DNA of 44,624 nt from an uncultured Cryomorphaceae bacterium. GTDB taxonomy: Bacteria; Bacteroidota; Bacteroidia; Flavobacteriales_G; Salibacteraceae. The translations under genes were made by a program, and so were the position numbers. Positions within the stretch are counted from its first letter, which is position 1. Every line of letters begins with the position of its first letter. This document shows, piece by piece, positions 1 through 44,624 of the stretch. Under the pieces are notes generated by a model. It was not told where the DNA came from and searched no databases. It saw only the letters and a program-made list of their open reading frames with translations. The DNA lies in contig CAJXMT010000003.1 in assembly GCA_913056155.1 (NCBI GenBank), positions 1-44,624 of the forward strand. Reading direction: 5' to 3'.

Positions 1-362
1 TGTTTGACGAGGCAAAGATTCGGCAACCTCCAAATACAACCCGTATGTTATGCGGTTACTTGCGGTTTTATGCGTTTATAAACGGGTAAGTTGTTGTTAT
101 TCTAACTTTTATCAGAACCGACATTCAGCGCGCCAAATTGGAGGTCGTATTGTTGAACGTTTTGAGATTGACGCTCATTCTCCTCAAAAGGAAATAATTC
201 CTTTTGTGGTCATGTTACCCTTGTTTCTGACTCTTCCGCTGATGGTTTCCCTTTTATGTATTCATCAAACCGTTACATATTCGAACTTCCGCTTGCTTCG
301 GGTGGGGTTCTGACCAAGAAATAAATAGTTATATGGGTAACTGATGAGACGAAGTGAGCTTT

Positions 363-1901
363 TTAAAATATATAATCAGCGCCCACGAAGAACTGACTGC
401 TTTCACGGCTTCGGGCGTAGTCAACCCTGAGAATGGTTGATTGATTCCAACTGAAACGGCCGCCGATACCCGGTGCTCCGCGCCATTTTTTGAAATTTAC
501 GGCCGAGGGGGAGTCCCAAACGCCGCCCACATCATAGAATGGTGATAATCCCACTCCAATATTTTGATTAAGCACATTAAAATCAAATAAATGCGACCTG
601 AGTTCCAAATTAAAAAACAAGAGTGTCGGGGCGGTAAATCGTGACTCCCGATACCCCCGCATGGAGTAGCCGCCGCCCAGTGCTTTTAAAATATCGTTTC
701 GTTTGGTTTGCCGGGCTATATCAAAAAGTTCAATAAAGTTTATTTCGCTGCCCGATACATAACTGCCCGAAAAATTGGCAGCAAAAACCAATCGCTGATA
801 AGTATTTTCTTTATTCCAAAGGGTTTGGTACCAGTGGGTGTGCACTGATGATTTATTAAATTGAAAGTCAGAACCCAAAATTGAGGGAGAAAACTCATTG
901 GAGATTTCCAGGAGTACTCCTTTTCCGGGATCGGCCTCAAAGTCTCGCGTGTCCCAAACGATAGCTGCTGCGAAGATTCCGGAGAAATTAAACGATTCAT
1001 CAAACCCGGTGAGGTTTTGATTTTCCCAATATGAGCCGTTTTGATCTTTGTTAATGAGCGTTTGTCGCTGAATGGCATTTACGGTACTGCCGTCTTCTAA
1101 ATAGGCCGAAACTTCTTTTCCGGTATAATCTCGAAAAGCGGTAAATAAAGCCTCGTAACCTCCAATAAGTCTGAGTCGGCCTTCATAATAAGTCCGTTCC
1201 AGCAAAAAATCAAAGAATATTTCGGTATGCTCAAAGCTGTTGTAAAAAGCATCTGTTACAAAAGTATTGCGATCACTGTCCCAAACTGCTTTTTTCAAGT
1301 TGTCTTGGTAATCATCGAGCTTTTCAAAAGTGCGCGTGTTGCCGTAGTTTCCGGCGGATTTATCGGCAAATTGGAGTTTTTCAACGGTTTGCCTACCGGT
1401 TCCAAAATACTTTTCGTCGGGGTTATTCCTGAAAAAGGCATTAACTCTCAGCCTCCATTTAGTATCGAGAATGTAAGGAGCGTCAAAATTCATGTAAAAG
1501 CCTGATCTTGTGTTTTGAAAAACATAGCCGCCCACCGCTAAAAAGTAACGGTATGCCGTGTAATTAAAAAAGGGATCTTCACGGTCTTTATTTTGAATGA
1601 AATTAAGTCTCCCGCCCGCGCTGATTCCCCGAATGGGATCGTACTCAAAACGCGGGTAGCCCGTCATGAAAAAACCTTCTTTTTTTTCTTGAATACTTCG
1701 GTCAGACAGGCGTTTGGAGGAATGAACGGCAAAGGGCAAAGCGGGTTCAACTATGGAGTTGCTGTCGTTATCGGGTGTGTTTTGAGCATTTACATTCAGC
1801 GAAAAACAGAAACTCAACAGAAAAAAAAGTAAATTGCGCAACGAATGATCCATACCGTAGATTAGGGGCTTATTAAAATGCCGTTTGAAATAACGCGGCA
1901 A
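363..1901 (-). CDS. Omp85/BamA-like outer membrane beta-barrel protein (surface antigen D15 family); real start may be internal Met near 1853
   Basis: Signal peptide after the internal Met (MDHSLRNLLFFLLSFCFSLNVNAQ), aromatic-rich beta strands, GYSMRGYRESRF (Omp85-type RGY motif), C-terminal FFVGADYIF ending in Phe. Confidence 0.8.
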   Translation of the reverse strand: MPRYFKRHFNKPLIYGMDHSLRNLLFFLLSFCFSLNVNAQNTPDNDSNSIVEPALPFAVHSSKRLSDRSIQEKKEGFFMTGYPRFEYDPIRGISAGGRLNFIQNKDREDPFFNYTAYRYFLAVGGYVFQNTRSGFYMNFDAPYILDTKWRLRVNAFFRNNPDEKYFGTGRQTVEKLQFADKSAGNYGNTRTFEKLDDYQDNLKKAVWDSDRNTFVTDAFYNSFEHTEIFFDFLLERTYYEGRLRLIGGYEALFTAFRDYTGKEVSAYLEDGSTVNAIQRQTLINKDQNGSYWENQNLTGFDESFNFSGIFAAAIVWDTRDFEADPGKGVLLEISNEFSPSILGSDFQFNKSSVHTHWYQTLWNKENTYQRLVFAANFSGSYVSGSEINFIELFDIARQTKRNDILKALGGGYSMRGYRESRFTAPTLLFFNLELRSHLFDFNVLNQNIGVGLSPFYDVGGVWDSPSAVNFKKWRGAPGIGGRFSWNQSTILRVDYARSRESSQFFVGADYIF

Positions 1902-2312
1902 AAGTAACTTTATTAATCGTGATTTTTACATGAAAAGGAATCGTTTAGTAAGTTGCAATTTTTGTTTGGCTCTATTCATTTGATTCGTTTTCAAGGAGTA
2001 TATTCACGGGCGTGCCCTCTTGTTAAAAACAAGTACCGCGGGAAAAAATAGTTTACAACAATTAACCGTTTGGGGCGTTATTTTGGCGTTGCGGGTTTGT
2101 GCGGTATTAAATATCGACTTACCTTAGCGGCAATAATTCAAATTGTCGGAAAATCCGGCAGCCCGTTTCACAATTAGCCGTAAGTTGATCGGTGAAAGGT
2201 TGCGGGAAATGTTCAACTAAACCGAAAGGAGGATGTTCCATGAATTCAGTCAAGAAATCAAAACAATCGAGAAGTATGAATATGTTAAACCCTAAATTGA
2301 TAGGGATTTAGC

Positions 2313-2336
2313 ACGTACAAATCCTTATTTGTACGT
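2313..2336. repeat. Perfect 10-bp inverted repeat ACGTACAAAT-CCTT-ATTTGTACGT
   Basis: Read directly; 4-nt loop. Confidence 0.7.
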
Positions 2337-2372
2337 CACATTCTCGATTGTACGAAATATAAGGATTTCGGA

Positions 2373-2409
2373 GCCTCGGCCGGCAGTGAATGCCCGCCGG
2401 GGCTTTTTT
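2373..2409 (+). terminator. Probable intrinsic terminator
   Basis: GCCTCGGCCGGC-agtgaat-GCCCGCCGGGGC stem (10/12 paired) followed by TTTTTT. Confidence 0.55.
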
Positions 2410-2443
2410 GTTTTTGGGTGATGGGGTTTGTAATTGTAAATCG

Positions 2444-2534
2444 CCAACGCATGTCCCCAACGCCTGCCCCCAACTTGTTGGTGGGACAGTTGGGGGGAGA
2501 TGGGGGCAAGTATTGGTGGAAGTTGGGGGCACGC
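2444..2534. repeat. REP-like hairpin element, long G-rich form
   Basis: GCATGTCCCCAA ... TTGGTGGAAGTTGGGGGCACGC inverted arms; shares both ends with the element at 2791-2834. Confidence 0.5.
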
Positions 2535-2663
2535 TAAAGTGAAATAACAGCTATGTACTTTTTTATTCAAGGTGTAGTTTGATTTTGAAAACTCAATTTT
2601 GATTGTACTCTGTCAACACATTTGAAACACGCCCTTAAATGCCCGGAGGGCATACATCTGGGT

Positions 2664-2694
2664 AGATCTGTAAAATCTGTTTAATCTGCGTCAT
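2664..2694. repeat. Short ATCTGTnnA-type tandem repeat (9-nt period)
   Basis: AGATCTGTAAAATCTGTTTAATCTGCG; similar ATCTGT-rich dispersed repeats occur in Bacteroidota genomes. Confidence 0.45.
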
Positions 2695-2790
2695 ATAATC
2701 AGAGCATTTAGGGCTGAGGAATTACGGCATTTAATGCTGCTTCGCAGCTTGGTTTATGGATCACAGATTTCCGTAAGCGGAAATACATCC

Positions 2791-2834
2791 ACCAACGCAT
2801 GTCCCCAATTCATTGGTGGAAGTTGGGGACACGC
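2791..2834. repeat. REP-like hairpin element, short form
   Basis: ACCAACGCATGTCCCCAATTCATTGGTGGAAGTTGGGGACACGC; arms GCATGTCCCCAA/TTGGGGACACGC pair with one mismatch. Confidence 0.55.
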
Positions 2835-2990
2835 AGATTGAGCCCTAATTCAACAAGCTGAGAGGGTAAACAGATTTATCTCGATTCGAATGAGGGTGTT
2901 TTGGTTGTGTTTAAGAAATTCATTTATAGAGAAGTAAAGAATTGAATTGAGCATCGAGTTGCTCGGTTTGCTGTCACTACAGTAAAAACG

Positions 2991-3023
2991 AAAAAGCCCG
3001 TGAGATCTTCTCACGGGCTTTTT
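2991..3023 (-). terminator. Strong, near-symmetric intrinsic terminator
   Basis: AAAAAGCCCGTGAGA-tct-TCTCACGGGCTTTTT. Confidence 0.8.
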
Positions 3024-3051
3024 CTACCTTAAACCTTCTACCCTTATTGGT
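3023..3051 (-). repeat. 29-nt repeat copy A (ACCAATAAGGGTAGAAGGTTTAAGGTAGA on minus strand)
   Basis: Exact reverse complement of 15461-15489; followed on the minus strand by the terminator at 2991-3023. Confidence 0.8.
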
Positions 3052-3197
3052 AATGCAATATTACGGCAAGCTTGAACAGGAACGGGTGCTGTAGTGCAGG
3101 TAAGACCCTCAATAACTATTTTAAAGGCACAAGGCGTAAAATCAAAGTATAAAGCTTGCTGAAGAATTGCGGTTCTGATCAAAAAAATAAGGGATAT

Positions 3198-3226
3198 AAA
3201 AAAGCCCGGTGCTCACACACCGGACA
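3198..3226 (-). terminator. Intrinsic terminator of diverged repeat copy C
   Basis: Minus strand GTCCGGTG-tgtgag-CACCGGGC-TTTTTT, preceded by TATAGGGTAAAAGGTTTAATGG. Confidence 0.6.
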
Positions 3227-3367
3227 TTTCCATTAAACCTTTTACCCTATAAGATTTAATTTCAATATTACGGTGCGTAATCGCCGGGTAATTTGACTTT
3301 TCCAATTAGGGTCATAAAATGCATTGAAGCGGTATAAGGCGCAGTTTACTGTTATAACCGACAATTT

Positions 3368-4810
3368 TTAGTACATAATACACACGTTTTTGGGCTCTGT
3401 GAAGAATTTCAAGGCCTCAAAACCGCCTTCCCTACCCACCCCGGAGCTTTTCATACCTCCAAAGGGTGTTCGCAAATCGCGCAATAACCAGCAATTGATC
3501 CAAATAATTCCGCTTTCTAAATCTCTTGCTATTCGGTGGGCTCGCTTTAAGTTTTCTGTCCACACGGTAGCCGCCAAGCCGTAATCGGTGGAGTTGGCCA
3601 TTTTCAGCACTTCCTCCTCACTGTCAAAAGGCGTAAGTGTTACCACCGGGCCAAAAATTTCTTCTTGATTGGTTCGGCAGGCGTAATCTAAACCCTCAAT
3701 AACAGTGGGTCTGATGTAATAGCCGTTTTTATAATCCCCCTCTAAAACAACCTCTTCACCGCCGGTGAGAATGGTGCCGCCCTCTTCACGAGCCAAATCT
3801 ATATAACTCAATATTTTTTCTTTGTGCGGTTTTGAGACCACAGCGCCCAAGTTGGCTTTGGGGTCATCGGGATGACTCACCACCATGTTATTCACCCGAC
3901 TGACAAACTCTGTTTTAAACTTTTCATAGATAGAGCGCTCTACAAAAATGCGCGATCCGCATAAACAAATTTGCCCTTGATTGGCAAAGCTGCTCATCAC
4001 TGAAGTTTTCACGGCCAACTCAAAATCGCAATCGGCAAAAATGATATTGGGATTTTTACCGCCCAGCTCCAACGAGAGCTTTTTGAATTCGGGCGCGGCA
4101 GCGCGGGCAATGGCTTTTCCGGTTTGTGTACCGCCGGTAAAACTAATGGCCTTTACATCGGGGTGATTCACAATGGCCGATCCGGCTGAGCCGCCCAAAC
4201 CGTGCACAATATTTAAAACCCCTTTGGGAAGTCCGGCCTCAATGCAAAGCTCACTTAATAAATAAGCCGTAACCGGTGTTACCTCAGAGGGTTTAGCCAC
4301 CACACAATTCCCGGCGGCCAGTGCCGGTGCAATTTTCCACGTGAACAAATACAGCGGCAAATTCCACGGCGAAATACAGCCCACCGTACCCAGCGGTTTG
4401 CGCAGGGTATAATTGACGGCCGTGTTTTCCATGGCGTGCGACTCAGAAGCAAAATGCATAATGCCGGTGGCAAAAAACCTAAAATTATCACGTGCCCGCG
4501 GAATATCCACTTTTTGCGCCAATTTCAACGGTTTTCCGTTGTCTTGAGATTCTGCTTGAGCCAATTTATCTGCATTTTGTTCTATTAAATCTGCAATTTT
4601 GTTCAGAACCCGGGCTCGTTCATCTTTGGGAGTTATTGACCATGTTTGAAAAGCCACCTCGGCTGCGGCAACAGCCTGTTGAACGTCTTTTTCATCACTG
4701 TTTGGAATTTTTGAAAACACAGCGCCGGTGGCGGGTTGGTAATTGTCGATATACATTTTTGAGGCGGGTTCCACCAATTCGCCGTCGATATAATTTTTGA
4801 GTTTGAGCAT
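3368..4810 (-). CDS. NAD(P)-dependent aldehyde dehydrogenase
   Basis: SFTGGTQTGKAIA, LELGGKNPNIIF, catalytic-Cys region NQGQICLCGSRIFVE, EEIFGPVV. Confidence 0.93.
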   Translation of the reverse strand: MLKLKNYIDGELVEPASKMYIDNYQPATGAVFSKIPNSDEKDVQQAVAAAEVAFQTWSITPKDERARVLNKIADLIEQNADKLAQAESQDNGKPLKLAQKVDIPRARDNFRFFATGIMHFASESHAMENTAVNYTLRKPLGTVGCISPWNLPLYLFTWKIAPALAAGNCVVAKPSEVTPVTAYLLSELCIEAGLPKGVLNIVHGLGGSAGSAIVNHPDVKAISFTGGTQTGKAIARAAAPEFKKLSLELGGKNPNIIFADCDFELAVKTSVMSSFANQGQICLCGSRIFVERSIYEKFKTEFVSRVNNMVVSHPDDPKANLGAVVSKPHKEKILSYIDLAREEGGTILTGGEEVVLEGDYKNGYYIRPTVIEGLDYACRTNQEEIFGPVVTLTPFDSEEEVLKMANSTDYGLAATVWTENLKRAHRIARDLESGIIWINCWLLRDLRTPFGGMKSSGVGREGGFEALKFFTEPKNVCIMY

Positions 4811-4938
4811 GCTTTTAAAATTATCACAGTTCGCGATACGAAAGTACGGTTTTGGGCAATACCGGCCCGGTTCTGACCAAAATTAACCGGGATACTGTCA
4901 AAATGAAGAAGTTCATGCTGCAAATAAAACGGTTGTTA

Positions 4939-4946
4939 TACTTTTG
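4939..4946 (+). promoter_or_regulatory. Bacteroidota-type -7 element (TACTTTTG) for tRNA-Arg
   Basis: Matches TAnnTTTG just upstream of the tRNA. Confidence 0.45.
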
Positions 4947-4954
4947 CCGCACAT

Positions 4955-5026
4955 GCCCCCGTAGTTCAAGGGATAGAATAGGAGTTTCCTAAACTCTAGA
5001 TCCAGGTTCGAGTCCTGGCGGGGGTA
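4955..5026 (+). tRNA. tRNA-Arg (anticodon CCT)
   Basis: Cloverleaf: GCCCCCG/CGGGGGT acceptor, GGAGT-TTCCTAA-ACTCT anticodon arm, GGTTCGAGTCC T arm. Confidence 0.85.
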
Positions 5027-5362
5027 CTAGGGCAGGGCGAGGGTGAAGTGTGAGGGTGAGGGTGGAAACAACAAGATAAGTTTTAATTTGCAATGACTAA
5101 CCATAAAACCATATTGTAAAATACTCCCTATTGGTTGAAAATCAACACACCAAACGTCAAAAAAAACTTATTGTGTGTGTTTTATCGTGCGAAAAACTTA
5201 CCCCCGTTTAAATAACTACTCTGATTTATTTTCAATCCGCCGTTGGGTTTATTCGTTTGTCCTTTAGATAAAACCATTTTTAAAAATCTTTGTTATTTAC
5301 AACAACAATGTGTATATTCGCACATAATTAAATTGGAATCAATTTAAAAACCACCCAAGGTT

Positions 5363-5848
5363 TTGTACTCTTTTAATCAAATTACGATGGAAAAAATTAC
5401 AAAAACAAAACTATACAACACAAAAAAGAGTTCGAGGCGGAAAAAAACACACAATTACCGGTCTAAGGGTGTTTTTAAAGTTCAAAAGTATTTTTTTGCA
5501 CTTGTTTTTTTATTTATTTATAATACTTTTCAAGCTCAGGTAAAGCCCGGTCTAACTAGTCGCGAAAAACAAATCATCTCGAATGCATGTTTAAATATGG
5601 ATGCTTACGTTAAGAATAAGAATACTGCTACAGGGTTGACTATTGGCGGTTTTGTTTTAACAGGTGGCGGTATTTTATTAATAAATACAGATGCAGCGGC
5701 ATCTTATGGGCTTTTGGGAATTGGAGGCAGCCTTTTTCTTATAAGTTATATTGTTGATCGGTCTGCGTCAAAACATATCGGTAAAGCCTCTAATAACCTA
5801 AGAAGGTTAACAGACTTTGAAGATTTGGAATTGCCCGAAATACAGTAA
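5363..5848 (+). CDS. Hypothetical small membrane protein; likely start at 5387
   Basis: Open frame with two hydrophobic segments; TATATTCG -7-like box upstream. Confidence 0.5.
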   Translation: MYSFNQITMEKITKTKLYNTKKSSRRKKTHNYRSKGVFKVQKYFFALVFLFIYNTFQAQVKPGLTSREKQIISNACLNMDAYVKNKNTATGLTIGGFVLTGGGILLINTDAAASYGLLGIGGSLFLISYIVDRSASKHIGKASNNLRRLTDFEDLELPEIQ

Positions 5849-6136
5849 GTCCAACAAAGGTTCTAACGAGAAATAAAGTTTCAATGTGATTTGCTGCTTC
5901 ATCAACAAGTCGTTGGATTCTCTTCCACCAAACAACCCGAGAATAGACTTGGAACTATGTTGATGAGATCAATCCGCTCCTGAGGCTATCGTTTAAAGAC
6001 ATCATAAAAGGTCTTTGGACATTGGGTAAACATTATTGCAATGAAACAAACTCCGCTCATCAATTCACCTCGATTTACGAGCAAAGCAAAGCATTTTTTA
6101 CCTGTATTTGAAAACCCTTCAGCTTCATTTTTCTTC

Positions 6137-6173
6137 AAAAACTAAACTAAGCAACCTTCTTAGTTTAGTTTTT
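6137..6173. repeat. Perfect 15-bp inverted repeat AAAAACTAAACTAAG-CAACCTT-CTTAGTTTAGTTTTT
   Basis: Read directly; half-site CTAAACTAAG recurs up to the fic start codon. Confidence 0.75.
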
Positions 6174-6329
6174 GACTGTTTTCTAGACTAAGGGTGTTTT
6201 TATTCTTGAATATGAAAGTAATTTAAACTACGTATTCCACGAATAGTCAAGTTTTTATCCTTTGTCCAAAGGAAGTAACCAACGAAAGACTTCTCCGTGT
6301 AGAATAAAAATACAGAAAATCACACTTTT

Positions 6330-6420
6330 CTATACTAAGTTTTCGTCTAAGTATAGTTTTTGCCCGGTTTCTAAACTAACAAATCTTTTATTCTTATTTT
6401 TGGCAAAAATCTAAACTAAG
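6330..6420 (+). promoter_or_regulatory. fic promoter with repeated CTAAACTAAG-like sites and -7 element TATTTTTG (6395-6402)
   Basis: CTATACTAAG (6330), CTAAGTATAG (6347), CTAAACTAA (6371), CTAAACTAAG (6411), ATG at 6425. Confidence 0.55.
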
Positions 6421-6424
6421 GAAA

Positions 6425-7549
6425 ATGCGTAATTTTAAATCCGGATTAGAAATCAATCAGGGCAGTTATAAGAGTTTTCAACCCAATCCTATTTTGAGAG
6501 ACTGGGAGCTCCATGACATGCAATTGCTACAGCTCCTGAGTAAAGCAGATCGCATATTGGGCCGTTTGGATATGTATTCTGAATATGTGGACATCGACCA
6601 ATACATCCGCATGCACATTGCAAAAGAGGCTACAAAGAGTAGTGAAATCGAAGGTACACAAACCAACATGCAGGAAATATTCTTAGAAAAAGAAGAGGTT
6701 AAAAAAGAGAAGCGAGATGATTGGGAAGAAGTACAAAACTATATTGACGCCATGAATAACGCCGTTCAACAACTTCATACACTCCCATTTTCATCGCGAT
6801 TGATAAAACAAACACACAAAATATTGTTGCAGGGTGTGCGCGGCAAGCACAAACAACCGGGTGAGTTTCGCAACAGCCAAAATTGGATAGGCGGTTCAAG
6901 TATATCTGATGCCGTTTTTATACCTCCTGCACATCATACCGTTGCCGAGCTGATGTCTGACCTCGAAAAATTCGCAAACGACAGAACAGTACCCATTCCC
7001 GATTTAATCAAGATTGGAATAATACACTATCAATTTGAAACCATTCACCCCTTTTTAGACGGGAACGGAAGAGTAGGGCGCTTATTAATTACCCTCTATT
7101 TGGTTGATTGCGGAATTCTCAAAAAGCCCGTACTGTATTTATCTGATTTTTTTGAACGCAATCGCACCCTGTATTACGACAATTTGATGCGAGCACGAAC
7201 ACATAACGACATCACACAATGGTTGAAATTCTTCCTCACCGGTGTCATTGAAATTGCCGGTAAAGGCGTTGAAACTTTTAACGGTATCCTGCAGCTCAAA
7301 CAAGAGCTCGAGCTAAAAACCACCTCGTTGGGAACACGCGCCGCAGATGCTCAAAAGATCATAAACTACCTCTATAACAGACCTATAATTGAAATAAATA
7401 AAACCATTGCCATCACCGGGAAATCAAAAGCAACGGCATACAAACTCATTGAAGAACTGGAAAAACTGGACATCATCAAAGAAATATCCGGCGGAAAAAG
7501 AAACCGCCTCTATATGTTCCACGACTACATGAATTTATTCAAGAGTTAA
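6425..7549 (+). CDS. Fic family protein (Fic_N + Fic + C-terminal winged-helix-like region)
   Basis: Fic motif HPFLDGNGRVGRLL; inhibitory-helix-like SSEIEGTQTN. Confidence 0.93.
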   Translation: MRNFKSGLEINQGSYKSFQPNPILRDWELHDMQLLQLLSKADRILGRLDMYSEYVDIDQYIRMHIAKEATKSSEIEGTQTNMQEIFLEKEEVKKEKRDDWEEVQNYIDAMNNAVQQLHTLPFSSRLIKQTHKILLQGVRGKHKQPGEFRNSQNWIGGSSISDAVFIPPAHHTVAELMSDLEKFANDRTVPIPDLIKIGIIHYQFETIHPFLDGNGRVGRLLITLYLVDCGILKKPVLYLSDFFERNRTLYYDNLMRARTHNDITQWLKFFLTGVIEIAGKGVETFNGILQLKQELELKTTSLGTRAADAQKIINYLYNRPIIEINKTIAITGKSKATAYKLIEELEKLDIIKEISGGKRNRLYMFHDYMNLFKS

Positions 7550-7726
7550 TCAAAAAGGAGTTTGAAAGGTTGACCATCATATTTTGGGGAGCGGCCTTTA
7601 ATCTTTTTTTTCAGAACCGTAAACACCTCACTGTACGGGGTCATAGTTTTGCGGGGCAATGAGTGAGAAGCCTGTAAACGAATTAATTTTCTATTTTCGC
7701 AAAACACGATTGAAAAAACCACCGAT

Positions 7727-7963
7727 ATGCAACACCACAACCTCGCTCAAAAAACGGGTTTAAGCGAACCCACCCTGCACAAAATCCTCAAAGGCGGTGC
7801 CGACCTTAAACTCTCCACAATCGGGAAAATTGAAAAGGCGTTGGGTGTGGAATTGGTGAAGGTTACGGGGTGTGAGGGGTGTGAGGAGGAGTTGAATAAA
7901 ATAAGAATTATCAAACTAACTACACCAAGGGAAAACCTTAAAAAACAAGATCATGACTATTGA
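7727..7963 (+). CDS. Small Xre/HTH_3-type regulator (putative antitoxin)
   Basis: LAQKTGLSEPTLHKILKGGADLKLSTIGKIEKALGVEL; overlaps the next ORF by 11 nt. Confidence 0.65.
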   Translation: MQHHNLAQKTGLSEPTLHKILKGGADLKLSTIGKIEKALGVELVKVTGCEGCEEELNKIRIIKLTTPRENLKKQDHDY

Positions 7964-8897
7964 AGAAAATCGAAAAGAGTTATTGAATTTACTAAGATCT
8001 TTCAACTGCGAGATAAAGGACGATAAGGCTAGACTTAATAGCCTTATACCGGCTTTATCAGGACTAAAAATAGTTCAGTATAAAATCCCAAAGGGAATGT
8101 CAATTTATCGAGCACGGCCGCATAAAACGAGAAATGAAGTGTTTTCTTTTGAAGATCAAATATCTTACAGACGCGATTACTTCAATATTGATATATTGGG
8201 CAGGTGTAATATACAGCAGTCATCAAAATTTTACGGTGCTGTTACTTCAACTGAAATTAAACACGGCTGGATGCCGGCAATTGTTGAAACCTCAAAGTTA
8301 TACAGAGATGGCAAAGATGGATATGAACTGTATTCCATTGGAAAATGGAAAGCAAAAGAAGATTTATACTTATACGCAATAAAACCACCAAAACACAAAA
8401 GCAATGCGAGTGACTTAAGCAAAGAGCTTTATGGTTTGTATGAAGACAAAAAGCCTGAACCAATAGAGAATGAAATTTTTGAACAATTAGGAAAAGAATT
8501 TTCGAAAAACGTGCCTTCAGATCAAAATGAGCAGTATTATCTTTCAGCATGTTTATCAGAAGCAATTCTCAATGGATCGCAAATCGGAATATTATATCCA
8601 TCTGTACAGGTTGAGAGTAAATCCTACAACATAGTGATGAATCCGGATAAGTTTGATAGATATTTTGAAATTGACAAAGTCATGGTTAGTGAACTCTTTA
8701 AAGTCAAAAAAGAAGTTCTCGTTAGGAATTCCGATATCTGTTTAAATGCTAAATCTCAACCTTTTCAGTTTTATCGAGTTGAAGAACGTGAATATCAACC
8801 CGATGATGCTGTTAAAAATCGACTCTTTAAAAACGGCATTAGCAAAGGTGACATTGATTGGGTCTTTAATGAGAGGAAAAAATTTTTGGGCAAGTAG
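7953..8897 (+). CDS. RES-domain-like protein (putative NAD+-degrading toxin of an Xre-RES pair)
   Basis: MSIYRARPH ... GRCNIQQSSKFYGAVTST ... AIVETSKL resembles the RES pattern; position after an Xre gene. Confidence 0.5.
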   Translation: MTIEENRKELLNLLRSFNCEIKDDKARLNSLIPALSGLKIVQYKIPKGMSIYRARPHKTRNEVFSFEDQISYRRDYFNIDILGRCNIQQSSKFYGAVTSTEIKHGWMPAIVETSKLYRDGKDGYELYSIGKWKAKEDLYLYAIKPPKHKSNASDLSKELYGLYEDKKPEPIENEIFEQLGKEFSKNVPSDQNEQYYLSACLSEAILNGSQIGILYPSVQVESKSYNIVMNPDKFDRYFEIDKVMVSELFKVKKEVLVRNSDICLNAKSQPFQFYRVEEREYQPDDAVKNRLFKNGISKGDIDWVFNERKKFLGK

Positions 8898-9011
8898 TTA
8901 GTTTTTGCGCAAAAACACCCACAACAGATATTAACCGCCGGCTAAAATATTCGAATTCCCTACATTTGTCCTCAACCAAAAACCTAACCCCAATCAAAAC
9001 AACCTAACGCA

Positions 9012-12000
9012 ATGAAGCAACTTGAAGCACTTATTTCCAAGGTAAGCCCCGATACGATACAAGACTTCTTTAAAAGTAAAATAAGCAGCTTTCGCCCGAT
9101 TGACGAAAATTTTGATCATCTACTTACAGATACCGAAAGCGAACGGTTTTCAGAATTGCAAAAACTCGGTGAAGCCGAGCTCCCTCAAGCTGATGAGCTC
9201 TTGGTTTTCGGTTGCAAAATGAACGGCCGCATTACCGAGCGCAGTGCCAAAAAAATGCAATACACCGCTGCCAAAAAATGCTCAAGGAAAATTTTAAAGA
9301 TGCGGCCATCGGGGTTATTTACGATGAAGCGGGCAACTTTAGGTTCTCACTCGTACGCCGAAAATACGGTAATGAAGACACCGACTATACCACCTGGAAA
9401 CGCTACACTTATTTTGTAGAGCCGCATGCGTTCAATAAAACATTTAAAAAACGTGTTGGCGGTTGCTTGTTTAGTGATTTAGACGAAATTCAAGAATCGT
9501 TCAGCGTTGAAAAGCTGTCTAAACAGTTTTATAAAGAACTCAGCAATTGGTATTTTGCTTCACTCGATAAAGTGGAATTCCCCAACGAGCGTAACGAAAA
9601 TGAATACACGCTTAAAGCCAACTCCATGATCAGGCTGGTGACACGCCTCATGTTTGCTTGGTTTATGAAACAAAAGGGGCTTATCCCCAAGGAGCTTTTT
9701 GACCAAAACGAAATGCAAAGCCTGCTCAACTACAAAGACAAAACAGGCAGCACTTATTACAAAGCTATTTTACAAAACCTCTTTTTCGCTACGCTTAACA
9801 CACCCGTCAACAACGGTCGCAAATGGGTAAAGGATCAGTACGGCTCACAACAGTATTATCGCTGTAAACGATTTATCAATAATGAAAACCGCTTTATGGA
9901 ACTCATGCGCGATATCCCTTTTCTCAACGGCGGGCTCTTTGAAAATTTAGATATTGTCCAAACTGAGGATAAAGAAAAAGGCCTTGAAAAAAAGGATATT
10001 CGAGTAGATTGTTTTTCCGATAATCCCAAAAACGAAACGCGATTAAAAGTCCCCGATTTTCTCTTTTTCGGTACCCGAAGAGCCGACATCACAGAGTATT
10101 TGCCCGATGAAAAGTACAACAATATTGAAGTAAAGGGCATTATTGATTTGCTCAGTCAATACGAATTTACCATTGATGAAAATACGGCTGATGATATGGA
10201 AGTGGCACTCGACCCCGAATTACTGGGTCCCGTATTTGAAAACCTCTTGGCAAGTTACAATCCCGAAACCCAAAACACGGCTCGTAAAGAATCCGGATCG
10301 TTTTACACCCCGCGCCCCGTTGTGGATTATATGGTGAAAGAATCACTGGCTTACTACATCAGTGAAACCACTGAAATTGATAGTAATACAATACCGCCGT
10401 AAATCTTTTTGATGAAGAAGAACCCCTTTCACTGTCAGAACCGGAAAAAGAAAAAGTCGTTCGGGTTCTGAGTGAAATAAAAATTTTAGACCCCGCTTGC
10501 GGTTCCGGTGCGTTCCCCATGGGATGCCTGCAACAAATGGTAAAACTGCTAAACCGGTTAGATCCCGACAACCGCTTTTGGAAAGCCACGCAAATTAACA
10601 AACTCAAAGAGGAGCTTAATAAAACCATTGAGCAAAGCGATTACGAAGAACTGGAAAACAACATAAAAAGCGTTTTTGATAATCAACTCAATGATCCCGA
10701 TTACGCCCGTAAACTTTTCCTTATTCAAAACTGCCTTTACGGTGCCGATATACAGCCCATTGCGATGCAAATCACCAAATTGCGGTTTTTCATTTCGCTG
10801 TTGGTAGATCAGGAAAATGACCCGCAAAAAGAAAATTACGGCATATTGGCACTGCCCAATTTAGAGACCAAATTCATCGCCGCAAACTCACTTATTCAAC
10901 TGGATAAGCAGCAAAACAGCAAGCACAAAACATTTTTTGTTACGAGCGAAGAAGTTGAAAACAAGAAAAAAGAACTGGAAGGTGTTCGTGAAAAATACTT
11001 TAAAGCGCGTACTCAACGCACTAAGCGAAAATACCGCGCAAAAGACAAAAAACTGCGCAATGAAATTGCCGATTTGCTTGGAGACCTCGGTTTTGAAAAC
11101 AAAGCAGCTCAGCAAATCGCCGAGTGGAATCCGTTTAACCCCGACTCTAAAAGTGATTGGTTTAATGCAGAGTGGATGTTTGGCACACGTGAATTTGATA
11201 TCGTGATTGGGAATCCGCCATACATTCAATTGCAAAAAGCGTTGCCCGGTAAAAACATCAAATACGCCGATGTGTATAAAGATCAAGACTACGCTACATT
11301 TGAACGAACCGGCGATATTTACAGCTTGTTTTACGAAATGGGTTTGGAGATCACTTCTCCCAAAGGCGTTTTGAGTTACATTACTTCAAATAAGTGGATG
11401 CGTGCCAAATACGGAAAATCGTTACGTAACTATTTTGCAGATAAAAAACCGCTCAAACTCATTGATTTGGGCCCCGGCATTTTTGATTCCGCAACGGTGG
11501 ATACCAATATTCTTTTTGTACGTAACCAAAAGTCCCGCTCCCAAGAATTAAAAGCCGTTGCCCTGGAAAGCAAAGCACAAATGGAACAGCCCAAGTTGCT
11601 CAAATTCGGAGCCGTAAGCAACCCCGGTGAAAACAACTGGATCATTCTCAATCCGCAAGAACAAGCCATAAAAGAAAAGATTGAACGTATTGGAAAGCCA
11701 TTAAAGAAATGGGATGTAACGATTAATCGCGGAATTTTAACCGGTTATAACAAAGCCTTTATTGTTGATGGCAACACCAAAGACGAACTTATTAAGCAGG
11801 ATCCTAAATCGGCCGAGTTGCTCAAACCCATTTTACGCGGCCGCGATATCAAACGCTATAAAGCCGAGTTTGCCGATTTGTGGTTGATAGCAACATTTCC
11901 TGCGATGAACATTAATATTGATGACTATCCGGCTATCAAAAACTTTTTGTTGCAATTTGGAAAGAAATTAAATCAAACGGGAGAGACATACAAAGATGAA

Positions 12001-12555
12001 TCAGGTAAAAAAATTAAATCAAGAAAGAAAACAGGGAATAAATGGTTTGAAACTCAAGATCAAATAGGGTATTGGAAAGATTTTGAGAAAGATAAAGTCG
12101 TTTGGAAACGAATCGGGTCAATTATTCGATTTTCAAATTCCACCGAAGGAGAGTATAGCCTTGACAGTACTGTCTTAATGACAGGAGAAAAAATGAAATA
12201 TTTAACCGCTTTATTAAATTCAAAACTTTTTATTTGTGAATTGATCTTGAACTCACCCAAAACAGGAACCGGCGATGTGATTATAAGTGTTCAGGCTTTA
12301 ACTCCGCTTTTGTTGCATTACCCTGACGAGGAAGTTGAAAACAAGTTTGCCGATAAGGTTACTGAGATTTTAAAAATGAAAGAACTCGGCGAAGATACCG
12401 AGGAATTAGAGCACCAAATTGATCTTATGGTGTACAAATTGTACGATTTAACCTATGAGCAAGCCCGTTTAATCGACCCCGATTTGGAAAAAGAAGATTT
12501 TGACGCTGTTCAATTAGATTCAAAACAACAAAAAGGCACTGATTCAGTATCTTAG
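9012..12555 (+). pseudogene. Eco57I/type IIG-like restriction-modification enzyme, interrupted by two frameshifts (near 9273 and 10385)
   Basis: Three ORFs in successive frames (9012-9419, 9212-10402, 10519-12555) read as one protein; motif I DPACGSGAFPMG is encoded between ORFs 2 and 3, motif IV IVIGNPPYIQLQ follows. Confidence 0.8.
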
Positions 12556-12575
12556 TAAAGTATAAAAGAATTTAC

Positions 12576-12628
12576 TACCTTTGCCGTTCATGTAACGATA
12601 GACCCCAATATTTAGGGTCTATTGCAAC
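12576..12628 (+). promoter_or_regulatory. Promoter/operator of AbiEi-like gene: TACCTTTG plus imperfect palindrome
   Basis: TACCTTTG at 12576-12583; GTAACGATAGACCC (12592-12605) / GGGTCTATTGCAAC (12615-12628), 11/14 complementary. Confidence 0.6.
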
Positions 12629-12638
12629 ATAAAAGGTA

Positions 12639-13442
12639 ATGGCTAAAAGTACGTACATATCAGAACACTTAACCGAGAAGCAAATAGCGCTCCTCAAATA
12701 TTTGGATGATTATGAAATTCTATACTTCAAATTAAGTGACTTAGTTTCTCGTTTACCGAAAAGCCAAATTCACAATGTGAATGAGTTGGTAGAGAATCTA
12801 TACCAAAAAGGCTTACTTAATCGCATTGAGCGCGGTGTTTATGCAAAATCCACATACAACAACATCCATGCGCTCGCTACCTTTTTCAATAAAAACAGCA
12901 CGATCGCTTATTGGTCCGCACTGCACCTGCACGGCCTAACCGAGCGTTTTCCCAATACCGTTTTTGTAAAAACCACCAACCGCAAGCGAAATACCGAAAT
13001 ATTGGGTGTTCCTGTAAAATTTGTCACCGTAAAAGAAAACAAACAACTCGGCATCATAAAAGAAGGGTACGGCGATGATGCGTTTAACCTTACCGATGTG
13101 GAAATGACCATTGTGGATTGTTTTGACCAACCTCGCTATGCCGGGGATTTTGAAGATTTGATAAGTGCTTTTGCTCAAGCCCGGCTCACCAACAGGAGGT
13201 TAATTGAATATACCAAAGCGTATCAAAACACAGCACTCACCAAACGATTGGGTTATTTAGCCGAATTATTTCATACTGAAGCCTTACATTCGTTCATTCA
13301 ATACGCGCAAAAACAAGTCAATAACAAATACAATTTAATTGATGCCGGAGGAATTGAAGAAGGCCAATTTGTGAGCCGCTGGAAAATACGTTTAAACGTA
13401 AGCGAAGAAAAGATTTTGGAAATGGCACAAAACCCCTACTAA
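12639..13442 (+). CDS. AbiEi-like antitoxin/transcriptional regulator
   Basis: N-terminal wHTH then YWSALHLHGL, VKTTNRKRNTEILGVPVKFVTV, LTDVEMTIVDCFDQPRYAG, typical of AbiEi-type antitoxins. Confidence 0.75.
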   Translation: MAKSTYISEHLTEKQIALLKYLDDYEILYFKLSDLVSRLPKSQIHNVNELVENLYQKGLLNRIERGVYAKSTYNNIHALATFFNKNSTIAYWSALHLHGLTERFPNTVFVKTTNRKRNTEILGVPVKFVTVKENKQLGIIKEGYGDDAFNLTDVEMTIVDCFDQPRYAGDFEDLISAFAQARLTNRRLIEYTKAYQNTALTKRLGYLAELFHTEALHSFIQYAQKQVNNKYNLIDAGGIEEGQFVSRWKIRLNVSEEKILEMAQNPY

Positions 13443-13569
13443 ATGATTGTTCAACACTAAATTCGATAAAAATCAAAAAGAAGAAACGATTATTGCTGTG
13501 GAGAACAGGCAAGCATAAAACTCAAATTAAATTTATTATCATTGTACCTTAATTGCAAATTGATTTGCC

Positions 13570-14181
13570 ATGAAAACCTATAAAATTCAATACTCGAAAG
13601 GTCACTTAGTAGATGTTGAAACCAATAAACGAATACTGCTTAAACGAGGCGGTGAGTTTACGCTTTTGGGAGATGATGATCAATTCGAAGAAGTTGACAA
13701 GCTCAACGTTCCTCTAAAAAGCAAGAACGCGATAGAAAAATACCAAAGTTTGACCAATAAATATGAGTATATCGAGAAAATATGCTCTGCCGGTTCCCGA
13801 TTGGTATATCGAGTTGGTATTAAAAAAAAAACTTCTGAAGATAAAAACAATTATTTTTTGTTCGATGCAATCCTCGAAGAGGATTTATACCTCAAATCAA
13901 ACGACGGGAAAAACCCGTCATTGTGTGATTGCCTCTGCTACTCGAAAGAGTGTTTAGAAGGAGACTTGCAAATGATTGAACCCGTTTACGGTAATTCATT
14001 AAATAATTTGTACAGCAATTTGGTCGCCTTCTATTTCCCTCTCCAACGCTCGGGAGCTTGTAATGCATTTGATACTTTTTATATAGCGAATGATGAAGAC
14101 TTAAATTTGGAAAACTTAAAAAATAAATCACATCTTTCTCTGCGCAAAATGCGCAGTCAAATAATTGAGAAATATAAATAG
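13570..14181 (+). CDS. Hypothetical protein
   Basis: 203-aa ORF, no recognised motif. Confidence 0.5.
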   Translation: MKTYKIQYSKGHLVDVETNKRILLKRGGEFTLLGDDDQFEEVDKLNVPLKSKNAIEKYQSLTNKYEYIEKICSAGSRLVYRVGIKKKTSEDKNNYFLFDAILEEDLYLKSNDGKNPSLCDCLCYSKECLEGDLQMIEPVYGNSLNNLYSNLVAFYFPLQRSGACNAFDTFYIANDEDLNLENLKNKSHLSLRKMRSQIIEKYK

Positions 14182-14286
14182 TCTTAGAACGTACCGGCAA
14201 GTATTTAATTCAAACTACTTTACCCATCTCCAACCACTTCTGCACTTTCAATTATTCCTAACAGTAAAGCGAATTTACAAGCTCTT

Positions 14287-14333
14287 TACCTTTCACGTAA
14301 CGAAAAGACCTAAAAATTGAGTCTTTTCGTTAC
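14287..14333 (+). promoter_or_regulatory. Second promoter/operator-like palindrome related to 12576-12628
   Basis: TACCTTTC then GTAACGAAAAGAC (14297-14309) / GTCTTTTCGTTAC (14321-14333), perfect 13-bp inverted repeat. Confidence 0.55.
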
Positions 14334-14436
14334 ACAAAAAGCCGGAATCAATCAAGGTGATAACCGGGAACAGAAGGCGCTTTTACAACTCAAACCCGTC
14401 GATAATTCCAAATGTGTTTTTTGCCAAAACTACGGG

Positions 14437-15285
14437 TTATTTTGAAGTTCTTTTTTCAAAAGCACTTTCAAATAAGTGAATGGTGTGCGTAGTTTTATAC
14501 ACTTCATTTTGGATACTTTTTACCACCTTTTTCACTTTTTTGCGCCTTCGTTTCGGCACGTACCTAAAAGTGAGGTTTTTCTCGGGTAAACCGCTAATTT
14601 CAGCCGTAATATAGGTGGGACCTTCCATTTTTTCTCCGCTTTTCAATACTTTTACGGTATCCTTATTTTGATAGATGAACGTCACCTCTATTTTAAATCG
14701 CGTGTGATTGATTACGGTGAGGTAATTTTGATGTATTCCGGCACAGTGCACTACTTCCTTTTTGGACGGTATGGGTGTAGGCTTTTCAGTTTCTTTTTTT
14801 CGGTGCGTTTCACGCTGTTTTTTTGGGCCCGGGGGCGAATCGGGCCCGGGCACAACATACGGACTCCGCCTCAGAGGATCATGAACTTCCTTTTTTTCTG
14901 ATATTTTTTCACCTTGATCATTAAAAACTGTAAGTTTACTTAACCACTGTATACCCCCGTCGGGATGGGATGAAAAATCGGCGCGGTGAACCATTCCGTT
15001 TTCGTGATGCGTGAAGTTCACACCCGCAGATCCGGACATCCTCCTCGTTTCCTCTTCATAAATAACTTCACCCTTGAAGTTATAGGCACGCGCTTTACCC
15101 GTCAATTTTGCCTCGTCTATGTAGGAAATAGTAGAAACAGAACCACTTGGAAAATAGTGAATATGCAAAGTGTCTTTTTGTGCTTGTAATTCAACGGCCC
15201 AAACCAATACAAATACAACCGGATAAATAAACTTACACCTCAACAATTTATCGCCAACTTTTAAAATAAACTTTCTTTTTATCAT
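14437..15285 (-). CDS. Hypothetical exported protein, YwqK/MORN-like N-terminal region
   Basis: Signal-peptide-like N terminus; HYFPSGSVSTISYIDEAKLTGKARAYNFKGEVIYEEE. Confidence 0.5.
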   Translation of the reverse strand: MIKRKFILKVGDKLLRCKFIYPVVFVLVWAVELQAQKDTLHIHYFPSGSVSTISYIDEAKLTGKARAYNFKGEVIYEEETRRMSGSAGVNFTHHENGMVHRADFSSHPDGGIQWLSKLTVFNDQGEKISEKKEVHDPLRRSPYVVPGPDSPPGPKKQRETHRKKETEKPTPIPSKKEVVHCAGIHQNYLTVINHTRFKIEVTFIYQNKDTVKVLKSGEKMEGPTYITAEISGLPEKNLTFRYVPKRRRKKVKKVVKSIQNEVYKTTHTIHLFESAFEKRTSK

Positions 15286-15460
15286 ATTATGCTCTGATTT
15301 ACAGATTTCTATATCTTACAATATACCACCAAACATTTCGCTTTTCAAGTGTTTTCCTCTTATGCCGAAAAACGTCGCTTTAAACCTTCAAAATTGTTGC
15401 TTAAGGAATTAGAAGCATTAGCATCACCTATATACAAAATATCTGCCATACTATTGTATC

Positions 15461-15489
15461 ACCAATAAGGGTAGAAGGTTTAAGGTAGA
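15461..15489 (+). repeat. 29-nt repeat copy B (ACCAATAAGGGTAGAAGGTTTAAGGTAGA)
   Basis: Identical to the minus strand of 3023-3051. Confidence 0.8.
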
Positions 15490-15518
15490 GAAGCTCGTGC
15501 GTAAGACGTACGAGCTTT
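15490..15518 (+). terminator. Intrinsic terminator adjacent to repeat copy B
   Basis: AAGCTCGTGCG-taaga-CGTACGAGCTTTTCGTTTTT. Confidence 0.6.
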
Positions 15519-15600
15519 TCGTTTTTAAAGCCCCTCCCACACGTTGCATTAATTTTTCCTTTCTTTGTAGCCCTGTATTCGCAAACGGGAAAACCCAAAT

Positions 15601-17107
15601 GGCAGCACTACTCAAAAAATTAGCGGGACAAACAGCAGTTTACGGTCTGTCAGGCATGGTTGGCCGGTTTTTAAACTACCTGTTGGTGCCGCTCCACACC
15701 GCACAATTCGTAACCTCAGAGTACGGTATTATTACCGATGTTTATTCCTTGGCCGCTTTTGGTGCCATATTACTTACATGGGGGTTAGAAACCGGTTTTT
15801 TTCGTTTCAGCAGCAAACCCGATTATGACAAGCACAAAGTACTTCAAAATATTTTGGGTTTTATGTTGTACAGCGGCTTGCTGTTTAGTGCGATACTGCT
15901 TTTTTTTACAGATGAACTGGCCGGTGCCCTACTCTACCCCGAAAATCCCGAATATATTTTATGGATGGGCTTTGCCCTCATATTTGATGCCTCCGCCGCC
16001 ATTCCGCTCGCCCGACTTCGATTGCAAGAAAAACCCCTTCGCTTTGCCCTTATTCAGCTGCTTTCCATATCAGTCAACATCGGGTTAAACGTATTTTTTG
16101 TCGGGTTTTTACTGCCCGCAGGTGAAGCCGGTCACCACAACTTTTTTACTTCGCTGTTGTACAATCCCGAGATTGGCGTAGGTTACATTTTCATTGCCAA
16201 CCTAGTCGCCTCAGCAGTTAAATTCCTTTTTACCGCACCCGTATATATAAAAGCCTCGTTGGCTCTGAATAAAAAACTGATTAAACAAGTTTTGATCTAC
16301 TCTGCCCCGCTTATGCTTGCGGGTTTTGCCGGAATGATCAATGAAATTCTCGACCGCCGTTTAATTCGCATTGTATTAGAACCCATTGTGGGCAGAGAAG
16401 AAGCATTGTCACAAGTAGGTATTTACGGCGCCGTTTATAAACTCTCCATCATCATTACCCTTTTTATACAGGCTTTTCGCTATGCTGCTGAGCCTTTATT
16501 CTTTTCACAATCGGTGCAAAGCAACGCCAAACAAGGTTATGTAGAAATCACAAAATGGTTTACCATCATCACTGCTTTTGTATTTTTATTTGTGATGCTT
16601 TACCTCGATTTATTGAAACACTTTCTCGCCGATGAAAGCTACCATGTCGGATTACATATTGTTCCGGTATTACTTTCTGCCAATATATTACTGGGTTTAA
16701 GCTACAATTTCAGTATTTGGTACAAACTCACCAACAAAACATCTTACGGCGCTTACTTAGCCCTGTTTGGAGCCATTATTACCATCAGTTTTAACCTTTT
16801 GCTCATTCCTCATTTTGGGTACACCGGTTCAGCTTACGCCACCTTAGCCGCATACGGAGGAATATGCACGGCCTCTTATTTTCTAGGTCAAAAATACTAT
16901 CCCGTTCCCTACAAGCTCAAAACCATGACCGCCTATTTGGCCGGTGCCTGGGGACTTTATTTATTAAGTACCGTTTTTCCGTTTCAAGGCGCTTTAAAAT
17001 ATGCAATAAACACCTTGTTGTTTGTTATCTTCGCACTGTTAACCTTTTGGTCAGAACGCCAAACCCTCAGCAAATTCCTGATGAAAAAAAACGAACATGA
17101 AAGTTGA
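15601..17107 (+). CDS. Oligosaccharide flippase / polysaccharide biosynthesis (Wzx/MATE-like) membrane protein
   Basis: Many TM segments; MAALLKKLAGQTAVYGLSGMVGRFLNYLLVPLHT. ORF open from 15497, ATG at 15601 preferred. Confidence 0.85.
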
Positions 17108-17531
17108 AATCGTAAACAAGTCTGACAATCCGCTTCCCCAATACGCAACCAATCAAAGTGCCGGTTTGGATTTGCGTGCCTTTACAAAAAAAGAAATCGT
17201 ACTCAAACCCGGTGAGCGGGCACTCATAAAAACCGGTTTACACATTGCTTTGCCGCAAGGGTATGAAGCCCAAATAAGACCCCGCTCAGGTTTAGCTTAC
17301 AAACACGGCATAACCGTTTTAAACGCCCCGGGCACTATTGATGCCGACTACCGCGGGGAAATTGGCGTTTTACTGATTAATTTGTCTCAAGAGCCCTACA
17401 CCATTAAAAGCGGCGATCGTATTTGCCAAATGGTAGTGGCTCCTTACACACAGGTTCAATTTAAAACCCAAAACGAATTGGAATCCAGCGCACGGGGCAG
17501 CGGCGGTTTTGGTTCAACCGGAAAACACTGA
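17097..17531 (+). CDS. dut: dUTP diphosphatase
   Basis: QSAGLDLRA, RPRSGLAYKHGI, GTIDADYRGEIGV, C-terminal RGSGGFGSTGKH. Confidence 0.97.
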   Translation: MKVEIVNKSDNPLPQYATNQSAGLDLRAFTKKEIVLKPGERALIKTGLHIALPQGYEAQIRPRSGLAYKHGITVLNAPGTIDADYRGEIGVLLINLSQEPYTIKSGDRICQMVVAPYTQVQFKTQNELESSARGSGGFGSTGKH

Positions 17532-17533
17532 GC

Positions 17534-18280
17534 ATGATACAAAACAAAAAAGTAATTGTGGTAATGCCGGCTTATAATGCCGAGCAAACACTGGAACAAA
17601 CTTTTAACGAAATACCGTTTGACTTAGTGGATGACGTTATTTTGGTAGATGACAAGAGTAATGACAACACGGCCTCAAAAGCGCGGGAAATAGGTATTAA
17701 ACACGTTATTACCCACAAACAAAACAAAGGCTACGGCGGTAATCAAAAATCGTGTTACAATAAAGCATTGGAGTTGGGTGCCGATATTGTGATTATGGTT
17801 CACCCCGATTATCAATACACACCCAAACTTATTCCCTCGATGTGTTATTTAATTGCCAATGACGTTTATCCTGTTGTACTGGGTTCTCGTATTTTAGGAA
17901 AAGGCGCGCTAAAAGGCGGTATGCCATTTTATAAATACATCGCCAATCGTTTTTTAACGTTAACTCAAAATATTTTGATGAGTCAAAAACTATCAGAGTA
18001 CCACACGGGATACCGCGCGTTTTCTCGTGAAGTGCTGGAAAAAATACCCTACAATACAAACAGTGATGATTTTGTTTTTGACAATCAAATGCTGGCTCAA
18101 ATTTGTTACGCGGGTTACGAAATTGCCGAGGTTACTTGCCCAACCAAATACTTTAAAGAGGCCTCTTCCATTAATTTTAAACGATCTTCAGTTTACGGCA
18201 TCGGGGTTTTGAAAACCTCTCTTTTGTATTTTCTCAATAAATCAGGTATTGGTAAATCTAATATTTTCAGTGGATTGTAG
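17534..18280 (+). CDS. Glycosyltransferase family 2
   Basis: VVMPAYNAEQTLEQT, DVILVDDKSNDNT, IVIMVHPDYQYTP. Confidence 0.92.
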   Translation: MIQNKKVIVVMPAYNAEQTLEQTFNEIPFDLVDDVILVDDKSNDNTASKAREIGIKHVITHKQNKGYGGNQKSCYNKALELGADIVIMVHPDYQYTPKLIPSMCYLIANDVYPVVLGSRILGKGALKGGMPFYKYIANRFLTLTQNILMSQKLSEYHTGYRAFSREVLEKIPYNTNSDDFVFDNQMLAQICYAGYEIAEVTCPTKYFKEASSINFKRSSVYGIGVLKTSLLYFLNKSGIGKSNIFSGL

Positions 18281-18298
18281 TCGGTTCTGACCAAAAGG

Positions 18299-18898
18299 CT
18301 ATTTGTAAAAATTCATTTCATCACAGTATTTATGTACGGGGGGTGTGAGTAAATACTGCACGTCTTTACCCTCTTTAATGGCGCGCCTGATTAAGGTAGA
18401 AGATATTTTCATAATGGGTGCTTTCACGTAAATAACCTTGGAATGGCGGTGAAAACGGGATTGTTTTCCCCTCATTTTTTCGCTCTCCTCCTCTGTTAAT
18501 GCCCTGGGGTAAACGTAAATAAAGTAATTTTCCAGTATGGTTTCGTAATTCAACCATTTGTGTAAAGTGCGCAAGTTATCTTCACCCATTATGAGGTTAA
18601 AGGAATAACCGGGGTGTTTTTCTTTTAATGCCTCTAAAGTGGTTGTGGTATATGAGGGTTTAGGCAGGCCAAACTCGATATTACTGCACTCCAATTTAGA
18701 ATTATTTTCAATCGCTGCTTCCACCAGAGCCAGGCGGTGATAATCTTCAAGCAGGTTGGTATTTTTTTTAAGCGGGTTTTGCGGGGAAACAATAAACCAT
18801 ACTTTATCCAGATCGGTATTTTGAGCCATGTAATTAGCTATAATTAAATGACCTACATGTATGGGATTAAAGGTTCCAAAGTATAATCCAATGTTCAT
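18299..18898 (-). CDS. nadD: Nicotinate-nucleotide adenylyltransferase
   Basis: GLYFGTFNPIHVGHLIIANY; ISSTLIRRAIKEGK. Confidence 0.95.
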   Translation of the reverse strand: MNIGLYFGTFNPIHVGHLIIANYMAQNTDLDKVWFIVSPQNPLKKNTNLLEDYHRLALVEAAIENNSKLECSNIEFGLPKPSYTTTTLEALKEKHPGYSFNLIMGEDNLRTLHKWLNYETILENYFIYVYPRALTEEESEKMRGKQSRFHRHSKVIYVKAPIMKISSTLIRRAIKEGKDVQYLLTPPVHKYCDEMNFYK

Positions 18899-18926
18899 GA
18901 ATAGCGGGTTTTACTATTGTGAAGGT

Positions 18927-19493
18927 TTAGTTATGAATAAACCGTTTTACTGCATTTTCGGTTTCTGCTACGGCTTTTTGTAAATCGTCATTTACGATGA
19001 TTATGTCAAATTTTGCAGCACTATTCAACTCTTGTTGAGCTTTTTGAATACGCTGTTTAATTTTATCATCCGATTCTGTTTTGCGTTTGCGCAATCGCTC
19101 CTCCAGCGCACTAACCGATGGGGGCTGAATAAAAACCGCCAGTGCATTTTTACCGTATTTTTTCTTGAGGTTGATCCCCCCCGCCACATCAATGTCAAAA
19201 ATAATGTGGTTGCCTTTGCTCCAAATGCGTTCCAACTCAGTTTTAAGAGTTCCGTAAAACTGATTTTCATAAACCTCTTCCCATTCGGCAAACTCGTTGT
19301 TTCCAATGCCTTTTTTGAAACGGTCTGTAGTTAAAAAGTAGTAATCTTCACCGTGAATTTCAGTTACTCTTTTTTCACGGCTCGTAGCTGAAATGGAAAA
19401 TTCAATATTGGAAATACGATCTAACAGTTCGTGTACTATGGTCGTTTTTCCCGCACCGCTGGGAGCTGAAAGAATTATTAGTTTGTTTTGCAT
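18927..19493 (-). CDS. gmk: Guanylate kinase
   Basis: IILSAPSGAGKTTIVHEL; SATSREKRVTEIHGEDYYFLT. Confidence 0.97.
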   Translation of the reverse strand: MQNKLIILSAPSGAGKTTIVHELLDRISNIEFSISATSREKRVTEIHGEDYYFLTTDRFKKGIGNNEFAEWEEVYENQFYGTLKTELERIWSKGNHIIFDIDVAGGINLKKKYGKNALAVFIQPPSVSALEERLRKRKTESDDKIKQRIQKAQQELNSAAKFDIIIVNDDLQKAVAETENAVKRFIHN

Positions 19494-20365
19494 TACAATA
19501 CATTTAGCATTTGCTCTTTCATTTTTTCGAGCTCATCTTTCATTTGAACAACTGCGCGTTGAATTTGTGCATAATTGGCTTTAGAACCCATCGTATTTAT
19601 TTCCCGGCCTATTTCCTGTAAAATAAACCCCAGCTTTTTCCCTTGCGATTTTGAACCGTTCATGGTTTCATCAAAATATTCACAATGCGCCTTTAACCTT
19701 ACTTTTTCCTCGGTTATATCCAGTTTTTCAAGGTAGTAAATCAATTCTTGCTCATAGCGATTTTCATCAGATTCTATGTGATCACTCAAGTCTTTTAAGG
19801 CTTTGGCCAATTTTGCTTTTACGGTATCAATGCGCGGTTGCTCATGCTCTTCAACTACTTTGAGTTTTTCTAAAATAGCGGTTATGCGTTGCTTGAAGTC
19901 GGCATGTAATTTTTCACCTTCTTTTTTTCTGAAGGTATTAAGTTGATCCAGCGCTTCAGCGGTTAATTGTTTTAAAAACTCTTTTTCACCTTCTTCAATG
20001 TCAGGCTTATCAGATTGTAAAACTTCAGGTAGCTTGAGCAGGTGAGATAACATATCGCTCGTTTCTAATCCCAACCGGTCGCTCAATTGCACAATTTGAT
20101 TGTGATACACTTCAGCGGCTTTTTGATTGATGGTTTGAACATGATCGGAACCGGTGCTTTCAACATTGAGGTTATACTCAACTTTACCGCGCTGCAGTTG
20201 TTTGTGAATTTGTGACCGAAACGGTAACTCCAGTTCTTTGTAACCGGAGGGCATCCTTACAAAAATATCTGATTGTTTGCTGTTGAGCGATTTAATTTCA
20301 ACGGTGAAATTTTTTTCACCGTAAGTTCCGGCAGCTTTGCCATAACCGGTCATTGATGTAATCAT
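19493..20365 (-). CDS. YicC family protein
   Basis: MITSMTGYGKA start; C-terminal KLGFILQEIGREINTMGSKANYAQIQRAVVQMKDELEKMKEQMLNVL. Confidence 0.95.
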   Translation of the reverse strand: MITSMTGYGKAAGTYGEKNFTVEIKSLNSKQSDIFVRMPSGYKELELPFRSQIHKQLQRGKVEYNLNVESTGSDHVQTINQKAAEVYHNQIVQLSDRLGLETSDMLSHLLKLPEVLQSDKPDIEEGEKEFLKQLTAEALDQLNTFRKKEGEKLHADFKQRITAILEKLKVVEEHEQPRIDTVKAKLAKALKDLSDHIESDENRYEQELIYYLEKLDITEEKVRLKAHCEYFDETMNGSKSQGKKLGFILQEIGREINTMGSKANYAQIQRAVVQMKDELEKMKEQMLNVL

Positions 20366-20413
20366 ACTAATTTATTTAACGCGGCAAAGGTACATAATTA
20401 TGAAAGGTTCGTT

Positions 20414-21058
20414 TTATTGGTCGTTCAATCTCATTACCCACACACCGCGCTTTTCATCTCGATTTATTATTTTAAATCCAAACTCACGTGCTATGTATTC
20501 CATGGTTTGCGAATGATAAAAAAATACGTGGGTAAAATCCCCCGCGTAATACCATTTTTTAAAGTTGGTTTGCGCGGTGTAAGGTTGCGTCATTATGACT
20601 AAAATACCGCCTTTTACCAACAGTTTACAAAGCGTATCTAATTCTTTCCGTGGGTTTTTAAAATGCTCAAAGGTTTCTGTGGAAAAAATAAAATCGTACT
20701 GCTTTTGAGGAAGTTGAGGCTGAAAATAGAAGTCGTATGCCTCACATTTGTATCCCTTTTGCTCGAGGATTTCTGTTAAAACAGGTTTTGGTCCGCTTCC
20801 GTAATCCAGCCCTTTATCGACAGTATGTAAATAAGGTTCTGCCGGAATAACGGCTCTGAGCAAAAAATCAACATATCCCTTATTTTCAATGGTATTATTG
20901 TGCGTGAGATAACGCTCTTTTTCTTTTATACCGCTCTCCATTTGAGCCTCTCTCACAAAAACGCCTTCACAATTTTCACATTTGAATAAACACCTGCTTA
21001 ACGAATCCTCTGTAAATTCAGCAACCCGAGCAGATAGGCAAAGCGGACAGTACATCAT
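20414..21058 (-). CDS. Class I SAM-dependent methyltransferase
   Basis: CPLCLS zinc-like N terminus, LDYGSGPKPVLTEIL, FETFEHFKNP-type region. Confidence 0.85.
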   Translation of the reverse strand: MMYCPLCLSARVAEFTEDSLSRCLFKCENCEGVFVREAQMESGIKEKERYLTHNNTIENKGYVDFLLRAVIPAEPYLHTVDKGLDYGSGPKPVLTEILEQKGYKCEAYDFYFQPQLPQKQYDFIFSTETFEHFKNPRKELDTLCKLLVKGGILVIMTQPYTAQTNFKKWYYAGDFTHVFFYHSQTMEYIAREFGFKIINRDEKRGVWVMRLNDQ

Positions 21059-21477
21059 ATTTTATTTACTCTGCGTTCATGCCTTCCCCCTTCAAATTTT
21101 TCTTTTAAAAAGGCTTTCAAACAATTTAAAGCTGTGGTTTCATCTATAAAGCGTGCCGGTAAAGCCAATACATTGGCATTGTTATGTTGAACGGCTAATT
21201 CTGCTAATTCAGGCAACCAACAAAGTGCACTTCTTATATGATCGTGTTTATTTACAGCCATATTTATACCGTTCCCGCTACCGCAAATAACAATACCTCT
21301 ATTTGCATCACCTGTTTTCATGGTCTTTGCCACTGCATGAGCATAATCGGGATAATCACAACTTTCTTCACTGTAAGTACCGCAATCTATAACAGTATAA
21401 CCTTCTTTTTCGAGGTATGCAACCAGTTTGTTTTTTAACTTTAAACCCGCATGATCGTTCCCTAATGCAATATTCAT
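21055..21477 (-). CDS. rpiB: Ribose-5-phosphate isomerase B
   Basis: ALGNDHAGLKLK, YPDYAHAVA, GIVICGSGNGINMAVNK. Confidence 0.95.
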   Translation of the reverse strand: MNIALGNDHAGLKLKNKLVAYLEKEGYTVIDCGTYSEESCDYPDYAHAVAKTMKTGDANRGIVICGSGNGINMAVNKHDHIRSALCWLPELAELAVQHNNANVLALPARFIDETTALNCLKAFLKEKFEGGRHERRVNKI

Positions 21478-21906
21478 AATATAAAGTATTCGTTAAATGT
21501 ATGTTATGAGGTTATGAACAACACTACTCATCTTTTTATTTGTAACACGTTAATAACCTCTGACAAGTTCTACTTGCAATTGTAAAAATAAAATTCAATG
21601 CGTCTTGTTTGTGAGATCACCAAATAAGTTAGCGCAAATTTAAGCGTAATTTATCGACAAGTAACCAACGGCTTTGCGCAAAGAATTTTTATTTTTATGC
21701 TCATGAATAACCTATACTAACAACATGTTGAAAACCCTCGTTACTATTATTCTTGAACCTTTTAAAAACTGATAAGTTGTTTACTTTCGTGGATATTTTT
21801 TGATAACCCGTAAAAGCAAGAAAAAAATAATATTTTTATCAACCTTATCCACACCCTAATAATAGTAATAGATATTTTATAAAATAAAGAATACTATAAT
21901 AAAGAG
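21478..21906. other. Candidate chromosomal replication origin (oriC)
   Basis: TTATCCACA (21845-21853), TTATCGACA (21651-21659, 1 mismatch), 2-mismatch boxes at 21512, 21726, 21788 and 21836; CCC then TAATAATAGTAATAG (21857-21871) and an AT-rich stretch. Confidence 0.6.
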
Positions 21907-23457
21907 ATGTTTAAAACAATAATCAAAACCTTAGGTCTTTTCTTGTGCTTTCCCGTTTTAGTTTTGTCTCAAGATGAAAGCACAATTGATCCCAATGGTT
22001 ACAACATATTTTACTACGAGAACGGACAAGTTTCGGCGGAAGGTTATTTCAAAAACGGAAAACCCACCGGATTGTGGAAAACGTATTACGAAACCGGTCA
22101 ATTAAAATCTGAGGGAAAGCGGGTCAAAGATAAGCCTGACAGCACTTGGCTTTTTTACCGTGAAGACGGTGCGCTTATTGAAAAAATAAATTATGAAGAC
22201 GGTAATCGCAGCGGTTTTACTTTTCAGTATAACGAAGAGGGTTTATTAAAATCCAAAGTTCATTATGAAAATGATGTAAAGACGGGTAAGGGGTTTCTTT
22301 ATTATCCCGAGTTACAAACCATTCAAGAAGAGCGCTTTTTTGTTGAAGGTAAGCCTGAAAGTACTGCCTATGAGTACAATAAAAAAGAAGAAATTGTATC
22401 GATACTCACCTACGAAAAAGGTTTTTTGAAAGATAGAATGGATATAAACCGCCGTGATCCTAAGGGCAAAAAAGTAGGATTGTGGATTACGTATTACAAT
22501 GATGTAGAACCGGATGAAGGAATTGAAAAAGCTAAGCAATTGGAAGGGCGTTATCGCAACGGACTCAAAAACGGTTATTTTAGGGAATATGATCGCAACG
22601 GGGAATTGCTCAGTACATTGAAATATATAGACGGTAAAGTTGTTGAAAATGCCGAAGAGCTCATGGCCGTTGAAAAAAAGAGAACGTTTCATCCCAATGC
22701 GCAAATTGAGTGGGAAAAGAACTACTTAAACGGTAAAGAGCACGGCATTTGGAAAAAATACGACGACTCCGGGCATATCGTAGATGGAGCTATTTATAAC
22801 AAAGGTGTTTTATTGGGCAAAGGAGTAGTCGATCATCAAGGTTTAAAACAAGGAACCTGGTTAGAATACTTTGAAACGGGTGAATTAAGAGCTAAAGGAG
22901 AATATAAAGACGGTGCGCGTTACGGAGAATGGAAATTCTTTTTTAAAAACGAACAAACAGAGCAAACGGGCAAGTATATAGCCGGGGGTAAACCACACGG
23001 CATGTGGCGGTGGTATTATGAAGACGGGAGTTTGCTGCGGAAAGAAGAGTTTAGAAACGGTCGTGAAGATGGTGAAATAGTGGAATATGACCGTGAAGGT
23101 AATATTCTGCTGAAAGGTTATTATGTTTCGGGGTTGCGTGACGGCGATTGGATGATTATAAGCGGGGATTATAAAATGGAAGGTAAATACATTGATGGTT
23201 ATCGCTTCGGAACCTGGGAACACCGGTACTTAAAAGAAAATGAATTGGCCTTTAAAGGTGATTTCATTGACGGCCTGCCGGATGGAAAGCACCGGTATTA
23301 CCATCCCAACGGAAACAGAAAGCTCATTGGAAATTATGAGGCAGGCAGCAAACAAGGTGACTGGCGACGTTATAATGAACAAGGCGTGTTGTTATTGACC
23401 ATCGATTATGATCAAAATAAAGACGACCGAATAAACGGGAAAAAAGTGAAACCTTAA
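21907..23457 (+). CDS. YwqK/MORN-like repeat protein, exported
   Basis: Repeated YYENGQ.xAEGYFKNGKPTGLWKTYYETGQL-type units; signal peptide. Confidence 0.85.
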   Translation: MFKTIIKTLGLFLCFPVLVLSQDESTIDPNGYNIFYYENGQVSAEGYFKNGKPTGLWKTYYETGQLKSEGKRVKDKPDSTWLFYREDGALIEKINYEDGNRSGFTFQYNEEGLLKSKVHYENDVKTGKGFLYYPELQTIQEERFFVEGKPESTAYEYNKKEEIVSILTYEKGFLKDRMDINRRDPKGKKVGLWITYYNDVEPDEGIEKAKQLEGRYRNGLKNGYFREYDRNGELLSTLKYIDGKVVENAEELMAVEKKRTFHPNAQIEWEKNYLNGKEHGIWKKYDDSGHIVDGAIYNKGVLLGKGVVDHQGLKQGTWLEYFETGELRAKGEYKDGARYGEWKFFFKNEQTEQTGKYIAGGKPHGMWRWYYEDGSLLRKEEFRNGREDGEIVEYDREGNILLKGYYVSGLRDGDWMIISGDYKMEGKYIDGYRFGTWEHRYLKENELAFKGDFIDGLPDGKHRYYHPNGNRKLIGNYEAGSKQGDWRRYNEQGVLLLTIDYDQNKDDRINGKKVKP

Positions 23458-23487
23458 TTTTTTTGGTCTAAACCTCAATGATGAAAG

Positions 23488-23522
23488 AAAAAAAGGCAAT
23501 CTGTAAAAGATTGCCTTTTTTT
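23488..23522. terminator. Bidirectional intrinsic terminator between convergent genes
   Basis: AAAAAAAGGCAATC-tgtaaaa-GATTGCCTTTTTTT. Confidence 0.85.
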
Positions 23523-23531
23523 AATTGCCTT

Positions 23532-24011
23532 TTAGTGGTTTGATTTGACAAACCAAGGAATAATAACCAAAGCAAAAGCAGTGGCTATAATATGCATGGG
23601 AATGGTAAAGGCCGCAAAAGCTTCACTCATGTACTCCTCGGGTAAATAACCTTCCAATGTTTGTGGAAAGAGAGGAAAATACAAACTGCCCAATAAAACT
23701 AAAATGCCGAGCGAGACATAAATTTTAGTTCCGCGGGCTATTCCTTTTGAACACATAAAGTAATAAGCAAATGCCGCTAAAAATACGGGAGCAAAAGATA
23801 AAATAGTTACCGTAATGGAATCAATTACAGGTATGTTATCTTCCCCATAGGTAGTGATGTAGGGAAAAGCCATAATCCATATATTATTCAAAATCCCTGC
23901 ACCCAGCCCGCCTATTACACCCGATAGTGAAAAACTCCACAATGAAAGTTCTTCTTCTGTTTCGGTATTTACCGAATCTTCTGCTTGTGAATTTACAGTT
24001 TCTGTTTTCAT
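23532..24011 (-). CDS. Hypothetical four-TM membrane protein
   Basis: Repeated hydrophobic segments. Confidence 0.6.
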   Translation of the reverse strand: MKTETVNSQAEDSVNTETEEELSLWSFSLSGVIGGLGAGILNNIWIMAFPYITTYGEDNIPVIDSITVTILSFAPVFLAAFAYYFMCSKGIARGTKIYVSLGILVLLGSLYFPLFPQTLEGYLPEEYMSEAFAAFTIPMHIIATAFALVIIPWFVKSNH

Positions 24012-24164
24012 AATTCCGCTTTTTTAGAGGTTTTCCCGTTTAGGAATAACTTGTTTTTGCGCAAATTACAAAAAATAATGAATTGAGTACAGAAAAAACG
24101 ATATTATTTTTTGGAAATAACAGAATAGTAATATATACATCTCATTATTTTACCATTGATTTCC

Positions 24165-25217
24165 TCAGGATTCTTCTCTAAAATATACCTTGTAAAAGCT
24201 CATTTGCTTTTTTTCGTCAAATCCCTTTTCCAAATAATGATTCACTTGGTTTTCATTATTAAAATTGAGTTTGATTTGAATTTGACCGTCCAATTTAATG
24301 GTGTTATTAAGCTTATTAACCGATTTTTTAGAGGTATCCTTATCAATGGTGAATTGAGGTCTTTCCGGTAACTCATTTTGTATGTCGTACTCTTTTTTAT
24401 AGTCTTTGAATTTTTCTTTGTACTCATCTGTCTGAATCACTTCCTCCACAAAATCATCCATATCGAATGATTCTTTTTGATCAAAATATTTAGCCGTTCT
24501 ATCCAACATTTCCATTCTGGCCGGTGCAGAATCGTTGTGTTCTACCATTTCATTGGCAAAGGAATTTACGGCTTCAAATGTTTTACCGGTAAAGTAACTT
24601 TCGTTAGTATCGGGTTTTACATTTAAAAATTGCTCAGGCCAGTACTTGGCGTCATAGTTATTTTGATCAGAGAGTAGTAAACGATATCCGGAATCTTTTT
24701 CGGTTTCGAATATGATGCAGCCTTTATCACTTTTATCTATATTCAAACCTTCTTCGGGTTTAATGTTGTATTGATCTGTTTGATTAATAAGTTTTAAAAA
24801 AGTATCCTTTCGCTCGAATTTAAAGATACCTATTGCATTTACCGGCTCACCTTCAATAATAATATTTTCAAAAAATGTGATGCAGCACTCACCGTTTTTA
24901 ATGGCCGGATGTTGTGATTTTTCCTGCAAGTACTCAGCAATCTTTTTAGATTGTGAAGTGAATTCATAGGGATTTTCAAATATGCTTTTCACAAAAAAAT
25001 AAACGTCGTTACGTGCCAAATCCTGTGAATGGTGATGAAACTTGTAAAAACTTTGATTGGTTTTAAACGGTTTAATTAAAAACCGATGTAGCGTTTCTTC
25101 CAATTCATCACTGAGTGGAATTGTTTTATTTGTAAGTAAAAAATTATTTTCATCTGATTGGTTTCCAACAGTATGAATAATGCAATTTTGAAGTGTTGAT
25201 TCTGTAAATACTACCAT
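24165..25217 (-). CDS. Nucleoid-associated protein, NdpA/YejK-like
   Basis: N-terminal IIHTVGNQ...L..ELEETLHRFLIKPFK and overall layout resemble the 37-kDa nucleoid-associated family. Confidence 0.7.
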   Translation of the reverse strand: MVVFTESTLQNCIIHTVGNQSDENNFLLTNKTIPLSDELEETLHRFLIKPFKTNQSFYKFHHHSQDLARNDVYFFVKSIFENPYEFTSQSKKIAEYLQEKSQHPAIKNGECCITFFENIIIEGEPVNAIGIFKFERKDTFLKLINQTDQYNIKPEEGLNIDKSDKGCIIFETEKDSGYRLLLSDQNNYDAKYWPEQFLNVKPDTNESYFTGKTFEAVNSFANEMVEHNDSAPARMEMLDRTAKYFDQKESFDMDDFVEEVIQTDEYKEKFKDYKKEYDIQNELPERPQFTIDKDTSKKSVNKLNNTIKLDGQIQIKLNFNNENQVNHYLEKGFDEKKQMSFYKVYFREES

Positions 25218-25395
25218 ATTTTTTTCTGTTTTAAACGGTTGTAAAATTAGTGTTTATATTTCAGTTGAGGCGCAAGCTGTTTTGAGATGAAGGTTTTTTA
25301 CAGAGAATTTCAGGTTCTGATCGAGAAAAAAATAGGGGGAGATATTTTTAAACAGTAAATGTCTATTTTTGCACCAACCAAAAAATCAACAGGTC

Positions 25396-25587
25396 ATGTC
25401 TAAAAATAAATTAATTGCTATAGTAGTTTTTGCAGTCACTATTTTTATTCCCTTTAATATGGGTTTTATGAGTGATCCCGGACCTAATCTAAAAACACTA
25501 TTTACTTTTATCTTTACGTTGGTAGGTATGGGTGTTGGCGGTTATTATTTCTCAAAAAAAGATAGTACAGACCGGGCAGATGCTTAG
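25396..25587 (+). CDS. Small membrane protein
   Basis: Short ORF with two hydrophobic helices; start at MSKNKLIAI preferred. Confidence 0.55.
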   Translation: MSKNKLIAIVVFAVTIFIPFNMGFMSDPGPNLKTLFTFIFTLVGMGVGGYYFSKKDSTDRADA

Positions 25588-25693
25588 GGTGTTGCTTTGA
25601 AAATAACACACTAAAGATAAGAGAGGTAGAATAGTTTATTGTGGGGCACAAATAATGATTATAAAACCGGGAAAATTTATCGAGAATTAATTC

Positions 25694-26293
25694 TTAGTTA
25701 TTTTGAAGTAAGCTGCATAATTCTTTTTGTAGTCCCAAACCCTCATCTTTATTGTAGAGCAGTTGCAATGATTTAGTGATGTCGTCAAAAGGCATTTTGT
25801 CCTTTTTCATACGTAAATAGGATTTTTGTATGTGTTGAGGTCGAGGCCCCCAAGTAAAAAGCTCATTATGTTCATCATCAAATGCAATAAGCTTGGGAAT
25901 AGACTTACCCCCGTTTGTTAAATAGTGATCAATCACGTTATTATTGTCTCTGTAAATTATTTTTAAAGAAATATTATTGTTTAAGTTACTCATATTATGA
26001 AGATAAGGCAATGTGTGCGCAGCGTCGCCACACCAACCTTCAGTGATGACCAGCCATGTTTGTTTGTGTTGAACATTTTGTAAAAAAGCTTTGGTTTTAG
26101 CAGTGAGTTGCGCTTTTTTATTTAGTCGTTTCATGCGTTTAAAGCCCAATAAATAATATTTTAAATAGAGTTCTTCTTTTTGATTTTGAGGTGTTTGAGA
26201 TTGCTCTACTCGCTCTTGAAGCGATTGAAAATATTGAGAATAGGATATAGCTGTATCGAGAACTTGACGAGAAACATCAATTTTTTTAGGCAT
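25694..26293 (-). CDS. Thioredoxin-family protein
   Basis: WLVITEGWCGDAAHTLPYLHNMS; listed ORF extends into the tRNA, so start at MPKKIDV (26293). Confidence 0.8.
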   Translation of the reverse strand: MPKKIDVSRQVLDTAISYSQYFQSLQERVEQSQTPQNQKEELYLKYYLLGFKRMKRLNKKAQLTAKTKAFLQNVQHKQTWLVITEGWCGDAAHTLPYLHNMSNLNNNISLKIIYRDNNNVIDHYLTNGGKSIPKLIAFDDEHNELFTWGPRPQHIQKSYLRMKKDKMPFDDITKSLQLLYNKDEGLGLQKELCSLLQNN

Positions 26294-26350
26294 AAAAGAA
26301 AAGATTAAAAAACCCCGATTTACATGGCGTAAAACGGGGTGTAGATTTGA

Positions 26351-26420
26351 GGTCGCGAGCAGATTCGAACTGCTGTACAAGGTTTTGCAGACCTCTGCCT
26401 AACCACTCGGCCACGCGACC
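26351..26420 (-). tRNA. tRNA-Cys (anticodon GCA)
   Basis: Minus strand GGTCGCGTGGCCGAGTGGTTAGGCAGAGGTCTGCAAAACC...CAGTTCGAATCTG. Confidence 0.9.
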
Positions 26421-26456
26421 TTTTCAAAAGAAATGCAAATGTACAAAATATTACAG

Positions 26457-26807
26457 TTAGCCCACCACTTTTACTGTAACTTGTTGCACATCCAATTCAA
26501 TTGGAGCCCTTTCTTTCGTTACGCTTACTTCTATTTGTTGAGTGGACGGATATGATGAACGCAGTGCATCTAATATACGGTATGCCACGGTTTCGATTAA
26601 ATCTGCTCTTATTTTCATTTCAGCCACCACAATACGACTTACGGTAACATAGTCCACGGCTAATTTTAAATTATCTTCTTCTGCCGCTTTAAGGAAATTT
26701 CCCGTGATTTTAACCGTAGTGCTGAAGTATCCGCCGGTTTTACGTTCAGCCGGTATACAACCGTGATAAGCAAAGCATCTAATTCCTTCAATCGTAATTT
26801 CGTCCAT
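26457..26807 (-). CDS. folB: Dihydroneopterin aldolase
   Basis: IEGIRCFAYHGCIPAERKTGGYF; LAVDYVTVSRIV. Confidence 0.9.
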   Translation of the reverse strand: MDEITIEGIRCFAYHGCIPAERKTGGYFSTTVKITGNFLKAAEEDNLKLAVDYVTVSRIVVAEMKIRADLIETVAYRILDALRSSYPSTQQIEVSVTKERAPIELDVQQVTVKVVG

Positions 26808-28330
26808 TACGGTAATTCTTTTAAAGCCTTATTGATACGTGACTCCACTTCTTTTTGTCCTAAAATAGCACATATATCAAATAGTGAAGGACCCATACCG
26901 CTGCCCGTAATGGCCACCCGTAATACAGGACCTGCTTTACCAAAACTAAGCTCATTTTGTGCTAAATATGTTTCAAAAGCTTCCTTAAGAGATTGAGCGG
27001 TATAATCGGTTCGTGAGAAAGCGGCTTTTAAATCTTCAACAATATGCGGAGCATTTTCTTTCCACTTTTTATTTATTGTTTTTTCATCGTATTCGTTAGG
27101 TGCTTTGAAAAAATACAAACCGTTTTGAACCATTTCGGTTAAAAAAGAAGCCCGTTCTTTGAGTAAGCCGCAAATGGAAGGAAGTTGAGCAGTATTAAAT
27201 TCAATTTCTTGTTCTTTTAAAACAGGAACAAGCAGTTCAGCCAACTTTTTATTTTCGGTATTCTTAAGGTATTGTTCATTAAACCAAACTGTTTTTTTAG
27301 CGTCAAATTTAGCACCGGCTTTGCCTACGCGCTCTAGCGAAAATGCATCAATAAGATCTTGCAACGGATATATTTCTTGGTCAGAACCGGGATTCCAACC
27401 TAAAAACGCCAGCATGTTAGTGAAAGCTTCAGGGAAATAGCCTTGTTCGCGATATCCCGAAGCTGTTTCGCCGGTTTCGGGATTTTTCCAATTGATAGGG
27501 AATACGGGAAAACCCAATCGATCTCCGTCACGCTTGCTCAACTTGCCGTTACCATCGGGTTTTAAAATTAAAGGCAAATGGGCAAATTCAGGCATAGCGT
27601 CTTCCCAACCCAAAAACCGATATAATAAAACGTGCAAAGGTGCTGAAGGTAACCACTCTTCGCCGCGTATTACATGACTTATCTTCATGTTATAATCATC
27701 TATCACATTGGCCATGTGATAAGTGGGCATACCGTCTGATTTAAATATAACCTTGTCATCTAAATTTGAAGTATTCACAACAATCCAACCTCTAATGGTA
27801 TCGTGAAATCGTACTTCTTCATTTCGCGGAATTTTAATTCGCACAGCATAAGGCTCATTGGCGTCCAGTTTTGCTTGCACCTCATCTTTAGAAAGTGTAA
27901 GCGAGTTTTTCATGGAATTGCGCGTAATACTGTTGTATTGCCAATTGGGCATTTTGGCTTTTTTAGCTTGTTCGCGCATTTCGGTGAGTTCTTCAGCGCT
28001 ATCAAAAGCGTAATAGGCTTTGTCCTCATCAATGAGTTGTTGCACAAATTTTCCGTACCCGGCTTTGCGATCAGATTGGCGATAAGGACCGTAATCACCC
28101 CCTTTTTCAGGTCCCTCGTCGGGCACAATACCGCTCCACTTTAAAGCTTCTTGTATATATTCTTCTGCTCCTTTGATATATCGCGTTTGATCGGTATCCT
28201 CAATACGGAGTATAAAGGTACCGCCTTGCTTTTTGGCAAAAAGATAATTGTAAAGGGCAGTTCTCACTCCTCCTATATGTAAAGGACCTGTCGGGCTGGG
28301 TGCAAAACGCACGCGTACGGGTTTACTCAT
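26807..28330 (-). CDS. gltX: Glutamate--tRNA ligase
   Basis: RFAPSPTGPLHIGGVRTALYNYLFA; KLSKRDG. Confidence 0.97.
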   Translation of the reverse strand: MSKPVRVRFAPSPTGPLHIGGVRTALYNYLFAKKQGGTFILRIEDTDQTRYIKGAEEYIQEALKWSGIVPDEGPEKGGDYGPYRQSDRKAGYGKFVQQLIDEDKAYYAFDSAEELTEMREQAKKAKMPNWQYNSITRNSMKNSLTLSKDEVQAKLDANEPYAVRIKIPRNEEVRFHDTIRGWIVVNTSNLDDKVIFKSDGMPTYHMANVIDDYNMKISHVIRGEEWLPSAPLHVLLYRFLGWEDAMPEFAHLPLILKPDGNGKLSKRDGDRLGFPVFPINWKNPETGETASGYREQGYFPEAFTNMLAFLGWNPGSDQEIYPLQDLIDAFSLERVGKAGAKFDAKKTVWFNEQYLKNTENKKLAELLVPVLKEQEIEFNTAQLPSICGLLKERASFLTEMVQNGLYFFKAPNEYDEKTINKKWKENAPHIVEDLKAAFSRTDYTAQSLKEAFETYLAQNELSFGKAGPVLRVAITGSGMGPSLFDICAILGQKEVESRINKALKELP

Positions 28331-28399
28331 TTTTATGTAACATTTAAAAGTGCAAAGATATAAAGTTGATTACAGCTGAAACAGTGACAGTACAAACAA

Positions 28400-28430
28400 T
28401 AAAAAAGCCCTCTTGTTGGAAGAGGGCTTT
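28400..28430. terminator. Intrinsic terminator upstream of gltX, downstream of nothing convergent; likely terminates the minus-strand DUF6089-side or read-through
   Basis: AAAAAAGCCCTCTTGTTGGAAGAGGGCTTT; lies just 3' of the minus gene at 28451-29395, with a T run on the minus strand. Confidence 0.75.
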
Positions 28431-28450
28431 GCTGAATAAGGTACAAAAAG

Positions 28451-29395
28451 TTAGAATCTTCTTCTTACGGGTCTGCGTCTTTTCATCATTTGAATGCGCT
28501 TCACAATGTTGAATTGAAGCATAAAATAAACATCGTTATTATCGGGGTTTCCTCGAATGCCTCCGGCACCACCGCTGTTTTCTAAACGTCTGTCTGCAAG
28601 TTCTGCCGCTACGGGACCACGAGCGCGTTCTATAGCTTGGTTATCGTAATAAGTAGTACTTACGTCATCTAAATAATCCGTGGCTGTAAATCGGGCTTGT
28701 CCTTCAACACCAATTGACCAGTCGCGAGTTAAATTTAATTTAAATCCCACTCCTACAGGCAGTGCAAAGCTGAATTCTGAATAAAGAGCAGAACCGGGTC
28801 TAATTCCTTGTCCTTCTGTGCTAAGCGGTCTTAAATTGTGCCAAGTACTTCCCAATAATGCTTGCGGGTTGTAATAAAGCATGGTAAAACCGGTTGCTAC
28901 ATAAAGTGAAAAGCTTGCACCTTGGCCGTGTCGGCGATACCTGCGTCCTAAAGAGAGATTGAGCGGTAATCGATCCTTAATGATATAGAATTCCAACATA
29001 GGGGAAATTTCAATAATATCAGTTCGTACACTCAAATTACGATTTCGTCTTCCCTGATTATCTTGTGAAAATTCATCAGATCCGGAAACACGAGCCCAAC
29101 TCAAACCCAATCGGGTAGTAACTTCTGGCGTTACACGATATTTAAAGCCGGTTGAAAAGGCAAAGTTTGTAGCCTCTAAGTTGAGATCGGCTATGCTGTT
29201 TTGGCCTACTCCTGTTCCTCCACCTAAGTCGCCCAACATTTGAGATGCCCCTCCGCCAAAATAAATTTCACCTCGATGTCTTTTCCATAATTGCGCCTCG
29301 CAAATATGAATACTCGAAATGGATACAACAATGAGTGTAAAAAGGCGTAAGGTATAAACACCAATTCTACGGGTAGAAATAAAGGTAGGTAACAT
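28451..29395 (-). CDS. DUF6089-like outer membrane beta-barrel protein
   Basis: GEIYFGGGASQMLGDLGGGTGVG, NFAFSTGFKYRVTPEVTTRLGLSWARVSGSDE. Confidence 0.75.
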   Translation of the reverse strand: MLPTFISTRRIGVYTLRLFTLIVVSISSIHICEAQLWKRHRGEIYFGGGASQMLGDLGGGTGVGQNSIADLNLEATNFAFSTGFKYRVTPEVTTRLGLSWARVSGSDEFSQDNQGRRNRNLSVRTDIIEISPMLEFYIIKDRLPLNLSLGRRYRRHGQGASFSLYVATGFTMLYYNPQALLGSTWHNLRPLSTEGQGIRPGSALYSEFSFALPVGVGFKLNLTRDWSIGVEGQARFTATDYLDDVSTTYYDNQAIERARGPVAAELADRRLENSGGAGGIRGNPDNNDVYFMLQFNIVKRIQMMKRRRPVRRRF

Positions 29396-29493
29396 GCAAA
29401 TTGATTTTAATTACTTTTGCTCAATGGTTAGACTGTTTGGCAACAGAAGGTTTCAATTGGCAAATGTATAAATAATTGAGATACTAAATACGA

Positions 29494-32400
29494 ATGGAAA
29501 ATAACTCAAATTTACTTATCAAAAAACTTGATGATTTCATAATACGATATTATCGAAATGAGATTATTAAAGGATTGATATATACATTCTTAATTGCGTT
29601 AAGTCTTTTTGTATTCATTAATTATGCCGAGTATATATTTGGCTTCAACGGTTTTATAAGAGCCGTTTTTTATTTTGGATTTATTACTGCATTCCTTCTT
29701 TCATTTGGTTGGGGTGTCGTAAAACCTACTGCTAAGTTGCTGAATATGGGGCGCGATTTAAATCGCAATAAAGCTGCTGAAATTATAGGTAAGCATTTTG
29801 CTCACGTTGAAGACAGATTGTTAAATGTGCTTTACCTACAAAACGAAAAAACCAATGATTTGGCTCTGGCAATGGTTGATCAAAGAACTCGAGAATTGGA
29901 TACCGTTCCTTTTCCGGAGGCGATCGACTTATCTCCGAGTAAAAAGGGTTTGAAGTATTTGGGAGTTGTTTTGGGGTTAGGCGTTTTAACTTTTGCCATT
30001 GCGCCGGATTTATTTTTTACAGGCACGCACCATATCGTAAATTACCATATACCTTTTGAAAAGCAGGCTCCTTTTAAGTTTGAATTGTTGAACGAAAATT
30101 TAAGAGTGAAACGTGGAGATGATTTGACGATTAAGGTTCAAATTGAAGGTAAAAGTGTTCCTGATAAGTTAAATATCATCTATGCAGGTTCTACATGGAA
30201 AATGAAACCCGGTGAAGAAAGCACATTTGTACTCACCTTGAAAAATATACAACAACCGGGAAATTTTTATTTCGCCACAGGCAAATATCAAAGTGAGGAC
30301 TTTATTATTCACTTGATAGATGTTCCTGCGTTATCCGGGTTTTCAATGGATGTGGAATATCCCGAATACCTGAACAAAGAGCAGGAAACGTTTTCGGGTG
30401 TATCAGAACTTTCATTGCCTGAGGGTTCTGAAATTAAATGGAATTTTGATGTTGAAAACACGGATAGTATAGCTTTTATTCCTGATTCTTTATTTTCTTG
30501 GTCAGAACCAAGAAGCCACCTTTTGAAAAGAAGATTGACGTATTCAGTGGCCCTTATTGGTCGTGAAATGATTGATACAGTGATAAATAATTTTGTGATT
30601 GATATCATAGAGGATGAATATCCTGAAATATCTGTTGAATTACGCCGCGATAGCACGGGGTTAAACACCGTGTATTTTGTTGGTGAGGTAGCAGATGATA
30701 ACGGATTGTTATCCCTTGATGCTGTCGTGTTTGGTGAAAGAATGAACATAGAAAACTTAAGGGGACGCTCAACGCATCGCTTTTTCCACGCTTTAAATCT
30801 GGATAGCTTAGAGACGAATGAAAGAGGTATTTACTTTGAGGTATTTGACAATGATGAGGTGAATAACTATAAAGCTTCCCAAAGTGAGGTTTTTGTAGTC
30901 GATAAATTGTCGAGTAAAGAAATGGCGGAAGTCAGGAGGAAAAAGAATAAAAATTTAGAGAAAAGTCTTGAAGAACTAAAAGAGCTTTCAGAAGATATGA
31001 ATCGTGAGATCAGTGATTTTAGAGAAGAACTGATCAAAAAGGAGAAGACAGATTGGCAAGATAAGAAGCGATTAGAGGATCTACTTGAGATGCAAAATCA
31101 ATTGGAAAAGAAATCAGAAAAGGTCAAAAGGGAGAAAAAGGAACTGTCGGAGTTGAATGAGAAGAATTTCGATATGTCTGAAGAATTAAAGGAAAAACAG
31201 AAAAAGTTAGATGAACTGTTTGATAAGCTGATGGAAGATGAGGAATTGCGGGAACTTTTTGAGGAAATGGAGAAGCTTCGAGAGGATATGAATAAAGATG
31301 AACTGCTTGAAAATCTTGAAGATATGGAATTCAATCAGGAAGATATTAATGAACAGCTCGACCGGGAAATGGAGTTGTTTAAGCGTTTGGAACTGGAAAA
31401 GGACTGGGAAGATGCGGCGGATCGAATGAAGGAGTTACAAGAAAAGCAAGATGAGCTCGCAGAAAATGAGGATCTAAGTGATGAAGAGAGAAAAGATGAA
31501 CAGGATGAATTAAATGAGGAATTCGATGTGTTGAAACAGGAAGTGGATGAAATGGAGGAACGCGCTGAAGAGCTCGGAATGGATGATTTAGATATGGATA
31601 ATGAATCCATGGAAGATATTACAGACGACATGAATGAAGCATCTGAAAAGGCAGGCGAAGGGGATTCAAAAGGATCAAAGGAGAAACAGAAAGATGCAGC
31701 TGAGAAAATGGGCGAGATGAGTGATGCCATGAATAGTGCTATGCAAAGTCAACAAGCGGAACAACTGGAAGTGGACATGGAAGCTATGCGTATGATTCAA
31801 GAAAACTTGATTCAATTATCTTTTAGACAAGAAGACGTGATGAATTCTTTTTCTGTTACCAATACGGATAACCCACAGTACGTGAATTTGACTATTGAAC
31901 AAAACAACATTGTTGATGATACAAAAATGGTTGAAGACAGTTTACGGGAGTTGTCGAAAAGGCTGTTCTTTTTGGAAGAAATGATTACCACGGAATTGAG
32001 AGAATTGAATCGAAATTTAGCTAAAACTGTTGATGGGATGGTAGAGCGGCAAAAAGAAAATGCAGGAGTTACCGGGAGAGAAGGCATGAAAAATTATAAC
32101 AATTTGGCTTTATTGATTGGTGAAATGCTTCAACAGATGCAGGAACAAATGGCACAGCAAAAATTTGGTGAAGGTAATTGTAATAAACCCGGAAGTGCTT
32201 CAAAACCGGGTAAGGGTCAAATGAAAAAGATGAAAGAGCAACTGAAGAAGAATATGGAGAAGATGAAGGACATGCTGGGTAAAAATAAGGGCGGTCAAGA
32301 AAAGGGTGAAGGAGAAAAAGAAGGCGGTTCAGGCGGTAGTAAGTCCGATCAAAGCGAACAACTTTCCAAGATGGTTGGTGAACAAAAGGCTATGCGCAAC

Positions 32401-32766
32401 GCCCTAAGGCAAATGGCCGCTGAGGAAGCCAAAAAGGAAGGTGGGGGTGCGGGTGAGAAATTGAAAGAAATTGAAAAGAAATTAGAAGATAATGAAGAGG
32501 ATTTTGTGAATCAAAGAATTGATTTAGAGACCCTTAAACGACAGCAGGAGATTATGTCGAAAATGCTTGAAGCTGAAACTGCTATGCGTGAACAGGACAA
32601 ACAAGAGGAAAGAGAGAGTGAGGTGGGAAAGAAAAAACAAAAAGAGGTACCACCGGAAATATTGGATTATTTGAAAGAGAAGGAGAGAGTCGCTGACTTA
32701 TTTCGAAAATCACCGACTGAATTGAATCGATTTTACAAGGAACGCGTAAACCGATATTTTGAGTAA
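29494..32766 (+). CDS. DUF4175-like large membrane/coiled-coil protein
   Basis: N-terminal TM segments, long E/K/D/M-rich coiled coil, position upstream of ybeY-mnmG. Confidence 0.75.
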   Translation: MENNSNLLIKKLDDFIIRYYRNEIIKGLIYTFLIALSLFVFINYAEYIFGFNGFIRAVFYFGFITAFLLSFGWGVVKPTAKLLNMGRDLNRNKAAEIIGKHFAHVEDRLLNVLYLQNEKTNDLALAMVDQRTRELDTVPFPEAIDLSPSKKGLKYLGVVLGLGVLTFAIAPDLFFTGTHHIVNYHIPFEKQAPFKFELLNENLRVKRGDDLTIKVQIEGKSVPDKLNIIYAGSTWKMKPGEESTFVLTLKNIQQPGNFYFATGKYQSEDFIIHLIDVPALSGFSMDVEYPEYLNKEQETFSGVSELSLPEGSEIKWNFDVENTDSIAFIPDSLFSWSEPRSHLLKRRLTYSVALIGREMIDTVINNFVIDIIEDEYPEISVELRRDSTGLNTVYFVGEVADDNGLLSLDAVVFGERMNIENLRGRSTHRFFHALNLDSLETNERGIYFEVFDNDEVNNYKASQSEVFVVDKLSSKEMAEVRRKKNKNLEKSLEELKELSEDMNREISDFREELIKKEKTDWQDKKRLEDLLEMQNQLEKKSEKVKREKKELSELNEKNFDMSEELKEKQKKLDELFDKLMEDEELRELFEEMEKLREDMNKDELLENLEDMEFNQEDINEQLDREMELFKRLELEKDWEDAADRMKELQEKQDELAENEDLSDEERKDEQDELNEEFDVLKQEVDEMEERAEELGMDDLDMDNESMEDITDDMNEASEKAGEGDSKGSKEKQKDAAEKMGEMSDAMNSAMQSQQAEQLEVDMEAMRMIQENLIQLSFRQEDVMNSFSVTNTDNPQYVNLTIEQNNIVDDTKMVEDSLRELSKRLFFLEEMITTELRELNRNLAKTVDGMVERQKENAGVTGREGMKNYNNLALLIGEMLQQMQEQMAQQKFGEGNCNKPGSASKPGKGQMKKMKEQLKKNMEKMKDMLGKNKGGQEKGEGEKEGGSGGSKSDQSEQLSKMVGEQKAMRNALRQMAAEEAKKEGGGAGEKLKEIEKKLEDNEEDFVNQRIDLETLKRQQEIMSKMLEAETAMREQDKQEERESEVGKKKQKEVPPEILDYLKEKERVADLFRKSPTELNRFYKERVNRYFE

Positions 32767-33206
32767 TGGCTATTCAGTTGAACGGATCTGAAAAACCGGA
32801 TTTTCAAAATCCGGAGAAAGTACGAAACGCTCTTATAGAGTTGATGTCTTTTTTAGGTTTTCGTACAGGAGAAATCGTTTATGTTTTCATCGACAAAAAG
32901 GCGATGATAAAATTGAATACAGAAGTATTGGATCATCGATACGCAACAGATATTATCACATTTAATGAGAGCGTGAACAAGCGTATTTATTGTGATATAT
33001 TTTTGTGTCCGGAAGTGATTATGGAGAATGCGCAACGGTTTAAAGTGAATTTTGAAACGGAGTTATTCCGCGTTATGGTGCATGGATTATTGCACTGTAT
33101 GGGGTGGAATGATGTTACAGAAAAGGAAAAAACTGATATGAGAATCGCCGAGGAAAAGGCGTTGAAATTTTTACATGTTTCACGTGAAACAAATACATAT
33201 TTATGA
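32766..33206 (+). CDS. ybeY: Endoribonuclease YbeY
   Basis: [23 protein letters not shown] zinc-site region. Confidence 0.93.
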
Positions 33207-35077
33207 TTCAAAACTATGATGCTATTGTAGTGGGTGCAGGCCATGCAGGCTGTGAAGCTGCTGCGGCCGCAGCTAATATGGGACAAAACGTATTGTTGGT
33301 CACAATGGATATGACTCGTACTGCGCAAATGAGTTGCAATCCCGCAATGGGTGGAGTTGCCAAAGGTCAAATTCTACGAGAAATTGATGCCCTCGGGGGC
33401 TTAAGTGCGGTAGTAACTGATAAAAGCGCGATACAGTTTCGAATGTTGAATCGATCTAAAGGACCGGCAATGTGGTCTCCGCGTACTCAGAATGACAGAG
33501 CTTTATTTAATACATATTGGCGCGAAGAACTAGAAGCTATACCAACTTTGGATTTTTGGCAAGATATGGTCGTTGGTTTCATTATAGAGAATAATCGAGT
33601 GAGAGGAGTCAAGACGGGGCTTGGTATCGATATTCCGTGTAAAACTGTAATTGTAACAAGTGGTACATTTTTGAATGGGACCATTCATATTGGTGAAAAG
33701 CGCATGGGTGGAGGCAGAAGCGGTGAGAAGTCTTCAACCGGAATTACCGAACAATTAGTACAATTGGGATTTGAAGCGGGTCGAATGAAGACAGGAACTC
33801 CGCCTCGGGTTGATGGTCGAAGCTTGGATTATTCTAAAATGGAGGAACAAAAGGGAGATGAGAAACCGGGTAAATTTTCGTTTTCGAATAGAACCTCGCC
33901 GCTAACTAAACAGCTGAGTTGTCAAATTACGTACACGAACCCGGTAGTTCATGATACCTTAGCTTCAGGTTTTGACCGTAGCCCGATGTTTAACGGCGCC
34001 ATTGAAAGTAAAGGTCCGCGATATTGTCCATCAATCGAAGATAAGATTCACCGATTTGCAGAACGCGACAGACATCAAATATTTGTTGAACCGGAAGGAT
34101 GGAATACCGTGGAGTGTTATGTAAACGGCTTCAGCACTTCCTTACCCGAGGATGTTCAATTTCGTGCCATCAGGCAAATGGTGGGGTTTGAAAATGCCAA
34201 AATTTTTAGACCGGGATACGCTATTGAATACGATTATTTTCCCCCTACACAGCTTAAGTATTCATTAGAAACGAAATTAGTTGAAGGTCTGTTTTTTGCA
34301 GGCCAGATTAATGGAACTACAGGTTATGAAGAGGCCGCCTGTCAGGGTTTAATGGCCGGAATTAATGCTGCGTTAAAAGTGCAAGATAAAGAGGCTTTTG
34401 TTTTAGGACGTGAATCTGCCTATATTGGTGTACTCATTGACGATTTAATTACAAAAGGTACTGAGGAACCTTACCGAATGTTTACCTCGCGTGCGGAGTA
34501 TCGTATTTTATTAAGACAAGATAATGCGGACGAAAGACTCACACGTTTATCGCATGCTATTGGATTGGCTTCAGATAAGCGCGTGCGAGAAATGGAAAAA
34601 AAGAAGATTTTGAAAAAATCGCTTCGTACATTTTTAGATCGTGAAAGCGCAGATCCCAAGGAACTGAATGATTGGTTGGTTTCACGTGGAACATCACCTT
34701 TAAAGCAAAAAGTAAAATATATTGATATATTGAAGCGACCTCAAATTGACTTGGACGGATTAGTGAAGTACGGAACCACTTTTCAAAAGTTCATCAACTC
34801 AGAATTATCGGGAGAAGATTTGGTTTTGGAAGGTGTCGAAATAGAATCGAAGTATGAAGGCTATATTCAAAAAGAGAAAGAAATGGCCGATAAAATGCAA
34901 CGACTGGAAAATATAAAAATTCCCGATCGTGTGGATTATCATGCCTTGACTTCGATAAGTGCTGAGGCACGCGAAAAACTTTCGAATATAAAACCCGAAA
35001 CTTTAGGTCAAGCTTCTCGCATCAGTGGAGTGAGTCCGGCAGATATTAGTGTCTTGCTTATTCATTTGGGAAGGTAG
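33203..35077 (+). CDS. mnmG: tRNA uridine-5-carboxymethylaminomethyl modification enzyme
   Basis: [53 protein letters not shown]. Confidence 0.98.
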
Positions 35078-35347
35078 TTAAAAACAAGCCTTTTTTTATA
35101 AAAGGAATTGAAATGGGGTTGTTTGTTCCACTAAAATAGCCCGATAAGGGTGTAAGTCATTTTTTAGGAGATCTTACAAATGAAGGGTTTTTTTAATATA
35201 TTGATAATCAGATAACAAAATACAATGCATGATAAACTGAAGAATTGGGGTTTTGACCAATGTAAATAATCAAATGTTTTTGAATGACGAGAGTTTGCTC
35301 AGGCTTGGTGAAAATGAAATGATTTTCACAATTTGGCGTTGTATCTA

Positions 35348-37693
35348 AAATTTATGTTGATGAAGGTTTTATCATTTCTAGTTGTATTGGTTTTTTCCGC
35401 CGGCGGTTTTGCTCAGGAACGCGGTGTAGGAACTTGGATTGATTATTTGCCCTACGGGGAAGTTCATACGGTTGTAAAGCAAGGTAACAAAGTTTATGGT
35501 GCCACTCCGTTTGCACTGGTGGAAATTGATGTTCGCGATATGGCCGCTTCACGGTTAAGTCGAGTAACGGGTTTGTCGGGAACAAACGTCACGGCACTTG
35601 CAGCATCAGATGCATTGAACGTAGTTGTTGTGGGATATGCCTCGGGAAGCTTAGACATTATACAAGGCAATACAATACGTACTTACAACGATATTCAACG
35701 CTCTTCCGACTTCCCCGAAAGAGGTATTCAAAACATTAATATTCAGGGGAGTGATGCCTATATATCCACTCAATTCGGTATTGTCAAGTACAACTTGGAA
35801 AGACGTGAAGTGAGTGACACCTATTTGCCGGGTGACGGCGCCGCTGCACTTGAAATTAACAGTACTTGCATTTTGAATGATACATTATACGCAGCTACTG
35901 AGGAGGGCATGATTGCGGCTGATTTGAATAATCCGCTTTTACGAATCGGCGAGTCATGGCGTCGAATGAGCGAAGTGCCCATGGCCGATTCAGCGTACCA
36001 CGACGTGATAAGTTTTAACAATCAACTAATCATAAATAAGCGCAGCAGGGAATTTAAAAAGGATTCTGTTTTGGTCAGAACCGAAACCGGTTGGCAAACT
36101 CCGGCGGGGTTTGGAAATTGGAACTTTTTTTCTTTGAAAGTGCAAGGCGATATGTTGATGGTCGCGCGAAATGAAGATGTTGTTTTTCTCAATTCTGATT
36201 ACGAAACGGAGTTTAATATATTTACCTACGAAACAGAAGAACTTCCGGCCCCGCGCGATATAATTTCGGGTGATAATCCCGAGGAGTATTGGATCGCCGA
36301 TAATAATCAGGGTGTGATCAGGAACGAACGCATTTGGATGAATGATCGTTTTTTGTTGCAAAGTCCGCAGGCTAGCAGGGCGCGCAGATTCGATTTTGCT
36401 CACGGCAAAAGTTATGTGGCATCAGGCGGTATAACGGTGAGGCAAGTACCTCAATTTACCCGGGACGGTTTTTTTATACAAAATAACAATACGGGCGTAT
36501 GGAAAAATTACAGCTTTAGGAATTATCCTGAAATGGAGGATTATTTTGATTTTGTGGATATAGCTGCAGATCGCAATGCGAGTAATCGATTTTACACCGC
36601 CTCTTACAGTAACGGTGTTTTAGCTTGGGAAGATGATGAGTTGGTTGCCGTGTATAACAATACCAACACGCCGTTGGGCGGTGATGATAGAAGTGAAGAC
36701 GAGCCCGACATTCAGGTGAGCAGTATAGCCGTGGATGATGAAAATAATTTATGGATGACTGTGACCAATGTTCAAGAGGCATTGGCCGTTAAAACAGAAG
36801 ACGATGAGTTTTACAGCTACAACTTTGCGGGATTAATTGATTTTGGAGATCGGGTAGGCGATGTGCTGATTACCTCAAACGGGCACAAATGGGTAAACTT
36901 ACTCGATAAGGGTATTTTGGTTTTTGATGATAACGGTACATTAAATAATACAGACGATGATCAAGCCCTCATTTTGAATGCGCAAGAAGGAAGTGGTAAC
37001 CTTCCATCAACCGGAGTTTTAAGCATGGCAGAGGACAACTCAGGCCGTATTTGGGTAGGAACCGATCAAGGGGTGGCCGTGTTTTTTTCTCCTTCGAATG
37101 TAACAGAGGCGAATAATGATGTAGATGCACAACAAATCTTTGTTCAAGTGGACGGTTTTACTCAGTATTTATTAGAAAATGAGGCAGTAACGGCAATTGC
37201 AATAGATGGTGCAGATCGAAAATGGTTTGCTACCGAGGGGTCGGGCGTTTTTTTGATGAGCGCTGACGGAACGGAGCAAATTTTTCATTTCACTGAGGCT
37301 AACAGTTCTTTGCTCAGTGATGTTGTAGTAGCTTTGGATGTAAACCCGTTTAATGGTGAAGTATTGATAGCTACAGATGCCGGTTTAACCGCATTTAAGG
37401 GAACGGCAACTGCTCCCGATGCGCTCATGCAAGATGTTTATGCGTACCCCAATCCGGTTCACCCGCACTTTACGGGAAATATTGCCATTAAAGGATTAGC
37501 GCGGGATGCCCGAGTAAAAATTACCGATATAAACGGGAACCTTGTATTTGATACACGTGCTGAGGGCGGTCAAGCAATATGGAACGGAAACGGGCCAAAC
37601 GGCAGTCGCGTTCCCACGGGAATTTACCTGGTTTTTGCTGCAGATCAACAAGGTGTTGAATCTGTGGCCACAAAAATTATGTTTGTGAATTAA
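35348..37693 (+). CDS. porZ: PorZ-like T9SS-associated beta-propeller protein with C-terminal sorting-like domain
   Basis: Signal peptide, GTWIDYLPYGEVHTV, propeller repeats (GRIWVGTDQGVAVFF), YAYPNPVHPHF...GIYLVFAADQQG C-terminal domain. Confidence 0.8.
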   Translation, partial: KFMLMKVLSFLVVLVFSAGGFAQERGVGTWIDYLPYGEVHTVVKQGNKVYGATPFALVEIDVRDMAASRLSRVTGLSGTNVTALAASDALNVVVVGYASGSLDIIQGNTIRTYNDIQRSSDFPERGIQNINIQGSDAYISTQFGIVKYNLERREVSDTYLPGDGAAALEINSTCILNDTLYAATEEGMIAADLNNPLLRIGESWRRMSEVPMADSAYHDVISFNNQLIINKRSREFKKDSVLVRTETGWQTPAGFGNWNFFSLKVQGDMLMVARNEDVVFLNSDYETEFNIFTYETEELPAPRDIISGDNPEEYWIADNNQGVIRNERIWMNDRFLLQSPQASRARRFDFAHGKSYVASGGITVRQVPQFTRDGFFIQNNNTGVWKNYSFRNYPEMEDYFDFVDIAADRNASNRFYTASYSNGVLAWEDDELVAVYNNTNTPLGGDDRSEDEPDIQVSSIAVDDENNLWMTVTNVQEALAVKTEDDEFYSYNFAGLIDFGDRVGDVLITSNGHKWVNLLDKGILVFDDNGTLNNTDDDQALILNAQEGSGNLPSTGVLSMAEDNSGRIWVGTDQGVAVFFSPSNVTEANNDVDAQQIFVQVDGFTQYLLENEAVTAIAIDGADRKWFATEGSGVFLMSADGTEQIFHFTEANSSLLSDVVVALDVNPFNGEVLIATDAGLTAFKGTATAPDALMQDVYAYPNPVHPHFTGNIAIKGLARDARVKITDINGNLVFDTRAEGGQAIWNGNGPNGSRVPTGIYLVFAADQQGVESVATKIMFVN

Positions 37694-37707
37694 CAGTCGC
37701 ACAGCTG

Positions 37708-38433
37708 ATGGATAGAGAAGAGGGGTTTGTTTTGCGCAGGGTTAATTACGGTGATACCGGAGTGGTTGTCACCATTTTTACGCTGGACCAAGGTGTACAA
37801 ACATTTGTGGTACATGGCGTACGCCGAAAAAAAGCTAAAATTAAACTCAATTGTTTTCAGCCCTTTACCCAAGTTGAGGTACTTTACCGCAAAAAAGAAA
37901 ATACCGATTTGTATCGGTTAAACGGTTTGGAGGTAATAGAACCCTACCAAAGCATACATTACGATTTCGTAAAATCGGCACAAGTGCTATTTTTGGCTGA
38001 GGTTCTGACCAAAAGTTTGGAACGAGACGATCCGCACCCCGATTTATACCGCTGGATGAAAACAGAACTCAAAAGATTTGATGCTGCTCAAAAATACTTT
38101 GCTGAGTTTCATTTATATGCCCTTTGGCAATGGACTAAATTTTTGGGTTTAGAACCGGAAATTACAGAAAAACCTTATTTCCATTTAGTGAATGCGCAGT
38201 GTACTTCCGGGCTTTCAGAGTCAAGATACTTACTTGATATACAACAAACCAAGTGGCTTAAACACTTTTTGAGCAGCCCGGCTTTATCCGCAGGTAAATC
38301 GGGATTATCAAAATCAATGCGCAAGTCACTTACCAATTCGGCCATTGAATACCATCGTTTGCATCTAGATAATCTCACCAATCTCAAATCTTATGAGGTA
38401 TTAATTGAGGTGATGGATGAAATGAGCGATTAA
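37708..38433 (+). CDS. recO: DNA repair protein RecO
   Basis: EEGFVLRRVNYGDTGVVVTIFTLDQGVQTFVVHGVRRKKAK. Confidence 0.9.
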   Translation: MDREEGFVLRRVNYGDTGVVVTIFTLDQGVQTFVVHGVRRKKAKIKLNCFQPFTQVEVLYRKKENTDLYRLNGLEVIEPYQSIHYDFVKSAQVLFLAEVLTKSLERDDPHPDLYRWMKTELKRFDAAQKYFAEFHLYALWQWTKFLGLEPEITEKPYFHLVNAQCTSGLSESRYLLDIQQTKWLKHFLSSPALSAGKSGLSKSMRKSLTNSAIEYHRLHLDNLTNLKSYEVLIEVMDEMSD

Positions 38434-38638
38434 TGTCAGTTGATGCCTGCTGCGGAAAGTACTAAAAAATTTTTAATGGTCAGAACCAATGAGAAGGATG
38501 TACTTGAATATGAATAATGGAGGTAAGTTTTTGGGGTTTGGAAAGTGGTGAAAATGGTACGTGGTTTATACGTTAGGGGTAATGGTACGGGTAAATACCG
38601 GGGTAAAAAGGGTAAAAAGTTTAATGGAACGGCCGGGC

Positions 38639-39379
38639 TTAAATCAAATTGAGTTGATTCATCAACTCTTCTTTGTAAGTGCGGCTGAATGGTATTTCTC
38701 TGTCATCCATCACTACCGTATTGCTGCCCAAATTAACAGACTGAACAAAATCGGTATTCACTACAAAGTTGCGATGTGTACGAACAAATTTACTATTCGG
38801 TAATTTTTTCAAGAAATCTTTCAAGGCAATTTTTACGTGTATTTGCCTGTTTTCAATATTTACCGAGCAGTATTTTTCTTCCACCTCAATGTAGCTGATT
38901 TTCCCGGTTTCCACGCGTTTAAGCTTATTGCCTATTTTCACGAAGAAACTGTGATTTTGTACATTGCGCTGGTAGGGCGCCTCTTTAATTCCCGCATCTG
39001 CCTGATTCTTTTTACGGTAGTTTAAAATAGTTTGTGTTACCGTTTTAGAAAAGTCATGCTTAGTGACGGGAAATTGGAAATAAGAATCTTTGCGGCTGCC
39101 GCTTTTCAGCTTAAGCGGATCCTTGGTTAGAAATAAAACCGGGGTATTTTCATTAACTTGATGAAACTCGTTGGCTAAATTCAATTCAGATTGATCTGAA
39201 TCGGCATCGGTTTCAATCAAAACCAAATCCGGTTGATTGGATTTAAATGAATCAAGAGCCTTGCTCCCATTCATTTCGGTGTAGGTAAGGTTAATGTTTG
39301 TGCCTTCAGCTAAAGCCTCCAGCCTGTTTGCATTACCTGAATTTACACCGTTTACAGCTAGAACGTTGTATTTATTCAT
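38639..39379 (-). CDS. LytTR-domain regulator with atypical receiver-like N terminus
   Basis: KISYIEVEEKYCSVNIENRQIHVKIALKDFLKKLPNSKFVRTHRNFVVN (LytTR); start at MNKYNVLAVNG (39379) preferred over 39451. Confidence 0.85.
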   Translation of the reverse strand: MNKYNVLAVNGVNSGNANRLEALAEGTNINLTYTEMNGSKALDSFKSNQPDLVLIETDADSDQSELNLANEFHQVNENTPVLFLTKDPLKLKSGSRKDSYFQFPVTKHDFSKTVTQTILNYRKKNQADAGIKEAPYQRNVQNHSFFVKIGNKLKRVETGKISYIEVEEKYCSVNIENRQIHVKIALKDFLKKLPNSKFVRTHRNFVVNTDFVQSVNLGSNTVVMDDREIPFSRTYKEELMNQLNLI

Positions 39380-39613
39380 GATATCATATATTTTGAAAAT
39401 CAGGACAAAACTATTGTAAGATTTTAAAACCTTATGTTGAAAATTATGCAACTTATACCGGGTTGGTTGTTAACTACACCCGAAAAGTTTATTATACACT
39501 GAAAGACAGTATTTTATTTTGAAGTTACAGTTTTTAAGGATAAGAGTAAAGTTTTCAACAGGAGAAAGACATTAGAATGTTGATAACCCGGGAAGGAAAC
39601 ATGATTTGCTTTT

Positions 39614-41032
39614 CTAATTCTCATTGTTCAAAAATGCTTTCCAAGCAGTACCCGATGCCGACTTTAATTGGGCGAAATTAATGAGGGCCTCAGAGTGTAA
39701 AATATTTAAAATGGTTTGTGCTTCGATATAGCGTATTTCCCGTGAATTTATAAGAAAAAGTGAACTTTCGCCCATTTCAAACCGGGTTTGCTCGGCCAAG
39801 AGTAATCGTTCCAGATTGATTACATTACTTTTGAAAATAGTGAGCCGGTCAATGGTGTTTTCATAAGTATTGAGTGTGTTTTGTAAATTCGCTTTAAGCA
39901 ACGCGTGGGTATCTGTTCGTCGGAAACGCTGTTCCTTTAAATTGAGATCGGCTACATTTAGTCGTCCTCTTTCCCTTCTTAAAAACAAAGAAGAGGAAAC
40001 GCCAAAGCCCAACTTGTAATTATTGGTGAGCAGTGCAGCCTCGGGAACGGTGCCCGTTTCTTCAGTCAAGTAGTTGTATTTGACAAAAACCTTGGGTTTG
40101 AGTCTGTCCGCCTTAAAGCGCCTGTCCACCTCAGCTTGTTTAATTTGATAATCTTGAATTTTTAAAGCCGGATGAGCCTCAAGAAGATTTATGTACTCTT
40201 CTTTATTCGCGGGCTCAAGATTTTGTGTGGCTTTTAGGTTTTGCGGATAGATATTATCATTGATCTCGAGCGGATTCAAGTCTTCATCCCATAAATAGGT
40301 AATAAGCTCTTGACGATACATATATAAATTGTTTTGTGCCTTTAAATAGCGATCTTGAATGGCCTGCACTTGAGTGTAAGCTTCAACAGTATCTATACCG
40401 GGAAGATCTCCTAATCTAAAGCTTTCTTTTACGGCTTCAAAGCGTTCGAAAGCCAATTCAACACCTTTTTCCAAAACATTCACATTGGCTTGGGCTTGTG
40501 CCCAAGACCAATAAGCCTGCGCACTTTGTTCAAAAAGTTTATTGAGCATTTGCTTCTGCTCCTCTTTACTTTGTTCGGCAAAAAACTGAGCTTGACGGAG
40601 AGCTGCTCGTCGTTGATCTATAAATAAATCTCGACCCAAATTGAGTTGAATACCGGCAGAGAGGAGCCCGGCCGTGTTGGTAACTTCGGGGTTTAAGTAA
40701 TTTCCCGAGTTTCGTTCGTAATTGGCGTCGAGCTCAATTCCGCCGAATGTGGGCAGTTTAATTCCCGCCTCTTGCTTGTTATAGTAAACCGATTCGTCTA
40801 ACTCTTTTGTGTTAAAACTACCGTAAACTCGGGGGTCAAAGCCTCCTCTGGCAGCTTTCAACTCTTCGTCACCCGCAGTTGGAATAAGAGCCGATTGTTT
40901 TGCAACAGGATGATAGTTGCCCACTTGGTTAATGAACTGTTCAAAGCTCAATGTGTCGGTATTTTGCGCATAATAAACGCACGACATCATCAACCCCAAA
41001 AAAGTAAATATGTATTTATTTATAGGGTTCAT
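39614..41032 (-). CDS. TolC-family outer membrane efflux protein
   Basis: Coiled-coil TolC-like repeats, signal peptide MNPINKYIFTFLGLMMSCVYYAQ; overlaps upstream gene. Confidence 0.85.
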   Translation of the reverse strand: MNPINKYIFTFLGLMMSCVYYAQNTDTLSFEQFINQVGNYHPVAKQSALIPTAGDEELKAARGGFDPRVYGSFNTKELDESVYYNKQEAGIKLPTFGGIELDANYERNSGNYLNPEVTNTAGLLSAGIQLNLGRDLFIDQRRAALRQAQFFAEQSKEEQKQMLNKLFEQSAQAYWSWAQAQANVNVLEKGVELAFERFEAVKESFRLGDLPGIDTVEAYTQVQAIQDRYLKAQNNLYMYRQELITYLWDEDLNPLEINDNIYPQNLKATQNLEPANKEEYINLLEAHPALKIQDYQIKQAEVDRRFKADRLKPKVFVKYNYLTEETGTVPEAALLTNNYKLGFGVSSSLFLRRERGRLNVADLNLKEQRFRRTDTHALLKANLQNTLNTYENTIDRLTIFKSNVINLERLLLAEQTRFEMGESSLFLINSREIRYIEAQTILNILHSEALINFAQLKSASGTAWKAFLNNEN

Positions 41033-42389
41033 AAAGTATATCTGAAGGTTTTTCTTTATCGAGCGCGTCTTCATAAAAATCAGGAGGGAAGCCGTTGAGT
41101 TGTCGCCATATTTCATACCAAACCGGCACGTCGTTAAAGAGCATGATGGCCTCAGCGCCGGTACCTATTCTCAATGGCTCGGGCCAGGGTGTGTCACTGC
41201 TGTCGGGAACAATTAATACGCGGTAATGATTGTTTTTTTTGTCTGAGAATTTATCTACCGCACGTACAACCCCTCCAAACGTGCCGTTACTTAAGTTGGG
41301 CCATCCTGAAAAGATAATGGCGGGCCATCCGTCAAAAATGAACCTCACTTTATTTCCCTCGTGTACTAAGGGTAAATCAATGGGTTTAATGTAAACCTCA
41401 GCGGCGAGCTCGTAATCGCCCGGTAAAATGCTTATAATGGAAGTTCCTGATTTGATGAGTTCTCCCACACCCACTTTAACTGCTCGTGTAATATAACCCG
41501 CTTGGGGAGCAACAACATAATACATACCGGCGCGCACTTTGAAGTTGTTGTATTCGTTTTGCAACTTGTTGACTTCGGCATTTGTTGTGAAGCCCGAAGA
41601 CATGGCTGTAAATTTTTCAGACTCCGCTTTAGCCAATTTATTTTGAAAATCGAAATGAATGGCGTTGAGTTCAATTTGGGCACTTAGTAATTCGTTTCGG
41701 CTGCTGAGTAATTTATTTTCTGCGGCGATGAGTTTTACTTGATTTTTTTGAAATTCTTGCTTTCTGGATTCTAAATCGGTCAGTGACTTTAAACCTTGTT
41801 TATACAATTCCTGCATACGTTTGAGGCGTGCATCGGCAATATCAAAATTCACTTTAGCGGCTTCGTATGAAATACTGTCTGATTCTACCAATAACTCGGC
41901 TTGTCTCAATCGATTTCGTGCTTGCTCAATTCTTAATTTATTGTTGGCTTTCAGAGCCTCAATTTGTAAATCCAGAGCATCTACTTTTTTATCGTACGCT
42001 TCACCGGCTTGAGCCTTTGCGTTAATTTGATTTTGGGTTCTGACCAAAAGCTCGGGATCTAAAAACTTGTTGTGAATTTCAGATATTTTCATGATCGTAT
42101 CACCCTTTTCTACATAATCCCCCTCTTGAACGTTCCAGCTTTCAATTCTTCCATCAATTATGGAGTGAATGGTTTGCGGCCTGTGAGTGGGTTGGAGGGC
42201 GTTGAGCTTTCCCCTTGCTCTCGTGTTTTGTGTCCAGGGTAAAAAAAGTGAAATGATAAAAACCAACAGCAAACCCAGCAGTATTTTAATAATACTTTTG
42301 GCCTGTTGGCTGATACCTATGAGCCGGCTGCTTTTGAAGCTTTCGATTTGAAGCTTTTTAATTTCAATATTTTCTGATATTCCCAACAT
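41016..42389 (-). CDS. HlyD-family periplasmic adaptor/membrane fusion protein
   Basis: Single TM, IDGRIESWNVQEGDYVEKGDTIMKI lipoyl-like half, long coiled coil, AGYITRAVKVGVGELIKSGTSIISILPG. Confidence 0.9.
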   Translation of the reverse strand: MLGISENIEIKKLQIESFKSSRLIGISQQAKSIIKILLGLLLVFIISLFLPWTQNTRARGKLNALQPTHRPQTIHSIIDGRIESWNVQEGDYVEKGDTIMKISEIHNKFLDPELLVRTQNQINAKAQAGEAYDKKVDALDLQIEALKANNKLRIEQARNRLRQAELLVESDSISYEAAKVNFDIADARLKRMQELYKQGLKSLTDLESRKQEFQKNQVKLIAAENKLLSSRNELLSAQIELNAIHFDFQNKLAKAESEKFTAMSSGFTTNAEVNKLQNEYNNFKVRAGMYYVVAPQAGYITRAVKVGVGELIKSGTSIISILPGDYELAAEVYIKPIDLPLVHEGNKVRFIFDGWPAIIFSGWPNLSNGTFGGVVRAVDKFSDKKNNHYRVLIVPDSSDTPWPEPLRIGTGAEAIMLFNDVPVWYEIWRQLNGFPPDFYEDALDKEKPSDILYEPYK

Positions 42390-42394
42390 GATTT

Positions 42395-44095
42395 CTATGT
42401 ATTTCGGGCTTTGTATGCGGCGTAATCTCCATCAAAATTTATATTGCCGTTTTCTAAAGTTATTATTCGTTCGGCTCTTTTGAGCACATCTTCATTGTTT
42501 GAAACCGCCAATACGGTACTTGATAAGTTGAAAATATGGTTGAGCACCTTCTCTTGTTCATTGCGATTAAGGTCAAGTACAGGTGATTCCAGCAACAGTA
42601 AACCTGACGGATGGCAAAAGCTGCGAGCCAAAATAATTTTACGTGAGATGTCATCGGGAATGTACTGTCCCATGGGAAGCAACATTTCGTGATCTCCGTT
42701 GGGTAAGTTTTGAATGTAAGGGATTAGATTGGCTAACTCCAAACTGTTGTGATAATCTTCTTCGGTAATTCCGGCGCGATTCAAAGTGATGTTTTCTTTG
42801 AGCGTACCGTTGAAAACCGTTTGTTGTGACATGCTGTCACCAACATATGATCTGTACTCTCTAAGGTTCATCAGGTTGAGGTGAATATCATTGATAAAAA
42901 TTTTACCCTCATAGGTGCTGTAAAGCCCGGCAGCAAGGTGAAGAACGGTGGATTTTCCGCTTCCTTGTGTACCGGCAATTACGGTTTTTGAACCTTTCTC
43001 AACCCTCAAGTTGAAGTTTTTCAGGGTGGGTTTTGAAATGCCGGGGTAATGAAAAGTAACATCGTGAAAACGGATTTCAAAACCTTGGGTTGTGTCATGT
43101 GAGCAGTGTTCCCCTTCCTCGCTTTCTAAATCCACATCGGTAATTTCGCCTACTTTTTCAGTTCCTACAACGGTGTCGTATATCGTTTCTAAACTTAAAA
43201 TAACTTTTTCTATTGAGCTGAGGAGCAGCACGATAATTACTTCTGCCGCAACAAACTGCCCAATGCTTATTTGATCGTCAATGAGCAACAAACTACCAAC
43301 GATAAGCAGTACACCCACTGTTATTACTTTAAAGCCAATCATAAACATAAACTGGGTAATTAACACTCTAAAGTGGCTTTGACGATGCGTGAGGTAGTCT
43401 TCAGAAATGGAATCTACCCTTTCTTGCGGCATTAAAGTCTCGCCTGCTAATTTAAAGGTGGCTAAGTTCCTGCTGACTTCTTGCAGCCAATAGGCCATTT
43501 TATATTTTGCCCGAGATTCTTTCAACTTGGTGCGAATGGCTTTGGGCGATGTCCATTTAAATAAAAGGTAGATAAAAATGACAAGGCTGATACTGTAGGC
43601 CAAGAAAATGGGGTGATAAACACTGAGCAGTATCAAGCCGAATACAATTTCCAGAGCTGCAGTGGTAAAATCAACTAAAATTTTAAGCACTCCTTTTTGA
43701 ATATTCATGGTGTCAAAGAACCGGTTAATCAACTCAGGAGCGTATTTTTTGTACATGGATTCCGGCTTAAACTTGGGAATGCGGTAAGATATTTCGTACG
43801 AGGCTTTGGCAAAAATGCGCTGTTGAAGGCGTTCCACCAGTGATATTTGAGCAACACGCATCAATCCGGCAAAAATGAGTGCGGCCATAATAAAAATTAC
43901 CAAAAGCACCCAGGTAGTCGTTAATCTACCACCCAGCAGAAATGTAAGTACAGCTTGTATGCCCAGTGGTAATATAAGCACCACTACACCATTTAGAGCG
44001 GCATAGAAGAAAATGGCATAAATTACTTTTCGCTCTTTACCCAGCAGCCTGAGTAGCCTTTTTAAGGGGATTGTATTGGAAACGGGATCAGCCAT
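42395..44095 (-). CDS. ABC transporter permease/ATP-binding protein (fused TMD-NBD) with degenerate NBD motifs
   Basis: TM region plus Walker A GTQGSGKST; signature and Walker B positions divergent. Confidence 0.85.
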   Translation of the reverse strand: MADPVSNTIPLKRLLRLLGKERKVIYAIFFYAALNGVVVLILPLGIQAVLTFLLGGRLTTTWVLLVIFIMAALIFAGLMRVAQISLVERLQQRIFAKASYEISYRIPKFKPESMYKKYAPELINRFFDTMNIQKGVLKILVDFTTAALEIVFGLILLSVYHPIFLAYSISLVIFIYLLFKWTSPKAIRTKLKESRAKYKMAYWLQEVSRNLATFKLAGETLMPQERVDSISEDYLTHRQSHFRVLITQFMFMIGFKVITVGVLLIVGSLLLIDDQISIGQFVAAEVIIVLLLSSIEKVILSLETIYDTVVGTEKVGEITDVDLESEEGEHCSHDTTQGFEIRFHDVTFHYPGISKPTLKNFNLRVEKGSKTVIAGTQGSGKSTVLHLAAGLYSTYEGKIFINDIHLNLMNLREYRSYVGDSMSQQTVFNGTLKENITLNRAGITEEDYHNSLELANLIPYIQNLPNGDHEMLLPMGQYIPDDISRKIILARSFCHPSGLLLLESPVLDLNRNEQEKVLNHIFNLSSTVLAVSNNEDVLKRAERIITLENGNINFDGDYAAYKARNT

Positions 44096-44624
44096 TGTTT
44101 TGTATGGTTTTTATAATTACGTTTTTAAAAAAGGACACTTGCGTTTCAAGATTACCGCTTAAATCAGTTAATTCCGGCAAGTGCCTTTCATAATATTGCT
44201 GTTGAATGATTGATTCAATAATCATAACACTCAAAATTTTGGGGTGCTGATATGCCGGGTTGTTTTCTTTAACGGTTTCAGCAAAGCGCGTGGCAAAATC
44301 CAAAAACCCGGAGTAAAACGGTTTTTTCTCTTTTTTGTAAACCTCTTTACCAAAATAAGCTTTTACCGACTCTTCAATAATTACATCGCGCAATGTATGT
44401 AAATTAAAAAAATCACTTTCTTTAAACGGAGGCCCTTCAATAACTCGAATGAGGCATTTATTTAGTTTTGCATCACTGTCTGTCATATTGGTAAGTTCCA
44501 ATACTAAGCAATGTTCAAGCCATTTCCAATACCAAGAGAGCAAGTACAGTAACAAACGGTGTTTGTTTTCAAAGTAACGATAAACGGCTCCTTCGGTAAT
44601 ATTAATTGCTCCTGCCAATTTTTT
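44088..44624 (-). CDS. TetR/AcrR-type regulator, N terminus cut by window end
   Basis: AGAINITEGAVYRYFENKHRLLLYLL is a TetR HTH; frame is open to the window edge. Confidence 0.85.
   Translation of the reverse strand, partial: KKLAGAINITEGAVYRYFENKHRLLLYLLSWYWKWLEHCLVLELTNMTDSDAKLNKCLIRVIEGPPFKESDFFNLHTLRDVIIEESVKAYFGKEVYKKEKKPFYSGFLDFATRFAETVKENNPAYQHPKILSVMIIESIIQQQYYERHLPELTDLSGNLETQVSFFKNVIIKTIQNNG

Follow-up and report, generated by a model that had tools for sequence, protein, structure and literature searches.

Is the AT-rich intergenic region between rpiB and a MORN-repeat gene (21478–21906) the place where this chromosome begins to replicate, and if so, how would DnaA open it? The window, that is, the whole 44,624-nucleotide stretch analysed, is an entire contig (C3) of a genome in 288 contigs (G000), so that genome's own global skew is not readable from it. 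An earlier note had proposed the region as a candidate oriC. This reading drew support from a skew switch, a conserved core, enrichment of DnaA boxes, nearby parS sites and an intact DnaA, and from these sequence comparisons we consider it very probable that 21478–21906 is the oriC of a chromosome from the Bacteroidota, class Bacteroidia.

The intergenic region and its core motif

The region separates two divergent genes, whose identities agree with the earlier note: the rpiB product matched PF02502 (E = 7e-58) and the MORN product PF07661. As the note had also stated, dnaA lies outside the window; we found it on a separate contig (C23), where it encodes a complete, intact DnaA. Two proteins encoded near the origin, of 350 aa (24165–25217) and 1090 aa (29494–32766), lacked any Pfam match. 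The features discussed below are as follows.

21055–21477, minus strand: rpiB, ribose-5-phosphate isomerase B (PF02502, TIGR01120), a conserved flank of the origin
21478–21906, no strand: putative origin region, AT-rich intergenic DNA (GC 0.28) between divergent rpiB and MORN genes
21512–21520, plus strand: DnaA-box-like TTATGAACA, matching the lineage form TTATnAACA
21549–21556, minus strand: box-like TTATTAAC, matching the lineage form TTATnAACA over its first 8 bases
21651–21659, plus strand: DnaA-box-like TTATCGACA, 1 mismatch
21726–21734, minus strand: DnaA-box-like TTTTCAACA, listed in the earlier note as TGTTGAAAA at 21726
21788: box-like 9-mer CGTGGATAT
21836–21844, plus strand: weaker upstream DnaA box TTATCAACC, 2 mismatches to TTATCCACA
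21845–21853, plus strand: perfect DnaA box TTATCCACA, directly abutting TTATCAACC
21854–21856, plus strand: 3-bp spacer CCC
21857–21871, plus strand: triplet array TAATAATAGTAATAG (TAA-TAA-TAG-TAA-TAG)
21872–21906, plus strand: AT-rich stretch, presumed to continue the unwinding element; the downstream columns are T-rich in relatives
21907–23457, plus strand: MORN-repeat (YwqK-like) protein (PF07661, MORN_2 repeats), the usual flank in the family; its ATG at 21907 directly follows the AT-rich stretch
33176–33191, no strand: perfect parS centromere site TGTTTCACGTGAAACA, at the end of ybeY; distance to the core, 11.3 kb
34678–34693, no strand: second, near-perfect parS-like site GGTTTCACGTGGAACA, in mnmG

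All motif letters and coordinates listed in the earlier note held up on direct inspection of the sequence. The perfect box TTATCCACA occurs exactly once in the window. When we searched for a box with at most two mismatches, a spacer of 0–16 bases and at least four TA[AG] triplets, the core at 21836–21871 was the only match in the window. The same combination arose in 1 of 200 dinucleotide-preserving shuffles of the window (0 of 200 when the box had to be perfect), and it was absent from 1.2 Mb sampled outside the origins of two relatives.

GC skew at rpiB and at dnaA

Within the window, cumulative GC skew reached its minimum at 22017, and the 10-kb flanks had skews of -0.059 (left) and +0.109 (right). 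Global skew was sampled as 20-kb stretches in two single-contig relatives from the same family, G003 and G014. In G003 (4.12 Mb), skew was negative from base 1 to 1,860,000, positive from 1,864,001 and negative again from about 3.87–4.0 Mb; the flip from -0.160 to +0.132 fell between 1,860,000 and 1,864,001, with the core at 1,862,091. Likewise, in G014 (5.10 Mb), whose core is at 1,672,404, skew flipped from -0.053 to +0.028 between 1,670,000 and 1,673,001, and the reverse flip fell between 3.9 and 4.3 Mb. In both relatives the return to negative skew thus comes roughly across the chromosome from the core. At the locus, skew went from negative to positive in 11 of 12 further family genomes; G002, from the same genus as the window, showed no clear local skew change there. 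Among eight genomes from other families, the sign switched at the locus in five (G044, G047, G049, G051 and G059) and did not in G050, G054 and G056. In most relatives tested, no more than about 600 bp separated the skew minimum from the rpiB start. The intergenic region thus sits at a GC-skew switch of the kind expected of an oriC.

The G003 and G014 assemblies are numbered from dnaA (at base 25 and base 49, respectively), 1.7–1.9 Mb from the rpiB/MORN locus, as would suit an origin at dnaA with the switch at rpiB left as the scar of a large inversion. However, skew did not change sign at dnaA in G003 or G014, box/triplet clusters were absent near dnaA in six genomes, and the same rpiB switch is seen in many separate lineages. 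We regard such an inversion scar as exceedingly improbable. The flanks of dnaA were rejected as the origin, having neither a skew flip nor a box/triplet cluster. The earlier note had named a skew minimum or a better box cluster elsewhere as the outcomes that would count against its proposal; neither turned up, the flips in G003 and G014 falling at this locus and no superior cluster being present in the window or beside dnaA in the six genomes.

parS sites near the locus

The window also contains a pair of parS sites, 11–13 kb from the origin, that had escaped the earlier note. In 13 genomes, rpiB and a perfect parS share a contig and lie 5–18 kb apart, so that parS sites lie near the locus both in the window and in its relatives. 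They are on the MORN side in G000, G002, G003 and G013, and on the rpiB side in G004, G014, G019 and G025. Their occurrence on either side at similar distance suggests symmetric inversions around an origin. A PorZ-like type IX secretion gene (35333–37693), adjoining recO, lies about 13 kb from the origin.

Conservation of the core beside rpiB

The earlier note had suggested examining synteny in relatives. The order of rpiB, an AT-rich intergenic region of about 350–550 bp and a MORN gene recurs throughout the family and beyond, and the arrangement of rpiB and core is kept over many families. Just before the MORN gene, relatives carry a weak 9-mer box, a [G/C]TAT[C/T]AACA box, 3 bp and a series of TA steps. 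The weak box is a conserved 9-mer usually ending in AACA; the column of the perfect box mostly reads [G/C]TAT[C/T]AACA; the spacer is 3 bp in nearly all relatives, its first two bases mostly G or C; and a TA step every 3 bp is conserved across 33 cores.

We built a sequence-only profile (R1) from 15 family cores, leaving the window out, that covers the weak DnaA box, the DnaA box, the 3-bp spacer and the TA-triplets. Its best match in the window's genome was the core itself (21836–21879, E = 1.6e-5; next best, 0.2). Among 15 held-out genomes with a match at E ≤ 0.01, the best match lay beside rpiB in 14. Of 296 genomes sampled across the class, 35 had a match at E ≤ 0.001, and 18 of 22 newly fetched class-wide loci adjoin rpiB. 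Under stricter filters, the core was undetected at E ≤ 0.001 in 261 of the 296 class genomes and hence is not universal; Bacteroidales-type relatives (for example, Alistipes, L086) had no core at rpiB. The core signal is common to much of the class Bacteroidia. In the window, the core lies within about 1 kb of the rpiB 5′ end, as in a Bacteroidota-type rpiB-flanked origin. Several family members (L019, L022, L027, L029 and L030) share another conserved element mid-origin, ATTTTGGATGATGTTTTATTTGGA or a near variant, which is absent from the window.

A conserved block directly upstream of a start codon might instead control the divergent rpiB/MORN pair as a promoter or other regulatory element, possibly DnaA-regulated, with the origin nearby but elsewhere; divergent intergenic regions are usually regulatory. 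Yet in some other families nadA replaces the MORN gene as the second neighbour (L233, L011/L202) and the core stays beside rpiB, which shows that it is not tied to the MORN gene; a MORN promoter was rejected on this ground. A regulatory site would also leave the skew flip and parS unexplained, and sits poorly with the skew minima close to the rpiB start in most relatives. We consider it very unlikely.

DnaA boxes across the intergenic region

Counted in 500-base stretches, the window's box-like sites are densest within 21351–22000, so that a cluster of DnaA boxes coincides with AT-rich DNA, as is typical of oriC. In 22 origin intergenic regions (10 kb in all), the most enriched words were forms of TATnAAC. 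TTATnAACA was tenfold enriched, with 33 occurrences where 3.2 were expected and no more than 7 in any of 100 shuffles; TTATCCACA with one mismatch occurred 13 times against 3.6 expected. TTATnAACA is therefore probably the DnaA box of this lineage, and TTATCCACA is the copy in the window that best represents the general consensus. The box-reading helix of DnaA is DHATVLHA in all six family members inspected (dnaA loci L112–L117, including L114), compared with DHTTVLHA in E. coli; a link between this helix and a box shift toward TTATnAACA is only a suggestion.

DnaA titration sites likewise carry boxes, and this intergenic region is box-rich, as it would be if it titrated DnaA (datA-like) or had another DnaA role beside the true origin. 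However, triplets abutting tandem boxes at fixed spacing are a mark of unwinding elements (PMC6669920, PMC8287927), and the origin position given by skew coincides with the site to within a few hundred bases, making titration or another such role highly improbable.

Polarity of the triplet array

The earlier note had interpreted the triplets as DnaA-trios. Triplets are indeed present; the strand assignment did not stand, since TAA and TAG on the box strand have the opposite of the published polarity. On the canonical strand, only the first triplet (GAT) fits the stringent form 3′-(G/A)AT-5′. The minus strand of the array reads 3′-GAT-TAT-TAT-CAT-TAT-5′ (5′-CTATTACTATTATTA-3′), in a register that begins in the spacer. 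By the looser BUS search rule (a box with at most 2 mismatches, a tandem partner with at most 4, a spacer of at most 16 bp and at least three 3′-NAN-5′; PMC8287927), the core qualifies, with 0 and 2 mismatches in its boxes, a spacer of about 3 bp and this same minus-strand array.

Most of the 33 cores have the inverted polarity, with triplets on the box strand: on the box strand, TA(A/G) fitted a mean of 3.1 of 5 triplets, versus 0.9 of 5 in canonical polarity, and the third triplet base was a purine on the box strand in 114 of 132 cases versus 108 of 297 in downstream columns. These counts are not fully independent, since R1 and some of the cores were chosen by the triplet pattern. The family cores come straight from raw intergenic regions, and some of the others were found via a triplet-pattern profile. 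TA is its own reverse complement, so polarity is carried by the variable base alone. Within the mostly inverted group, two cores (L188 in G014 and L247 in G072) read CTATTACTA, in the usual DnaA-trio polarity, and here a polarity switch could be studied in nature.

It is a plausible proposal, though short of probable, that many Bacteroidia open their chromosome by an inverted-polarity array, 5′-TA(A/G)-3′ on the strand of the TTATCCACA-type box. Under this proposal, DnaA may grip the strand opposite to that gripped in B. subtilis; alternatively, it may grip the usual strand through an E. coli-like TTATT/YTA code at trio spacing. The minus strand of the core holds TTATT. The polarity of characterized DnaA points to the minus strand, whereas the published TA(A/G) consensus fits the plus strand only. 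We find the minus-strand, E. coli-like reading with trio spacing somewhat more likely than a true strand inversion.

In the proposed sequence of events, DnaA encoded by the distant gene would bind the scattered TTATnAACA-like boxes and the tandem pair at 21836–21853. The pair would guide DnaA across the 3-bp spacer to the neighbouring triplets; there DnaA would grip one opened strand and melt the AT-rich DNA toward the MORN gene. Helicases would then be loaded, and two forks would depart in opposite directions.

Comparison with known origins

The box orientation used here for B. subtilis oriC is partly general knowledge and partly taken from published fragments. The window resembles the B. subtilis BUS in its tandem boxes, short G+C-rich spacer, triplet array of 3-bp period and AT-rich DNA, and differs in not being located at dnaA. 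In B. subtilis, 5′-CTACTATTACTTCTACTA-3′ runs away from the boxes (PMC10201434), whereas the window has TAATAATAGTAATAG in that direction; B. subtilis DnaA loads 3′ to 5′ on the complementary strand, on a 3′-GAT-5′ repeat (PMC6669920). A virus-like IMG/VR contig (L210) carries, at 8680–8815, four copies of TTATCCACA with an 11-bp period and a textbook-like unwinding element, TTATCCACA-GGCC-CTACTATTACTATTAG. Its order, TTATCCACA-GGCC-CTACTATTACT, is that of B. subtilis; the box is reversed in two viral contigs, so the L210 order is not decisive for box orientation.

On the R1 box strand, E. coli oriC reads TTATCCACA...CCTAATAAGAG, resembling TTATCCACACCCTAATAATAG in the window, and the strand opposite the R1 box has TTATT, as does the window's minus strand. 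TTATT is the motif that E. coli DnaA requires for binding the opened strand (PMC5742627). In contrast to the 3 bp and five triplets of the window, E. coli (R1 box and R 13-mer) has a 13-bp gap and no long triplet array. H. pylori oriC2 is similar in its box, GC-rich spacer, DnaA-trios, AT-rich region and lineage-specific box form. There, opening was lost when trio polarity was reversed or positions 1 and 3 were altered (PMC8235120); the window array has that reversed polarity.

Implications

Predicted Bacteroidetes origins (DoriC; for example, Prevotella intermedia) likewise lie far from dnaA, at a skew switch, and the common distance of Bacteroidetes oriC from dnaA is already published (PMC4755523). 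In the accessible literature on Bacteroidetes origins, we found no description of the rpiB flank, the core, the box form or the triplet polarity, and the sole open-access match joining DnaA-trio with a 'Bacteroid-' term concerns legume nodule bacteroids. The conserved inverted-triplet core may be an undescribed form of a known unwinding element. The analysis pins down the origin of a lineage in which dnaA gives no guide to its position, which is useful for growth-rate estimates from metagenome coverage, genome circularization and oriC plasmids, and the conserved inverted polarity of the triplets offers a direct test of how strictly the box sets DnaA strand choice.
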